DNA of 64,000 nucleotides, taken from NCBI RefSeq assembly GCF_014200755.1, contig NZ_JACHCM010000003.1, positions 434,001 to 498,000 of the forward strand, read 5' to 3'. The notes beneath the pieces are model-generated. The model worked only from the letters and a program-made list of their open reading frames with translations. It had not been told where the DNA came from and made no database searches. The position numbers and the translations under genes are program-made. How positions within the stretch are numbered: the stretch's first letter is position 1; each line of letters opens with the position of its first letter. This document shows positions 1-64,000 of this stretch, in pieces. The stretch is from Rhodanobacter sp. ANJX3 (lineage in GTDB: Bacteria > Pseudomonadota > Gammaproteobacteria > Xanthomonadales > Rhodanobacteraceae).

Positions 1-2109
1 CTCTGCCAAGGCCGCGGGTCGGCGGCCAACTCGGTCGTCTGCTATGTGCTCGGCATCACCGCGATCGATCCCACGCAGATGGAGATGCTGTTCGAGCGCT
101 TCATCTCCAGCGAGCGCGACGAGCCGCCGGATATCGACGTGGATTTCGAACATGAGCGGCGCGAGGAAGTGCTGCAATACGTGTTCAACCGCTACGGCCG
201 CGATCGTGCTGCGCTCACGGCGGTCGCCACGCAGTACCGCGGCCGCGGCGCCGTGCGCGATGTGGCGCGGGCGCTGGGTTTGTCATCCGATCTGGCCGGC
301 GAACTGGCCGCCACCATGGACCGCTGGAGCGAAGAAGCGCCGATCCCGGCGTATCTGCGCGAGTGCGGCTTCGATCCGGATTCGCCGCTGCTGCGTCAGG
401 TGATCGCGCTGACCACCGAGCTGATCGGTTTTCCGCATTATCTGTCGCAGCATCCAGGCGGCTTCGTGATTTCCGAGCATCCGCTGTCGACCCTGGTGCC
501 GGTGGAGAACGCGGCGATGGAAAACCGCACGGTCATCCAGTGGGACAAGGACGACCTGGACGTGATGCGCATGCTCAAGGTCGACTGCCTCGCGCTCGGC
601 ATGCTCACCGCGGTGCGCAAGACACTGGCGCTTTTGCGCGAACACGGCCGCGGCGACCACACGATGGAAAGCATCCCGCCGGACGACTCGGATACCTACG
701 CCATGATCAGTCGCGCCGATACGGTCGGCGTGTTCCAGATCGAATCGCGCGCACAGATGGCTATGCTGCCGCGGCTGAAACCAGCCAACTATTACGACCT
801 GGTGATCGAAGTGGCGATTGTGCGCCCCGGCCCGATCCAGGGCGACATGGTGCATCCCTACCTGCGCCGACGTAACGGACAGGAGCCGGTGGTCTACCCC
901 TCGAAAAAATTGGAGACGGTGCTGAAGCGCACGCTGGGCGTACCGCTGTTTCAAGAGCAGGTGATGCAGATCGCCATCGCCGCGGCCGATTACTCGCCCG
1001 GCGAAGCCGATCAGCTGCGACGCTCGATGGCGGCGTGGAAGCGCCACGGCGGACTGGAGTCGCATCGCGAAAAGCTGCTCGCCGGCATGCTGAAAAATGG
1101 CTACACCGCCGACTTCGCCGAGCGCCTGTTCGAACAGATCAAGGGCTTCGGCAGCTACGGCTTTCCCGAATCGCACGCCGCCAGCTTTGCACTGATCGTC
1201 TATGTCAGCAGCTGGCTGAAATGCCACGAGCCGGCCGCCTTCGCCTGCGCGCTGATCAACTCCGCGCCGATGGGTTTCTATTCGCCGGACCAGCTGCTGC
1301 AGGATGCTAAACGTCACGGCATCCGCGTGCTGCCGGTGGACGTACGCCACAGCCACTGGGACTGCACGCTGCAGAATCACGTCGACCGCCACATGCAACC
1401 GGCGATCCGCATGGGCCTGCGCCTGATCAATGGTCTGCATCCGGCGACGGCCGAAAAAATCGCGCTCCAACGCGAACAGCGGCCCTTCGTCGATGTCGCC
1501 GATCTTTGCGCACGCACGCAGATCGATCGACGCCAGCAGTCGCTGCTGGCCGATGCCGGCGCCTTGCGCGGACTGGCCGGCCATCGCCACCGCGCGCGCT
1601 GGGCCATCGCCGCAGTGGAGTCGTCGCTGCCGCTGTTCGCCCATCTGCCGGCTCAAGCCGAGCCCGAGTCCGTCGTACTGCCTGTGCCCACCGCCTGCGA
1701 GGACATGCGCGCCGACTACCTGCTCACCGGCACCACGCTAGGCCAGCACCCGCTGGCCTTTTTGCGGCCCGAATTGCAACGGCGGCGCTATCGCGATTCA
1801 TCGGAACTGGGCACGATACCCAACGGCAGGCACATCCGCGTGGCCGGCATGGTGACCCTGCGGCAGCGGCCGCAGACAGCCAGCGGCGTGATTTTTCTCA
1901 CCCTGGAAGACGAATACGGCCTCACCAATGTCGTGGTGTGGACCAGCGTCTCCGAACGCCAGCGCCGCGTGCTGCTGCAATCGAACCTGCTGGCCGTGCA
2001 CGGTTACCTGGAAAGCCAGCATGGCGTGCAGCACCTGATCGCGCAGCGGCTGGAAGACATCACGCCGATGCTCGGCTCGCTCGACGTCAAGTCGCGCGAT
2101 TTTCACTGA
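1..2109 (+). CDS. dnaE2: Error-prone DNA polymerase III alpha subunit DnaE2 (5' end outside window)
   Basis: C-terminal part (about 700 residues) of a C-family DNA polymerase; the reading frame is already open at base 1, so the N-terminal PHP domain lies outside the window. The visible part opens with the [14 protein letters not shown] palm motif, then [14 protein letters not shown], which carries catalytic aspartates. It continues through the fingers ([60 protein letters not shown]) and ends with an OB-fold segment around [13 protein letters not shown]. The short C-terminus, lacking the tau-binding tail of DnaE1, and the overall wording fit DnaE2. That enzyme performs damage-induced mutagenic translesion synthesis with ImuA/ImuB, whose genes usually lie just upstream and would be outside the window. 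It ends in TGA, 13 bases before a convergent LysR gene. Confident as DnaE2-type. Confidence 0.93.
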
Positions 2110-2122
2110 AGCGACCGGCCCA

Positions 2123-3010
2123 TCAGCGTTTGGGCGCGACACTTTCCAGAAAGGCATCCAGCAGCACGCCGCGGTATTTCTGCCGGTGCAGCACGATCGA
2201 AAGCTTGCGCTGCAGATCGAGGAACGGCGTCTTCAGGGCCTTCAATCGGCCCGCAGCCAACGCATCGATGACCGCCACGGCAGGCAGAAAAGCGATGCCC
2301 AGACCGGCCACCACGCTTTGCTTGATCGCCTCGATCTGGTCGAGTTCCAGCACCGTTTCTCCGGGCGGCAGCTGCGCCATCACGCGTTCGCTGATCGTGC
2401 GCGTGGCCGAGCCCGGCTCGCGCATGACCCAGCGCGCGCCGGAAAAATTCGCCGGCTTCAGGCCGCGCTTGCGCGCCAGCGGATGATCCGGCGGCGCGCA
2501 TACCACCAGCACGTCATCGCGCCATGGCCGCACCTCCAGCAGAGGATGCGTCACCGGGCCTTCGACACAGCCGACATCGAGACTGTGATCGAGCACGCCC
2601 GCGGCGATGGTTTCGGTATTCGCCACGCGCAGCCGTATCGCCACCTGCGCATGGCTGCGCACAAAGGCGCCCAGCAGTTCGCCGACGCGGTAGTTGCCTA
2701 CGGTATTGCTGGCACCGATGCGCAGCTCGCCGGCCAGAGTCGCCGCCCCTACGCTGCCGCGACGGCCGAACTCGGCGTGGCGCTCCAGCAGCTCCTGCGC
2801 CAGCGGCAGCAGCTCGCGGCCACGCGCATTCAGCCGCAGACGACCACGCTCGCGCGCAAACACCGGCGCATCGAGCTGACGCTCCATTTCCGCCAGCGCC
2901 ATGCTGGCGGCCGGCTGGGTCAGGTGCAGGCGCTCCGCCGCCGCACGCACGCTGCCGTGCAGAGCGATCTGCACAAATACCTCAAGCTGGCGCGGGCTGA
3001 TATTGATCAT
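2123..3010 (-). CDS. LysR-family regulator, YeiE type
   Basis: A 295-residue LysR-type transcription factor. Residues 1-60 form the winged helix-turn-helix (SPRQLEVFVQIALHGSVRAA, then LTQPAASMALAEMERQL). The rest is the effector-binding domain, with IGASNTVGNY, a VEGP motif, WVMREPGSATR, IEAIKQSVVAGLGIAFLP and LHRQK near the end. These match the E. coli YeiE pattern (ASSTIGNY, EGP, RERGSGTR, IKHAVRHGLGI, HHRQK) rather than CysB. YeiE responds to sulfite and controls the neighbouring yeiH. The same divergent arrangement is seen here, with yeiH starting 88 bases away. Inference: it senses an oxyanion such as sulfite and controls the transporter. The ATG at 3010 fits the family start. Confidence 0.88.
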   Translation of the reverse strand: MINISPRQLEVFVQIALHGSVRAAAERLHLTQPAASMALAEMERQLDAPVFARERGRLRLNARGRELLPLAQELLERHAEFGRRGSVGAATLAGELRIGASNTVGNYRVGELLGAFVRSHAQVAIRLRVANTETIAAGVLDHSLDVGCVEGPVTHPLLEVRPWRDDVLVVCAPPDHPLARKRGLKPANFSGARWVMREPGSATRTISERVMAQLPPGETVLELDQIEAIKQSVVAGLGIAFLPAVAVIDALAAGRLKALKTPFLDLQRKLSIVLHRQKYRGVLLDAFLESVAPKR

Positions 3011-3058
3011 AAGTCAATCTTATCGCTTCCATCAGATATTCCAAGTTTTCCTGATGGA
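3002..3058. promoter_or_regulatory. Candidate LysR operator sites in the divergent regulator/transporter intergenic region
   Basis: Two inverted repeats lie between the divergent genes. ATTGA-N7-TCAAT (3002-3018) contains the T-N11-A LysR core and overlaps the regulator start codon, as expected for autoregulation. TCCATCAG-N15-CTGATGGA (3028-3058) is a perfect 8-base inverted repeat nearer the transporter. The repeats are seen directly; their role as binding sites is inferred. Confidence 0.45.
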
Positions 3059-3097
3059 TGACGGCGAGGACAATGGCGCATCCCAAGGACACACGTC

Positions 3098-4135
3098 ATG
3101 AACGCCCAGGTCATCCACGCCCAGCCCACGCCGCAGCACTCGATTGTCTCCGGCATTGCCCTGGCGGCCGGCATTGCGCTGGTGGCGCTCTGGTTAGGGC
3201 ACCTGCTGCCGTTGGTCGGCGGGCCGGTTATCGGCATCGTGCTGGGCATCGTTGTCGGCAATCTGACCTCGCCGGGCGCGCACTTTCGGCCGGGCATCGC
3301 CTTTGCCGGCAAGTATGTGCTGCAGTGCTCGATCATCGCGCTGGGGTTCGGCCTGAGCCTGAGTCAGGTGGCGAAAACCGGGCTGCAGTCGCTCTCTGTC
3401 ACGCTGGTGACGATGACCGTGGCGTTTCTTTCGGCATGGCTGCTCGGCGGCTGGCTGGGCGTGCACGACAAGCTGAAAATCTTGATCGGCGTGGGTACGG
3501 CGATCTGCGGCGGCTCGGCGATTGCCGCCGTCACCCCTATCATCCGCCCGGAAGATCACGACACTGCCTTCGCCATCTCGACCATCTTCCTGTTCAATCT
3601 GGTCGCCGTGCTGCTGTTTCCGCTACTCGGTCATCTGATGCACCTGTCGGATCTCGGCTTCGGCCTGTGGGCCGGCACCGCGATCAACGACACCTCCTCG
3701 GTAGTCGCCGCCGGCTACAGCTACAGCAAGACCGCCGGCGACTTCGCCACCATCGTCAAGCTGACCCGCGCGACGCTGATTATTCCCATCTGCCTGGTGC
3801 TGGCCTTCGTGGTCGCCGCCCGCGAAAAGCGCCACGCGGCGAAGACCGGCAGCGCCAGCAACTTCAGCCTCGCCAAAATCTTTCCCTGGTTCATCCTGTG
3901 GTTTCTGGTGGCCTCCGGCATCCGCACCGCCGGCCTGATTCCTACAGCCATCCAGCCGTCCATTCACTTCGCCGCCGAATTCCTGATCATCGTGGCGCTC
4001 ACCGCCATCGGCCTGTCCGCCAATCTGCGCCGCATGGCCGCCAGCGGCATCAAGCCCATCCTGCTGGGACTCGGCGTCTGGGTGGCGGTCGCCGTCAGCA
4101 GTTTGCTGGTGCAGCGTGTGATCGGACAGCTTTGA
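3098..4135 (+). CDS. yeiH: YeiH/UPF0324-family inner-membrane transporter (putative sulfate/sulfite-type exporter)
   Basis: A 345-residue polytopic membrane protein with roughly ten hydrophobic segments, starting SGIALAAGIALVALWLG. Family-typical motifs are PVIGIVLGIVVGN, LQCSIIALGFGLSLSQV, GVGTAICGGSAIAAV and GTAINDTSSVVAAGYSYS. These are hallmarks of the UPF0324 family (YeiH/YadS). An AAGGAC ribosome-binding site lies about 8 bases before the ATG. It is transcribed divergently from a YeiE-type regulator, the same pairing as in E. coli, which supports a role in exporting or handling a sulfur oxyanion. The substrate is not proven for this family. Confidence 0.9.
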   Translation: MNAQVIHAQPTPQHSIVSGIALAAGIALVALWLGHLLPLVGGPVIGIVLGIVVGNLTSPGAHFRPGIAFAGKYVLQCSIIALGFGLSLSQVAKTGLQSLSVTLVTMTVAFLSAWLLGGWLGVHDKLKILIGVGTAICGGSAIAAVTPIIRPEDHDTAFAISTIFLFNLVAVLLFPLLGHLMHLSDLGFGLWAGTAINDTSSVVAAGYSYSKTAGDFATIVKLTRATLIIPICLVLAFVVAAREKRHAAKTGSASNFSLAKIFPWFILWFLVASGIRTAGLIPTAIQPSIHFAAEFLIIVALTAIGLSANLRRMAASGIKPILLGLGVWVAVAVSSLLVQRVIGQL

Positions 4136-4433
4136 AAGCCCGCCGGCGGCCCATGCTCTAACGACGCCCAAAACGTTGAATGGACGGTGCTGAATTCACT
4201 TACTCCTGCATCGATCGTCCGAGCGCCATCGAGTGAGCATCGACTATTCTCGGCCACTAGCGGCCGGTCGTGAGCGACCGCGTTAGGGCCGTCTATTCGC
4301 GCGTAGACGTGCATAGTGTTCGATCAAGCTCGGCACTCGGCACCCACGCTGCGCCGAGGCTTGCAAGGAACCTGTCGACACATATCACCCTAGGGCTGAG
4401 AGACACCAGGAGGTGATGAGCCATCTCAGAGCG
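4136..4433. other. Gene-free spacer, 298 bases
   Basis: No open reading frame with coding character. It contains a small inverted motif around GGCCACTAGCGGCC (near 4253-4267) and looks less GC-rich by eye than the flanking core genes. It marks the left edge of an accessory-looking patch. No attachment site or insertion sequence was recognised. Confidence 0.4.
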
Positions 4434-5267
4434 TCAACCGTTAGATTTCAAGTAACGTCCGGGTGTTTCGCCAAGAACTTTGCGAAACATGACCACAAAA
4501 TTGCTCGCGTTCTCGTAGCCCAGACCGTCGGCGACATCTTGGACGGTCGCGCCCTTGGCCATCCATTGCAGGGCTAGCAGGATATGAAGTTGCCTGCGCC
4601 AGCGTCCGAAACTCATGCCGGTTTCCCGGGATACGACGCGTGAGAGCGTGCGCGAACTCATGCCCATTCGCTGTGCCCACGAGTCGATGCTTGCCGGCTC
4701 GGACGGACTCGCCATGATCCACTCGACCAATTTGCGCAGCCGCTTGTCTTTCGGCAAGGGAAGATGCACTCGCCCGGGCTGCGCCAAAGCCATTTCGTCG
4801 AGAAGAAGCGTCATCACCCTCGACGCCATGCCCCCTTCTTCGTAACGCATAGGCAATGCCGCTGAACGGATGATCAACTCGCGCAGCAGTGGCGTCGTCG
4901 ACAAGGTGCAGCAATCTCGCGGCAACGCGTTGCCCGCCGCAGGGTCGACATAGACCACGTAACACTCGATCGTGCCGGCGGCCTCCATTCGATGCTGCAC
5001 CCCGCCGGGTACCCAAATGGCGCTTCCCGGCGGCACAAGCCAGAAGCCGCCGGCGACCTCGCAGGTGAGCACTCCGCGCATCCAAAGCAGGAACTGACCT
5101 TTTCGATGGTGGTGGAAGTCCGCTTCCTTGCGGCTGTCGATCTGATGCGTGTCGTCGTTGCCTGTGACAGCCATATCCACGCCTGCGGCACCAAGAGTGA
5201 TCACGGGCCTCGGGACGAAGTCAGGATCCTCCCAATCGATGGACGAAGCGTCGCTGAGAACAGGCAT
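4434..5267 (-). CDS. AraC-family transcriptional regulator with cupin sensor domain
   Basis: A 277-residue regulator. The N-terminal half is cupin-like, with FHHHRKGQFLLWMRGVLTC and GFWLVPPGSAIWVPGGVQHR, the His-rich beta-barrel style seen in NimR-type AraC proteins. The C-terminal 100 residues carry two helix-turn-helix units: SIDSWAQRMGMSSRTLSRVV, and VQDVADGLGYENASNFVVMF followed by GETPGRYLKS. The chosen start at 5267 has GGAAG seven bases upstream; an in-frame start at 5294 would add nine residues without a ribosome-binding site. It diverges from an FAD monooxygenase gene across a spacer holding a perfect palindrome, so control of that gene, and of itself, is likely. Effector unknown. 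Confidence 0.88.
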   Translation of the reverse strand: MPVLSDASSIDWEDPDFVPRPVITLGAAGVDMAVTGNDDTHQIDSRKEADFHHHRKGQFLLWMRGVLTCEVAGGFWLVPPGSAIWVPGGVQHRMEAAGTIECYVVYVDPAAGNALPRDCCTLSTTPLLRELIIRSAALPMRYEEGGMASRVMTLLLDEMALAQPGRVHLPLPKDKRLRKLVEWIMASPSEPASIDSWAQRMGMSSRTLSRVVSRETGMSFGRWRRQLHILLALQWMAKGATVQDVADGLGYENASNFVVMFRKVLGETPGRYLKSNG

Positions 5268-5307
5268 TGGCAACTTCCAAAGACGATGGATCATTGTGGC
5301 AAAAATT

Positions 5308-5327
5308 CAATATGCGATGGCATATTG
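5308..5327. promoter_or_regulatory. Perfect palindrome, candidate operator for the AraC/monooxygenase pair
   Basis: CAATATGC-GATG-GCATATTG: two perfect 8-base arms around a 4-base centre. It lies 41 bases upstream of the regulator start and about 70 bases upstream of the monooxygenase start. It is AT-rich within GC-rich surroundings. Palindrome seen directly; binding by the AraC protein, or by another dimeric repressor, is inferred. Confidence 0.45.
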
Positions 5328-5396
5328 GATCCTTTTTAGCCAACACGTGGTGCGCCTAACATGGGCGCTGAAATCACAACCACGAGAGCTGTCACC

Positions 5397-6593
5397 ATGA
5401 AACGATCGAAGAAAATCTTGATCTGCGGCGGCGGGATCGCGGGCCCAGCATGCGCCTGGTGGCTGACCAAATACGGCTTCTCGGTGGTTGTCGTCGAAAA
5501 GGCCACTGCGTTCAGGGACGGCGGGCAGAACGTCGACGTGAAGGGGGCTGGGCAGCAGGTCATCAACCTCATGGGTTTGACGGAGCAGATCGAGGCTCGC
5601 AACACGCTGGAATGCGGGCAGAAGTGGCTGGACGCGGCCGGCGAGGTGGTGGCAGTTTTTCCTAAGGGTGGCTTCGGCACTCTGACCAGCGATTTCGAAA
5701 TCCTCCGAGGCGATTTCGCACGTGTTCTGTTCGATGCGACCCGCAGCACCTGCGAATACCGTTTTGGTACTTCCGTGGTTGGCATGGAAGAGAGAGAGGA
5801 CGACGTGTGCGCGACCTTCGCCGATGGCTCAACAGAAGAGTTCGAGTTGGTGATTTGCGCCGACGGACTGAGCTCGTCGACGAGGGACTTGGCGCTTGCC
5901 CAGGAAACGCGACTGCGCTACCTCGGCGCCTACATGGCGTTCTTCAAGATTCCCCGACGTCCGGAAGACGACTTCTGGGCCTGCTCCGTCAACGGCATTG
6001 GCGGAACGATGATCAATCTTAGGCCTGGCGGCCCGACGGAGACTACCGTCCTGATTACCTTTCTGGCCAATGAGCCCGACCCGAAGAGACCGTCGACGGT
6101 CTCTCGGCGGGACATGCTTCGTGCAGCGCTGGAAGGCCGGGGCACCGTAGCCGATCGGATCGTCGGTGAACTAGGTGCCGTACAGGACTTCTACTTCGGA
6201 CCGATGAGCCAGGTGCAAGCATCTACGTGGTCGAAAGGCAGACTGGTTTTGCTGGGCGATGCGGCGCATTGCCCGACGCCGTTCACAGGCAAGGGCACTG
6301 CCTTGGCTCTTGTGGGAGCCTACGTCCTGGCGGGGGAGATCAAGAAGTGCTCGACCCACACCAAAGCCTTCCAGACATATGAAAGCATCCTTCGCCCGTA
6401 CGCCGAGCGTTCACAGCAGGAGCTGAGCCCTCGACTCATTCGACTCATGCACGTGAAGACGCGGTTCGGAATCTCCGTCGCTCGTATCGTGCAACGGTTC
6501 TTCGGCAGCGCGCTGATCCAATCGCTGTTGAAGCCGAGCACCGCAGCTAAGGCCCGCAAGATCGATGAGGACTTCGCGCTCCCAGTCTATTGA
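5397..6593 (+). CDS. FAD-dependent monooxygenase (class A, PHBH fold)
   Basis: A 398-residue flavoprotein hydroxylase. The dinucleotide-binding motif is ILICGGGIAGPACAWWL at residues 5-21, the DG motif is ICADGLSSSTRD, and the GD motif is LLGDAAHCPTPFTGKGTALA in the C-terminal third. These three define class A flavin monooxygenases, the group that also includes TetX-like drug-modifying enzymes and aromatic hydroxylases. The ATG at 5397 has GAGAG eight bases upstream; an upstream in-frame start at 5361 is less likely because the Rossmann motif normally sits near the N-terminus. It is divergent from an AraC regulator. The substrate cannot be read from sequence, but a regulator-linked single monooxygenase suggests detoxification of an aromatic or antibiotic-like compound. 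Codon use (AGA, AGG, TTG) differs from the core genes. Confidence 0.87.
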   Translation: MKRSKKILICGGGIAGPACAWWLTKYGFSVVVVEKATAFRDGGQNVDVKGAGQQVINLMGLTEQIEARNTLECGQKWLDAAGEVVAVFPKGGFGTLTSDFEILRGDFARVLFDATRSTCEYRFGTSVVGMEEREDDVCATFADGSTEEFELVICADGLSSSTRDLALAQETRLRYLGAYMAFFKIPRRPEDDFWACSVNGIGGTMINLRPGGPTETTVLITFLANEPDPKRPSTVSRRDMLRAALEGRGTVADRIVGELGAVQDFYFGPMSQVQASTWSKGRLVLLGDAAHCPTPFTGKGTALALVGAYVLAGEIKKCSTHTKAFQTYESILRPYAERSQQELSPRLIRLMHVKTRFGISVARIVQRFFGSALIQSLLKPSTAAKARKIDEDFALPVY

Positions 6594-6808
6594 TGAAAGC
6601 GCCGGAGCGTGACTATCCGAGTGCTGCTGTACCTACCGTACCGAAGTTGGATCACGTGTTTACTGTTACCGCTCCCCATGAGCGGCCGCCGTGCCGCGAC
6701 GAATCCGAGGAATCGAATGTCGCTAATGTGTCGAAAGCGGTCACCACAACTCCATTTCAGCGCTCGGAATTTTGTCCCATCCGACCTTTTTGTACCTCAT
6801 AGAAGCAC

Positions 6809-7501
6809 TCAGGCCCTGCCCTGCTCCACCAACGTCAGCGCCACCTTGTCGCGCAGATAGACAGGCAGCGCGAGTTCGGGGGCGTGGATACGCCCGGCGT
6901 TGAACTCCTGCATCGCCAGTTCGGCAACGTGCGCGGCCTGCGGGTAGCGGGCGCCATCGGCGGAGCGGAGCACGCCGGTGAAGCGCTCACTGAGAAGGGT
7001 GGAATACGTGGCCCAGCCGGTGCCGACGACTTGCCAGGTTGGTGCGTCGGGCAGCTGCAGGGATTCGGGCGTGCACACACGATCGTCGTCCAGCGCGATC
7101 AGGCCGCCGTTGTCATCGCGGCGATAGCAGGCCGCGTAGATTTCGCCCATGCGGGCATCGATGACGGCGAGGATGGCGGCGCCCTCGTCTTCGGGCGCTT
7201 CCAGCGCCAGCGCGGCCAGCGAGGAGATGGTGATCACCGGCAGGTCGAGCGCCAGCGCCATGCCCTGAGCCAGCGACACGCCGAGGCGGACGCCCGTGAA
7301 GGCGCCGGGACCGCGACCCACCGCGATGGCATCGAGCGCATGACGGCCGATGCCAGCCTCGGCCAGCAGGGCATCGGCCATTGGCAAGACCAGTTCGGTA
7401 TGCCTGCGCGGGGCAATTTCGCTGCGCGCGATGATGTCCTGCCCATGGATCAAGGCAACGGAGCAGGCTTCGGTAGCGGTTTCGATGGCGAGAATGTTCA
7501 T
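6809..7501 (-). CDS. tsaB: tRNA threonylcarbamoyladenosine biosynthesis protein TsaB
   Basis: A 230-residue ASKHA-fold protein needed with TsaC, TsaD and TsaE for the t6A37 modification of ANN-decoding tRNAs; TsaB is the inactive partner that dimerises with TsaD. The N-terminus MNILAIETATEACSVALI, then RHTELVLPM, the AVGRGPGAFTGVRLGVSLAQ segment and VIDARMGEIYAACY are all characteristic. Length matches the family. Its ATG overlaps the stop of creD in an ATGA junction (7498-7501), so the two are translationally coupled. The spacer after its stop (6594-6808) shows no gene. Confidence 0.96.
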   Translation of the reverse strand: MNILAIETATEACSVALIHGQDIIARSEIAPRRHTELVLPMADALLAEAGIGRHALDAIAVGRGPGAFTGVRLGVSLAQGMALALDLPVITISSLAALALEAPEDEGAAILAVIDARMGEIYAACYRRDDNGGLIALDDDRVCTPESLQLPDAPTWQVVGTGWATYSTLLSERFTGVLRSADGARYPQAAHVAELAMQEFNAGRIHAPELALPVYLRDKVALTLVEQGRA

Positions 7502-8880
7502 GGCTGCTCCATGATAACCGGCGGCGGTGTTGTCGGCGCCGATACGCTGGCAATGTGTGCGTACCAGTCGATGCGGCGGGTGAGATACATCATCAGCGCT
7601 ACCATCGTCAGCAGCACCAGTGCGCCGATCAGCAGCGCGTACTGCTCTGCGGCGATCAGTGCGTACAGCATCACGTAGATCAGTCCGAGGACGGCGGCCA
7701 GCAAGGCACCCGCGCGTGCGGCGCGCAGCACGGCGGTAGCGTAGCCGCCCACGATCAGCACGACCGCGCTGGCCGCCAACGCGTAGGCCGCTGCAAAACC
7801 TATCTGCTCGGACAACGCCAGCAGCACGACATAGAACGTCGCCAGAGCAGCGCCGACCAGTAGATACTGCACCGGGTGCACTCGCAGCTTTTTCAACGTT
7901 TCGAATAGAAAGAACGCGACAAAGGTCATCGCAATGAAAAGCAGACCGTATTTGCCCGCCCGTTCATTGCGCTGATAAACATCCACTGGCTGATAAAGCT
8001 GCACGCCGAAAATGGAGGCCTGCAGTGCGCCAGTCATGTCCGCCGCACCATCGGTCCAGTGCTGACCGTAATTGCGGTTGAGATCGAGCATGTGCCAGTG
8101 TGCGCTGAAGCCGTGGGCATCTACCCGACGCTCCAACGGCAGCGCCGCACCGATAAAGCTGGGATCGCGCCACGGCGCATGCATCGTCACGTCGGTGCTG
8201 CGCGCCAGTGGAAGCAGCTGCAGCGATTGCGTACCTGCGAGCTTGAAGCTGATGTCGACCTGCAGCGGCTGATCCGTGACCTGAGGCCCCGTTGTCCCAG
8301 CCAGTGAATCCAGATCGACCGGCACGACGATGGTGGTCCATGCGCCGAGATGTTCCGCCGAAGAATCGAACCGCGCCGGCTTGCCGTTGACCAGCAGATG
8401 GGTCACCTGTTGCAGGCCGCGCAGATCGCTGATCGGTACACGCAATTCGGCCTTGCCGCCCTGCCACGGCGTGCCGACGGCCTGGCGCAGTTTCGCCAGA
8501 TCATCGGCGCGATAGCTCGCATGCATCTGCACCGTGGCAACGAACACCGGTGCGCTGTAGATGCCGTAGCTGCGCTTCTCCACCGCCATCGCCACGTCCA
8601 GCGTCGTGCTGTCGGCCAGCATGCTTTGCGTACCGGCACGCCACTGCGCTGGGCTGCCGCTCGCGACCGGCAACGCCTCATGCGTCGGCACCACCAGCAC
8701 AGGACTGCCCAGCACCTGCTCGCCGCCCCAACCCTGTGCAATTTGTGCAATCGCCTTTTCGCGCAGCTGCTGACGCTCGCTCACCAGCCCATTCACCTGC
8801 ATCAGCGGTATCGTCATCAGCAGTGCCAACAAGGCGATACCCAGAACTTTCGCTGTTACCGTTTGCATCCATCCATTCAT
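7498..8880 (-). CDS. creD: Inner membrane protein CreD
   Basis: A 460-residue membrane protein of the CreD family. One transmembrane helix (residues 9-27) is followed by a large periplasmic domain with VLGSPVLVVPTHEA near its start. A C-terminal cluster of about six helices begins YGLLFIAMTFVAFFLFETL and continues with the characteristic VHPVQYLLVGAALATFYVVL. The start is taken as the ATG at 8880, because the GTG 15 bases upstream sits in GTGGAG, which serves as the ribosome-binding site. CreD belongs to the CreBC regulon, which affects envelope integrity and beta-lactam and colicin tolerance in enterobacteria; no creBC is visible here. It overlaps tsaB by four bases. Confidence 0.92.
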   Translation of the reverse strand: MNGWMQTVTAKVLGIALLALLMTIPLMQVNGLVSERQQLREKAIAQIAQGWGGEQVLGSPVLVVPTHEALPVASGSPAQWRAGTQSMLADSTTLDVAMAVEKRSYGIYSAPVFVATVQMHASYRADDLAKLRQAVGTPWQGGKAELRVPISDLRGLQQVTHLLVNGKPARFDSSAEHLGAWTTIVVPVDLDSLAGTTGPQVTDQPLQVDISFKLAGTQSLQLLPLARSTDVTMHAPWRDPSFIGAALPLERRVDAHGFSAHWHMLDLNRNYGQHWTDGAADMTGALQASIFGVQLYQPVDVYQRNERAGKYGLLFIAMTFVAFFLFETLKKLRVHPVQYLLVGAALATFYVVLLALSEQIGFAAAYALAASAVVLIVGGYATAVLRAARAGALLAAVLGLIYVMLYALIAAEQYALLIGALVLLTMVALMMYLTRRIDWYAHIASVSAPTTPPPVIMEQP

Positions 8881-9230
8881 CGTGTCGATCTCCACGTGGG
8901 GAGCGTCGATCAGAACAGCCGGCGGAGGCGTACTTCAGGCAACGTCGGTGTTTTGCATGACGGCTGTGTGGCGCACGAAAGTCGAAAGACAAAGCATCGC
9001 GTATTCACGGCGACTCCATTGATCACCCCCATCCCTTCGACTTTGGCCCGCGGGTCCACGCTCAGGGTGAGCGGTAAAAATAAAATAAGTGCCGCAACTG
9101 CTCTGAGCTAAGGGCTTTGGCCTTGAATACTTAGCTTTCATAGCTTTTGCAGTTGATCTACCAAACCCCTATGCGGCGGTGAGGCGAGGTCGCCAGGCCC
9201 GCAAGGGGAATCGACATGGGTTTCGATTCC

Positions 9231-9262
9231 TTTTCGCCAGTACATGGACGTACTGGCGAAAA
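9231..9262. repeat. Perfect 13-base inverted repeat (hairpin element)
   Basis: TTTTCGCCAGTAC-ATGGAC-GTACTGGCGAAAA: perfect 13-base arms with a six-base centre. The A/T-rich outer ends and CATGGA-type centre resemble interspersed palindromic elements seen in many xanthomonad and pseudomonad genomes. It could also act as a bidirectional transcription barrier, since T-runs occur on both strands. Seen directly; class membership is from memory. Confidence 0.6.
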
Positions 9263-9402
9263 GCCAGACCTCGGCTCACGTACTTGGCGGGCGCAGCACG
9301 GCAAGCGCCAAGTGGGGTGGCCTTCTCTTTACTCCGGGCATCCTGCCCTTCGCCCTTCGGGCCAGCTTCGCTGTTCGCGCCGCTCCTGCGGCGCAGTGGC
9401 TA

Positions 9403-9428
9403 CTTTCTCTTGTCCACGCAAGAGAAAG
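9403..9428. repeat. Perfect 10-base inverted repeat of the CTTTCTCTTG/CAAGAGAAAG type
   Basis: CTTTCTCTTG-TCCACG-CAAGAGAAAG with a six-base centre. Repeats of this wording (CTTTCTTTG...CAAAGAAAG) are widespread between genes in xanthomonads and related proteobacteria. It lies 62 bases beyond the yoaA stop. Confidence 0.55.
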
Positions 9429-9490
9429 CTTTTGCTCTGGAAGTAATTTCAAACAAACCGGCCTCACCCGAGCAACACGACAACTGTCGA

Positions 9491-11446
9491 TCAGCCTTCC
9501 TCACGACCAGAAGCGACCCTCGAAGACACCTCTGCGGCAAAGAAACTCCGCACATCAGCCAACTCCCGCGTGCGCGGCATCGGCGGCAGGCTGGCCAGAA
9601 ACAGACGTCCATATCCTTTGCTGATCAAACGCGGATCGCACAGCACCAGTACGCCGCGATCGTGCACGTCGCGTATCAGCCGGCCGGCGCCCTGCTTCAG
9701 TGCGATCACCGCGTTGGGCACCTGCCAGCCCATGAAGGGATTGATGCCGGATTGTTCCAGCGCCTGCAACCGCGCCATCAGTACCGGATCGTCCGGTGCG
9801 GCGAACGGCAGCTTGTCGATCACCACCACGGAAAGCGCCTCGCCGGCCACATCGACACCTTCCCAGAAGCTGGCGGCACCGAGCAGCACGCCGTGGCCGC
9901 TGGCGCGAAATTCTTCCAGCAAGCGCGGACGCGGTGCCGTGCCCTGCACGAACAGCGGCCATGGGCACCGATCCTGCAGCAGTTCGGCCGCGCGACGCAG
10001 CGCGCGATGCGAGGTGAACAGCAAAAACGCGCGGCCGTTCGACGCGTGCAGCACCGGCAGCACCGCCTCGATGACTTTGTCGGTGTAGTCGCGCGCGTTG
10101 GGATCGGGCAGCGGCGGCGGCAGATAGCACAGCGCCTGTCGCGCATAATCGAACGGACTCTGCAGGCTCAGCGTCTGCGGATCGTCCAGACCGATCTGCC
10201 TCGCGAAGTGACCGAAGTCGCCAGCGACCGACAGCGTGGCCGAGGTATGGATCCACGCCGCCTGCGTGCGTTCGCGCAGACCGCGCATGGGTTCGGCCAG
10301 ATCGAGCGGCGTGGCATATAAAACGAAGCCGCGCGGGTAATGCTCATACCAGCGAACGTCGCGATCAGTGTGATCTTCGACGATACGATCGAGTCGACCG
10401 ATCAACAGCAGCGCGCGCTCGTGCAGGTTGTCGAAGCCGCGCGAGCGCTCGGCCTGCGATGCCAGCAATTCGGCCAGGGTGGAGAGCAGATCGCGCAGAT
10501 CGCCGAGGGCCGCGTCGACACCCGGTTGGTCTTCCAGCTGCTGAAACGCGCCACGTGCCGGCAGCGCATCCATCGTCAGGCGTAGCTGGCGCACGGCGTT
10601 CTGCAGCGCTTCGACCGGCTCCAGCAGCAGGCCGATCGCGCCGGTGATGCCGCTGCATTCGGCCAGCGCGTCCTGCGCCAGTTCGGTGAGCTGGCGCGCG
10701 CTGATGCTCTGCGAGAAAAACTGGCCGGCGAGTTCGGGAATCTGATGCGCCTCGTCGAGAATGAAGGCCGCGGCGCCAGGCAGGATTTCGCCGAAGCCTT
10801 CCTGTTTCAAGGCGAGATCGGCGAATAGCAGATGGTGATTCACCACCACCACGTCGGCCTCCTGCGCTTCGCGTCGCGCCTTCACCACATGGCAGTCGTC
10901 GAAGAACGGACACTCGACACCGAGGCAGTTTTCCGGCGTGGAGGTGACGCGCGGCCACAGCGGCGATTCCTCCGGCACCTCGGCCAGCTCCATGCGATCG
11001 CCGCGGCGCGTGCGCGCCGACCATGCGCGAATGGTCGCCAGTTGCGATGCCTGCGTGCGGTCGAAGGTGGCGCCCTCGCGCACGGTCTGGTCGAGCCGGT
11101 ACAGGCAAAGGTAATTGGAGCGGCCTTTCAGCAGTGCCGTTTTCAGGCGCGAGCCCAGCACCGAGCGCACCTTCGGCAAATCGCGAAAATACAGCTGATC
11201 CTGCAGCGCCTTGGTGCCTGTGGAAATGATCACGCGCTCGCCCGACAGCAGCGCCGGCACGAGGTACGCATAGGTTTTGCCGGTGCCGGTGCCGGCCTCG
11301 GCGATCAGCGTGTCGCGGCCGGTGATCGCCCGCTGTACGGCGACCGCCATCGTCTGCTGTGCCTCGCGCGGCGCGAAGTTCGGCAACTCGCGGGCAAACG
11401 GCCCGTCGGCGCCGAGCAAGGCGCCGATGTCGTCGTGTTCAATCAT
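9491..11446 (-). CDS. yoaA: ATP-dependent DNA helicase, DinG/YoaA family (XPD-like, Fe-S)
   Basis: A 651-residue superfamily 2 helicase. Walker A EAGTGTGKT is at residues 50-57 after a Q-like FAPREAQQTMA motif. A four-cysteine [4Fe-4S] domain is visible (C in NYLCLYRL, then ENCLGVECPFFDDC). The DEAH box is FILDEAHQIPELA, and the C-terminal motifs include SPFDYARQALCYLP, FTSHRALRRAAELL, and FWEGVDVAGEALSVVVIDKLPF followed by QGAGRLIRD. YoaA partners with the HolC subunit of Pol III in E. coli to repair replication-stalling damage. Spacing to the upstream lipoprotein gene is about 58 bases, so co-transcription is plausible. Confidence 0.94.
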   Translation of the reverse strand: MIEHDDIGALLGADGPFARELPNFAPREAQQTMAVAVQRAITGRDTLIAEAGTGTGKTYAYLVPALLSGERVIISTGTKALQDQLYFRDLPKVRSVLGSRLKTALLKGRSNYLCLYRLDQTVREGATFDRTQASQLATIRAWSARTRRGDRMELAEVPEESPLWPRVTSTPENCLGVECPFFDDCHVVKARREAQEADVVVVNHHLLFADLALKQEGFGEILPGAAAFILDEAHQIPELAGQFFSQSISARQLTELAQDALAECSGITGAIGLLLEPVEALQNAVRQLRLTMDALPARGAFQQLEDQPGVDAALGDLRDLLSTLAELLASQAERSRGFDNLHERALLLIGRLDRIVEDHTDRDVRWYEHYPRGFVLYATPLDLAEPMRGLRERTQAAWIHTSATLSVAGDFGHFARQIGLDDPQTLSLQSPFDYARQALCYLPPPLPDPNARDYTDKVIEAVLPVLHASNGRAFLLFTSHRALRRAAELLQDRCPWPLFVQGTAPRPRLLEEFRASGHGVLLGAASFWEGVDVAGEALSVVVIDKLPFAAPDDPVLMARLQALEQSGINPFMGWQVPNAVIALKQGAGRLIRDVHDRGVLVLCDPRLISKGYGRLFLASLPPMPRTRELADVRSFFAAEVSSRVASGREEG

Positions 11447-11504
11447 TCATGCAGTATCGCTTGCCGCGGCGATGCGTCAAAACCACGGCAGCGAATGCGT
11501 GACA

Positions 11505-12044
11505 TCAATAGCGCGGCTGGCCCGGCTTGTGGCACTGCTGCACCCACTTGCGCGCGGTCTCGGCGCCAGTCTGATCGTTCTGCTGCAGGCGCATTTCCAC
11601 TACGGTCTGCCAGTTGCGTGCGCACAGCGGCCCGAGCTTGGGACCGAGCGACCACGACTGATGCGCCAGCTTTTCGGCCAACGGGTAGTCCTTCATCCGC
11701 ACGGCAATCTCGGCGCGGTCCTGCAGCAGATCGGGCGAGTTCGGGCTGAGCTTGAGAGCCTGATCGAGCTTGGCCGCAGCGTCGGCGTAGCGGCCGGCCT
11801 GTTCGTCGCTCTTCGCCGCGTCCTGCAGGCCGGCCACACCGGCGTCGCGCAACGGGTTGACGTCGATCACCGATTTTTCGTGCGCGCCCGCCGCGCGAAT
11901 CGCGGCGACCAGATCGTAAGTGGGCGGCGTATAAACCGGCTTGGCCGGCACGGTCGGCTGCGGCTCGAACAAGCTGCACGCGCTCAGCGAAACGACGGCG
12001 AATGCCAGCAACAGGAATGAAACGGGTTTCGTGACAGGCAGCAT
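11505..12044 (-). CDS. TPR-like lipoprotein
   Basis: A 179-residue predicted lipoprotein: a hydrophobic leader ending in the lipobox LSAC, then a Pro-rich spacer. A helical region follows with tetratricopeptide-like spacing (AGRYADAAAKLDQALKLSPN, then DYPLAEKLAHQSWSLGP) and a C-terminal pair of cysteines. The ATG at 12044 is chosen over a TTG at 12050. The start lies two bases after the mrcB stop, so it is translationally coupled to PBP1b. That position recalls LpoB/YbgF-like partners of class A PBPs, but the sequence is not LpoB-like; a role in peptidoglycan synthesis is only an inference from context. Confidence 0.8.
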   Translation of the reverse strand: MLPVTKPVSFLLLAFAVVSLSACSLFEPQPTVPAKPVYTPPTYDLVAAIRAAGAHEKSVIDVNPLRDAGVAGLQDAAKSDEQAGRYADAAAKLDQALKLSPNSPDLLQDRAEIAVRMKDYPLAEKLAHQSWSLGPKLGPLCARNWQTVVEMRLQQNDQTGAETARKWVQQCHKPGQPRY

Positions 12045-12046
12045 GA

Positions 12047-14425
12047 TCAATTCCGGAGCGTGTTATCGGGCGGTGTATCGGGGTTGGGTTGCGGCGACTG
12101 CGCGCTACCCGCGGCGGCAGGCTGATCGCTTCCGCCGAACAGGCTTTTCACACCTTGCCAGAAACAGCCCTCGGTGTCCGCAGGCAGCGAGCCCGCCACC
12201 ACCTCGAACTGACGCGCGCCCTGGCACGAGGACTGCGTCGGCTTGCCGTCGGCCGGATTGATCCATGCCAGCTCGAGGCCCGGTGCCGGCGTCGTCGACA
12301 GCGGCTTGGTCGGCAGTTTCTCGAACAGTTCGCGCCACGCGCGCAGGGCACCGGTAGCGCCGAAGAGCACGGTCGGCTTGTTGTCGTCGCGGCCCATCCA
12401 GAACACCGCCAGATGCTGGCCGGTGTAGCCGGCGAACCAACTGTCGCGCATGTCGTTGCTGGTGCCGGTTTTGCCGGCCGCATCGAGGCGCGCCAGGTCG
12501 GAGTCACCGATCGAATGCGCGGTGCCGAATAGTGTGACCTGCTGCAGCGCCCACGTGGTCAGGCGCACCGCATCCTGATACTCGCCCTGGCCCGTCTGCA
12601 CCTGATAGCGCTTGATCGTCTGACCGCTGCCATTGACCACACCGCGCACCGCCACCAGCGGCAGCGCGTGGCCGTCGGCGGCGAGGTATTGGTACATCTG
12701 CGCCACCTGCAGCGGCGAGAGATCCAGTGCACCGATCAGCAATGAAGGACTCGGGTTGACGTTTTCCAGTCCGAACGATTTCAGGAACGCCTGGATCCGC
12801 GGCAGGCCCACGGCGAGGCCGAGATGGATCGTTGCGAGATTCCACGAATGCGCCAGCGCATCGACCATCGGCAGCTGCCCGTGGCTCTGGTTGTCGTCGT
12901 TGTGCGGCTCCCAGTAGCTGCCGTCGGGCTGACGCAGGCTGACCGGGCTGTCGTCGAGCAGCGTCGCCAGGTTCCAGCGATCGGGCTGGGTCAGCGCCAC
13001 CAGATAGACGAAGGGCTTGACCAGCGAACCGATCGGACGCCGCGCATCGATGGCGCGATTGAAGCCCTGCTCGCCAGGCGTGCGGCTGCCGACGACGGCG
13101 AGCACGCTACCGGTAGGTGCATCGGTCACTACACCGGCGGCCTGCACCTCGTTCGCGCGCTTGCCCAGACCTTTCAGCGCAGTGGTGATCGCCTGCTCGG
13201 CATACAGCTGCGCCGTCGGATCGAGCGTGGTGAAGATCGACAGGTTGCCGTCGCGCAACGACTGCTCGTCGAAGTCGGCGGTGATCTGCGAGCGCACCAG
13301 CTCCATAAACGCCGGGAAGCGGTTGTGCGGCAGCTGGCCGTCGCTGATCACGCCCAGCGGCGAGGCCTGTGCGGCATTGGTCTGCGCCGCCGTCAGCAGG
13401 CCGGTATTGGCGAATTCCTGGATCACCAGATTGCGCCGCGCCAACGCGCGTTCGGGCGAACGTCGCGGATCGTAGTAGCTCGGCCCTTTGACCATGCCCA
13501 CCAGCAGGGCGATTTCCTGCGGGCGCAGATCTTCCATTCGGCGACCGAAGTAGAACTCCGCCGCCGCGGCAAAACCATGCACCGCCTGATCGCCCTGCTG
13601 GCCGAGGAACACGTCGTTGACGTAGGCCTCAAGGATGCGGCCCTTGCTGTAATGCGCTTCGAGCAGCAGCGACATCAGCGCTTCGTTGAATTTACGGGTG
13701 AAGTTCTGATCGCGCGTGAGAAACAAGTTGCGCACCAGCTGCTGGGTCAGCGTCGAGCCACCCTGCACCGTGTGGCCGGCGCGCATATTGGCAAACATCG
13801 CACGCGCAATCGCGCTGAAATCGATGCCGATGTGATGCTTGAAGTCGCGATCCTCGACCGCCTGCAGTCCACTGAGCAGTAGCGGCGGCACGTCGGCCAG
13901 CTGTACAAAGCGACGTTCTTCCTGCTTGGCTCCGTAGAGCGTAGCTATACGTGCAGGGTCCAGATGCGCCAGCGGAATCGCGTCCTTGGTAACGGCGTCG
14001 CGCACCTGCTGCACGCTGCCGTTGCCCAGCGTCACCTCCACGCGCTTGGGCAGTTCGCCCCCGTCCGGGCCGGCATAGCCGCGCGAGGAAATGACGTACG
14101 TGGCCCCCCGCTTACTCCAGCTGCCGGCGATTTGACCGCCGTCGCGGCTGTAGCCGGAAAAGGTCAGCTCCAGCTCCAGCGCAGCGGGCGTCATCGGCGT
14201 GCCGACAGCCAGCGCCAGCGGACGGGCATAGACACGCGTGGGCACGGCGAACACCAGATCGTTGAAGCGATCCTGCACGCGCTTGTTGAGGATCAGCGTG
14301 TACGGCAGCACGAAGCCGAACAACAGACCCATACCGACCCAAACAGGAATCCGCAGCCAGGGCCAGCAGCGGCGCGCGAACGCGCCAAGACGATTCAAAA
14401 AATCCAACGTGGGGAAATCCGGCAA
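12047..14425 (-). CDS. mrcB: Bifunctional penicillin-binding protein 1b (glycosyltransferase/transpeptidase)
   Basis: A 792-residue class A PBP. A short cytoplasmic tail and one transmembrane helix (about residues 22-45) are followed by a UB2H-like segment. The GT51 glycosyltransferase has the EDRDFKHHIGID motif (catalytic Glu near residue 188), QGGSTLTQQLVRNLF and KFNEALMSLLLEAHYSK. The transpeptidase carries the SxxK motif in RRPIGSLVKPF (near residue 465), an SxN-type SWN and KTGTSNDMRDSWFAGYTG. Length and motif order fit PBP1b, including the UB2H-like insert, rather than PBP1a. It polymerises lipid II and cross-links peptidoglycan in the periplasm. The downstream lipoprotein gene follows at once. 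Confidence 0.95.
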   Translation of the reverse strand: MPDFPTLDFLNRLGAFARRCWPWLRIPVWVGMGLLFGFVLPYTLILNKRVQDRFNDLVFAVPTRVYARPLALAVGTPMTPAALELELTFSGYSRDGGQIAGSWSKRGATYVISSRGYAGPDGGELPKRVEVTLGNGSVQQVRDAVTKDAIPLAHLDPARIATLYGAKQEERRFVQLADVPPLLLSGLQAVEDRDFKHHIGIDFSAIARAMFANMRAGHTVQGGSTLTQQLVRNLFLTRDQNFTRKFNEALMSLLLEAHYSKGRILEAYVNDVFLGQQGDQAVHGFAAAAEFYFGRRMEDLRPQEIALLVGMVKGPSYYDPRRSPERALARRNLVIQEFANTGLLTAAQTNAAQASPLGVISDGQLPHNRFPAFMELVRSQITADFDEQSLRDGNLSIFTTLDPTAQLYAEQAITTALKGLGKRANEVQAAGVVTDAPTGSVLAVVGSRTPGEQGFNRAIDARRPIGSLVKPFVYLVALTQPDRWNLATLLDDSPVSLRQPDGSYWEPHNDDNQSHGQLPMVDALAHSWNLATIHLGLAVGLPRIQAFLKSFGLENVNPSPSLLIGALDLSPLQVAQMYQYLAADGHALPLVAVRGVVNGSGQTIKRYQVQTGQGEYQDAVRLTTWALQQVTLFGTAHSIGDSDLARLDAAGKTGTSNDMRDSWFAGYTGQHLAVFWMGRDDNKPTVLFGATGALRAWRELFEKLPTKPLSTTPAPGLELAWINPADGKPTQSSCQGARQFEVVAGSLPADTEGCFWQGVKSLFGGSDQPAAAGSAQSPQPNPDTPPDNTLRN

Positions 14426-14540
14426 TCAGGTGCGCCGATCATAAGGCCTGCATCCTCGCGCGCCCATGAACGCAGCAGCCGCTTTGCAGGCAATTTGCGG
14501 GCAATCCGTGAAGGGCCTTTACACATTCAAATCTGCGCGC

Positions 14541-15386
14541 TCAGCGACGCGTTGGCATCCAGACCGAGGCGTCGGGGCGAAACGGTCGCGGATTGATGCC
14601 GAGCAGGCGCTGCAGTTCGCCGTTGTCGGCAATCAGATCGGCGTCGAGCCGATGCAGGGGACCGCGAAGTCGCGGCACGCCGTGGCGACCCAGCCGCAAC
14701 AGCCACGCCGGCAGCGGCAACGGCAACGTGGCGCACGGCAGACTGCGATGCACGCGGGCAAACATTTCGCCCGCAGTCAGCCGCTCGCCGCCGCCGATCG
14801 AAAGAATGCGCCCGCCCGAGGCCGGGCAATCCAGCGCGGCGATCACCGCCTGCGCGATATCGTCGGCGTGCACCGGCTGGCGCAGGCCGCGACCGGACGG
14901 CAGTGGAAACAGCCGATAGCGCATCGCCCGGTGCGCCATAGGCGTCAGGCTCTTGTCCTTGCCGGCGCCGTAAATCAGCGTGGGTCGCAGCACCGTCCAA
15001 CTGCAACCGTGACGCGCGCACGCCGCCGCCAACGCGGTCTCGCCGTCGCGCAGCTGGCGCGAAATTTCCCGCTCCGCTGGCACGCTCGAATCGCGCTTGG
15101 TTTCGGCGCTCATCGAGCTGGTGGCGATCACGCGCGGCGCGCCGATCAGCGGGTTGTCCGCCAGCCATTGCGCCAGCGCCAGCAGCGGGCCGAAGCTGAT
15201 GATCGCCGACAACGGCGGCAGTGCCGGCACGGCATCGGGCAGCTGACCGAGCCGCCACTGCGCCGATGACGGTGCACCGGCTGGCGGATGCCGGCTCAGC
15301 GCGATAACCAACTCGCCGCGATCGAGTAGGCGCGGCAGCAGAAAATGACCGATCTGGCTGCTTCCCCCGAGAACCAATACGGTCAA
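14541..15386 (-). CDS. NAD(P)-binding SDR/epimerase-like protein
   Basis: A 281-residue Rossmann-fold protein of the extended/atypical SDR kind. The glycine motif LVLGGSSQIGHFLLPRLL opens the protein. IATSSMSAETKRD, VLRPTLIYGAGKDKSLTPM and the VHADDIAQAVIAALDCP segment are typical of NAD-dependent epimerase/dehydratase relatives. The canonical YxxxK catalytic pair is not evident (the region reads SAETKRD), so it may be an atypical member or a cofactor-binding regulator. It starts with TTG at 15386, preceded by AAGGAAG. It is 39 bases from the TPR gene stop, probably in the same transcript. Substrate unknown. Confidence 0.83.
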   Translation of the reverse strand: MTVLVLGGSSQIGHFLLPRLLDRGELVIALSRHPPAGAPSSAQWRLGQLPDAVPALPPLSAIISFGPLLALAQWLADNPLIGAPRVIATSSMSAETKRDSSVPAEREISRQLRDGETALAAACARHGCSWTVLRPTLIYGAGKDKSLTPMAHRAMRYRLFPLPSGRGLRQPVHADDIAQAVIAALDCPASGGRILSIGGGERLTAGEMFARVHRSLPCATLPLPLPAWLLRLGRHGVPRLRGPLHRLDADLIADNGELQRLLGINPRPFRPDASVWMPTRR

Positions 15387-15425
15387 GGCGACTTCCTTTG
15401 GCTCGAAACCGGCATCATGCGCGGC

Positions 15426-17162
15426 TCACGGACTGCCCTGCAGACGCGCGGCTAGATCGAGCACGCGCGGCTGGTTGGGAGACAGCTTGCGGGCCCGATC
15501 GAGCGACTGCGTCGCACCGACGCGATCGCCATCGCGCAGCTGCTGTTCGGCCTGATCCAGCCATGCGCCGGCCAGGCGATCGCTGAGCGCGCCCTGCGAT
15601 GCTTCGCCCGGTGCCAGCTCGGCAAGGTTGTCCAGCATATTGCTGGCCTGTCCGAGATTGCCGTTGGCCAGCGCCTGGTTGAACTGTTTTTCAACCTGCA
15701 CCGGCAGCGCCTGCAAACCCTGCAGCGCGGCCGCGTTGCTGCCGTCGATCACCAGCGCGTTGCGGTACAAATCGTAGGCGCTGTTGCCCGGCGGCAGCAT
15801 GATGTCACCGCGCGCGGCGGCCACCTGCGCGCGCTTAATCAGACCCGCAACGGCGGCGCTTTGCTGCGGCGAAAGCACGACCGGCGCGGACGGCTGGACA
15901 GAATCATCCGGCGAGGCGTTATTCGGATCGGCCGCCTGGGGCGGCGCGCCCTGCGCGGACGCGCCGTTGAGGCGCGCGCGCGCCGCCGCGAGGTCAGCCG
16001 ATTTTGGCGCCAGCACGGCGGCCTGATCGAGCAGCTGGGTCGCCTGCGCGCTATCGCCGGCGTCGATCGCCGCGCTGGCCTGCACGGTCAGCGCCTGCGC
16101 CACCTTGCCCAGTCCCGCGTGCGCCTCGGCATTGTCCAGATCGATCGCTAGTGCCGCCTTGTAATGCGCCAGCGCGGTGTCGTCGCCCTGGCCCACGATG
16201 CGGCCGGCGCGAAACGCGTCGGCGCCCTGCTTGAGTTCGGTGTCCAGTGCGCTGTCGTCCTGCTTGCGCGTCTGCGCCTGCTGCGCGCGCAACGCCGGCA
16301 GCGCGCCGCTGTTCGGCTGCAGTGCAGCCAGTTCTTCGACCAACGCATTGGCGGTGGTGCTGTCGTTGGCGTCGAACGCCTTGTGCGCCTGCACCGCGAG
16401 GGCGTCACCGACCTGATCGAGCCCGTGCGCAGCCACCGCGTTGTTCGGGTCGGCCTGCAGCATCTGCTTGTACAACGCACCGGCGCCGTGCGGCCCTTCG
16501 AGCTTGCCGTCGGCCAGCGCCTGCTGCGCCTGATCGACCAGGTCGACGGTTTTCACCTGCGATGAATCCTGCGCTGCGCGCGCCTGCACGATCTGCGCAT
16601 CGAGCCGGTCGACGTCGCTGCCGCCACCCAGCAGATCGCGAGCCGATGCGGCCTGCTGCGCGGCCTGATCTAGATGGCCGGCCTGCAGCGCGGCATCGGC
16701 TTGCGCCAGCTCGGCCTGCCCGACCTGGCGCAAGCCGTCGGTGGCGCGATCGTTATCCGGCTGCAGCGCGATCGCCGACTGGAAAAGTTCGCGCGCGCTG
16801 GTGCCGTCTTGGCCGTCCAGATGGCCGGCCTGCAGCGCCTGCTGCGCACGGCTCAATACATCGTTGAGTTCGGTATTGGGCAGTTTGCCGCGCAGCCAGC
16901 CTTGGTTGAGCCACGCCGTGGCAATGACGGCGATAAGTGCCAATAGCAGCACCGGCAACAGCCAGCCGCGCCTGCCCCCGGGTCGGTTACGCGAGCGTGC
17001 TGGCGGGCCGCCGCCAGGCCGCGCGCTGCGCGCTTCGACCTTGACCTGCGGCAGACCGTCGCTGGCCGGGCCGCGCGGCGAATCCAGGTGATCGATGTCG
17101 CCGAGCGTGGGCTCGGTGCGGCGATGGGGATCGGCTTCGTGCTGGTCTCGACGTCCGCTCAT
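15426..17162 (-). CDS. Membrane-anchored TPR-like repeat protein
   Basis: A 578-residue protein: a charged Arg/Pro-rich cytoplasmic N-terminus, one transmembrane helix (GWLLPVLLLALIAVIATAWL) and a long Ala/Gln/Asp-rich helical periplasmic domain. That domain is built of repeated units in which an LxQAGHLDxA or ALADGKLEG segment is followed by a DPNNAVAAHGL or QPDNDRATDGL type turn, a TPR-like cadence repeated about ten times. The ATG at 17162 has GGAA upstream; the open frame continues toward relA but the extra residues overlap its stop region and look non-coding. It sits between relA and an SDR gene. The role is probably protein scaffolding at the inner membrane; no enzyme motif is visible. 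Confidence 0.78.
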   Translation of the reverse strand: MSGRRDQHEADPHRRTEPTLGDIDHLDSPRGPASDGLPQVKVEARSARPGGGPPARSRNRPGGRRGWLLPVLLLALIAVIATAWLNQGWLRGKLPNTELNDVLSRAQQALQAGHLDGQDGTSARELFQSAIALQPDNDRATDGLRQVGQAELAQADAALQAGHLDQAAQQAASARDLLGGGSDVDRLDAQIVQARAAQDSSQVKTVDLVDQAQQALADGKLEGPHGAGALYKQMLQADPNNAVAAHGLDQVGDALAVQAHKAFDANDSTTANALVEELAALQPNSGALPALRAQQAQTRKQDDSALDTELKQGADAFRAGRIVGQGDDTALAHYKAALAIDLDNAEAHAGLGKVAQALTVQASAAIDAGDSAQATQLLDQAAVLAPKSADLAAARARLNGASAQGAPPQAADPNNASPDDSVQPSAPVVLSPQQSAAVAGLIKRAQVAAARGDIMLPPGNSAYDLYRNALVIDGSNAAALQGLQALPVQVEKQFNQALANGNLGQASNMLDNLAELAPGEASQGALSDRLAGAWLDQAEQQLRDGDRVGATQSLDRARKLSPNQPRVLDLAARLQGSP

Positions 17163-17298
17163 GGTTCCGGGGTTTCCAATGAATGGCGGCAGCTTAGCAT
17201 CGCGCCGCGGGCCTGCTTCGGCTCGAAAAATCGCACGTTCAGCTTGCGCGGCAAGGGCTTTCGACACGGCCGCAACGGCGCGCAGCAATGGCCCTGCG

Positions 17299-19428
17299 CT
17301 AGGCCGTGCCCAGCCGGCGCGCGTCGACCACATTGGGCAGCACGGTCAGTTTGCTCAGCAGGGTGGATAGCTGTTCGAAGTCGCGCACGCGCAGGGTGTA
17401 GCGCATTTCCACTTCGCCGGTGTGGGCGAACAGACGGCTGGACGAGGCGATGATGTGCGCATTGGTATTGCTGATGATGCCGGTCACGTCCTTTTGCAGA
17501 CCCTTGCGGTCGTAACCGCGCACTTCGATGTCGATCTCGTAGGCCTGGTTGGCCGCGTTGCCCCAGCTCACCTCGATGACCCGATCCGGATCGGTGCGCA
17601 TCAGCCGCGCCAGGCTGGCACAGTCGGCGCGATGCACGGACACGCCGCGACCCTTGGTGACGAAGCCGCGCACCGCATCGCCAGGCAGCGGTTGGCAGCA
17701 GCGCGCCAGCGTGGTGAGCAGGTTGCCGACGCCTTCGATGCTCAGCGCGCTGTGATCGAGCGATGACGGCCGCGCGACGTATGCCGGCGCCGGCGCGACA
17801 GGCGCCGCCGGCGGCTGCGCGGCTTCCTGCAGTACGCGCGAAATCTGCCCGGGCAGCAGTTCGCCGAGCGCCAGCGCGACCAGCAGCTCCTCGTGATTCT
17901 TCAGATGAAAGTGCGCCGGCAGCTTGGCGATATCCATGCTCGGCAGCGCCAGCCGCTTCATTTCGCGCTCGAACATCGTGCGGCCCACGGCAACGTTGGC
18001 GTCATGCGCGATGCGCCGGAACCACGCCCGCACCTTGTCCTTCGCCCGCGCCGTGGTGAGATAGCCGTGATGCGGCGACAGCCAGTCGCGGCTGGGCTCG
18101 CCCAGTTTGGTGGTCAGTATTTCGACCCGATCGCCGCTCTGCGGCTGAAACGTCAGCGGCACGATGCGGCCGTTGACCTTGGCGCCGCGGCAACGATGGC
18201 CGACTTCGGTATGCACGAGGTACGCGAAATCCAGCACCGTCGCGCCGTGCGCCAGATCGAAAATCTCGCCTTTGGGCGTCAGCAGGTAGACGCGGTCTTC
18301 GAGCAGCTCGCTGTGCAGGTCGGCGGCCAGCGCGCTGTCGTCTTCGCCGCGCGGTTCGAGCAGCTTGCGCATCCAGGCGATCTTCGCCTCGAACTCGACG
18401 TCGCTGCTGCCGCCCTCTTTATAACGCCAGTGCGCGGCCACGCCCAGCTCGTTGGCGTGATGCATTTCGTGCGTGCGGATCTGCACCTCCAGCGTCTTGC
18501 CGGCTGGTCCGAGCACGGCCGTGTGCAGCGAGCGGTAGCCGTTGGCCTTGGGCCGCGCGATGTAGTCGTCGAACTCGCCGGGCAAGTGCGGCCAGCGCGC
18601 ATGCACCAGGCCGAGCGCCGCATAGCAGTCGGCCACGCTGTCGACCAGGATGCGCACCGCGCGGATGTCGTACAGGTCGGAAAAATCCAGCGACTTGCGC
18701 TGCATCTTTTTCCAGATCGAATAGATGTGCTTCGGACGGCCGGCCAGATCGGCGCGGATGCCTGCGGCCTCCAGCGTCTGGCCCAGCTCGGTCAGCGCCT
18801 CGCGAATGAACTTTTCGCGATCGCCGCGGCGCTCGTCGAGCAGCTTGGCGATGCGCCGGTAGACATCCGGCTGCAGGAAGCGAAAGGCCAGATCCTCCAG
18901 TTCCCACTTCAGCTGCCAGATGCCGAGACGGTTGGCCAGCGGCGCATGGATGTCGCGGGTCAGCCGCGCCAGCGCAGCGCTTTGTTCGACCGGCAGATCC
19001 ACCGCGGCGCGCATCCGGGCCAACTGCCGCGCCAGCAAAACGAACACCACGCGCAGATCGCGCACGATCGCCAGCAGCAGTCGACGCAAACCTTCCGTCG
19101 CCTTGTCCGGCGCATGCTGGGCGTGCAACGCCCACACCTGTTCTGCCGCCTGCTGGCCGTCGACCAGCCGCTTCAGTTCTGCCGGCAACGTAACGCTCTG
19201 CGCCTTCCATGCCGCCGGCGCTGCGCGCGCCAGCTCGAACCACAGTGCAGCCGCCTGGGTCTGCGCATCGCAGCCCAGTAGCTCGAGCAGGTCCAGCACG
19301 TCGCAGCATTCCACTTCGGGCAAGTGCTGCGACGAGCAGGCATCCAACGCTGCCGCCATCGCGGGCGACAGCTGGCCGGCGCGATCGCGCCAGTGCTGCA
19401 GGCTGGAGGGTTTGACGACTGACGGCAC
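17299..19428 (-). CDS. relA: (p)ppGpp synthetase RelA
   Basis: A RelA/SpoT homolog of about 709 residues. The N-terminal hydrolase region lacks the HD and ED metal-binding motifs, so it is probably hydrolase-dead. The synthetase domain has GRPKHIYSIWKKM, DIRAVRILVDSVADCYAALG and the EFDDYIARPKANGYRSLHT motif. The acidic ExDD signature (EFDD) is that of RelA rather than the RxKD of bifunctional Rel/SpoT. A TGS domain (VYLLTPKGEIFDLAHGATVL), a Cys-containing zinc-finger-like region (LARCCQPLPGDAVRGFVT) and a C-terminal ACT domain follow. It makes (p)ppGpp on stalled ribosomes. The start is taken as GTG at 19428, with AAGGAC about ten bases upstream; this choice is not certain. It ends in TAG. 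Confidence 0.92.
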   Translation of the reverse strand: MPSVVKPSSLQHWRDRAGQLSPAMAAALDACSSQHLPEVECCDVLDLLELLGCDAQTQAAALWFELARAAPAAWKAQSVTLPAELKRLVDGQQAAEQVWALHAQHAPDKATEGLRRLLLAIVRDLRVVFVLLARQLARMRAAVDLPVEQSAALARLTRDIHAPLANRLGIWQLKWELEDLAFRFLQPDVYRRIAKLLDERRGDREKFIREALTELGQTLEAAGIRADLAGRPKHIYSIWKKMQRKSLDFSDLYDIRAVRILVDSVADCYAALGLVHARWPHLPGEFDDYIARPKANGYRSLHTAVLGPAGKTLEVQIRTHEMHHANELGVAAHWRYKEGGSSDVEFEAKIAWMRKLLEPRGEDDSALAADLHSELLEDRVYLLTPKGEIFDLAHGATVLDFAYLVHTEVGHRCRGAKVNGRIVPLTFQPQSGDRVEILTTKLGEPSRDWLSPHHGYLTTARAKDKVRAWFRRIAHDANVAVGRTMFEREMKRLALPSMDIAKLPAHFHLKNHEELLVALALGELLPGQISRVLQEAAQPPAAPVAPAPAYVARPSSLDHSALSIEGVGNLLTTLARCCQPLPGDAVRGFVTKGRGVSVHRADCASLARLMRTDPDRVIEVSWGNAANQAYEIDIEVRGYDRKGLQKDVTGIISNTNAHIIASSSRLFAHTGEVEMRYTLRVRDFEQLSTLLSKLTVLPNVVDARRLGTA

Positions 19429-19626
19429 GAAACGATAAGTCCTTGAGCTAGGTAAGCATATTAGCCGTTGGTCGACAGGATGGGCCGCACGTTCGCCCCA
19501 TCTCGCGAAGACATTCTGTGTCGACGCTTGGCTTACGGGTGATTTACCGCGCAGAATCGCACATCGGCTCATGCTTTAGACCCGCCTGTTTCGCCCACGC
19601 CTGTCCGCTATCCAAGGATCCATTCC

Positions 19627-20106
19627 ATGATGATTCGACTGCGCTTCACCCTTTTGTCGGCAGCTCTCGCCCTGTGCTGCCTGTCCGTACACGCCCAGCA
19701 GACCGACGGTCTGCAGCAACGCATGAGCGCCGAAGAGTTCAAGGCCGCCGGTCTGGACAAGCTGTCGCCGCAGGAGCTGCAGAATCTGGACGGTTGGCTC
19801 AGTGCACATGCCAAGGTCAAGGTGACCACTCGCGTTGTCACCGAAAGCGGCAAGCCGGTCTTTTATCCCGAGCAGGGCAAGCGCGGCAAAATTTACGCGC
19901 ATCTGGTCGGACATTTCGGTGGGTGGTCTGTCGGCAGAGAATTGACGCTGGACAATGGCCAGGTTTGGAAACAGGTCGGCAGCGACAGCCCGTCCTGCCT
20001 GACTTCGGACAATCCTTCGGTCAAGATCAAGCCATCGCTCATGGGTACCTGGTTGATGTTCGTCAATGGCTGCAACGACGATGCACACGTTGAGCGGGTC
20101 AAGTAA
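19627..20106 (+). CDS. Small secreted protein of unknown function
   Basis: A 159-residue protein with a clear signal peptide (MMIRLRFTLLSAALALCCLS, cleavage after VHA). The mature part starts with a helical MSAEEFKAAGLDKLSPQELQ segment. A beta-rich domain follows (KIYAHLVGHFGGWSVGREL, then LDNGQVWKQVGSD) with two cysteines that may form a disulfide. The GRELTLDNGQVWKQV wording recalls small SH3-like secreted proteins in xanthomonads. AAGGA sits eight bases before the ATG. It is convergent with hrpA. Function not recognised. Confidence 0.8.
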   Translation: MMIRLRFTLLSAALALCCLSVHAQQTDGLQQRMSAEEFKAAGLDKLSPQELQNLDGWLSAHAKVKVTTRVVTESGKPVFYPEQGKRGKIYAHLVGHFGGWSVGRELTLDNGQVWKQVGSDSPSCLTSDNPSVKIKPSLMGTWLMFVNGCNDDAHVERVK

Positions 20107-20137
20107 AGCCAAACCACGCCTCGATATCAGTTAGGTA

Positions 20138-24353
<4,216 letters not shown>

Positions 24354-24355
<2 letters not shown>

Positions 24356-24368
24356 AGCCGGTGACTAT
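24354..24368. promoter_or_regulatory. OxyR-like ATAG-N7-CTAT site upstream of dps
   Basis: ATAG-CCGGTGA-CTAT matches the outer ATAG/CTAT elements and spacing of the E. coli OxyR consensus; the inner T and A positions are not conserved. It lies 87 bases before the dps start and overlaps the hrpA start region. dps is a classical OxyR target. Motif seen; function inferred. Confidence 0.4.
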
Positions 24369-24454
24369 CGGCGACATCGGCACGATTCATTTCCTTCGTG
24401 CGCTCGCAGCGGCTAATGTGAGCGCTACAGATTTCACATCGGAAGGAGCAACAC

Positions 24455-24922
24455 ATGGCCATTTCCATAGGTATCGACAAAAAAGATCGCGAAGCGATCG
24501 CCAAGCACCTGTCCAAGCTGCTGGCCGATACGTACTCGCTCTATCTGAAGACCCACAGCTTCCACTGGAACGTCACCGGCCCGCAGTTCAACTCGCTGCA
24601 CGCCATGTTCGAAGTGCAATACAACGAGCTGTGGCTGGCCGCCGACGAAGTCGCCGAGCGCATCCGCACGCTCGACGTGGCCGCGCCGGGCTCCTACAGC
24701 CAGTTCGGCAAGCTCACCTCGATCAAGGAAGAGGCCGGCGTGCCGGACTGGAAGGAGATGGTCGCCCAGCTCGTCGAGGGCCACGAGATCGCCGCGCACA
24801 CCGCTCGCGAGACCATCAAGGCCGCCGATGGCCCCGGCGACGAGGGCACGGCCGACATGGTCACTGGCCGCCTGAAAGAGCACGAGAAAACCGCCTGGAT
24901 GCTGCGCTCACTGCTGAAATAA
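24455..24922 (+). CDS. dps: DNA-binding ferritin-like protein Dps
   Basis: A 155-residue ferritin-like protein that forms dodecamers, oxidises and stores iron with hydrogen peroxide, and protects DNA in stationary phase. The ferroxidase signature is intact: [20 protein letters not shown], followed by the [20 protein letters not shown] helix with its conserved Asp and Glu. The N-terminus ([19 protein letters not shown]) is short, with few lysines, so direct DNA binding by a long basic tail is not evident. A strong GGAAGGAG ribosome-binding site lies just upstream, and an OxyR-like site further up. A perfect hairpin terminator follows. Confidence 0.95.
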
Positions 24923-24952
24923 ACAGCCGACACAGCTCTCGCTTAGCCACAG

Positions 24953-24983
24953 AACGGCGCCATCATGCGATGGCGCCGTTTTT
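24953..24983 (+). terminator. Intrinsic terminator of dps
   Basis: Perfect 12-base stem AACGGCGCCATC / GATGGCGCCGTT with an ATGC loop, followed by TTT. It begins 30 bases after the dps stop. Confidence 0.9.
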
Positions 24984-25153
24984 CATGTCCGCCGCCGACG
25001 GCGCCCGCGGGGGGCACGGCTGCTACGGCTCTTTCCCGACCCGTCCTGACCTCGCGCTGACCATCTTAGACAAGCTTGGTTGAGCCTACCTCCCGGTATT
25101 GGTTAAGCTTCCTGAGCTTATGCGCTTCAACGCAGGCTTTTTCGGGAATTTTT

Positions 25154-27775
25154 TTGAGCGCCACGGCAGCAAACCAAGACAGCAAGTACCCGCTTCTCTC
25201 CGCCCTGGCGATTGCGCTGGTCGTGGCCGCCCTGAATATCGGCTTGTGGTGGTGGGGCAACCTGCCCAACGGGCCGGGCGACTGGCATGGTCAGATCGGC
25301 GGTTTCTCTTACTCCGGCTTCCAGCGCTATCAGAGCCCGTTCAACCACGACTTTCCCAGCGACGAGCAGATCGATAACGATCTGAAGCTGCTCAGCCACT
25401 ACACCTCGCGCATCGCGACCTACTCGATGGTCGAGAACCCGCAGGTCACTCGACTGGCCGAAAAGCAGGGTCTTAAGGTGATGGCCGGCGCACAGATTCT
25501 GAAAGGTCTGGACGGTAACGAGAAAGAGATCGACGCGCTGATTGCCCAGGCCCGCCGCTACCCGGGTACGATCGATCGGGTCATCGTGGGCAACGAAGTT
25601 CTGTTCCGAAACGACCTTACGCCCGAACAGATGATGGCCTATGCCGACCGGGTGCGCGCCGCGCTGCACCAGCCGGTATCCATCGCCGAACCCGACTACA
25701 TCTGGCTGAAGTATCCCGAGCTGGCCGACCACGTCGACTTCATCACCATCCATCTGTTCCCGTTCTGGAACGGCGTGACCGTATCCAGCGGTGAAGACGG
25801 CCAGTCCGACGCGGTTGGGCAGGCGCTCGGCGCCTATCACGCGATCCAGCAGCGCTTTCCGAACAAGCACATCGTGGTCGGCGAAATCGGCTGGCCGTCC
25901 GCCGGCGATCGCCAGAAGCAGTCCTATCCGTCGATCTCCAACGAGGCGATCTTCGACCGCCTGTGGCTGAACGAGGCCAAGAAAGAGAACATCGACTACT
26001 ACCTGTTCGAAGCCTTCGACCAGCCGTGGAAAGAAAATCTCGGTGAAGGCCGCACCGGCGCCTACTGGGGCGTGTTCAACGCCGATCGCCAACTGAAGTT
26101 CCCCCTGACCGGCCCGATCATCGAGGACACCAGCTGGCCGTGGAAGGCGCTGGCTGCGAGCCTTTTGGCACTGCTGCCGATGATCTGGTTCGCCCGTCGC
26201 TTCAGCCGCTTCAAGCCGATGGGCCGGCTGTTTTTCTGCGCCTTGATCCAGCTGGCCTGCGGGCTGCTGACCTGGTCGGCGACGCTGCCGTTCAACTTCT
26301 ATCTGAGCTGGATCGACTGGACCATGCTGGCCCTGCTGTTCCCGGCGCAGATCGCGATCCTGGCCATTTTGCTGATCAACGGCTTCGAATTCACCGAAGT
26401 GCTGTGGCGCCGCCAGTGGGTGCGCAGTGCCGGCATGCTGCGGCCGGATCGCCCGGAAAAGCAGCCGTTCGTGTCGATCCATCTGGCCTGTTACAACGAG
26501 CCGCCGGAGATGGTCATCATCACGCTCGATTCGCTGGCCGCGCTCGACTACGCCAACTTCGAAGTGCTGGTGATCGACAACAACACCAAGAATCCGGACG
26601 TGTGGAAACCGGTGCAGGCGTACTGCGAGCAGCTCGGCAAGCGCTTCCGCTTCTTCCATCTGGAACCGTGGCCAGGCTTCAAAGCCGGCGCGCTGAACTT
26701 CGGCCTGAAGGAAACCGACCCCGCCGCCGACGTGGTGGCGGTGATCGACGCCGACTACGAGGTGCGCAGCGACTGGCTGGCCACGCTCACCGGCCACTTT
26801 CACGATCCAAAGGTCGCCGTGGTGCAGTGCCCGCAGGCGCATCGCGAGTTCGAGAACAATACGTTCCGCCGCATGACCGCGTGGGAATACGATGGCTTCT
26901 TCCGCATCGGCATGCATCACCGCAACGAGCGCAACGCGATCATCCAGCACGGCACCATGACCATGGTGCGACGTTCGGCGCTGGAAGGCACCGGCGGCTG
27001 GTCGGAATGGACGATCTGCGAGGACGCCGAGCTCGGCCTGCGCCTGATGCACTCCGGCTACGACCTGGTCTACGTCGACGAGCTGATGGGCAAGGGTCTG
27101 ACCCCGGCCGACTTCAAGGCGTACAAGAGCCAGCGCTACCGCTGGGCCTTCGGCGCGATGCAGATCCTCAAGGGCCGCTGGCGCTGGATGACCAAGCCGG
27201 GCCCCCTGTCTGGCGGTCAGCGCTTCCACTTCCTCACCGGCTGGTTCAGCTGGTTCGCCGATGCGCTGCATCTGCTTTTCAGCCTGATGGCGATTTTCTG
27301 GACCGCCGGCATGGTCGCTTTCCCCGAACTGTTCAGCCTGCCGATGCAGCTGTTCCTGATTCCGATCATCGGCTTCTTCTTCGCCAAGGCGATCTTCGGC
27401 ATCGTGTTGTATCGCGCTCGCGTTCCTTGCAGCTGGTACGACACGCTGATGGCCTCGCTGGCCAGCATGGGCCTGAGCCATGCGATCGCGCGCGGCATCC
27501 TGCACGGTCTCACGCGCGAAAAAACCTCCTTCGTGGTGACCGCAAAGAGTCGGCGCCTGGGCGAATCGAGCTTCGCGGCGTTTGCACCGGTGCGCGAGGA
27601 AATGATGATGGCCTTCGCCATCAGCATGTGCGTGGTCGGCATCGCCATGGGCTACGCCTCGCATCTCATCGAAGGCAAGCTGTGGATCTTCATCCTGTGC
27701 GCGCAGTCGATTCCGTATTTCTCGGCCGTGGCCGGTGCATGGATCGCCCATCGGGCCGGCGACAAGGCCGGTTGA
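25154..27775 (+). CDS. NdvB-like membrane beta-glucan synthase: GH17 domain fused to GT2 glycosyltransferase
   Basis: About 873 residues. A transmembrane helix (LSALAIALVVAALNIGLWWW) is followed by a glycoside hydrolase family 17 domain with catalytic candidates in VIVGNEVLF (Glu near 148) and VVGEIGWPS (Glu near 244). Next come membrane helices, then a processive GT2 domain with VSIHLACYNEPPEMV, VAVIDADYEV (DxD near 532), TICEDAELG and QRYRWAFG (QxxRW near 659), and C-terminal helices. The same GH17-GT2 architecture is described for proteobacterial NdvB-type proteins that make beta-1,3-linked, often cyclic, glucans, the GH17 part acting as a transglycosylase. The TTG at 25154 is chosen because GGGAA lies just upstream and no ATG fits; the open frame extends to 25076. 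Product probably a periplasmic or extracellular glucan. Confidence 0.88.
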   Translation: MSATAANQDSKYPLLSALAIALVVAALNIGLWWWGNLPNGPGDWHGQIGGFSYSGFQRYQSPFNHDFPSDEQIDNDLKLLSHYTSRIATYSMVENPQVTRLAEKQGLKVMAGAQILKGLDGNEKEIDALIAQARRYPGTIDRVIVGNEVLFRNDLTPEQMMAYADRVRAALHQPVSIAEPDYIWLKYPELADHVDFITIHLFPFWNGVTVSSGEDGQSDAVGQALGAYHAIQQRFPNKHIVVGEIGWPSAGDRQKQSYPSISNEAIFDRLWLNEAKKENIDYYLFEAFDQPWKENLGEGRTGAYWGVFNADRQLKFPLTGPIIEDTSWPWKALAASLLALLPMIWFARRFSRFKPMGRLFFCALIQLACGLLTWSATLPFNFYLSWIDWTMLALLFPAQIAILAILLINGFEFTEVLWRRQWVRSAGMLRPDRPEKQPFVSIHLACYNEPPEMVIITLDSLAALDYANFEVLVIDNNTKNPDVWKPVQAYCEQLGKRFRFFHLEPWPGFKAGALNFGLKETDPAADVVAVIDADYEVRSDWLATLTGHFHDPKVAVVQCPQAHREFENNTFRRMTAWEYDGFFRIGMHHRNERNAIIQHGTMTMVRRSALEGTGGWSEWTICEDAELGLRLMHSGYDLVYVDELMGKGLTPADFKAYKSQRYRWAFGAMQILKGRWRWMTKPGPLSGGQRFHFLTGWFSWFADALHLLFSLMAIFWTAGMVAFPELFSLPMQLFLIPIIGFFFAKAIFGIVLYRARVPCSWYDTLMASLASMGLSHAIARGILHGLTREKTSFVVTAKSRRLGESSFAAFAPVREEMMMAFAISMCVVGIAMGYASHLIEGKLWIFILCAQSIPYFSAVAGAWIAHRAGDKAG

Positions 27776-27834
27776 ACGCCCGCCGCCAGGTCGCGCGTCC
27801 ATGACTCGACTGCCGGCTGCCTCGATGGGTAGCA

Positions 27835-27902
27835 CCCGCTGCGGTACCTAGCCCAGCAGCGGGGAAACGGCCTGAACTCATCGGTCCTGCACTGATGAGT
27901 TC
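27835..27902. other. Two hairpin-forming inverted repeats after the glucan synthase gene
   Basis: CCCGCTG/CAGCGGG (27835-27863) and GAACTCATC/GATGAGTTC (27874-27902) lie in tandem between the glucan synthase and tamA. Neither is followed by a T-run, so they may be mRNA-stabilising or Rho-associated structures rather than intrinsic terminators. Confidence 0.35.
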
Positions 27903-27992
27903 TGTATCGCTGGGTTACCTTCATACAACGCGGACATTTGTGTAAGTAAGTTCGACGTTTGTATCGAAGCTATTGAGGACGAAACCCCACGC

Positions 27993-29771
27993 ATGCGCCG
28001 ATTTTCACGACGCTCGCCGCTTCTGCTGATCGTTGCTCTGCTGCTGTCGACGCCGCTGGCGCACGCCGCCGTCCAGCTGACGGTGGACGGCGTGGACGAC
28101 ACGCTCAAAGGCGCGGTGACGTCCGGCGTGGAGCTTTCCCAGTACGCCGCGCGCGACATCAGTGCCGCGCAGGTGCGCAGGCTCTACGAAAACGCGCCTG
28201 CCCAGGTGAAAGCGGCGCTGGCGCCCTACGGCTATTACGACGCAACCACCACCGGCGACATCCAGCAGCAGGGCAAGGACTGGAAAGTGGCCCTACACGT
28301 CACGCCCGGCGAGCCGGTGAAAATCACGGCCGTCAATCTCAGCATGGACAAACAGGCATCGGACATCGCGCCGATCCGCCGATCCATGCGCGCGCTGGAA
28401 CGCCAGAAAGGCCAGCCGCTGAACGACGGCGCCTACGACGATCTGCGCGATCGCATCAGCGGTTCGTTGACCGCCAACGGATTTCTCGATGCGAAGCTGG
28501 TCACGCATCGGGTCGAGGTGAATCGCGCCGAGCACAGCGCCGTGATCAACCTGTCTTGGCAGGCCGGCCAGCGCTATCGCTACGGTCAGGTGCATTTCGA
28601 CAATTCGCAGTTCCGCGAGGACTTTCTCGATCGCTACGTGCCGTTCAAGCCCGGCGACTATTTCTCGCAGGACCAGCTGCTGCAGCTGCAGCAGGCGCTG
28701 AACGGCGCCGACTATTTTTCGGTCGTCAACGTGCTGCCCGATGTGGATACCGCGAAAAACGGCGTCGTCGATATTACCGTGCAGCTGGCGCCGGCCAAGC
28801 GCACGATTTATACCGGCGGTCCGTTCATCGGCACCGATACCGGCCTGGGTGTGCGCGGCGGCATCGAGCGGCGCTGGGTCAACGACCGCGGGCACAAGTG
28901 GAAAAACGAGGTCGTACTGGCACAGCGCCTGAAAACGGTTTCCACGCTTTACTCCATTCCCCTGCCTGGGCAGAACCAGCGCAGCCTGAACTATGGCGCC
29001 ACCTATCGCGATTCCGATACCGATACCTCGCAATCGCGCACGCTGGAGCTGGTCGCCAACGAAACCGAGCTATGGCGCGGCTGGACGCGCACGATCGGCC
29101 TGCATGCGCTGTCCGGCACCTTCACTGTCGGCAAGATCGGCGACGAGCCTGACAACACACCGGGCCTCGAACATGGACGCAGCACCGAGGTGTTTGGTCA
29201 GGCTTCGCTGTCGCGCAAGAAGGCCGACAACCCCAACTTCGTCCACCACGGCTGGTCGCTCAGCCTCACCGCCAGCAGCACCGCCGGCACTCTGCTGTCC
29301 GATGCGCGCTTCAGCCAGCTGATGGCCAACGCGAAGTGGATCGATGCCTTCGGTGCCGACGATCGCAACCGGCTGATTCTGCGCGGCACCGCCGGCGTCA
29401 CCTGGACGAACGACTTCACTGCCCTACCGCCGCAGCTGCGCTTTTTCGCCGGCGGCGACCAGTCGATCCGCGGTTACGGCTATCAACAGGTCGGCCCGCT
29501 CAACAGCTACGGCCGCGTGATCGGCGGTGAAAACCTGCTCGTCGCGAGCACCGAAGTGGAGCATTACTTCAACCGCACCTGGGGTATGGCCGCATTCGTC
29601 GACGCAGGCAACGCTTTCACCGGCACTTCTTTCAGCCCCGTCATCGGCGCCGGGCTCGGCGTGCGGTATCTGTCGCCGGTCGGCATGATACGCGTCGATA
29701 TCGGCACCCCCATCCACAACTCTCGCCAGAGCGGTCTCGAACTGCATCTGGTGATCGGGCCGGATCTATGA
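27993..29771 (+). CDS. tamA: Outer-membrane translocation/assembly protein TamA
   Basis: A 592-residue Omp85-family protein. A signal peptide (cleavage after the AHA near residue 25) is followed by POTRA domains (for example VQLTVDGVDDTLKGAV, TPGEPVKITAVNLSM and WQAGQRYRYGQVHFDNSQF). The 16-stranded barrel bears the Omp85 loop motif GGDQSIRGYGYQQVGP and ends with an aromatic/leucine-rich last strand. TamA works with TamB to move proteins and phospholipids toward the outer membrane. Its stop overlaps the tamB start in an ATGA junction, the standard two-gene arrangement. Confidence 0.95.
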   Translation: MRRFSRRSPLLLIVALLLSTPLAHAAVQLTVDGVDDTLKGAVTSGVELSQYAARDISAAQVRRLYENAPAQVKAALAPYGYYDATTTGDIQQQGKDWKVALHVTPGEPVKITAVNLSMDKQASDIAPIRRSMRALERQKGQPLNDGAYDDLRDRISGSLTANGFLDAKLVTHRVEVNRAEHSAVINLSWQAGQRYRYGQVHFDNSQFREDFLDRYVPFKPGDYFSQDQLLQLQQALNGADYFSVVNVLPDVDTAKNGVVDITVQLAPAKRTIYTGGPFIGTDTGLGVRGGIERRWVNDRGHKWKNEVVLAQRLKTVSTLYSIPLPGQNQRSLNYGATYRDSDTDTSQSRTLELVANETELWRGWTRTIGLHALSGTFTVGKIGDEPDNTPGLEHGRSTEVFGQASLSRKKADNPNFVHHGWSLSLTASSTAGTLLSDARFSQLMANAKWIDAFGADDRNRLILRGTAGVTWTNDFTALPPQLRFFAGGDQSIRGYGYQQVGPLNSYGRVIGGENLLVASTEVEHYFNRTWGMAAFVDAGNAFTGTSFSPVIGAGLGVRYLSPVGMIRVDIGTPIHNSRQSGLELHLVIGPDL

Positions 29772-32700
29772 GCGACCTCGGCAGCGTGAATCCACCCGCA
29801 GCTCCCACCGCGGCACCGCGCCGCCGCCGGCTGCGCTGGATCGGCGTCACCGTGCTGACGCTGTTGCTGCTGACCGTTGCCGGCAGCGCGTGGCTGCTCG
29901 GTACGTCATCGGGCTTGCGCTTCGCGCTCGCGCGCGCGCAATCGCTGACGCACGGCGCACTGCAAGTGCAGTCGGCCGCAGGGCGCCTGCTCGGCCCGCT
30001 AGATCTCTCCGGCGTGCGCTATCGCGACGGCAGCGGACTCGAGGCGCAGGTCGCCAAGGCGCACCTCGAACTGCGCGCATGGCCGCTGCTGCGCAAACAG
30101 CTGCAGGTGATCGATCTCGACGTCGAGGGCGTCGACGTGACTCTTGCACCGAGCTCGCCGAGCACGGAAAAAGGCGATTCGAGCTTTTCGCTGAAACCGC
30201 CGCTCGACCTGCTGCTCGATCGCGTGCATGTCGGCACGGTGAACATCACCCAGGGCGGCCAACCGTTGTTCGCCTCGAACACCCTCGATCTGGCCGGCAG
30301 CTGGACCGCTAATGGCATCGAGCTGCGCCAGCTCGACCTACGATCGCCGGACGGCCATGCCGCGCTCGGCGGCAAGCTGGCGGTCGGTAAAAACTATCGG
30401 GGTGACGGCAGCGCGAGCTTCGCCTGGAAGGTCGGCGGCAACGATTACGCCGGCAGCCTCGCCGCGCACAGCGACGGCGATCGCGCGCACGTGGACGTCA
30501 AACTGGCGCAGCCGATGGTCGCGCAGCTGCAGCTCGATCTTCGGCAAAGCGGCGATTTCGTTTGGACGGCCAAACTCGACGCACCGGGTTTCGATCCGAA
30601 GCCGTTGATCGGCCCCAGCTCGCTCACGGCATTGGCCGTTTCGCTGCAGGGGCACGGCGACCGCTACAGCGGCAACCTCGACGGCACGCTGGACCTCAAC
30701 GACTACAAGTTGCTGCTGCAGCCGCTCAGCGTGCAGTTCAGCCATGACTTCAAGACGCTGACCCTGCGTCAGCTCAATGTCGGCTCGCCGCAGATCAAGG
30801 GTAGCGTCGCCGCCAGCGGCACGGTACAGCTCGATGCGCAGCCGATCAGCGCCGACCTGACCGTTCAATGGAACGATCTGCAGCTGCCGACCGAGTTGGT
30901 CGGCCAACCGCTGGTCAGCCACGGCACACTGAAAGCCAAAGGCAGCGCCAACCGCTACCACGCCGAAGGCGATGTCGCGATCGGCCCGCCGGGCAAGCTG
31001 GCCGCGCTCGCGCTGAATCTCGACGGCACGCCGCAGCAGATCGCGCTGCACACGCTGGCGCTGAAGCAGGCGCGTGGCGGCATGCAGGTCAGCGGCACGC
31101 TGACCCTGCAACCGGCGCTGGCCTGGCAGGTCGACGCTACCGCCGATCAGCTCGATCCCGGCCAGCTGCTGGCCGGCTGGAACGGGGCGCTGAACTTCGA
31201 CATCGCCAGCCACGGTACGCTTCCGCAGAACCGCCCCGACGTGACGCTGGAAATCCGCAAGCTCGGTGGCACGCTGCGCCAGCGCGCGATCAAGGGCGAC
31301 GGCAGCCTGCATCTTTCACCCGACCAAATCGTCGACGGCCAGCTCAACCTGGCCTCGGGCGGCAGTACCGTGCGCATCGACGCAAAAAGGTCGGACAACG
31401 GCGCCACCGCCGCCAACGACATCGCGCTGAATCTCGCTGTGACATCGCTGGGCGACTGGCTGCCCAATGCCGGCGGCCGCTTGAACGGCGGGTTCCACGT
31501 GCGCGGCCGGCAGCCGAAGCTCAGCATCGACGGTCAGCTGCAGGGACAGTCCATCGCGTATCAGCAGCAGCGCGTCGCCGGACTGCAGCTGGACGCCAAC
31601 GTGCCGGACATCAGCCATCCCGGCGGCAAGTTCAACCTGCAGCTGCATGGCGTCAACGCCGGCGGCCTGCTGTTTTCGCAGATAGGCCTGCTGGCCAGTG
31701 GCACCGCGGCACAGCACCGTTTGAATCTCGATGCGCGCGGTACGCAGCTTTCGGCAACGCTGGCACTGAGCGGCTCGTTGAAGGGCTCGGACTGGCGAGG
31801 CACGCTGTCCGAGCTCACCGTGCTCCCGCAGGGGTTGCCCGGTCTGCGCCTGCAGCAACCCTCGCAACTGGCTTACGTCGCAGGCGCGATGAGCATGTCG
31901 GACACCTGCCTCAGCGCCGGCGATCCGCTGCTTTGCGTGCAGGCCACGCAGGACAAGGCCGGCAACCTCGACGCCAGCTATCGCCTGCGCCAGCTGCCGC
32001 TGGCCCTGCTGATGAACGCCGCGGGCGAAGCCAATCTACCGATGCGTGCGGACGGCATGCTCGAAGGCAACGGCAGCATCCGCCGCAACGCCGCCGGTGC
32101 GTTCAGCGGCAACGCGTCGATCACCTCGGCGCATGGCAGTGTCACCTATACCGATCACGCGGAAGCGCCGCTGATCACCTACGACCGGTTGACTCTTGCT
32201 GCGACGCTGTCGCCCGATAGCCAGCACGTCGAACTGCATAGCGGCCTGGACAGCGGCGGACGTCTGGATGGCCAAATCACCGTCAGCGGCGCGCAGCAGG
32301 CGCTGGCGGGACAGCTGGACCTGCACCTCAACAAACTGGGCTTTGTCGAGCTGCTGACCAGCGACGTGGCCAACGTCAAGGGTGCCTTAGTCGGCAGCTT
32401 TCGTATCGGCGGCACGCTCAAGCAACCCTCGTTGCTGGGCAACGCCTCGCTCAGCAACTTCGCCGCCGAAGTGCCTGTGGCCGGGCTCAAGCTGACCCAA
32501 GGCAAGCTCGTGGTCAGCGCGCTCGACAGCCAGCACTTCCGCTTGGACGGCACGGTGCAATCCGGCAAAGGCTCGTTGGCGATCGGCGGCAGCGTCGGCT
32601 TGGGCGCCACGGCACAGACCCTGGTGACCTTGAAAGGCAGCCGGTTCACCGCCGCCGATATCCCGGCCGCCAAAGTGGTGATCTCGCCCGACATGACGAT

Positions 32701-33592
32701 CAAACAGGACAGCAAGGGCATCGCCATCGGCGGCGGAGTGACGCTGGACAGCGCGGACATCAATCTCGAAAAGCTGCCCGGCGCCGGCGCGACCAAGGCA
32801 TCGCCGGACATCGTGCTGGTCGATCAGAAGCCGCAGGATCGGGAGCAGGCGGCCACCGCGCTGCCGATCAGCGCGCAGGTGAAGGTCGATCTTGGCGACA
32901 AGACGCATCTGGTCGGCAAGGGACTCGACGGCAAATTGAGCGGCCAGCTCACCGTCAGCGACACGCCCGGTCGCGCAACGACCGGCCGCGGCCAGATCGC
33001 CGTCGACGGCACCTACAAGGCCTACGGTCAGAACCTGCAGATCGAGAACGGCCAGCTGCTCTTCGCCACCACGCCGATCGACAACCCGGGCCTCAACATT
33101 CGCGCCGTGCGCAAAATCAATCCGAACAACACCATCGACGACGGCCAGGTCGTCGGCCTGCTCATCGCCGGTACGGCGCAGCGGCCGAACATCACCGTCT
33201 TTTCCAATCCGGTGATGCAACAGTCCGACGCGCTGTCCTACCTGATTACCGGCAAGCCGCTGTCGGACGTCAAGGGTGGCGAAGGCAGCGCGGTGAGTTC
33301 GGCGGCGCAGGCGCTGGGTTCGGCCGGCGGCAACATGCTCGCCAAGAGCATCGGCACACGACTGGGCGTGGACGACATCGGCGTTACCAGCAGCGATGCG
33401 CTGAACGGCAACTCGGCGTTCACCGTGGGCAAGTATTTGTCGCCGCGGCTTTATCTGAGTTACGGCGTCGGCCTGTTCGACCCCGGCCAGGTGATTACCC
33501 TGCGCTATCGGCTGACCCAGCGCTGGAACTTCGAGGCGCAAAACGCTACGGACTTCAATCGCGCCAGCCTGAACTATCGCTACGAGCGGTAA
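29768..33592 (+). CDS. tamB: Translocation/assembly module protein TamB
   Basis: A 1274-residue AsmA-like/DUF490 protein. One N-terminal transmembrane helix (WIGVTVLTLLLLTVAGSAWL) anchors it in the inner membrane. A very long beta-rich periplasmic region made of repeated LxLxG strands forms the lipid-conducting groove. The conserved C-terminal TamB domain contains GRGQIAVDGTYKAYGQNL, NPGLNIRAVRKIN and SYLITGKPLSDV, and ends YLSYGVGLFDPGQ through YRLTQRWNFEAQN. It is coupled to tamA by a four-base overlap and contributes to outer-membrane biogenesis and lipid transport. Confidence 0.96.
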   Translation: MSDLGSVNPPAAPTAAPRRRRLRWIGVTVLTLLLLTVAGSAWLLGTSSGLRFALARAQSLTHGALQVQSAAGRLLGPLDLSGVRYRDGSGLEAQVAKAHLELRAWPLLRKQLQVIDLDVEGVDVTLAPSSPSTEKGDSSFSLKPPLDLLLDRVHVGTVNITQGGQPLFASNTLDLAGSWTANGIELRQLDLRSPDGHAALGGKLAVGKNYRGDGSASFAWKVGGNDYAGSLAAHSDGDRAHVDVKLAQPMVAQLQLDLRQSGDFVWTAKLDAPGFDPKPLIGPSSLTALAVSLQGHGDRYSGNLDGTLDLNDYKLLLQPLSVQFSHDFKTLTLRQLNVGSPQIKGSVAASGTVQLDAQPISADLTVQWNDLQLPTELVGQPLVSHGTLKAKGSANRYHAEGDVAIGPPGKLAALALNLDGTPQQIALHTLALKQARGGMQVSGTLTLQPALAWQVDATADQLDPGQLLAGWNGALNFDIASHGTLPQNRPDVTLEIRKLGGTLRQRAIKGDGSLHLSPDQIVDGQLNLASGGSTVRIDAKRSDNGATAANDIALNLAVTSLGDWLPNAGGRLNGGFHVRGRQPKLSIDGQLQGQSIAYQQQRVAGLQLDANVPDISHPGGKFNLQLHGVNAGGLLFSQIGLLASGTAAQHRLNLDARGTQLSATLALSGSLKGSDWRGTLSELTVLPQGLPGLRLQQPSQLAYVAGAMSMSDTCLSAGDPLLCVQATQDKAGNLDASYRLRQLPLALLMNAAGEANLPMRADGMLEGNGSIRRNAAGAFSGNASITSAHGSVTYTDHAEAPLITYDRLTLAATLSPDSQHVELHSGLDSGGRLDGQITVSGAQQALAGQLDLHLNKLGFVELLTSDVANVKGALVGSFRIGGTLKQPSLLGNASLSNFAAEVPVAGLKLTQGKLVVSALDSQHFRLDGTVQSGKGSLAIGGSVGLGATAQTLVTLKGSRFTAADIPAAKVVISPDMTIKQDSKGIAIGGGVTLDSADINLEKLPGAGATKASPDIVLVDQKPQDREQAATALPISAQVKVDLGDKTHLVGKGLDGKLSGQLTVSDTPGRATTGRGQIAVDGTYKAYGQNLQIENGQLLFATTPIDNPGLNIRAVRKINPNNTIDDGQVVGLLIAGTAQRPNITVFSNPVMQQSDALSYLITGKPLSDVKGGEGSAVSSAAQALGSAGGNMLAKSIGTRLGVDDIGVTSSDALNGNSAFTVGKYLSPRLYLSYGVGLFDPGQVITLRYRLTQRWNFEAQNATDFNRASLNYRYER

Positions 33593-33780
33593 CGGTCGCG
33601 ACAGCAACCGTTCAAATCACGCCCTGATAATCCACCCCACCGCACACTTGGGCGTCTGAAATGGCGGCGTGCTCGCGCAATGTTTCGACTTCTCACGGGT
33701 CGTTAGGTTCGACGGAACGTCCCTGAAAGAAACCGCATGGCAGGATTTTCGCCCTTAACCCTTACCTGAGAGGTTGTCCC

Positions 33781-35517
33781 GTGACCCGCATGCCGCTTGC
33801 ACGAAACGCGATGTACACCCTGCTCTGCGCAGGCTTCGTAGCGATAGCAGGCTGCAATCAGCCCGCATCGCCGTCGCAGCCGCCGGCAAGTTCCGCATCT
33901 GCGCCAGCACCGGCGCAAACCAGCGCGGGCGCACAGCAAGCCGCCTATACGCCGCCGAGCGCTGACCAGCTCTATCAGATGGTGGCACCCATCGCACTGT
34001 TCCCGGACAAGCTGGTGGCTCAGGTGCTTGCGGGCTCGACCTATCCGGATCAAATTACGGCCGCCGACAGCGTGGTCGATCAGAACCCCAACCTCAAGGG
34101 CGAACCCCTGCAAACCGCGATCGCCCAGCAACCGTGGGATCCGAGCGTCAAGGGCCTGACCGTTTTCCCCAGCGTGCTCGATCAGATGGCCAAGAATATC
34201 GACTGGACCACTTCGCTCGGCGAAGCCTATGTCAACGACCCGACCGATGTAATGAATGCCATTCAGGTGATGCGGCAGCGCGCTGCCTCGCACGGCAGCC
34301 TTAAAACCTCTTCGCAATTGACCGTGCAAACCCAAACGGTGACGCCGGTCGATTACGCCAGCAACGGCGGTCAGCCGGTGTATTCGGTAGTGCCAGCGCC
34401 GAGCCAGGTGATCGAAATCCAGCCGACCGATCCCGATACGGTTTACGTGCCGCAGTACAACCCGCAGGTCGTTTACGGCGAAGAAGTACCCTACTACCCC
34501 GGTTACACCTATGTGCAGCCGCGCGGCTACAGCGGCGGCGATCTGATCGTGGCCGGCGCCATCGGTTTCGGTGCCGCCGTCCTGGTCGGCTCGCTGTTCG
34601 GCCACCACCATGACGGTGGCTATGGCTGGAACAACTGGGGCATGAACTGGGGCGGCCACGGTGGCGGCGGTTATGGTGGCGGCTACGGCGGCGGCGGGCG
34701 CCCGGCGGTGGTCTATAACAACAATACCTATGTGTCGCGTTCCACCACGGTGGTCAATCACAACATCACCAACAACTACAACAATCGCACGGTCAACAAC
34801 ATCAATAACAACCGCAATGTTGGCAATACGATCGTCAACAACCGTCCCGGTGCCGGCCCGGTGGGCGCGCTAGCCAATGGACGTCCAAACGGATTTGCCC
34901 AGCATGGCGCGACCGCGCCAAACTTCGGCGTGAATGCTGCTGCTCAGCGCGGCATCGCGGGCAATCCGGGCGTGGCGCGGCTGAACGCGAGCGGTGCCGT
35001 CGGTACCCACGGCCCGATGAGCATGCCGCACTTCAATGGTGTGCCGCGTCCGGGTGTGACCACGGCGCAAAGCGAGCGCAACGCTGCACACGCCACGCCG
35101 AACGGTTTTGCGCACGCCAACGCCGCCAACATCGCGCACAGTGAGCCGAACGCACAAGCCAACCGCGAAGCGATCAACCATCGGGTCGGCAATGCTGCCC
35201 AGCGCCCGGTCGAGCCGACACGCAGCGCCGGCTTCGCGCCGCAGCAGCGCCCGAATACCGCGATGCAACAGCACGCAGCGGCACGTCCCGCCGAAGCGCA
35301 GCGTTTCAACCAGACGCAGCGCGTGAATCAGCCGGAGCAGCATCAGGCGGCCGCGCCGCGCCCGTCAGAGCATCCGATGGCGCAGCCGCGCCCGAGCATG
35401 GAGCAACCGCGGCAGGTCGCGCATCAGCAAGCGGCACCTCGTCCGCAGCAGCAGCATGGCGGCGGCCATCCCGCTCCGCATCCGGCCGAGCGGCACAAGG
35501 ACGACAAGCACCGTTGA
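33781..35517 (+). CDS. DUF3300 lipoprotein with low-complexity C-terminus
   Basis: 578 residues starting at a GTG with AGAGG seven bases upstream. The leader ends in the lipobox AIAGC. Residues about 55-230 form the DUF3300 domain (YQMVAPIALFPDKLVAQVLA, QPWDPSVKGLTVFPSVLDQM, PTDPDTVYVPQYNPQVVYGE). A hydrophobic stretch, GGDLIVAGAIGFGAAVLVGS, is followed by a Gly/Trp/His-rich block, then an Asn-rich block with NNYNNR and NNINNN runs. The last 200 residues are a Gln/Pro/Ala/His-rich, probably disordered tail. DUF3300 proteins are envelope proteins of unknown function. The composition suggests a surface- or wall-associated extended protein. A long hairpin follows eight bases after the stop. Confidence 0.85.
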   Translation: MTRMPLARNAMYTLLCAGFVAIAGCNQPASPSQPPASSASAPAPAQTSAGAQQAAYTPPSADQLYQMVAPIALFPDKLVAQVLAGSTYPDQITAADSVVDQNPNLKGEPLQTAIAQQPWDPSVKGLTVFPSVLDQMAKNIDWTTSLGEAYVNDPTDVMNAIQVMRQRAASHGSLKTSSQLTVQTQTVTPVDYASNGGQPVYSVVPAPSQVIEIQPTDPDTVYVPQYNPQVVYGEEVPYYPGYTYVQPRGYSGGDLIVAGAIGFGAAVLVGSLFGHHHDGGYGWNNWGMNWGGHGGGGYGGGYGGGGRPAVVYNNNTYVSRSTTVVNHNITNNYNNRTVNNINNNRNVGNTIVNNRPGAGPVGALANGRPNGFAQHGATAPNFGVNAAAQRGIAGNPGVARLNASGAVGTHGPMSMPHFNGVPRPGVTTAQSERNAAHATPNGFAHANAANIAHSEPNAQANREAINHRVGNAAQRPVEPTRSAGFAPQQRPNTAMQQHAAARPAEAQRFNQTQRVNQPEQHQAAAPRPSEHPMAQPRPSMEQPRQVAHQQAAPRPQQQHGGGHPAPHPAERHKDDKHR

Positions 35518-35525
35518 CTGCACTG

Positions 35526-35555
35526 ATCGAGCGAACGGTCCACCGTTCGCTCGAT
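35526..35555 (+). terminator. Long perfect hairpin after the DUF3300 gene
   Basis: Inverted repeat ATCGAGCGAACGGT-CC-ACCGTTCGCTCGAT, forming about a 13-base stem with a four-base loop, starting eight bases after the stop. There is no T-run after it, so it is a terminator-like or mRNA-end-protecting hairpin rather than a textbook intrinsic terminator. Confidence 0.5.
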
Positions 35556-35725
35556 AGCCGACGCGGCTGGCGCAGGCCGATACCCCCTGCGCCAGCAACC
35601 AAGGCAAGCTCCATGGCTCACAAACTGCATGGCCCATCGGGCATGCACACAGATAGGTCATGCACACAGAGGGCATCGGGCGCGGTTTATCGTGGGGCGC
35701 TTTTTTCCTGAAGGTGTAGCCAGCC

Positions 35726-37786
35726 ATGTCGACCCAACGATGGATTCTTGCCGCGGCCATTCTCTGCAGCCTCGGCGTTGCGACCACCGAGGCCGCGGAC
35801 GCGCCGCGCGGCCCGTCGGGCATCGACCTGGCCGGCATCGATCACAGCATCAAACCCGGTGATGACTTCGACGGCTACGCCAACGAAAACTGGCGCAAGA
35901 CCGCGGTGATTCCCGCCGATCGTTCCAGCACCGGCGTATTTCTGCAGGTGTTCGAGAAAGCCGAAAAGCGCAACGCCGAACTGATCAAGACCATCGCAGC
36001 CAGCAAGGCGCCGGCTGGCACCAATCAGCGCAAGATCGCCGACTACTACGCCGCCTTCATGGATATGGCCAGTATCGAGAAACGTGGCCTCGCGCCGCTG
36101 CAGCCGCAGCTCAAGGCGATTGCCGCCATCGACAGCAAAGAGGCGCTGGCGGCCGAACTCGGCAGCGAACTGCGCGCCGACGTGGACCCGATCAACGCGA
36201 CCCATTTCAGCACCGAGCATCTGTTCGGCCTGTTCGTGACGCAGGGGCTGGAAGACCCCTCGCGCAGCGTGCCGTACCTGCTGCAGGGTGGGCTGGGCAT
36301 GCCGAACCGCGACTACTACCTCGATACCGACAAGGACATGGCGGGCTTTCGCGCCAAGTATCAGGCTTATATCGCCACGCAATTGAAAAACGCCGGCATC
36401 GCCGATGCGGACGACAAGGCCAAGGCCGTCTTCGATCTGGAAACCAAGATCGCCAAGGCGCAGGAAAGCCTGGTCGACAGCGAGGACGTGCACAAGGCCA
36501 ACAATCCCTGGTCGCTGGCCGACTTTGCCGGCAAGGCGCCCGGCCTGGACTGGGCCGCCTATTTCAAGGCTGCGGGGCTGGATAGCCAGAAGCAGATCGT
36601 TGCTTGGCAGCCGGCAGCCATCACCGCTGAATCGGCGTTGGTAGGCAACGAGCCGCTGGAAACCTGGAAGGCTTTCCTCACTTTCCACACCATCAACCAT
36701 GTCGCCAACCTGCTGCCCAAGGCCTATGCCGACGCCAGCTTCGAGTTCTATGGCCACACGCTGCAGGGCACACCGACGCAGAGCGAGCGCTGGAAGCTCG
36801 CGCTTGGCGCGGTGAATCGGGATCTCGGCGATGCGGTCGGCCAGCTCTACGTCAAGCAGTACTTTCCCGCCTCGTCCAAGGCCGAAGTGCAGCGGATGGT
36901 CAGCAATATTCTGGCCGCGTTCGACAGCCGCGTGGACCAGCTGACCTGGATGACGCCGGCGACCAAGGCCAAGGCCAAGGCCAAGATCGCCACCACCCAT
37001 GTCGGCGTGGGCTATCCGGAAACTTGGCGCAATTACGCCGATCTCACCATCAAGGCCGACGACCCGGTCGGCAACCGTTTGCGCGCCGAGGTGCACGAAT
37101 ACCAGCACCAGAAGGCAAAACTCGGCGCGCTGGTCGATTGCAACGAATGGTGGATGACGCCGCAGACGGTCAACGCGGTAAACCTGCCGCTGCAGAACGC
37201 GCTGAACTTCCCGGCGGCAATTCTCGAGGCGCCGTTCTTCGACCCAAAAGCCGACCCTGCTGCCAACTACGGCTCAATCGGCGCGGTGATCGGTCACGAG
37301 ATCAGCCACAGCTTCGACAATACCGGCGCCGAGTTCGACGCCAGCGGCAAGCTGGCCAATTGGTGGACGCCGGCCGACCAGGCGCACTTCAAGGCCGCCA
37401 CGCAGAAGCTGGTGACACAGTACAACGCCTACGAGGCGCTGCCCGGCCTGCACATCAACGGCCAGCAGACGTTGGGCGAGAACATCGCCGATGTCTCCGG
37501 CCTTACCGTGGCCTATCTGGCCTATCACAAGTCGCTCAGCGGCAAGCCCGCGCGGGTGATCGACGGACTCACCGGCGACCAGCGTTTCTTCCTCGCCTTC
37601 GCGCAGTCGTGGCGCGAAAAGACCCGCGACGCGGCGATGCGCGCGCAGGTGATTTCCGATGGCCACGCGCCTGGCAATTTCCGCGCGCAGACCGTGCGCA
37701 ATCTCGACGCCTGGTACGACGCGTTTTCGCCACAGCCGGGCGAGAAGCTTTACCTTGCGCCGGACGATCGCGTGCGCATCTGGTAA
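35726..37786 (+). CDS. M13-family zinc metallopeptidase (neprilysin/PepO-like)
   Basis: A 686-residue secreted peptidase. The signal peptide ends at the ATTEA region (residues 1-23). The N-terminal M13 domain starts with IKPGDDFDGYANENWRK and contains GLGMPNRDYYL. The catalytic domain has the zinc motif HEISH (residues 524-528), preceded by the substrate-binding VNLPLQNALNFPAAIL region, and the third ligand in GENIADVSG (Glu 585). The C-terminus is the family-typical FSPQPGEKLYLAPDDRVRIW, without the mammalian final CxxW. It cleaves peptides in the periplasm or outside the cell. It starts about 170 bases after the DUF3300 hairpin and has its own ribosome-binding site (AAGGTG). Confidence 0.95.
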   Translation: MSTQRWILAAAILCSLGVATTEAADAPRGPSGIDLAGIDHSIKPGDDFDGYANENWRKTAVIPADRSSTGVFLQVFEKAEKRNAELIKTIAASKAPAGTNQRKIADYYAAFMDMASIEKRGLAPLQPQLKAIAAIDSKEALAAELGSELRADVDPINATHFSTEHLFGLFVTQGLEDPSRSVPYLLQGGLGMPNRDYYLDTDKDMAGFRAKYQAYIATQLKNAGIADADDKAKAVFDLETKIAKAQESLVDSEDVHKANNPWSLADFAGKAPGLDWAAYFKAAGLDSQKQIVAWQPAAITAESALVGNEPLETWKAFLTFHTINHVANLLPKAYADASFEFYGHTLQGTPTQSERWKLALGAVNRDLGDAVGQLYVKQYFPASSKAEVQRMVSNILAAFDSRVDQLTWMTPATKAKAKAKIATTHVGVGYPETWRNYADLTIKADDPVGNRLRAEVHEYQHQKAKLGALVDCNEWWMTPQTVNAVNLPLQNALNFPAAILEAPFFDPKADPAANYGSIGAVIGHEISHSFDNTGAEFDASGKLANWWTPADQAHFKAATQKLVTQYNAYEALPGLHINGQQTLGENIADVSGLTVAYLAYHKSLSGKPARVIDGLTGDQRFFLAFAQSWREKTRDAAMRAQVISDGHAPGNFRAQTVRNLDAWYDAFSPQPGEKLYLAPDDRVRIW

Positions 37787-37867
37787 GACGTCGTGAGCGG
37801 CCGTGCCTAGTCGCCACGAAGTACGGTTGCCCGCCAACGTAAACACACCATCCGTCGAGGACTTGCC

Positions 37868-38188
37868 ATGGGACGCTTCGTCATCGTTGCTTACACGCCC
37901 AAACCCGGCAAGGAGGAGCAACTGCTTGCCGCCGTGAAAAAGCATCTGGATGTACTGGCGGCGGAAGATCTGATCACGGATCGTCCGGGCTACGTTATGC
38001 GCGCGGTCGACGGATCGATCGTCGAGGTATTCGAATGGCGGTCGGCGGCGGCCATCGCGCAGGCGCATACGAATGCGGCAGTCGGCGCGCTATGGGCCGA
38101 GTTCGGCGCGGCGTGCGATTACACGCCGCTGGCTCGGTTGAAGGAATCACAGCAGATGTTTGCCGAATTCGATGCCATAGCGCTTTGA
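37868..38188 (+). CDS. Small ABM-domain (antibiotic biosynthesis monooxygenase-like) protein
   Basis: A 106-residue single-domain protein with the ferredoxin-like alpha/beta fold of the ABM family: RFVIVAYTPKPGKEEQLLAA, then ITDRPGYVMRAVDG and IVEVFEWRSAAAIAQAHTN with a matching final helix. A GAGGAC ribosome-binding site lies upstream of the ATG. These small dimers range from quinol-type monooxygenases to non-catalytic stress proteins; no specific substrate can be assigned. Confidence 0.78.
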   Translation: MGRFVIVAYTPKPGKEEQLLAAVKKHLDVLAAEDLITDRPGYVMRAVDGSIVEVFEWRSAAAIAQAHTNAAVGALWAEFGAACDYTPLARLKESQQMFAEFDAIAL

Positions 38189-38288
38189 TCTTCGACCGTG
38201 CTGCGGCGTGGCACGCCCGGCAAGCCGGGCCGTGATAACGTCTTAGCGAAAACGCCGAATCGACATGCTTCCCGAGGGAGATCGTCCG

Positions 38289-38807
38289 ATGTCCGCCAGA
38301 TTGTTTTTCGCCGCCCTGCTGATGCTCTCGATGGCCGCAGCGCGTGCGCAAACACCGTCACCGAATTCTTCCAAACCCTCTGCGCCTGTCGCGCTCACCC
38401 CGCAGCAGAAATCGCTGCAGGCGGTGGTCGACAAGGTCGGGCCCCAGCTGATCAAGGTGGCCACGGAAGTCGCCGAGCTGGTCGACCAGAACAAGGCCGG
38501 CGATGTCTGGGACCACGCCTCCGACATCGCAAAAGCCATCGTGACCCGAGACATTTTCATCAGCCAGGTAAGCGCGGCGCGTGCTTCGATGGGTGCTGTG
38601 ACATCGCGCAAGCTCGATACCGTCACCAGCTCCGTTTACAGCGGCCAGGGCACGTCCGGAGGCGGCCCTATCGTCCCCGCCGGTACTTATATCAACGTCG
38701 TCTTTGCCACGCAGTTCGCCAATAGCCCGAAGACCGTTCACGAGCTGGTGTCGTTTCATCTCGATCCCGACCAGCACTGGCGCGTGACGGGCTACACCCT
38801 GCGCTGA
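38289..38807 (+). CDS. Secreted DUF4019-family protein
   Basis: 172 residues with a signal peptide (MSARLFFAALLMLSMAAARA). The central helical segment is KAGDVWDHASDIAKAIVT, and the C-terminal beta-sheet is FATQFANSPKTVHELVSFHL followed by WRVTGYTLR, the signature of the DUF4019 family (secreted proteins of unknown function, nuclear-transport-factor-like fold). The ATG at 38289 is chosen over an in-frame one at 38265 because GAGGGAG precedes it and the signal peptide begins there. It is convergent with murD2, 17 bases apart. Confidence 0.8.
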   Translation: MSARLFFAALLMLSMAAARAQTPSPNSSKPSAPVALTPQQKSLQAVVDKVGPQLIKVATEVAELVDQNKAGDVWDHASDIAKAIVTRDIFISQVSAARASMGAVTSRKLDTVTSSVYSGQGTSGGGPIVPAGTYINVVFATQFANSPKTVHELVSFHLDPDQHWRVTGYTLR

Positions 38808-38824
38808 GTCATTGGGATGAAGAT

Positions 38825-40183
38825 TTATGCGATGCCCAGCCCGTCGATGCCGGCAATGTGCGCGGCGTCAAAACCGGCCAGCTCGGTGAAATGGCGGCCG
38901 CGCTCGGCGTAATCCTTGAACTGATCGAAGCTAGGCGCGCCGGGAGAAAGCAGGATCACGCCACGAGCGCGGGCGTGTGCCTTCGCCTCAACAATCGCAG
39001 CGCGCAAATCGTCGACTCGCAGCACAGGGCAAGGCACCGCCGCTTCGTTCAACAGCGCCTCGATGCGTGAGCCGTTGCCGCCCATGCAGACGATGGCATG
39101 CGGCGGCGATTGGGCCACGGCGGCGGCGAAGTCGGTCCAGTCCAGGCCGCGATCGTAGCCGCCGACCAGTACGGTCACCGGTCGGCCTCGCACGCTTTCC
39201 AGCGCCGCCAGCGTAGCCTGCGGCGTGGTGCAGATGGAATCGTTGACCCACTGCAACCCGTCGCGCTCGCCGAGCGGCTGCAGACGATGCGGCAGCGGGC
39301 GAAAGCTCGCCAGTGAAGGCGCGGCGGCGAGCGCATCCATGCCGATGTCCGCCAGCGCGGCCAAGGCAGCGCAGGCGTTCAACGCGTTGTGCAGGCCGGG
39401 GGCGGCGAGTTGGTCGATGGGAAACACCTCGCCGGTACCGCGACGAATAAAGCCTTCCGCGACATGCCAGCCGGATGATTGCCCGAACAGCAGGCGATGC
39501 GGATGGTCCTGCGTGCGCTCCATCAGGATCGGCTGCAGCGCATTGACCAGCAGCTGGCGTGATGCCGTCGCCAGCCGCAGTTTGTCGGTGACGTACTGCT
39601 CGCGCGAGCCGTGCCAGTCCAGATGCTCTTCGTAAAGGCTGGTGATGACGCCGAGCTCCAGCGCACCGGCTTCGCCGGTCTGAAAGCTGGACAGCTCGAT
39701 CACCCACAGTTCGGCCGTCTGTCCGCGCAATTCGAGCAGCGGCAAACCGATATTGCCGGCAAGCGCCGTGCGCACGCCGAGCGATCGCGCAAGGTGCGCC
39801 ATCATCGCACTGGTGGTGCTCTTGCCCTTGGTGCCGGTGACGGCGATCACCCGCGCCGCAGGATTCTCCGCGAACCACAGCGCGGTGCCCGAAGTGAACT
39901 GCGTGCCCTGCGCTTTCGCCGCGAGAATGGCTGGCTTGTAGGCCGAGATGCCGGGCGATTTGATGACCACGTCATAGCCGGCCAAATCGGACGCGTCCGG
40001 TTCCTTGGCGTGCACGACCAACGCGCTGTCGAAACGGCGCGCGGCGTCGATTTCTGACTCGGTGCAATACAGCGTCAGCGGTAGCTCGGGCAGCTGCTCG
40101 CGTACGGCAGCTATCGTCGCCCTGCCCTCGCGACCGAAACCCCAGACCGCGACGCGCCGATCGGCCAGCTCGGCAATGCGCAT
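38825..40183 (-). CDS. murD2: UDP-MurNAc-L-alanine L-glutamate ligase MurD2
   Basis: A 452-residue Mur-ligase-fold enzyme. ATP site VTGTKGKSTTSAMMAHLARS; also AGNIGLPLLEL, VIELSSFQTGEAGALELGVI, EEHLDWHG, LHNALNACAALAAL and the C-terminal ILLSPGAPSFDQFKDYAERG, as in MurD. In xanthomonads lacking the usual MurI/MurD route, MurD2 joins L-Glu to UDP-MurNAc-L-Ala and MurL then inverts it to D-Glu. Here murL lies directly upstream, its TGA overlapping this ATG by one base (TGATG), so the pair is coupled. The long open frame upstream of 40183 is non-coding. The MurD2 assignment rests on the murL partner. Confidence 0.92.
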   Translation of the reverse strand: MRIAELADRRVAVWGFGREGRATIAAVREQLPELPLTLYCTESEIDAARRFDSALVVHAKEPDASDLAGYDVVIKSPGISAYKPAILAAKAQGTQFTSGTALWFAENPAARVIAVTGTKGKSTTSAMMAHLARSLGVRTALAGNIGLPLLELRGQTAELWVIELSSFQTGEAGALELGVITSLYEEHLDWHGSREQYVTDKLRLATASRQLLVNALQPILMERTQDHPHRLLFGQSSGWHVAEGFIRRGTGEVFPIDQLAAPGLHNALNACAALAALADIGMDALAAAPSLASFRPLPHRLQPLGERDGLQWVNDSICTTPQATLAALESVRGRPVTVLVGGYDRGLDWTDFAAAVAQSPPHAIVCMGGNGSRIEALLNEAAVPCPVLRVDDLRAAIVEAKAHARARGVILLSPGAPSFDQFKDYAERGRHFTELAGFDAAHIAGIDGLGIA

Positions 40184-41526
40184 CAGCCGATGATCGCCAG
40201 CGCCGGCTGCAGGCGCGCCGGCACGCGATGCTCCGCATCCGGCTGCAGCCACGGCTCCAGCGCCAGCAGCGCCGGATCGAGCTGCGGCAGGATTTCGCTG
40301 TGGAAGCGCGCGACCAGCGCATCCTCCTGCCACTCCGGTCGCTGGCTCAGGGCGAACATGGCGGCACGCGCTTCGGCACCCTCACCGACGCATTCGAACG
40401 GCTTATGGTCCTGGTACTCCATCAGCGCATCGAAACCGGCGGACTGCGCTTCGTCGTCGAGCAGATTGCGCCCGAAGATGCCGAGCAGACGCGGCTTGGA
40501 CAGGAATGGCGCCAGCGCCAAAAACACGAAATGGCATTTCGGGCAATGCCCGCACCAGCGGTCGGCCGGCTTCGGGCCGAGCAATTTGAAATTGCGGTTG
40601 CAGCTGGAAAACGTGTCGAAGTAAGGCGTGAGTTTGGCGAAGGCGCGGGTAATCGCCAGCTCCGAATACGGGCGTAGTAGCGAGCAGTAATCCAGATCGG
40701 CCGCCACGTGCGTACGCAGCCAGTTTCCCAGCAGCTGCTCGAACGCGTAGCCCTTGCTCCACTGGTGGTTCACCTGCAGGCCGTCGTATTCCAGCGTGGC
40801 GACCGAGGCCGAACGCTCGTTGGCGAAGGCAATCGAATCATAGCCGTACAGAACGGCCGCTACCGCGAGGATCGCCGAGTTCACCGCCGTCACCGGAATA
40901 TGGCCGTTCCACGCGCCGAGCCGGTTCAACTCGAACAGCCCGGGCGCCAGCTCGCGCTGGATGTTGAGCATCGGTAAACCGGTGCGCTCGGCGCAGGCGG
41001 CGATCAAGGGCGAATTGCCGACCCACACAGCAGTCGCATCGCCGCCGACAGCCTTGATCGCCTCGACCGCCACCAGCGAATCCTTGCCGCCGCCGATCGG
41101 CACCAGGGTGCGCTTCGGCAGAGCCAACGATGTCGCGGCAGATGGGGCGGAACCACCTCGCGGAAAGGCGATACGCCCGCGCAAATCCAGGCCGTTGCGA
41201 TAGGCGAACTCGGCCAGCCCATGCAGATACAGCGCATCGAGCACATCGGCCGTCGCGTCATCCAAGGGGCCAGCCGCCACTTCAATCGTTGGCGGAACCC
41301 CGGCCTTGTAGTAGCTGACGCCGGCGATCAAATGCAGCAGCTGCAGCGCACGCGCGAAGGCTTCGGCACGATTGGGCGGCAACGCAGGCGCCTCGGGAAA
41401 ATAGATTTTCTCGATCAGCTCGGCGCCATCGTCGAACGCATAGACCAGCTCGACCACGCCATTGGTATAGGCGTGACGAACAAAACGAAACACCTGGGTC
41501 AGGCGCGGTTGGATGGTCGTTGTCAC
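40183..41526 (-). CDS. murL: UDP-MurNAc-L-Ala-L-Glu epimerase MurL
   Basis: A 447-residue protein that, with ATP and magnesium, converts the L-Glu of UDP-MurNAc-L-Ala-L-Glu to D-Glu, as reported for Xanthomonas MurL. Seen here: a PP-loop-like LVPIGGGKDSLVAVEAIK motif near the middle, AVNSAILAVAAVLYGYDSIA, ANERSASVATLEYDG, VNHQWSKGYAFEQLL and a Cys cluster WCGHCPKCHFVF that could bind zinc. It starts with GTG at 41526. That start overlaps the stop of a DUF559 reading frame (GTGA, 41523-41526), a junction created by the repeat-bracketed cassette next door. It is translationally coupled to murD2. Confidence 0.92.
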   Translation of the reverse strand: MTTTIQPRLTQVFRFVRHAYTNGVVELVYAFDDGAELIEKIYFPEAPALPPNRAEAFARALQLLHLIAGVSYYKAGVPPTIEVAAGPLDDATADVLDALYLHGLAEFAYRNGLDLRGRIAFPRGGSAPSAATSLALPKRTLVPIGGGKDSLVAVEAIKAVGGDATAVWVGNSPLIAACAERTGLPMLNIQRELAPGLFELNRLGAWNGHIPVTAVNSAILAVAAVLYGYDSIAFANERSASVATLEYDGLQVNHQWSKGYAFEQLLGNWLRTHVAADLDYCSLLRPYSELAITRAFAKLTPYFDTFSSCNRNFKLLGPKPADRWCGHCPKCHFVFLALAPFLSKPRLLGIFGRNLLDDEAQSAGFDALMEYQDHKPFECVGEGAEARAAMFALSQRPEWQEDALVARFHSEILPQLDPALLALEPWLQPDAEHRVPARLQPALAIIG

Positions 41527-41927
41527 GCTTCAATCTCCGCAGCACCCTGCACCCTCTCCCCGTCGGGGAGAGGGCTGGGGTGAGGGGCCGGGCTGGCCAA
41601 AGTATTCAAAATCACCTCAAGCACGCTTTCGGTATTCGTCAGCACATCATTGTTCCAGAAACGCAGAAGGTTGTAGCCCATGATCTTCAGTTGCCGTGTT
41701 CGATGTGCGTCATACGCCATCTGCTCGAGATGCTGCCCGCCGTCCAGCTCGACAATCAGCTTTGCCTCCGTGCATACGAAATCGACGATGTAACAGCCGA
41801 TTTCATGTTGTCGGCGGAATTTGAATCCATGCAGCTGTCGATTGCGGAGATAGCGCCACAACTTCTGCTCCGCATCCGTCATTCCTGCGCGCAGCTAGCG
41901 CGCTCGATCTACATTGCGGCGTTTCAT
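41523..41927 (-). pseudogene. DUF559 (endonuclease-like) gene with an in-frame amber codon
   Basis: A DUF559 protein of the restriction-endonuclease-like fold related to Vsr. The uninterrupted part (from ATG 41882, 119 residues) has TDAEQKLWRYLRNRQLHGFK, FRRQHEIGCYIVDFVC, KLIVELDGGQHLEQ and GYNLLRFWNNDVL, with the catalytic-type Asp and Glu/Asp. In frame upstream the reading is MKRRNVDRAR, then TAG (41895-41897), then LRAG joining the ATG at 41882. MKRRNVDRAR-x-LR is the usual DUF559 N-terminus, and ACGGAGC precedes the upper ATG, so codon 11 was probably CAG, GAG or AAG. The lower ATG has no useful ribosome-binding site. The C-terminal PHPSPLPDGER is encoded by a palindromic repeat. It may be inactive or weakly translated from the lower start. 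Confidence 0.72.
41552..41590 (+). repeat. Palindromic repeat, left copy (CCCTCTCCCC hairpin plus tail)
   Basis: CCCTCTCCCC-GTC-GGGGAGAGGG, then the tail CTGGGGTGAGGGG. It lies inside the 3' end of the DUF559 reading frame and is the partner, in inverted orientation, of the copy at 41970-42008. The element is widespread in proteobacterial genomes (from memory). Confidence 0.8.
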
Positions 41928-41969
41928 CCCTGAAGCGCTCCGTTTGCCAGTTGATATATCTCGCGAGGT

Positions 41970-42008
41970 TGGCACCTCGCCTCAGTCCTCTCCCCAACGG
42001 GGAGAGGA
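41970..42008 (-). repeat. Palindromic repeat, right copy, inverted relative to the left
   Basis: Read on the minus strand: TCCTCTCCCC-GTT-GGGGAGAGGA, then the tail CTGAGGCGAGG. It matches the left copy at about 29 of 34 positions. Hairpins are outermost and tails point inward toward the DUF559 gene. It sits between the lysC-lysA stop and the DUF559 start, and may also act as a hairpin at the end of the lysC-lysA transcript. Confidence 0.75.
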
Positions 42009-42029
42009 GGTCATTGCCTGAATTTCCCG

Positions 42030-44654
42030 CTATTCGATAATGATTTCTTCTGCCGGACCGCGCAGATTGTACGGTGAAGACATCACCTGGCCGTAGGCGC
42101 CGGTGGTGGCGATCAGCACGACATCGCCCTCGTGGCTCTCCGGCAGGCGGCGATCGCTGCCCAGCACGTCGCCGGATTCGCAGATCGGGCCGACCACCTG
42201 ATACATCGCTGTAGCCGGTTCGTTGAAGCGCGTGAGGTTGACGATCTCGTGCCAGGCGTCGTACAGCGCCGGCCGGATCAGGTTGTGCATACCGGCATCC
42301 ACGCCGAGATAGCGCCAGCTGCCCTTGCCCTTGAGCTGGGTAACCTTGGCCAGCAGCACGCCAGCCTCGGCGACAAGGAAGCGGCCGGGTTCCATCCACA
42401 GCTGATAGCGCGGATACAGACGCTTGACCTCGGCCAGCGCCTCGCCCACGGCGTCCAGATCCAGCGGCTGCTCGCCGGGATGCGAGGGCACGCCAAGGCC
42501 GCCGCCGATATTGAGAAACTCCACGCTGGGAATGCGCTCGGCCAAGCTGGCTAGCTGCGCGTAAACCTCGGCCCAATGACCCGGCTCGAGCACGCCCGAA
42601 CCCAGATGCGCGTGCAGCCCGACGATGCGCGCGTGGCGCGCGTTGGCCAGATGCACGAAGGCGTCCAGCTGATCCAGCGGCAGGCCGAACTTGCTGGTGC
42701 TGCCGCCGGTGCGCACCTTGTCGTGGTGACCGGAGCCACGGCCCAAGTCGATGCGCAGGCTGATGTCGTGGCCGTCGAAGGTCTCGACCCAGTGCTCCAT
42801 CGGATGCAGCGAGTCGAGCGTCACCATCACACCGGCCTCGAGCGCGTCGCGATAGTCGCTGCGCGGGGCGAAGTTGGGGGTGAACAATCGCGGCGTCGCG
42901 GCCGGCACGGTGTCGGCGACGCGCGCCAGTTCGCCGGGCGATACGCACTCCAACCCCAGCCCTTCGTCGGCCAGCGCGCGCAGGATCGCCGGATGCGAGT
43001 TAGCCTTGATCGCATAGAACAAGCGATCCACCGGCAGCTTGGCCTTCAGCGCGCGGGCGCGCTCGCGGATGGTGCCCAGGTGGTACACATAGCGCGGACT
43101 GCGTTGCTCGGCGAGCTGCATCAGCTTCTTGCGTTCGTTGAGCCACCAGGCTTCATCGTGCGGGGCCGTTTCGGCACCGTAGATGCCTTCCCAGGTCGGC
43201 CCGAACAGATCGGCATCGTCGGTGCGCATGGCGCCGGCCCGCACCAGTTGCTCGTGCAGCTGCGGCAGCATGCCGTCGACGACGTTCTCGTCCACCACAA
43301 AGGTCAGGTTGAGGTTGTTCGACGACTGCGAAATCATGTGTACGCGGTGCTGGCCGAATTCGGCCATCACCGGGTTGAGCCGGTGCAGCATCGAGCGCAT
43401 GCCGCGCCCGACCATGGTCACTGCGGCGCAGGGCGCGATCACCTTGACCCGGCAGACTTTCGCCAGATCGGTGGCCAGTGCGGCCAGGACGTCGGAGTCG
43501 AGCAGGTTTTCGGTGGGGTCCAGCGATACGGTGACGTTGGTTTCGGCCGAGCCGATCAGATCCACCGACAGGCCGTGCTGCTTGAACTGGTTGAACACGT
43601 CGGCCAGAAAGCCGACCTGCTGCCACATGCCGACGGACTCCATCGATACCAGCGTGATGCCCTTGCGTGTGCTGATCGCCTTGATGCTCGGCGCTTCCTC
43701 GCGCAGCTCCGGGCCGATGCGCGTACCGGCCAGCTCCGGCCGGTTGGTGTCCTTGATCAGCAGCGGCACGCGCGGCAGCCGCAGCGGCGACAGGCAGCGC
43801 GGATGCAGCACCTTGGCACCGGTGGTAGCGATTTCCTGCGCTTCCTCGTAGTCGAGCCGGCGCAGCAGGCGCGCGCCGGGCACCTGTCGTGGATTCGCGG
43901 TAAACATGCCGGCCACATCGGTCCATATTTCGACCCGCAGCGCCTTCAGCAGCGCGCCGAAATACGAGGCCGAGGTATCCGAGCCGCCGCGACCGAGCAG
44001 CACCGTGCGGCCGCCCTTGTTCGACGCGTCGTCCGGATCGACGCCTTCGCGCGCGATGAAACCCTGGGTGATGAACACATCACCGCGCGCCTCCAAATGC
44101 GCCGACAGCACCGGATCGGGCTGCGAATCGACGATAGCCGACAGCAGCCGCGTGCGCTCGTTCTGGTTCGGCAGCGTGACCGCCTCCAGGCATTCGCGCG
44201 CGTCCAACCATTCGGTGCTCAGCCCATTGGCGCTGAGAAAGGCGGCACCCAGCGCGCTGGACATCAGTTCGCCATGCGCCTGCACCTGCGCCTGCCAGGC
44301 CAGGTCGCCGGCGCCATGCGCCGCCAGCCCTGCCAGGTCGTGCAGCCGCGCCGCCAGCGTCTCGGGCAGAGCGAGTTGCATATGCCCCAGCAGCTCATGA
44401 TGCCGCTGCGCGATCGCCTGCGCGGACAGCAGGCGAAGGTCCGCGGCGGTCTGCGCGCACATCTGTTTCAGCGCATCGGTGATACCGGTCAATGCGGATA
44501 CCACTACCAGCACGCGCGCACCCTCGGCGCGGCGGCTGGCGACCAGCTCGAGAATGTTCTGCCAGCGCGGCAGCGTCGCCACGCTGGTACCGCCGAACTT
44601 CATCACGATCCACGGGGCGCCCGCAGGCAGAGGTGCTGAATTGGTCTGGGTCAC
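42030..44654 (-). CDS. Bifunctional aspartate kinase / diaminopimelate decarboxylase (LysC-LysA fusion)
   Basis: An 874-residue fusion of the first and last enzymes of the DAP/lysine route. Residues 1 to about 490 are aspartokinase: VMKFGGTSVATLPRW, FITQGFIAREGV, LLGRGGSDTSASYFGALL, WTDVAGMFTANPR and two ACT repeats (ISTRKGITLVSMESVGMW; MISQSSNNLNLTFVVDE). The rest is PLP-dependent DAP decarboxylase: FYAIKANSHPAILRAL (PLP lysine near 548), HLGSGVLEPG, LNIGGGLGVPS, MEPGRFLVAEAG and CESGDVLGSDR. This fusion is known in Xanthomonadales. It starts at a GTG with a weak ribosome-binding site and ends in TAG. The 139 bases upstream carry two MetJ-like boxes. Lysine feedback through the ACT domains is probable. 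Downstream lie the DUF559 cassette and murL-murD2. Confidence 0.95.
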   Translation of the reverse strand: MTQTNSAPLPAGAPWIVMKFGGTSVATLPRWQNILELVASRRAEGARVLVVVSALTGITDALKQMCAQTAADLRLLSAQAIAQRHHELLGHMQLALPETLAARLHDLAGLAAHGAGDLAWQAQVQAHGELMSSALGAAFLSANGLSTEWLDARECLEAVTLPNQNERTRLLSAIVDSQPDPVLSAHLEARGDVFITQGFIAREGVDPDDASNKGGRTVLLGRGGSDTSASYFGALLKALRVEIWTDVAGMFTANPRQVPGARLLRRLDYEEAQEIATTGAKVLHPRCLSPLRLPRVPLLIKDTNRPELAGTRIGPELREEAPSIKAISTRKGITLVSMESVGMWQQVGFLADVFNQFKQHGLSVDLIGSAETNVTVSLDPTENLLDSDVLAALATDLAKVCRVKVIAPCAAVTMVGRGMRSMLHRLNPVMAEFGQHRVHMISQSSNNLNLTFVVDENVVDGMLPQLHEQLVRAGAMRTDDADLFGPTWEGIYGAETAPHDEAWWLNERKKLMQLAEQRSPRYVYHLGTIRERARALKAKLPVDRLFYAIKANSHPAILRALADEGLGLECVSPGELARVADTVPAATPRLFTPNFAPRSDYRDALEAGVMVTLDSLHPMEHWVETFDGHDISLRIDLGRGSGHHDKVRTGGSTSKFGLPLDQLDAFVHLANARHARIVGLHAHLGSGVLEPGHWAEVYAQLASLAERIPSVEFLNIGGGLGVPSHPGEQPLDLDAVGEALAEVKRLYPRYQLWMEPGRFLVAEAGVLLAKVTQLKGKGSWRYLGVDAGMHNLIRPALYDAWHEIVNLTRFNEPATAMYQVVGPICESGDVLGSDRRLPESHEGDVVLIATTGAYGQVMSSPYNLRGPAEEIIIE

Positions 44655-44740
44655 GGTCGTCGATTGTCGGCGATGGGAAAGGTCATCTCACCAGTGTTGC
44701 GCTGCACAGGAAAAATGGCAATGACTTCGAGACATTGCGC

Positions 44741-44760
44741 GTTTAGACGTTTAGACATCC
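44741..44760. promoter_or_regulatory. Two tandem MetJ-like boxes upstream of lysC-lysA
   Basis: GTTTAGACGTTTAGACATCC contains two adjacent 8-base units, AGACGTTT (7 of 8 to the MetJ box AGACGTCT) and AGACATCC (6 of 8), in register, about 90-105 bases upstream of the lysC-lysA start. MetJ binds two to five tandem boxes with SAM. Aspartokinase feeds methionine synthesis, so the placement makes sense. Motif seen; the regulator is inferred. Confidence 0.4.
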
Positions 44761-44793
44761 ATAGATACCTGACGCGAAAAGGCAGACAGATAG

Positions 44794-46308
44794 TTACGCC
44801 ACGACCACCGGAATGCGGCCGATCTTCGCCTGCCATTCTTTGGGCCCGGTCTGATGCACCGATGTGCCGAGCGAATCGACCGCCACCGTCACCGGCATGT
44901 CCTGCACGGTGAACTCGTAGATCGCCTCCATACCCAGATCGGCGAAGCCGACCACGCGCGATGCCTTGATCGCCTTGGCCACCAGATACGCGGCACCGCC
45001 CACGGCCATCAGATACACCGAGCGATGCTTTTTGATCGCCTCGATCGCCGCCGGACCGCGCTCTGCCTTGCCGACCATGCCGAGCAGACCGGTTTGCGCC
45101 AACACCTGCTCGGTGAATTTGTCCATGCGCGTAGCTGTAGTCGGGCCGGCCGGGCCGACCACTTCGTCGCGCACCGGATCGACCGGGCCCACGTAGTAGA
45201 TGAAGCGCCCCTTGAAGTCGACCGGCAGAGGCTCGCCCTTGTTCAACATCTCGACCATCCGCTTGTGTGCGGCATCGCGGCCGGTGAGCAGCTTGCCGTT
45301 GAGCAGCAGCACTTCGCCCGGCTTGAAGCTGGCCACGTCTTCCGGCGTCACCGTATCGAGGTCGACCCGGCGTGCGTTGGTCGGGTTGTAGGTGAGCTTG
45401 GGCCAGTCTTCCAGCGACGGCGGATCGAGCGCGACCGGACCGGAGCCGTCGAGCACGAAATGCGCATGCCGGGTGGCTGCGCAGTTGGGGATCAGCGCCA
45501 CCGGCAGGTTGGCCGCATGGGTCGGGTAATCCTTGACCTTGATGTCGAGCACGGTGGTCAGGCCACCGAGACCTTGCGCGCCGATACCCAGCGCGTTGAC
45601 CTTGTCGTACAGCTCGATGCGCAGCTCTTCAGCGCGATTGCTCGGGCCGCGGGCGATCAGCTCCTGGATGTCGATCGGGTCCATCAGCGACTCCTTCGCC
45701 ATCAGCATCGCCTTCTCGGCGGTGCCGCCGATGCCGATGCCGAGCATGCCCGGCGGGCACCAGCCGGCGCCCATGGTCGGCACGGTCTTGAGCACCCAGT
45801 CGACGATCGAGTCGGAGGGATTGAGCATGGCGAATTTCGACTTCGCCTCGGAGCCACCGCCCTTGGCCGCGACGATGACATCAAGCTTGTCGCCCGGCAC
45901 GATACTGACGTTGATCACCGCCGGCGTGTTGTCCTTCGTGTTGGTGCGCTTGCCGGCCGGGTCGGCCAGAATGCTGGCGCGCAGCGTGTTGTCCGGATCG
46001 TTATAGGCGCGGCGCACGCCTTCGTTGATCATGTCGTCCAGCGACATCGTCGCGTCCCACTGCACGTTCATGCCGACCTTGACGAATACCGTGACGATGC
46101 CGGTGTCCTGGCACAGCGGCCGATGCCCTTCCGCGGCCATGCGCGAGTTGATTAGGATCTGCGCCATCGCATCCTTGGCGGCCGGGCTCTCCTCGTGCTC
46201 ATAAGCGGCGGCGAGTCCCTTGATGTAGTCGACCGGGTGGTAATAGCTGATGTACTGCAACGCATCGGCAACGGACTGGATCAGATCGGCTTGCTTGATG
46301 ATGGTCAT
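44794..46308 (-). CDS. Class I (iron-sulfur) fumarate hydratase
   Basis: 504 residues, converting fumarate to malate in the TCA cycle with an oxygen-sensitive [4Fe-4S] cluster. Both halves of the class I enzyme are joined in one chain. The alpha part has RPLCQDTGIVTVFVKVG, KGGGSEAKSKFAML, GIGGTAEKAMLMAKESL and IPNCAATRHAHFVLDG; the beta part has GRFIYYVGPVDPV, GPAGPTTATRMDKFTEQVL and YLMAVGGAAYLVAKAI. The cluster cysteines are in CQDTG, WCPPGM and NCAATRH. The start MTIIKQADLIQSVADAL at 46308 is the family start; the reading frame stays open far upstream, but those 466 residues are antisense to phzF and neighbours. It is divergent from the PhzF-type gene. Confidence 0.95.
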   Translation of the reverse strand: MTIIKQADLIQSVADALQYISYYHPVDYIKGLAAAYEHEESPAAKDAMAQILINSRMAAEGHRPLCQDTGIVTVFVKVGMNVQWDATMSLDDMINEGVRRAYNDPDNTLRASILADPAGKRTNTKDNTPAVINVSIVPGDKLDVIVAAKGGGSEAKSKFAMLNPSDSIVDWVLKTVPTMGAGWCPPGMLGIGIGGTAEKAMLMAKESLMDPIDIQELIARGPSNRAEELRIELYDKVNALGIGAQGLGGLTTVLDIKVKDYPTHAANLPVALIPNCAATRHAHFVLDGSGPVALDPPSLEDWPKLTYNPTNARRVDLDTVTPEDVASFKPGEVLLLNGKLLTGRDAAHKRMVEMLNKGEPLPVDFKGRFIYYVGPVDPVRDEVVGPAGPTTATRMDKFTEQVLAQTGLLGMVGKAERGPAAIEAIKKHRSVYLMAVGGAAYLVAKAIKASRVVGFADLGMEAIYEFTVQDMPVTVAVDSLGTSVHQTGPKEWQAKIGRIPVVVA

Positions 46309-46512
46309 GAGGCGACTTTTGAAAATGGGCCGTGCAGGTCGGCGTGAAGGGGAAAAGTGCCGTGCATGGCCTTGATCGGCCGCGCACCACCCGCCTATTG
46401 TGCCGCAAGCGGCCCGCAGGCATCTGACTGGACGATGGCGCGCGGGGGGCGCTTGCCAGCGCAGGCGCGCCAGTGCGATGGTTCCAGGCCCTTCCCAGCG
46501 CAAGCGATCGCC

Positions 46513-47394
46513 ATGACCCGTCGTTTCAAGTACGTCCAGCTCGACGTCTTCGCCAGCCGGCTGTTCGACGGCAATCCGCTGGCCGTGGTGATCGATGCCG
46601 ACGGCCTGGATACCGACGCCATGCAGCGCATCGCGCGCTGGACCAACCTCTCCGAAACCGCATTCCTGCTGAGGCCGACCCAGCCACAGGCGGATTACCG
46701 CGTGCGCATTTTCACCACCCGGCAGGAGCTGCCGTTCGCCGGTCATCCCAGCGTCGGCAGCGCCTATGTCGCGATCGAGGCCGGCAAGGTGACCGCGGGC
46801 AAGCGCTCGCTCGTGCAGGAATGTGCCGCGGGGTTGCTGCCGGTGCAGGTCGATGGCGAAGGCGATTCGCGCGTCATCCACGTACAGGCACCACCGGCGA
46901 CGATCGAACGCTGCGATGACGCCTTCGCTGGCGAAATAGCCGGGGCCCTGCATACACCGCTGAATACGGCACGCATGCGCAAGGTCGACAACGGCCCTGT
47001 CTGGTTCGTCTGCGATCTCGACGAAGCGAGCGTCGTGAGGGCGCTCCATCCGGACTTCCTCGCCATCGCGTCGATCTGCGAAGCCGCGTCTGCGATTGGC
47101 GTCTGCGTATTCGGACGCGAGCGCGACGGCACCGCTTCCATCGCCGTGCGCGCCTTTTGTCCGGCCGACGGCATGCCCGAAGACCCTGTCACCGGCAGCG
47201 CCAACGCAGCGATCGCCGCCTACCTGCGGGAAACAGACGAACTCAAAACCTATGGCCCTCGCTATCTTGCAAGCCAGGGCCGCGAAGTGGGCCGCAACGG
47301 CATCGTCGAAGTCAGCGTCGATGCCGCCACATCGGCCATCACCATCGGCGGTGCGTGCGCCATCGGCGTGCGCGGCGAGCTGCGGCTGCATTAA
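46513..47394 (+). CDS. PhzF-family isomerase/epimerase-like protein
   Basis: A 293-residue diaminopimelate-epimerase-fold enzyme of the PhzF family: FKYVQLDVFASRLFDGNPLA, LSETAFLLRP with the catalytic-type Glu, FTTRQELPFAGHPSVGSAYV, then CPADGMPEDPVTGSANAAIA near the C-terminal third. PhzF proteins isomerise small molecules (in phenazine synthesis, DHHA); isolated genomic copies like this have unknown substrates, and no other phenazine genes are near. The ATG at 46513 precedes the core; the longer open frame lies over the fumarase promoter. It ends at a strong bidirectional terminator. Confidence 0.9.
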   Translation: MTRRFKYVQLDVFASRLFDGNPLAVVIDADGLDTDAMQRIARWTNLSETAFLLRPTQPQADYRVRIFTTRQELPFAGHPSVGSAYVAIEAGKVTAGKRSLVQECAAGLLPVQVDGEGDSRVIHVQAPPATIERCDDAFAGEIAGALHTPLNTARMRKVDNGPVWFVCDLDEASVVRALHPDFLAIASICEAASAIGVCVFGRERDGTASIAVRAFCPADGMPEDPVTGSANAAIAAYLRETDELKTYGPRYLASQGREVGRNGIVEVSVDAATSAITIGGACAIGVRGELRLH

Positions 47395-47420
47395 CTCGCC
47401 CAGCAGCAGTCCTCCCGGGA

Positions 47421-47453
47421 AAAACAACGGCCGCTTTCGCGGCCGTTGTTTTT
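47421..47453. terminator. Bidirectional intrinsic terminator between phzF and the beta-barrel gene
   Basis: Perfect stem AAAACAACGGCCGC / GCGGCCGTTGTTTT with a TTTC loop, T-rich on the right and A-rich on the left. It serves the convergent genes ending at 47394 (+) and 47468 (-). Confidence 0.92.
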
Positions 47454-47467
47454 GACGAGCTGCCCGC

Positions 47468-48055
47468 TCAGAAGCGGTATTCGGCAAAGCCCGAGAAAAC
47501 GCCGATGCTTTCGTTGCCCTTCGCCTCGCCGCTGTCGATGCGTGCGTGATACCCGTCGTAGGCCAGACCCAGGCTGAAATGCTGGTTGAAATCGTAACCC
47601 GCCGCCGCACCGAGATAACCGCCGTTGCCGTGGAAACGCTCCGATCCGAAGTTCCCGACATCGACATCCACCGATGAGTGGAAAAGGCCTCCGCGCGCGG
47701 AGACAAACATGTGGTTCTGGAATTTGTACTTGAGGTTCAAACCAAGCAGCGGCCCACTGGCCTTGGCGCTAACTTTTTCGCTCAGGCCAGGCAGATCCGA
47801 CGTCAACTGGGTAGAGGCCGTACCGAGATCAACGTAACCGGCTTCCACGCCGAAATCGACGACGTCGCTCTGCCAACTGTAGCCGGCGCGAATCGCGCCG
47901 CTGGTGTCGGTGTTGTTGCTGAAGGTGCTGTCGTGATAAGTCGATTGACCGAGATTGCCGTTGATGAAAAATGCTCCCGGTTCGTCAGCCAATGCGCTGC
48001 CCGAGGCAGCCGCCAGCGCGCCGACAACGGCGATCGATAAAATCTGCTTCTTCAT
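47468..48055 (-). CDS. Outer-membrane beta-barrel protein (OmpA/opacity-like porin domain)
   Basis: 195 residues: a signal peptide (MKKQILSIAVVGALAAASGS, cleavage near ALA-DE), then eight amphipathic strands of an OmpA-type small barrel (YSWQSDVVDFGVEAGYVDLG, LLGLNLKYKFQNHMFVSARG, YLGAAAGYDFNQHFSLGLAY), ending SGFAEYRF with the terminal Phe required for insertion. The start is the ATG at 48055 with GGGG about seven bases upstream; the open frame continues to 48241 but that part has no barrel features. Function unknown; small barrels of this kind often serve adhesion or envelope stability. An imperfect palindrome lies in its promoter region. Confidence 0.85.
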   Translation of the reverse strand: MKKQILSIAVVGALAAASGSALADEPGAFFINGNLGQSTYHDSTFSNNTDTSGAIRAGYSWQSDVVDFGVEAGYVDLGTASTQLTSDLPGLSEKVSAKASGPLLGLNLKYKFQNHMFVSARGGLFHSSVDVDVGNFGSERFHGNGGYLGAAAGYDFNQHFSLGLAYDGYHARIDSGEAKGNESIGVFSGFAEYRF

Positions 48056-48548
48056 ATTTTCCCCTATGTTGGTACTTCCCTCCCGCTGCCTCATGCATGC
48101 GGGCGGCGCATTTTCACCAAATTGGGTGAAATAGGGAATCTGTACCTGCGACACCGGCGCAGCGGACATCGTCATTGATGCGACGAACCGGCATGGCCGG
48201 TTAAAAAAGTTCGCGCACTCTAAAAGGTTAAAGCCGCTCATATCACGGGTGTCGGCGTACTTCGGCAGCGCTCGATCGTCAGAATGCTACGTCGCGTGGA
48301 CTTTAGAGAAGCATCTAGGAAATAGTCGTATCGAAAGAACTTTCGATCCACTGTACGCTCAATTCGCCATCCCATTGCGCTAGTTTATGAACAGGCATTG
48401 TACGGACGACAGGGGGACGTGCTCCGCCGCTCAGGGTATTTCTCGACGCCGCTTTTAGACCGACCAAGAACATGCTGTCTTGCATTAACGGGCAGTAGTC
48501 GGCGTTGCGGCTTGGTATCAACGTTTTTCATTCCAGAAGGAAAATCCG
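48056..48548. other. Intergenic region between divergent barrel and S53 peptidase genes
   Basis: 493 bases with no gene. It contains the near-palindrome at 48112-48131 and otherwise AT-richer DNA expected to hold the two divergent promoters. No clear sigma-70 boxes could be assigned with confidence. Confidence 0.4.
48112..48131. promoter_or_regulatory. Near-palindrome upstream of the beta-barrel gene
   Basis: TTTCACCAAATTGGGTGAAA reads the same on both strands at 18 of 20 positions. It lies 57 bases upstream of the barrel start codon. Candidate operator for a dimeric repressor; the regulator is unknown. Confidence 0.35.
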
Positions 48549-50510
48549 ATGATTCGCCATTTCAATCGCACGGCCCTCGCAACGTCCCTCGCCGTCACCC
48601 TGGCAGGCTTCAGCGGCGCCTCTATGGCAGCCAACTCGCACATGGAAGCCGATGTCGGAATGGCCTCCGGCAATCAGACCAGCACGGTCACCGTCGTGCT
48701 CAAACTGCACAATCAGGCCGCCCTGGAGCAGTACATCCAGGACACCGTAACGCCCGGCAGCAGGCATTTTCAGCAGTTTCTGAGCACCAGTGAGTTCGCC
48801 AGCCAGTACGGTGCGAGTGCGGCTGAAATAGCCCGGGTACAGGCTTATCTGAAGCAGAAAGGGCTGAGCAGCCAAGTGCTGGACAACCATATGACGATTC
48901 GTGCGACGGGCACTCTGGCCCAACTCGGCGCAGCCTTCAATGCACCTATCCACAACTACGTATCGCTCTCAAGCGGCCAGCATTTTCATCGCCCTTCGAC
49001 CACCGTCTTAATGCCTTCGGCGATCGCCGACCTGGTGGTCGCCACATCCGGCCTGAGCAATGAAAAGAAGTATCTGTCGCATCGGATAAAGGCATTGAAC
49101 TTGCCAGGCACGCCAACGACAGCGGCACAGAAGACCAAGCTGGCAACCGCCGCCATCGCGAATTCGGCTACCGCCACTGCTGCCGCAGGCAATCCGACGG
49201 CTACCGGCGAACCTGGCAGCTACACGGTCGGCGACGTGGCCAATTTCTACAACATCAATCCCTTGTATAAGCGTGGCGTAACCGGCAAAGGCAGCACCCT
49301 GGCCATCGTTACCCTATCCAACTTCTACCCCGCCGATGCACAGACCTATTGGACCGACATCGGCCTGGCCACCAAACCGAATCGCATCACCCAGGTCCAT
49401 GTGGATGGCGGTAGCGCGATCGACAGCGGCAGCGGCGAGACTGCGCTTGATGTGGAGCAGTCCGGCGGCATTGCCCCGGATGCCAGCATCATCGTGTATG
49501 ACGCACCCAATGCAGGCAATGGCTTTGTCGATGCCTTCGCACAAGCCGTTTCCGACAACAAGGCCGACAGTATTTCCACCAGCTGGGGCGGTCCGGAGAT
49601 TTTCAACTTTGCGGCGTTGAATGTAGACGGCGCGAGCATTACGGATACCAGCGACGCCGGCGATCTGCAGGCTTTCCATCAAATTTTCCTCGAGGCTGCA
49701 GCGCAAGGACAGTCGGTCTTCGCTGCCAGCGGCGACTCTGGCGCCTACGATACGGTGCGTGGCCTCGGCGTCGGCACGGCGCCCGGCACTTATACCGCTC
49801 CGCTAACGGTGGACTCTCCGGCTTCCGATCCGTATATCACTGCGGCGGGCGGCACCACGCGACCTTACACGTACAGCTTCAACGGCGGCCCGAATGCTTC
49901 GCTTACTCAGGAAAGCGTCTGGGGCTGGGATTACATCCAGAATTATTTCGACACCAACTTCGGTCCGGGTTTGGTCGATGTGTTCTCGGTCGGCGGCGGC
50001 GGCGGCGTCAGCGTGTACTGGCACACGCCGTTCTATCAACTATTCACCAACGGCATCCGCACCAGCGAGAGCGGACAGTCGCTTTCTTACAACGATCCGA
50101 CTGCAGGTCCCACGACACTGCTGAAGTTGCCGGCGCACTTCCGCGGCCGCAATGTGCCGGATATCGCACTCAATGCGGATCCGGAAACGGGGTATTTGGT
50201 GGTATCCACTTACGACGGGGGGCTGATTGCTGAAGGCGGCACAAGCTTTGTTGCGCCCCAGCTCAACGGCATCAGTGCTTTGCTGACGCAGAGCAACCAT
50301 CATCGTATCGGCCTGTGGAATCCGCAGGTGTATGCCATGCAGAACATTTTCGGCTACGGCAATTACTCGCCCTTCAACGACATCCGCCAGGGCGACAACT
50401 GGTTTTACCAGGGAAAACATGGCTATGAGCCGGGCGCAGGCATCGGCACCCTGGACGTCACCAACCTCGATCTGTATCTGAAAAGCGGGCTCTTCAGCTT
50501 TCGCCTCTGA
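48549..50510 (+). CDS. Secreted S53-family serine-carboxyl peptidase (sedolisin/pro-kumamolisin)
   Basis: 653 residues: a signal peptide (residues 1-28), then a pro-domain with PGSRHFQQFLSTSEFASQYG and a mature catalytic domain after the Ala/Thr-rich linker near residue 200. The Ser-Glu-Asp catalytic set is visible: E297 and D301 in GSGETALDVEQSGG, and Ser566 in GGTSFVAPQLNG. SISTSWGGPE and VFAASGDSGAYD support the fold, and the calcium site near FNDIRQGDNWFY is at the C-terminus. S53 enzymes are usually active in acid conditions, which fits a soil or acid-tolerant bacterium. AAGGAAA precedes the ATG. A hairpin starts 13 bases after the stop. Confidence 0.94.
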   Translation: MIRHFNRTALATSLAVTLAGFSGASMAANSHMEADVGMASGNQTSTVTVVLKLHNQAALEQYIQDTVTPGSRHFQQFLSTSEFASQYGASAAEIARVQAYLKQKGLSSQVLDNHMTIRATGTLAQLGAAFNAPIHNYVSLSSGQHFHRPSTTVLMPSAIADLVVATSGLSNEKKYLSHRIKALNLPGTPTTAAQKTKLATAAIANSATATAAAGNPTATGEPGSYTVGDVANFYNINPLYKRGVTGKGSTLAIVTLSNFYPADAQTYWTDIGLATKPNRITQVHVDGGSAIDSGSGETALDVEQSGGIAPDASIIVYDAPNAGNGFVDAFAQAVSDNKADSISTSWGGPEIFNFAALNVDGASITDTSDAGDLQAFHQIFLEAAAQGQSVFAASGDSGAYDTVRGLGVGTAPGTYTAPLTVDSPASDPYITAAGGTTRPYTYSFNGGPNASLTQESVWGWDYIQNYFDTNFGPGLVDVFSVGGGGGVSVYWHTPFYQLFTNGIRTSESGQSLSYNDPTAGPTTLLKLPAHFRGRNVPDIALNADPETGYLVVSTYDGGLIAEGGTSFVAPQLNGISALLTQSNHHRIGLWNPQVYAMQNIFGYGNYSPFNDIRQGDNWFYQGKHGYEPGAGIGTLDVTNLDLYLKSGLFSFRL

Positions 50511-50522
50511 TTAGTCGAAGAG

Positions 50523-50566
50523 GAGAGGTGCTGACGGCGGATATATCGCCGCGATCAGCACCTCTC
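50523..50566 (+). terminator. Long two-part hairpin after the S53 peptidase gene
   Basis: GAGAGGTGCTGA / TCAGCACCTCTC (12 bases) encloses a second CGGCG/CGCCG stem around a GATATAT loop. There is no T-run, so it is probably a Rho-assisted or 3'-protecting structure. Confidence 0.5.
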
Positions 50567-50861
50567 GCCGACATTCTCCGATGCGGATACGACAGAGGTA
50601 AGAAGCCTGCTCAATAATCTCCGCGTAGCTCGCGTTGCCTTGGCGGCCACGACGAGGCAACGCGAAGGGCCGGGGCTGTTTGCCCGCCTTGCTGCGTCAC
50701 CACTCGGTCATGGACCGACGTCCATTCCCTCGTTTTTCCTCGGCTCGCGCAAACAGCTCCTGGCGCACCACGCAGAGATATTGGACCGGCTCTAACTGAG
50801 GGCTTGCCGGTGTTCTGGGGAAACGCCATGCTCTGGCGTCGTTTCCGCCCTGGCCCGATAA
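50567..50861. other. Gene-free spacer before the permease
   Basis: About 295 bases with no convincing coding frame and no recognised repeat. The permease start has no clear ribosome-binding site, so its true start could be slightly different. Confidence 0.3.
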
Positions 50862-52178
50862 ATGAGTTCCTCGCCGACACCCTCCGGTTATCTCCGAAGT
50901 TTGCGCCCATGGGATGCTGCCCTGATCGTAGTGGGCGGCATTATCGGCGGCGGTATTTTTCTCACGCCGGGTATCGTCGCCCAGCGCACGAACTCCGGGC
51001 TGACGCTCTTGCTGCTATGGGTCGGAGCCGGCCTGCTCACGCTGATCGGCGCGCTGTGCTATGCCGAGCTCGGTGCGCGGCGGCCGCATGCCGGCGGCAG
51101 CTATGTGTATTTAAGAGAAGCGTTCGGGCCGCTGGCGGGCTTTCTGTTCGGCTGGACCATGCTGCTGGTCATCTATTCCGGCTCCACCGCTTTCGTGGCC
51201 AAGATTTTTGCCGGATACGCCAGCACGCTTTTCGGCCTTTCCTCGGCGTGGGCGATGCCGCTGACCGTCGGCGCGCTGGTGTTTGTGGCGGGACTGAACC
51301 TGTTCGGGCTCAGGCTGGGCGCGCGGATCCAAAACCTTTTCGCGCTGCTGAAACTGCTGGCAGTGGCCGTGCTGGTGGTGTGCGGACTGTTTCTTGCCGG
51401 CGCCGGGCATGCGCAGATACTGGCCGTCGATCCCGCACATCACGGCACCGGCTTCATGAGCGCGGCCCTGCCGGTATTGTTCGCGTATTCGGGCTTCACC
51501 TACCTAAATAACCTCGCGGGCGAAGTACGCGATCCGCAGCGCACGCTACCGCGCGCCCTGACGCTCGGCATGCTGCTGGTGATCGCGGCCTACGTATTGG
51601 TCAACGTGGCCTACCTGGCCGCACTGGGACATGCCGGGCTCGCGGCCAGCCAGGCGCCCGCTGCTGACGTGATGCAGATGGTTTTCGGATCGTTCGGTGC
51701 CAGACTTATTGCGTTGGGCGTGGCCATTTCCGCGCTTGGTTTCTGCAACATCACGCTGGTGGCTGGTGCCCGCGTGCTGCAGGTGATGGGCGAGGACGGC
51801 CTGTTTTTTCGGTCGGTGGCGCGGCTTCACCCGCGCTATAAAACGCCGAATATCGCGCTGCTGATCCTGATCGGCTGGTCGATCCTGCTTGGGGTCACCG
51901 GCAGCTATAGCCAACTGCTCGATTACGCCACGTTCGGCGACTGGCTCGCCTGCGCCGTGGGCGTGGCGACGCTTTTCTGGTATCGCCGTCACGACGACGC
52001 AACCATCCGCTTTCGCGTGCCGGGTTATCCGCTGCTGCCGCTGGTGTTTGTCGCGGTCATCGCCTGCGTGGTGTTTGCCACCATGCGCGACAACCCCGTC
52101 AACGCCGGTATCGGGCTGATAATCATTGCCGCCGGCGTGCCGGTGTATTTCATTTGGCGTCACCTTTTTCGGCCTTAA
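50862..52178 (+). CDS. APC-superfamily amino acid permease
   Basis: 438 residues with about twelve hydrophobic helices. The glycine-rich helix-1 motif VVGGIIGGGIFLTPG and the ARRPHAGGSYVYLREAFGP segment are typical of the APC (LeuT-fold) amino acid transporters. Also seen: LFAYSGFTYLNNLAGEVRDP, and IALGVAISALGFCNITLVAG followed by RVLQVMGEDGLFFRSVARLHP. It is likely a secondary transporter of amino acids or related metabolites; the substrate is not determinable. The last seven codons and stop are repeated just downstream. Confidence 0.9.
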   Translation: MSSSPTPSGYLRSLRPWDAALIVVGGIIGGGIFLTPGIVAQRTNSGLTLLLLWVGAGLLTLIGALCYAELGARRPHAGGSYVYLREAFGPLAGFLFGWTMLLVIYSGSTAFVAKIFAGYASTLFGLSSAWAMPLTVGALVFVAGLNLFGLRLGARIQNLFALLKLLAVAVLVVCGLFLAGAGHAQILAVDPAHHGTGFMSAALPVLFAYSGFTYLNNLAGEVRDPQRTLPRALTLGMLLVIAAYVLVNVAYLAALGHAGLAASQAPAADVMQMVFGSFGARLIALGVAISALGFCNITLVAGARVLQVMGEDGLFFRSVARLHPRYKTPNIALLILIGWSILLGVTGSYSQLLDYATFGDWLACAVGVATLFWYRRHDDATIRFRVPGYPLLPLVFVAVIACVVFATMRDNPVNAGIGLIIIAAGVPVYFIWRHLFRP

Positions 52179-52241
52179 GCCGTAACGCCTCCCACAAGTG
52201 GCGTCACCTGTTCGGCCTTAAGCCGTAATGATTGCCACAAG
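52155..52241 (+). repeat. Tandem near-duplication covering the permease 3' end
   Basis: Two adjacent copies of about 43-44 bases: 52155-52198 and 52199-52241, both reading TGGCGTCACCT, then TTCGGCCTTAAGCCGTAA, then CCACAAG. The first copy includes the permease codons WRHLFRP and the TAA; the second is a non-coding duplicate with a one-base length difference and a few substitutions. Confidence 0.8.
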
Positions 52242-52356
52242 CGGCAAAAATTTTTCGGCTAGAAGCAGGGATGTTTGCCATACGCGGCAGCGCCTGTTCA
52301 GCGGAGCACGCTGTCGAGATGCGACAATGCACTCACAGCTTTCGAGGAGATTTTGA

Positions 52357-52887
52357 ATGGCGCTTGCGCAAGCCCAGGCTCTGCCGGCCACCGAGACCAT
52401 CGTGCCCGACAAGATCCGTGACGGCATCGACCTGCAGATCAACGGCGAGCACTACCGACACACCGGCGATCCGCAAATGCCGCTGCTTTGGTATCTGCGC
52501 GACGTGCTCCGGCTGACCGGCACCAAATACGGCGGCGAACATGGAGAGAACGGCGCCGACCTGATCCTGCTCAAGGGCAAGGCGACCTCGGCCATTTCGG
52601 TGACCGTGGCCAAGGCAGCGAACACTGAAATCGTCACCATCGAGGGACTCGCCGCCAACGACGGCACCCTGCATCCCGTGCAACAAGCTTTCATCGACGA
52701 GGACGCGATCGGCTGTGGCTACTGCACCCCTGGCTGGATCATCGCCTCGGTCGATCTGCTCAAGCGCAAGAAGCAGCCCAGCGACGACGATATCGACACC
52801 CTGCCCAATGTCTGTCGCTGCGGCTGCCAGACGCGCGTGCGCCGGGCGATCAAGCGCGTGGCCGCCGGCAAGGCGGGCCAGCCATGA
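52357..52887 (+). CDS. Iron-sulfur subunit of an IorA-type molybdenum hydroxylase, lacking the ferredoxin-type cluster ligands
   Basis: A 176-residue homolog of the small subunit of isoquinoline 1-oxidoreductase-type enzymes: WYLRDVLRLTGTKYG opens the ferredoxin-like domain and EIVTIEGLA closes it. The canonical CGxGxCGxC after TKYG instead reads GEHGENGAD (residues 60-68), and the fourth ligand position (SC) reads SA (residue 79). All four N-terminal [2Fe-2S] ligands are therefore missing. The C-terminal helical cluster remains intact: GCGYCTPGWIIAS (C120, C123) and NVCRCGCQTR (C153, C155, plus C157). The ribosome-binding site is GAGGAGA. The stop overlaps the large-subunit start by four bases (ATGA). 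It has no export signal, so it probably travels with the Tat-exported partner. Confidence 0.88.
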   Translation: MALAQAQALPATETIVPDKIRDGIDLQINGEHYRHTGDPQMPLLWYLRDVLRLTGTKYGGEHGENGADLILLKGKATSAISVTVAKAANTEIVTIEGLAANDGTLHPVQQAFIDEDAIGCGYCTPGWIIASVDLLKRKKQPSDDDIDTLPNVCRCGCQTRVRRAIKRVAAGKAGQP

Positions 52888-55157
52888 GCGATGCGAACCG
52901 CGGCATCCGGCTCTCGCGCCGGCGCTTTCTGCAGGTGCTGGCCGGCACAGCCGGCGCGCTGGTCATCGGTATCCGCGCGGCCGAGGCCGCCGATACCGAC
53001 GCACCACTGCCACCGTCGCTGCTCGGCGACACCTTCTATGGTATCGGTGCGTATGTGCGCATCGATACCGACGGCAACGTGCTGATCGGCGTGCGCGATC
53101 CGGACACCGGCACCGGCGTGGCCACTTCGCTGCCGCGCATCATCGCCGATGAGCTCGACGCCGACTGGAACCGCGTCAGCGTGGTATCGCTGGGCCTGGG
53201 CGTGACCGACAACAACGGCCAGCCCAGCTGGATTTACGGCCGTCAGCTCGGCGGTACCGGCGGCTCCATTTCGGCCGCGTGGGCCGACCTGCGTCAGGCC
53301 GGTGCCGTGGCGCGCTGGCTCCTATTGCAGGCGGCCGCGCGTCGTCTTGGCGTGCCGGCCGACCGACTGCGCTGCGAATCGGGCACGGTGATCGCACTGG
53401 ACGGCCGCCGCTTCACCTACGGCAGCCTGGTCGAGGACGCCAGCAAGATCGACATGCCCACCAGCGTGCCGCCGCTGAAAACCGCCGAGCGCTATCAGCT
53501 GATTGGCAACCCCGCGGGCGACGTCGATGCGCGCGAAATCGTCACCGGCCAGACGCGCTTTGCGATCGATCAGCAGTACGGCGACACGCTCACCGCCGTC
53601 GTGGTGCACTGCCCGTGGCCGGACGGCACGCTGGACGGCATCGACTTCACCGACACGCTGGCCGTCAAAGGCGTGCGCAAGGTGCTGCAGCTCAGCCCCG
53701 AAGTCGGCCAGCAGGCCGGTACCACGCTCAGCGCCACCGCCGTGGTAGTGCTCGCCGAAGACACCTGGTCCGCGCTCAAGGGCCGCCAGAAGCTCAAGCT
53801 GAAATGGAAGGCGGGCGCGAGCAACAGCGAAAGCAGCGACGCGCTGGAGCAGCAGGCTAACGCCCTGCTCGCGGGCAAGACTGACCCGACCACTCGCGTG
53901 CGCAACGATGGCGACTATGACGCGGCCAGCAAAAAGGCCGCGCGCCGACTCGAAGCCACCTATTTCCAGCCGTGGCTGGCACACGCCACCGCCGAGCCGA
54001 TGAACTGCCTGGTTCGCGTGGAAAAGAACAAGGCGACCCTGGTCGTACCGACGCAGGCGCCGCAGAAAGCCTGGGCCGTCGTACACCGGATTACCGGCCT
54101 TTCGCCGGATCAGATCGAAATCGGCGTGCCGCGGGTCGGCGGCGGCTACGGTCGGCGGCTCGATCACGATTACCTGGCCGAGGCGGTGATGCTGGCCAGC
54201 AACAAGGACATCGACACCTCGGTACGCCTGATCTGGACGCACGATCAGGACCTCGCGCACGACTACTACCGCTCCGGCAGCGTGCACCAGCTCAGCGTGA
54301 TCATCGATCGCAAGCGCCAGATCACCGGCTGGTATCAGCGCATGGTCAGCGCCTCGGCCCTGGTCAACCGCGGCGTGCCGGACAGCCGCCTGTGGACCTC
54401 CGAAGTCGATGTCGACCAGCTGCCCGCCGCGCTGGTACCCAACTACCGCAGCGACTGGTACGCGCAGACCTCGGCCATACCGCGAGGCCCGGCACGCAGC
54501 ATGCCGCACCTCAGCAACGCCTTCGCGGTGGAGAGCTTCATCGACGAAATCGCGCACAGCATGAAAGAGGATCCGCTCGACACGCACCTGCGCCTGCTTG
54601 GCGACGCGCGCGAACTGCCACTGAGCGGTGGCGGCACGTTCGATACCGGCCGGTTGATCAACGTGCTGAAGCTGGTGGCCGACCGCATCGAATGGAAAAA
54701 CTGGCTGCACAGCGTCAACGGCCTGGGGATCGCCTGCTGGCACTTCAACGGTGCTTACGTGGCGCATGCGGTCGAGGTGGCTACCAAGGATCAAAAGCTC
54801 ATCGTCCAGCGCGTAGTCTGCGCCGTGGACGTTGGGCGTATCATCAATCCGATGGGCCTGGAAGGCCAGGTCGCCGGCGCCACGTTGGACGCACTGTCTA
54901 CCGCACTGAATCTGTCGATCACCTTCAAGGATGGCCAGATCCAGCAGCACAGCGCTAAGGATTACCCCCTGGCTAGCATGGCGCAGCTGCCCGATGCGGT
55001 GGAAGTGATCACCGTACCCGGCGATCGCGACCCGGCCGGCGCCAGCTTTCTGGCCATGCCGACGGCCGCGCCGGCGCTCGCCAATGCAGTGTTCCGCGCC
55101 ACCGCCGTGCGTATCAGGCGGCTTCCACTGACCCGGGAGCTGTCGCGGTTATCGTGA
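52884..55157 (+). CDS. Molybdopterin-binding subunit of an IorB-type hydroxylase, catalytic Glu apparently replaced
   Basis: 757 residues, xanthine-dehydrogenase family, IorB group. A twin-arginine signal SRRRFLQVLAGTAGALVIG at the start predicts periplasmic export in folded form. Conserved elements are FYGIGAYVRIDTDGNVLIG, YFQPWLAHATAEPMNCLV, RVGGGYGRRLDHDYLAEAV, SNAFAVESFIDEIAH and VCAVDVGRIINPMGLEGQVA. Near the C-terminus the usual GVGEPGxPPxAPA motif, whose Glu is the catalytic base, reads ASFLAMPTAAPA, with Phe722 at the Glu position. Cofactor-binding parts are kept, so the protein may still hold the Mo cofactor but with altered or no hydroxylase chemistry. It is translationally coupled to the small subunit. 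A terminator follows 22 bases after the stop. Confidence 0.9.
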   Translation: MSDANRGIRLSRRRFLQVLAGTAGALVIGIRAAEAADTDAPLPPSLLGDTFYGIGAYVRIDTDGNVLIGVRDPDTGTGVATSLPRIIADELDADWNRVSVVSLGLGVTDNNGQPSWIYGRQLGGTGGSISAAWADLRQAGAVARWLLLQAAARRLGVPADRLRCESGTVIALDGRRFTYGSLVEDASKIDMPTSVPPLKTAERYQLIGNPAGDVDAREIVTGQTRFAIDQQYGDTLTAVVVHCPWPDGTLDGIDFTDTLAVKGVRKVLQLSPEVGQQAGTTLSATAVVVLAEDTWSALKGRQKLKLKWKAGASNSESSDALEQQANALLAGKTDPTTRVRNDGDYDAASKKAARRLEATYFQPWLAHATAEPMNCLVRVEKNKATLVVPTQAPQKAWAVVHRITGLSPDQIEIGVPRVGGGYGRRLDHDYLAEAVMLASNKDIDTSVRLIWTHDQDLAHDYYRSGSVHQLSVIIDRKRQITGWYQRMVSASALVNRGVPDSRLWTSEVDVDQLPAALVPNYRSDWYAQTSAIPRGPARSMPHLSNAFAVESFIDEIAHSMKEDPLDTHLRLLGDARELPLSGGGTFDTGRLINVLKLVADRIEWKNWLHSVNGLGIACWHFNGAYVAHAVEVATKDQKLIVQRVVCAVDVGRIINPMGLEGQVAGATLDALSTALNLSITFKDGQIQQHSAKDYPLASMAQLPDAVEVITVPGDRDPAGASFLAMPTAAPALANAVFRATAVRIRRLPLTRELSRLS

Positions 55158-55179
55158 ATTTTATATTCCTTTGGACCTG

Positions 55180-55211
55180 AATAAATGGCCGTTTTTACGG
55201 CCATTTATTTT
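55180..55211. terminator. Bidirectional terminator between iorB-like and GNAT genes
   Basis: Perfect 13-base stem AATAAATGGCCGT / ACGGCCATTTATT with a TTTT loop and a T-run after it. It lies between convergent genes. Confidence 0.9.
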
Positions 55212-55231
55212 CTGTAAGTACGAACATTTCT

Positions 55232-55705
55232 TCACACTTTTTCCGGCCTGACATCCAGCGTGCGCAACGGTCGCTCCATGAAAATGCGCTCGGACGTCTC
55301 TCCAACCACGCTGAAGCCGTGTCTCGCATATAGCGCCCGAGCATGCTCATTGACACGCAGCACCCGCAAACGCACCGGCAGGCCCATTTCGGCCGCCTCC
55401 TGCACAACCTGCTCAAGTACCGCCGCTCCAATGCCCAGGCTACGGAAGGCCTGCAGCAGATACAGCTTAACCAGCCAGACGTGATCAGGCAGGTTCTCGG
55501 TGGCGACTAAACCGGCAATCACGTTCCCGACCTCGATAAGCCTGTGTGTTTCAGATGTGTAGTTATCCCGGTGCTTCTGATATTGCTCGCGCTCATTCCA
55601 GCGGCCCCAGGTATGCTTCACATAACCGCGCATGGCATCTTTGGTGATCTCGTAGGCGAGCTCGAGATCATCGAAAGTTGCGTTTCTCAATCGGTAAGCC
55701 TGCAC
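55232..55705 (-). CDS. GNAT-family N-acetyltransferase
   Basis: 157 residues from a GTG at 55705, with CAAGG seven bases upstream; the open frame extends to 55822 but overlaps the 3' end of the SMR gene. The GNAT fold is visible: YRLRNATFDDLELAYEITKD at the N-terminus, GLVATENLPDHVWLVKLYLL in the central strands, the acetyl-CoA-binding AFRSLGIGAAVLEQVVQEA loop-helix and LRVLRVNEHARALYARHGF as the last motif. Substrate not known. It follows the SMR exporter on the same strand. Confidence 0.85.
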   Translation of the reverse strand: MQAYRLRNATFDDLELAYEITKDAMRGYVKHTWGRWNEREQYQKHRDNYTSETHRLIEVGNVIAGLVATENLPDHVWLVKLYLLQAFRSLGIGAAVLEQVVQEAAEMGLPVRLRVLRVNEHARALYARHGFSVVGETSERIFMERPLRTLDVRPEKV

Positions 55706-55793
55706 CGTCAAAACCTTGAGCCTGAGTTGAAACGCGAAACCGATTCGACCTCGAAAAATTTCAGGACGCCACTCCTGACCCGGCGGATGCTGG

Positions 55794-56126
55794 CTAGTGA
55801 GCGCTGACCTTCGAGAGCACATTGAGTACCGATATGCCGCTCACGATAAGTCCCATGCCGACAAAGGCCCATAGATCGAGCTTTTGTCCGTGAAAAATCC
55901 ACGCAATGGCCGCTACAAGGACAATGCCGAGTCCAGCCCATACAGCGTAGGCAATACCGACCGGGATAACCGCAAGCGCGCGAGAGAGGAAATAGAAAGC
56001 GATGCTGTAACCCACAAGCACCACCACCGATGGAACAGGTCTGGTGAAGCCGTCAGCGGATTTAAGAGCAGACGTGGCGACAACCTCGCCGATAATTGCA
56101 ACAGCAAGAAACAGCCAGTTTTTCAT
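55794..56126 (-). CDS. Small multidrug resistance (SMR) exporter, EmrE-type
   Basis: A 110-residue four-helix membrane protein. The essential membrane Glu14 is present in [19 protein letters not shown]. The conserved [11 protein letters not shown] motif in helix 3 and [20 protein letters not shown] around helix 4 are also typical. The strong GGAGGG ribosome-binding site, eight bases before the ATG at 56126, decides the start; the open frame to 56270 is not coding. It works as a dual-topology dimer that exports cationic compounds or guanidinium with proton exchange. Codon use is less GC-rich than neighbours, hinting at acquisition. Confidence 0.93.
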
Positions 56127-56304
56127 CGTTTCAGCCCTCCAGCATGGAGAGGAAGTTTGAGAGTTCCTGCCGACAAACGACAGTCTTGCAGCGCAACCAA
56201 TTGTCTGAGCATCGGGAAGTGAGCGTCGCGCACGTCGGCTACTCGGCAGATGAGCGCCGTGGTGACGCATTTGCCAGCGGCCCGTTGGTTCGGTCAGGTA
56301 AAGC

Positions 56305-58386
56305 TCAATGAAACTGATCGCTAGCCGGTACCCACGAACTGGACGACGATGACGACGCGGGATGGGCCAACTTCACCGGCAGGATGATCGATTCGCAGCC
56401 CGGCGGCGGCGGACCGCCGCTGACGCGCGCGGTGGCGCACTCGGCGCTGTTGTCGAGCTTGAGCGGCGCCACCTTGGCGACTTGCGCCGCGCTGGCTGCG
56501 GGCGCGGGCGGCACCGGCGGATTGGCCGGCGCGAGATGCATGCGGTCGTAGACCTTGTCGGCCACCGGCGTCGGCGGCGGGTCGCCATTGCCACAGCTCA
56601 AAAGCGCCATCGGCAGCAGCGGCGTGAGCGCACATTTGATGCGTACGCCCTGCGGCAGATGAAACGTATGCGTTGTCGTGGTCTTCTCTACCGCGTGACG
56701 CAGCGCGGTATCGACCGAGCTTTCGCCAGGCGGCGTCCAGTCCTTGTCGAAACGCGTCGGCTTGTAGCCGATGTTGGGCGCGCGGTGATCCATGATCGTG
56801 GTGTCGCCATGCGGGATCACCTGCACGTAACTGCCCACGTTGCCCTGCTTGGCGCCCTGCTCGGCACCGGCCTGAGAAATCGTGCCTACAGGACCAGTAC
56901 CGGTATCGGCCCTGCCGACGCCGGCATTCTTGCCATTGGCCGGAGCCGCGCCGGCCGCCCCTTGCGCCTGTGTCGCCGAGGGCTGCGCACCCTGCTTTCC
57001 TTCGGTATCCGGCGCGTTGGCTACGCCGTTGATTTGGCCGGGCGTAGCGGTATCGCTGCCCTGGGGCGTGGCATTCGGCGCGGTGCTGACGTCGCGATCG
57101 TTGCTGCTCTGGCTGGCGCTGGCATCAGGCCGAGTGCTGGCGGATTTGCTGTCGGCCGAATCGGGGGCAGCCGATTTATCGGCAGCGTCCGCCTTGCTCG
57201 CCGCAGGCGCCGCCTGATTGGCGCTGGACGACTGATCGGATGCGGGCGCCGGTACGGATGGTAGCGGCTGCAGGCTAAGATCAGGCTTGGGTATGGACGT
57301 CTGGACAGCCGACACCGATGCCTTGTCGGCCACGTCGATCTTCACCGTCGGCGCCACGGACGCCACCTTCGGACGGGTGGTGGGCGACACCGGTACCGCC
57401 TCGAGCCGAGCTTCGGTCGGCTCCACCGTCGGCGCCTGCACTTGCGGCAGCTCGCGCGGCGCCGCGGGAGCTGCCACGCTCACCGATGCCTTGAGGTTGA
57501 CCGTGGCCGCGGTCTGCGCAGGTAAAGGAATCGCCTGTAATTCGGGCACCGGTGGAGCGGCCGGCATTTCCGCTCGCGCGGGGGCCACGCTCGGCGGCAC
57601 GTTCGCCGGCGGCGCAACGCTGGTCAGAGCGATGGTCGGCTTGTCCACTGCAGGCATCGCCTGAGGCGGCACGTCCGGCAGGGCCAGCGAAGCAGGCGGC
57701 GGCATCGGCTGATTGCCCTCAGCCTGCGGCGCACGCACGGGTTCAGGCTGAAATCTGGGCGGTACCGGCGCATGCATGGTCGGCACGGCCAGCACCACCG
57801 GCGGCGGCGGGCCGGCTACGGGAATCGGCTGCAGCTGCGGTGTGGGTGCGGTCTTGGGCAGGCTGACCGGCGGTTTCGGGGCCGCGACTCGTTTAGGCGT
57901 CGGCGACCGCGTTACGGTCGTTTGCGCAACCACCGGCGGCGCGGTCGCCGGGCTGGCCTGCGCGACCGCCATGGTCGACGGCTCGCTGCTGCGCGGGCTG
58001 GCATTGGCGCGCTGCTTGGATGCCGCCGCGGCCTGGCCTTTGTGTCGAGGCCCCTTTTCTCTCGGCGGGGTGCCGCGGATCGGTGGCGGTGGCGGCGGTT
58101 CGGGCGCATCGATCAAACGCACGTGCAGGGCCACCACCTTGGGCTCCGGAATCAACCTGCCCTCGTCGACCGGCCCGAGTATGAAAACGAGCAAAAACAC
58201 AATGTGGAGCAGCACCGCGCCGACGATGCCGATGATGCGACGCCAACTTTCGTGTGGCTCTTCGCGCGTGAGCCGGCGACGGGCGATCACGCGGGTAGAC
58301 GTCGCCAGCGGCGAGTCCATCAGGACTCGTGCGGGGCGATTGGCGGGATCATCGGCAGCGGAAGGGTCGGTGGGCGGCAAAGGCAT
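56305..58386 (-). CDS. TonB-like proline-rich membrane protein with a C-terminal four-Cys domain (paralog 1)
   Basis: 693 residues. The N-terminal cytoplasmic segment is Arg-rich; one transmembrane helix follows (residues about 51-71, [20 protein letters not shown], with His61 placed like the TonB helix His). A very long Pro/Ala/Ser-rich periplasmic linker covers residues 85-500. The C-terminal domain carries [45 protein letters not shown] and [16 protein letters not shown], so four cysteines match the partner at 58449. The last residues are Ser-rich. No TonB C-terminal motif is seen. Inference: an envelope-spanning protein driven by ExbB/ExbD-like proteins or a scaffold. The family is not recognised by me. 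Confidence 0.8.
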
Positions 58387-58448
58387 ATCCGGCAGTGTAG
58401 CGGCGCCCCCGGGATTTCGCCGATACCCGCTATGTCATCGACGATGGC

Positions 58449-59369
58449 CTATGGCTTGCCCGTAGCCGCTTTGCCAGCGGCCTGCGCCTTTTCCGCATCG
58501 ACCGCGCGACTGGGCGTATCCACCGGACAGCCGTGCTCCAGTGGCTTGTCCGCGCGATACATGGCGATACACGCCTCCAGCGTGGGCGGCGTGGGTGGAT
58601 GCGGGTCTTTGCCGAACTGCTGCGATGGCGCCATGCTCAGGCGCTCGTCGCCGTCTTTCTTCGGCGGCGGCGGTGGCGGATCGCCGCCGCAACCGCCGGC
58701 CAGCATCGCCACCGAAACGGCGCAGTGGATATGCACCCCGCCAGGCAGATTGAAAGTTTTTTTGACCGTGGTGGCATCGACCGCTTTCTGCAGGGCGCCG
58801 TCCACCGTGCTGGTCTTGTGCCAGTACTTGTCAAAGCGCGTCGGCGCGTACTTGATCGGCGAACTGTGCTGCATCACCTTGTCGTCGTCCGTCGGCATCC
58901 GTTGAACGTAATCCGCTTCGGCCTTCGGCAGCGTGCTGGTGGCCGATGCAGGCAGCAGGGGCTGGCCATTCTTGTCGAACAACGTGGGCGGCGGCGTGGT
59001 GTCCGGCTTGGTCGCCGGCAACTGCACGGTCATCGCATCTTTCGACGGCGACTCCGGCTTGGCCACGGGGCGCGGACGCGAGGCAGCCACTTTCGGCGGC
59101 GGCGGTAGCGGCGCGGGCGGCGGCGGTAGGGGTGCCGTCACCGGTGGATGGCGAGGAATAAAGCGGATCTCGATCGCGTCCGCGCCGGGTGGCGCCGCAA
59201 TGGCCTGGGGCGACGTGTCCGGACGCATCTGGCGCCATACAAACCAGGTGAAGAACCCGTGCAGCAGCAGTGCGGCAATGATGGACAGCCATATCCAGCC
59301 GGGATCCCGCGTCGAACGGCGCCGCGGCAGCGCACGGAGCATCGCGCTGGTGGACTCATCCAGCGGCAC
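58449..59369 (-). CDS. TonB-like proline-rich membrane protein with a C-terminal four-Cys domain (paralog 2)
   Basis: 306 residues, a shorter relative of the protein encoded 62 bases downstream on the same strand. One transmembrane helix (residues 25-45, WIWLSIIAALLLHGFFTWFV, His37), a PPPPAPLPPPPK linker, and the C-terminal domain YAPTRFDKYWHKTSTVDGAL, TFNLPGGVHIHCAV, GGCGGDPPPPPP and LEACIAMYRADKPLEHGCP. Cysteines in HCA, GCG, ACI and GCP align one-for-one with paralog 1. The pair probably forms an operon and arose by duplication. Function unknown; a periplasmic domain carried on a Pro-rich stalk with a TonB-like helix suggests energy-coupled or wall-spanning work. Confidence 0.8.
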   Translation of the reverse strand: MPLDESTSAMLRALPRRRSTRDPGWIWLSIIAALLLHGFFTWFVWRQMRPDTSPQAIAAPPGADAIEIRFIPRHPPVTAPLPPPPAPLPPPPKVAASRPRPVAKPESPSKDAMTVQLPATKPDTTPPPTLFDKNGQPLLPASATSTLPKAEADYVQRMPTDDDKVMQHSSPIKYAPTRFDKYWHKTSTVDGALQKAVDATTVKKTFNLPGGVHIHCAVSVAMLAGGCGGDPPPPPPKKDGDERLSMAPSQQFGKDPHPPTPPTLEACIAMYRADKPLEHGCPVDTPSRAVDAEKAQAAGKAATGKP

Positions 59370-59821
59370 CAGCCCGCGAGCGGGCCGGTCGATACTTGGT
59401 GCCCCAGGGGGCTGATCGCGCTGCGACGGATGGGTAATGACGGTGTCTCGTGGCGAAGTTAACGGTGAAGCATGCCGTATGACGCTTGAACCAAGCAGGA
59501 CCGATACATCTCATGTGCGCAGTATTCCGCCCCCTGCAGACCTCGAAGTGCGCCGGCGGTTCCGCCTGTCGCGCACGATTCGGTCGACCACAGCCTGGCA
59601 GACGGCCATCGTCAACGAAATTTGGAGAAGACGGCTTAACGAAAAGCCGCCTTGTCGCGGGAAGCTCAGCGATCTTTGACATGGCTAACCAAGTAACCGC
59701 GTTCCCTGCTAGATCGATGAGCAGACCGGGGTCTGAGCCGTCTGGACGGCCGAATGAAAGAGCCGCACCCGTGGGTGCGGCGGTGAGGACCTGTTCTGAT
59801 AGAGGGAAACGCGGGCGATAG
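59370..59821. other. Gene-poor spacer upstream of the TonB-like pair
   Basis: 452 bases. A few short frames exist on both strands but none resembles a protein. It should hold the promoter of the TonB-like operon (right side of its start). It also contains the pfpI terminator. Confidence 0.4.
59762..59781 (-). terminator. Hairpin terminator for the PfpI/DJ-1 gene
   Basis: GCCGCACCC-GT-GGGTGCGGC palindrome. Read on the minus strand it is followed by TCTTTCATT, 41 bases after the stop of the gene. Confidence 0.55.
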
Positions 59822-60367
59822 TTACGCCGCGATCGCCGCAATCAACGTCTTGGTGAAGGCCGGGATGTCGTCCGGCTTGCGGCTGGTGATGAGGTTGCCG
59901 TCGTGCACGACCTCGCTGTCCTGCCACTTGGCGCCCGCGTTCTCTAAGTCGGTTTGCAGCGAAGGCCACGATGTCACCTTGCGGCCTTCGACCAGTTCGG
60001 CGTTGATCAACGTCCACGGCCCGTGGCAGATGGCGGCGATCGGCTTGTCGGCCGCGCCAAAGGCCTTGATCAGGGCAATGGCTTTGGTATCGAGCCGAAG
60101 CTTGTCCGGGTTGATCACCCCACCCGGCAGCACCAGCGCGTCGTAGTCGTCGGCCTGCGCCTGTTCGAGCGGCTTGTCGACCTTGACCGAGTCGCCCCAG
60201 TCTTTCTTGTTCCAACCCTTGATCTGCTTGGCGCCATCCGGGGCGATGACATGCACCGTGGCACCGGCTTCTTCCAGCAGGCGCTTGGGCTCTTGCAATT
60301 CACTCTGTTCGAAGCCGTCGGTAGCGAGTACTGCAATATGACGGCCGTTCAAATTTTGTTTGCTCAT
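59822..60367 (-). CDS. PfpI/DJ-1-family protein (YhbO-like)
   Basis: 181 residues from the ATG at 60367, with GGAGA upstream; an in-frame start 24 bases further up is less likely. The class I glutamine-amidotransferase-like fold is marked by IAVLATDGFEQSELQEPKRL, with the conserved Glu, and by the nucleophilic elbow AAICHGPWTLINAELVEGRK, with the catalytic Cys followed by His. YDALVLPGGVINPDKLRLD is also typical. YhbO/YajL-like members protect against oxidative and carbonyl stress. The 'protease' name of the family is historical. Confidence 0.93.
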   Translation of the reverse strand: MSKQNLNGRHIAVLATDGFEQSELQEPKRLLEEAGATVHVIAPDGAKQIKGWNKKDWGDSVKVDKPLEQAQADDYDALVLPGGVINPDKLRLDTKAIALIKAFGAADKPIAAICHGPWTLINAELVEGRKVTSWPSLQTDLENAGAKWQDSEVVHDGNLITSRKPDDIPAFTKTLIAAIAA

Positions 60368-60469
60368 GACGCTCTCCGTGGGGACGAGCATCGACTATCG
60401 CCGCAGGCGGATGCGCGCCGCGTGTCCGTCGCGTCTGCGGCGCGTGAGCACCGCATGGCGCAATTCGAG

Positions 60470-60946
60470 TCAGGCGTGCTGCGTCTTCGATTTCAGCAAG
60501 GTGCCAGTGCACTTGGGCGAGCCACACAGGCACTTCCACAGCTTTTTCAGCCGCGCCGTATGCGGTACTTCGAGCACGATGCCGTAATCGTAAGTGAGCT
60601 CTTCGCCGGGCTTGATGCGTCGAATGGTCTCGATCTTGACCTTGTCGCGGCGCGGATTGCCGCTGGGACTTTCCTCGACCACCGCGCGGCAGTTCGGCTC
60701 ACAGCTGTGGTTGATCCAGCGCGCGCCATTGCCGTTCTGGTTGGCGTCGATGATGTAATCGTCGTTGAGCGTGAACAGGAACGTGTGACCGGTTTCACCG
60801 CCGTCGCCATAGAGCTCGTCGGCCTCGTCGTTGGTCAGCAACTTGCCCTTGTACTGGATCACTTCCTCACCCTTGGCCAACGGCTCCACGGCGAAGACGC
60901 CATTGCCGTGAATGGGGGAGCGACGGGCGACGATGCGACGGGTCAT
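60470..60946 (-). CDS. Bacterial SET-domain protein lysine methyltransferase-like
   Basis: 158 residues from the ATG at 60946. The SET core is clear: RRSPIHGNGVFAVEPLAKGE, HTFLFTLNDDYIIDANQNGN, ARWINHSCEPNCRAVVEES (SAM-binding NHSCxPNC), GEELTYDYGIVLEV, and a post-SET zinc motif CLCGSPKCTGT. Length and order equal the short SET proteins found in many proteobacteria and chlamydiae. SET enzymes use SAM to methylate lysines; the bacterial targets are largely unknown. It is divergent from the lipoprotein/fadE genes. No strong ribosome-binding site was seen. Confidence 0.9.
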   Translation of the reverse strand: MTRRIVARRSPIHGNGVFAVEPLAKGEEVIQYKGKLLTNDEADELYGDGGETGHTFLFTLNDDYIIDANQNGNGARWINHSCEPNCRAVVEESPSGNPRRDKVKIETIRRIKPGEELTYDYGIVLEVPHTARLKKLWKCLCGSPKCTGTLLKSKTQHA

Positions 60947-61080
60947 GTAAGGCTGCCGGTGTAAATGGAAAAGTCGATGATGCCTGCTGCATCGCGCCAT
61001 GGGAACCATCCCGGGCTTTTTCTATGCGTCAAAACGTTTGCCAGGCCGTCACCGCACTTTTGCGACTTCCTGCTAATATT

Positions 61081-61094
61081 CAAACAATCGTTTG
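61081..61094. promoter_or_regulatory. PsrA-like palindrome upstream of the lipoprotein / acyl-CoA dehydrogenase genes
   Basis: CAAAC-AATC-GTTTG, extended by a T/A pair to TCAAAC/GTTTGA, lies 12 bases before the lipoprotein start. It equals the Pseudomonas PsrA consensus CAAAC-N2-4-GTTTG. PsrA-like TetR repressors respond to long-chain acyl-CoA and control beta-oxidation. A related AAACGTTT palindrome occurs at 61032-61039. Motif seen; the regulator is inferred. Confidence 0.4.
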
Positions 61095-61105
61095 AGATGA
61101 TATCC

Positions 61106-61588
61106 ATGCATCGACTGCTGCGCGATTCTCTAATGTTTTTGCTGACGGCCGGGCTGGTTGCCTGCGGGCCGCCGAAGAAGAGCGTCTTTCCGCCAACCGT
61201 CAGCGTGCAACAGCTGAAGTTGCTGCCGGACGGGGAGTGGCAGCTGAGCGTGCGTATCCAGAACAACAGCTATGGCGAGATGGATTTCACCTCGCTGGAT
61301 GGACAGCTGCAGATTGCCGACTTGGTACCGGTCCGGCTGCACGGCACGTTCGAACTGGATATCCCCGCGCTCAGCGGCGATGTGACCACGTTGACCATCC
61401 TTCCGACCGCACCGATGTCCAAGGCGCTGCAGGCGGTGAGCGCCAAGGGCAGCGCCGGATCGTTGGGCTACCGCGTCAGCGGCAGCGCCAACGCCAAGCC
61501 CGAACAGGAAAAACAGGCGCGCGATTTCGATTTCAGCGGCAACGATTCGCTGTCGCCGACGCCAGGCATACCCAACACCTACCGCTGA
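61106..61588 (+). CDS. Lipoprotein with a LEA-2-like beta-sandwich
   Basis: 160 residues, starting MHRLLRDSLMFLLTAGLVAC; the cysteine is the lipidated residue. The mature part has a LEA-2-like pattern: PDGEWQLSVRIQNNSYGEMD, FTSLDGQLQIADLVPVRLHG, TFELDIPALSGDVTTLTILP. The C-terminus is polar. The ATG at 61106 is chosen; one at 61097 would add three residues, and the open frame to 60965 looks non-coding. It is followed 90 bases later by an acyl-CoA dehydrogenase, a pairing that may be an operon. Role unknown. Confidence 0.78.
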   Translation: MHRLLRDSLMFLLTAGLVACGPPKKSVFPPTVSVQQLKLLPDGEWQLSVRIQNNSYGEMDFTSLDGQLQIADLVPVRLHGTFELDIPALSGDVTTLTILPTAPMSKALQAVSAKGSAGSLGYRVSGSANAKPEQEKQARDFDFSGNDSLSPTPGIPNTYR

Positions 61589-61678
61589 TCGCTTCCACAC
61601 ACGACGCAAGGCAGCGCGTCGCTTCGACACAAACTCAGAAAACTTTCTGCACGACGACCCTTCGACCAAGGAATTGCC

Positions 61679-63466
61679 ATGACCGCTTATAAAGCTCCCC
61701 TCGACGACCTGCGCTTCACCCTCTTCGACGTGCTGGACGCCGAGAAAACGCTGACCAGCCTGAGCGGCGGCGAAGCGCACAGCCGCGACCTGTTCGACGC
61801 CGTGCTGGAAGAAGCCGGCCGCCTCAGCGAGCAGCTGCTGGCGCCGACTAACTGGCCCGCCGATACCGAGGGCTGCCACTTCGACAAGGCCACTCACACG
61901 GTCACCACGCCGAAGGGTTTCAAGGAGGCGTTCAAGCAGTTCGCCGACGGCGGCTGGACCGGCCTGACCAACCCCGAGGCCTACGGCGGCCAGGCGCTGC
62001 CCGCCGTGCTGGGCACTGCCACCACCGAAATTTTCCAGTCCGGCAACCTGGCCTGGAGCCTGTACCCGCTGCTGTCCGAGGGTTCGACCCACGCGATGGA
62101 AATGCACGGTGAGGAATGGCAGCGCCAGCTGTACATGAAACCGATCGTCGAAGGCCGCTGGACCGGCACCATGTGCCTGACCGAGCCGCAGGCCGGCTCG
62201 GACCTGGGCATGATCAAGACCCGCGCCGAACCGGCCGGGAAGTCCGGCGAGCACGACCTGTACAAGATCAGCGGTACCAAGATCTTCATCAGCGCCGGCG
62301 AGCACGACCTCACCGAAAATATCGTGCATCTGGTGCTGGCCCGCCTGCCCGACGCGCCGGCCGGCAGCCGCGGCATCTCGATGTTTATCGTGCCCAAGGT
62401 GAAGGTCAACGCGGACGGCTCGCTCGGCGAGCGCAACACCGTGACCGCCGGTTCGATCGAGCACAAGATGGGCATCCACGCCTGCTCCACCTGCGTGATG
62501 AACTTCGACAATGCCGAGGGCTTTCTGATCGGCAAGCCGCACAAGGGCCTGGCTGCGATGTTCACCATGATGAATGCCGCGCGCCTGTCCGTCGGCGTGC
62601 AGGGCCTGGCGCTGGCCGAGCGCGCGTTGCAGAACAGCCTCAACTATGCCCGCGAACGCCTGCAGTCGCGTGCGCTTTCCGGCGCCAAGTTCCCCGACAA
62701 GGTCGCCGACAATCTGCTGGTGCAGCCGGACGTGCGGCGCATGCTGCTGACCCAGCGCGCCTTCGTGGAAGGTTCGCGCGCACTGCTGCTCTATACCGCG
62801 CTGCAGACCGACATCGAAGCCCGCGCCACTGACGAGGCCGCACGCAAGAAGGCCGGCGAGCTTGTCGCGTTCCTGATTCCGATTGCCAAGGGTGTGGTCA
62901 CCGAGCTGGCGCAGGAGTGCACCAAGGAGGCGCTGCAGGTCTACGGCGGCCACGGCTTCATCGCCGAAAACGGCATGGAGCAGTTCGTCCGCGATGCCCG
63001 CATCATCACCTTGTACGAAGGCACGACCGGCATCCAGGCGGCCGACCTGCTGGGCCGCAAGATTCTCCAGCTGCAGGGCGTCGGCCTGAAGCACTTCCTG
63101 GAAGAGATCAGCACGTTCTGCCACGCGCAGAAGGACAACGAAGCGCTGCGCTCGCTCATCGGTCCGCTCGCCGTGGCGACCAAGCAGTGGGGCGACCTGA
63201 CCATGAAGCTGGCTCAGAAGATCCAGGCCAACCCGGAAGAACTGGGCGCCGCGGCGAACGACTACCTGTATTACTCCGGCTATGTCGCCCTCGCCTACCT
63301 GCTGGCCAAGGGCGTGACGGCGGCGGAAACCAGCACGCAGTCCGAAGCGTTCAAGCAGGCCAAGCGCGACACGGCCAGCTTCTACTTCGCCCGCCTGCTG
63401 CCGCGCTGCCTGATGCATCAGGCAGCGATCGAGGCCGGCATCGCGACGGTGCCTGAAATCGCCTGA
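61679..63466 (+). CDS. Acyl-CoA dehydrogenase (FadE/DmdC-like, with C-terminal extension)
   Basis: 595 residues, longer than short-chain ACADs (about 380) because of an extra C-terminal helical domain, as in the DmdC/FadE5 group. FAD/substrate motifs are GTMCLTEPQAGSDLGMIKTR, KIFISAGEHDLTENIVHLVL and MGIHACSTCVMNFDNAEGFL. The C-terminal motif YGGHGFIAENGMEQFVRDAR leads to ITLYEGTTGIQAADLLGRKI, whose Glu in YEGTTG is the likely catalytic base. AAGGAA precedes the ATG. The reaction is FAD-dependent alpha-beta dehydrogenation of an acyl-CoA; chain length cannot be predicted. A strong terminator follows. Confidence 0.93.
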   Translation: MTAYKAPLDDLRFTLFDVLDAEKTLTSLSGGEAHSRDLFDAVLEEAGRLSEQLLAPTNWPADTEGCHFDKATHTVTTPKGFKEAFKQFADGGWTGLTNPEAYGGQALPAVLGTATTEIFQSGNLAWSLYPLLSEGSTHAMEMHGEEWQRQLYMKPIVEGRWTGTMCLTEPQAGSDLGMIKTRAEPAGKSGEHDLYKISGTKIFISAGEHDLTENIVHLVLARLPDAPAGSRGISMFIVPKVKVNADGSLGERNTVTAGSIEHKMGIHACSTCVMNFDNAEGFLIGKPHKGLAAMFTMMNAARLSVGVQGLALAERALQNSLNYARERLQSRALSGAKFPDKVADNLLVQPDVRRMLLTQRAFVEGSRALLLYTALQTDIEARATDEAARKKAGELVAFLIPIAKGVVTELAQECTKEALQVYGGHGFIAENGMEQFVRDARIITLYEGTTGIQAADLLGRKILQLQGVGLKHFLEEISTFCHAQKDNEALRSLIGPLAVATKQWGDLTMKLAQKIQANPEELGAAANDYLYYSGYVALAYLLAKGVTAAETSTQSEAFKQAKRDTASFYFARLLPRCLMHQAAIEAGIATVPEIA

Positions 63467-63493
63467 GTCCTCGCGGTACAGGCAGTGGAAAAT

Positions 63494-63525
63494 GAAAAGC
63501 CCGGGCTCTCTTGCCCGGGCTTTTT
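63494..63525 (+). terminator. Intrinsic terminator after the acyl-CoA dehydrogenase
   Basis: Stem GAAAAGCCCGGGC / GCCCGGGCTTTTTC with loop TCTCTT, followed by the T-run. It starts 28 bases after the stop. Confidence 0.92.
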
Positions 63526-63622
63526 CATGCGCCATGCTTTGCCCACCGGCATTGCAACGTCACCATGACTCGCGGCCGCAACATGCGGCTACTCTAGGGG
63601 AGCTATCCAACGGGGAGTCATC

Positions 63623-64000
63623 ATGAAGTAGAGTCGTGCCGTCGTCGCGTGGCGCGGGCTGAGGCCTGCGCTGTTCACCCTGCTGCTCACGATGAGCGGC
63701 GCCTTGCTGGCCACGGACCCGCCTGCCGCGAAATACCCGAACTATCCCAGCGAAACGCCGGCCGACTTCAAGCCGGCCACCGCCAGCTACGACTACGTGC
63801 GGCGCGAGGTGATGATTCCGATGCGCGACGGCGTGAAGCTGCACACGATCATTCTGGTGCCCCGCGTGCTGACCACCGCCGGCGCCGCGCATGCCGGCAT
63901 GCTGCTGACGCGCACGCCGTACGACGCCAAGGCGCTGACGACTCACGTTCCCAGCGGCCACCTCGGCCCGATGCTGCAGGGCTACGACAACGCCACCGAC
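63623..64000 (+). CDS. S15/CocE-type hydrolase (X-Pro dipeptidyl-peptidase or esterase), 3' end outside window, amber at codon 3
   Basis: The ATG at 63623 has an excellent GGGGAG ribosome-binding site five bases upstream. In frame it reads M K stop (TAG 63629-63631) and then an intact signal-peptide-like SRAVVAWRGLRPALFTLLLT and the mature start AAKYPNYPSETPADFKPATA. YDYVRREVMIPMRDGVKLHT, with LLTRTPYDAKA further on, is the start of the CocE/NonD hydrolase family. No ordinary in-frame start lies between the amber and the signal peptide; an ATG within the signal (near 63692) would remove most of it. So the gene may be silenced, read through at low level, or the base may be a sequencing error. 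The catalytic region lies outside the window. Confidence 0.7.

Follow-up and report, generated by a model that had tools for sequence, protein, structure and literature searches.

A xanthine oxidase-type gene pair of Rhodanobacter and related genera in which the catalytic glutamate and the distal-cluster ligands are replaced throughout a clade

Results

Gene pair and its surroundings

The window analysed here is a stretch of 64,000 nucleotides from Rhodanobacter sp. ANJX3 (contig NZ_JACHCM010000003.1), and it carries two coupled genes whose products resemble the small and large subunits of xanthine oxidase (XO)-type molybdenum hydroxylases. The features of the locus are as follows.

50862-52178, + strand: APC-type amino acid permease, conserved upstream neighbour (AA_permease_2, E 1.9e-56)
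52344-52349, + strand: ribosome-binding site GAGGAG, seen in the sequence 7 bases upstream of the first ATG
52357-52887, + strand: small subunit, open reading frame of 176 aa, with a Fer2-like half without ligands and a [2Fe-2S] Fer2_2 half
52534-52596, + strand: distal-cluster loop of the small subunit, residues 60-80, with G60, N65, D68, and I80 at the ligand positions
52714-52821, + strand: proximal [2Fe-2S] ligands C120, C123, C153, and C155 (C-x2-C ... C-x-C)
52884-55157, + strand: large subunit, 757 aa, MoCoBD_1/MoCoBD_2 fold (Pfam) without the catalytic Glu
52908-52994, + strand: Tat signal region of the large subunit (RRRFLQ), R12 and R13 unchanged across 70 aligned sequences
55038-55061, + strand: GASFLAMP in place of the GxGEPG motif (alignment to 8gy3_C), Phe722 codon at 55047-55049
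55179-55210, + strand: terminator-like hairpin and T run downstream of the pair (-20.1 kcal/mol, fold z -5.45)

A previous sequence-only reading of this DNA had described a well-formed operon, and this description holds: both frames are intact, the start of the large-subunit frame overlaps the small-subunit end by ATGA, the ribosome-binding site is good, and a strong hairpin with a T run follows the pair. The hairpin is absent from the matches of a simple terminator scan, and no sigma-70-like promoter was found for the pair. No cytochrome or flavin partner was recognised among nine neighbouring proteins in the window (seven with Pfam families, two without a family), and the neighbours, comprising the permease, a pro-kumamolisin protease, a fumarase, EF-G-like and PhzF-like proteins, and outer-membrane proteins, give no hint of a pathway. 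Two more XO-type enzymes, both with normal motifs, are encoded in the genome of the window.

Small subunit

Pfam places Fer2_2 at residues 94-166 of the small subunit (E 4.5e-23), with no second family at threshold, and the nearest PDB folds to its AF2 model (mean pLDDT 89.6) are XO-type small subunits. The distal loop of the window protein reads GGEHGENGAD where CGxGxCGxC is expected. Intact relatives have cysteine in at least 95% at the aligned distal-ligand columns, and residues 55-90 contain no cysteine in any of the 79 clade members read. The loss of all four distal, ferredoxin-type ligands had been noticed in the window protein and turns out to be clade-wide, with one correction: the column of the fourth ligand is Ile80, and not Ala79 as had been stated. 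The loop itself varies among clade members and contains indels. The C-terminal cluster ligands C120, C123, C153, and C155, likewise reported as kept, are all present in 79/79 members read and in 70 of 71 named loci, the remaining locus being covered at the first two only. From these four cysteines, we infer one [2Fe-2S] cluster per heterodimer.

No similar loss of distal cysteines was found in 42 further small subunits, drawn from 29 class-level loci, nine far loci, and four loci from other families of the order. The class-level search covered 369 genomes, 35 of them with a match; the 42 subunits read exclude weaker matches, and one of the 29 class-level loci (L248) belongs to the same family as the window genome.

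Large subunit

The large subunit contains MoCoBD_1 and MoCoBD_2 by Pfam, and its best solved relative, chain 8gy3_C of the Gluconobacter membrane-bound aldehyde dehydrogenase (sequence E 7.9e-53, profile E 1.2e-99), is also its best fold match (TM 0.84). Its AF2 model has a mean pLDDT of 88.5, with GGG-loop residues 419-421 below 50. When PTGLGEPGV of 8gy3_C is aligned with PAGASFLAM of the window protein, Phe722 falls in the column of the catalytic Glu, as the earlier reading had placed it. Where this stretch is visible in the clade, the motif is GASF in 76 of 77 members and GASL in one, and the catalytic Glu is found in none. A Glu shifted to a nearby position had been raised as a substitute; this candidate is rejected, since residues 717-736 hold neither Glu nor Asp in all 77 relatives. 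The Tat signal, described as intact in the window protein, is also intact across the clade, with RRxF[LMI] in 77 of the 79 relatives read.

The positions Q391 and R538 and the GGG loop, which are situated next to the cofactor in relatives of the xanthine oxidase type, are retained by nearly all members read, and with these in place the protein may bind cofactor in hosts that make it. Residue swaps fixed in the group include F422Y, H619W, G624A, G666A, G721S, and E722F in the large subunit and Q119G, Q124T, and Q127W in the small subunit. Swaps to larger residues (G666A, G721S, H619W, Q127W) occur together with swaps to smaller ones (P104G, S126G, Q119G), so a filled cavity or plugged pocket stays only an idea.

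Distribution of the replacement

The family of the window genome comprises 233 genomes, and a large-subunit relative at E <= 1e-150 is present in 218 of them. A close group, with about 61% identity and more, accounts for 118 of the 233 genomes and for 14 genera; within these genera the pair is carried by 118 of 120 genomes, and the two that lack a match are assemblies of 89% and 86% completeness. Motifs were read directly in 79 of the 118 pairs, and the same joint replacement is fixed in them, with the distal cysteines gone in all 79 and the Glu in all 77 where its stretch is visible; the other 39 pairs were placed by identity and genus. Among 71 named near loci, largely from the same species as the genomes read and thus an overlapping sample, 36 are from Rhodanobacter, 16 from Dyella, five from Frateuria, and one from Fulvimonas. 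The distal cysteines are absent in 70 of these 71 loci and retained in one (L135), and a GAYEMGLP motif was seen once.

The replacement is the shared state of a monophyletic group and not that of a lone degenerate copy. The sequence-only reading had proposed looking for a clade with the same joint replacements across species, and such a clade exists; its converse, a unique degenerate copy among intact close homologs, does not describe a state shared by the 79 pairs read. Chance or a frameshift artefact is rejected as well, since the frames are intact and the same replacement is fixed across the clade.

Order of losses and origin of the locus

Two trees were compared: a FastTree tree of the large subunit (132 rows) with the motif columns removed, and an IQ-TREE quick-search tree of both subunits (70 rows) with the motif and the distal loop removed. 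The distal-cysteine state changes once on each tree, with a local support of 100 for the group, and the Glu state changes six times on the 132-row tree and three times on the 70-row tree. The nearest relatives (genera g11, g12, and g13) have all four distal cysteines where these could be read and carry Val, Ile, Thr, or Gly in place of the Glu, apart from one relative (G243) that reads GASE. Farther out, genus g24 reads GAFD or GAFA, genera g26, g25, g5, and g9 are mixed, and g2, g15, and g17 keep the Glu in the rows read. The trees place loss of the Glu first, probably more than once, and loss of the distal ligands later, and once. The earlier description of the replacement as joint has to be qualified: the two changes are separate in time, with the Glu preceding the distal cysteines on the trees.

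The upstream permease is present at 35 of the 43 loci compared and is common to relatives with intact motifs and to changed ones, which speaks for a pair that changed in place at a permease-linked locus. A recent duplicate freed from constraint is rejected as the origin, because intact relatives of the pair occupy this same locus and it is the resident copy that would have changed.

Molybdopterin genes and XdhC in the hosts

No match to moaA was obtained in 38 of the 118 carriers, and MoaC is without a match in the same 38 (the two sets were compared by eye). By their listed values, 33 of these genomes reach a completeness of 90% or more, and seven consist of one contig each; in the control genomes, the search recovered moaA from 13 of 14. 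The gene is present in the other 80 carriers and in the window's own genome. In a 120-genome set with 57 tabulated group carriers, 26 carriers are without moaA, MoaE, and MoeA matches, and the three genes agree in all family genomes of the set except G011 (89% complete, MoaE not matched). Twenty-five of the 26 hold no other XO-type small subunit (E <= 1e-10), the exception being an 86% complete assembly (G037). A PF00384 protein occurs in all 120 genomes, and exactly one occurs in each of the 26, the number that NuoG alone would give. Within the group, moaA status changes 15 times on the 70-row tree and the pair is present in either state; a regain of moaA is possible, and hosts with and without cofactor genes occur inside one genus.

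A further 54 pairs were read outside the group, including two second copies, and two genomes with MoaC but without moaA were counted as pathway-positive. The Glu occurs with cofactor genes in 24 of these pairs, is absent with the genes present in 17, is absent together with the genes in 12 (some of them incomplete assemblies), and occurs without the genes in one (G279, 87% complete). The 17 pairs from cofactor-making hosts show that loss of the Glu needs no loss of the cofactor. In genus g25, four moaA-positive genomes read GAGE and six moaA-negative genomes read GAED, two of the six being only 76-77% complete. Independent pairs relating moaA to the Glu always point in one direction, about 3 to 0, a number too small for significance.

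The xanthine dehydrogenase of Rhodobacter needs XdhC for molybdopterin insertion; in its absence the enzyme retains both FAD and the Fe-S clusters (PMC2997495). Among cofactor-making carriers, XdhC_C was matched in all 15 with a further XO-type enzyme and in none of the 16 that have the pair as their sole XO-type protein (Fisher p 3e-9, with no correction for kinship). It was likewise without a match in all 26 carriers lacking moaA and, among the candidates scored, in three Glu-less genomes outside the group (G056, G067, and G069) whose only XO-type protein is the pair. In many genomes these results refer to the best 32 of a longer candidate list, so a weak XdhC could be missed, and the family was matched in 5 of 14 control genomes.

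Selection

Both subunits are mostly under purifying selection as judged from dN/dS (Nei-Gojobori, with some genomes used in two pairs). For group pairs without moaA, the ratio is 0.07-0.26 for the large subunit in 10 of 11 pairs and 0 to 0.52 for the small subunit; the pair G051/G066, at 0.385 (large) and 0.518 (small), hints at relaxation. In three overlapping pairs of the window genus, the ferredoxin-like half of the small subunit reaches 0.63-1.10 against 0.07-0.19 for the Fer2_2 half, and in most other pairs both halves are constrained. Columns conserved at 97% or more in the large subunit number 256 of 757 in 79 group members and 164 in 24 intact relatives, a difference that is no more than suggestive, given the lower divergence within the group. 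The pocket motifs are equally conserved whatever the host: GASF is found in 37/37 hosts without moaA and 39/40 with it, and GGGYG in 37/38 and 41/41, respectively. No internal stop was found among the large-subunit matches listed. Selection on the feature, which had been expected if a clade existed, is in agreement with these ratios, and the retention of the pair in nearly every genome of its genera supports the earlier view that this is not simple decay.

Discussion

We consider it probable, on the evidence of sequence comparison, that the pair descends in place from a molybdenum hydroxylase of the IorAB/aldehyde dehydrogenase type and now works without molybdenum as an exported binder or scaffold with one cluster. 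The heterodimer would fold in the cytoplasm around its single [2Fe-2S] cluster, which would now be mainly structural, and Tat would export the complex whole, the small subunit travelling with the signal-bearing large one. In the periplasm, the pair may take on a binding or scaffold role through the remodelled former cofactor and substrate pocket. The components of this proposal differ in strength. Independence from molybdenum is very likely, while a non-catalytic role is only slightly favoured, the binder being deduced from what is missing. The linked amino acid permease is a weak hint to a ligand or partner. More tentatively still, the pair may be described as a molybdenum-free form of the XO family, a core conserved periplasmic protein with a single cluster and a pocket rebuilt for a new ligand or cofactor. 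The sequence-only reading had left three options: altered chemistry, another exit for electrons, or a periplasmic role that is not enzymatic. It is partly borne out. The molybdenum-free option is the one supported, by cofactor evidence that lay outside the view of that reading, and a role that keeps molybdenum is hard to reconcile with the 38 carriers lacking moaA and MoaC matches.

It is also conceivable, if rather unlikely, that the scaffold is still an enzyme, one that uses a different cofactor or metal-free chemistry and hands electrons from its one [2Fe-2S] cluster directly to an external acceptor. In such an enzyme, F722, S721, Y422, W619, and A666, together with W127 of the small subunit, would form a rebuilt pocket for an organic cofactor or substrate. 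The coherent set of swaps, a large subunit that looks refixed rather than drifting (256 against 164 conserved columns, in a less divergent group), and pocket motifs that stay the same in hosts without moaA are all consistent with this idea, and a new cofactor may be involved. However, the cluster that would serve as the exit is missing, the sequence shows no recognisable motif for an alternative cofactor, and the nine neighbours scanned, two of them without a Pfam family, include no cytochrome or flavin partner. Since the distal (acceptor) cluster is gone and no redox partner was recognised among the neighbours scanned, a use in electron transfer is less likely.

The first option of the sequence-only reading, a molybdenum enzyme of unusual chemistry in which Phe replaces Glu and electrons leave from the proximal cluster, is very improbable. 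Hosts with moaA contribute 41 of the 79 pairs read, and the retained Q391, R538, and GGG loop would suit such an enzyme. Yet the pair is equally conserved in the 38 of 118 carriers without a moaA or MoaC match, where an imported cofactor would be required, and the cofactor-making hosts that have the pair alone show no XdhC_C (0/16) among the candidates scored. Improbable to a still greater degree is the suggestion that hosts lacking the moa genes are supplied with molybdopterin by neighbours or make it by an unknown route, and that the pair is loaded everywhere. Import is compatible with the sequence data, and unknown cofactor genes are among the possibilities considered in a 2018 survey (PMC6147048), but of the 26 such hosts in the 120-genome set 25 encode no further XO-type small subunit, and all 26 have a single PF00384 protein and no XdhC_C match among the candidates scored. 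A pseudogene in slow decay, which the relaxed-looking ferredoxin-like half in three overlapping pairs and the indels of the distal loop might suggest, is hardly credible and largely refuted by retention in 118 of 120 genomes, by low dN/dS in the large subunit (not above 0.26 for 10 of the 11 group pairs without moaA), and by the lack of internal stops among the large-subunit matches listed.

The pair, then, probably does some other job now. Annotating it as a molybdenum enzyme on family membership alone would be misleading for about a hundred genomes, and the clade represents a natural series for a redox enzyme turning into something else. The fixed signature, the order of losses, the intact relatives at the same locus, and the occurrence of hosts with and without cofactor genes inside one genus make molybdenum independence directly testable.

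The closest known systems are isoquinoline 1-oxidoreductase IorAB and the Gluconobacter aldehyde dehydrogenase (8gy3), both of the XO family. They are like the pair in their small and large subunit layout, their domain order, and the Tat signal on the large subunit. In contrast, the window pair lacks the catalytic Glu and all distal-cluster ligands, and about a third of its hosts (38/118) lack moaA and MoaC matches. No cytochrome gene was recognised among its neighbours scanned, whereas in three-subunit enzymes of the 8gy3 type the gene for a cytochrome c subunit lies next to the other two. NuoG of respiratory complex I is another protein of molybdoenzyme origin kept without molybdenum, as part of another machine; unlike the XO-family, Tat-exported heterodimer, it belongs to the DMSO reductase family and is a subunit of a large complex. 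Among the literature matches listed, with most subscription papers outside their scope, we found no earlier molybdenum-free case in the XO family and no account of the pair. A molybdenum-cofactor protein was taken into an unrelated function when MoeA/Glp was repurposed in Actinobacteria (PMC11733289); that protein is a cofactor biosynthesis enzyme, and the window pair is a molybdoenzyme scaffold. Orphan molybdoproteins, for the most part from the DMSOR and XO families, occur in organisms without a complete molybdopterin pathway, and several hundred organisms have such a partial molybdenum trait (PMC6147048). That 2018 survey gives molybdenum-independent forms as one possibility, states that a sequence-level feature of the orphans could not be identified, and could not exclude pseudogenes or unsequenced genes. 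The clade described here offers a sequence signature for the orphans that the survey left uncharacterised, and it differs from them in having fixed residues, single-contig genomes, trees, and selection tests.

Molybdopterin genes and the Glu motif among relatives

Genus g25 is a second case in which a pair persists without molybdopterin genes, its distal Cys ligands being kept in every small subunit where they were read. Among the loci compared (L046, L184-L191, and L194), motif reading gave GAGE at the catalytic Glu site in all four moaA-positive genomes and GAED in all six moaA-negative genomes, two of these six being incomplete assemblies. Within family f1, that of the window's genome, moaA matches split by score (about 1e-110 versus about 1e-95), which suggests that molybdopterin gene clusters of two kinds occur; they may have been lost and regained.

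The relative at locus L051 (genome G048) has the following small subunit:

8525-9286 of that locus, minus strand, small subunit of the relative

Its proximal cluster ligands are replaced (PTGYAQP and LCRDG), the Glu motif is lost as well, and its host has moaA. Judged by these residues, the lesion is the opposite of the pair's, with proximal rather than distal ligands hit. At L181 (G243), the motif reads GASELAMP, its Glu either kept or regained and the remainder changed.

Surroundings of the pair

52232-52247, terminator-like hairpin with a T run, between permease and pair
55794-56270, minus strand, transporter of the small multidrug resistance type (PF00893)
56305-58386, minus strand, proline-rich protein
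58449-59369, minus strand, proline-rich protein

Because of the intervening hairpin, the permease and the pair may form separate transcripts. Both proline-rich proteins lie near the pair in 27 of the 43 loci compared, and a Pfam scan matched neither to any family. Each has an N-terminal membrane-like stretch, which we take to resemble TonB.
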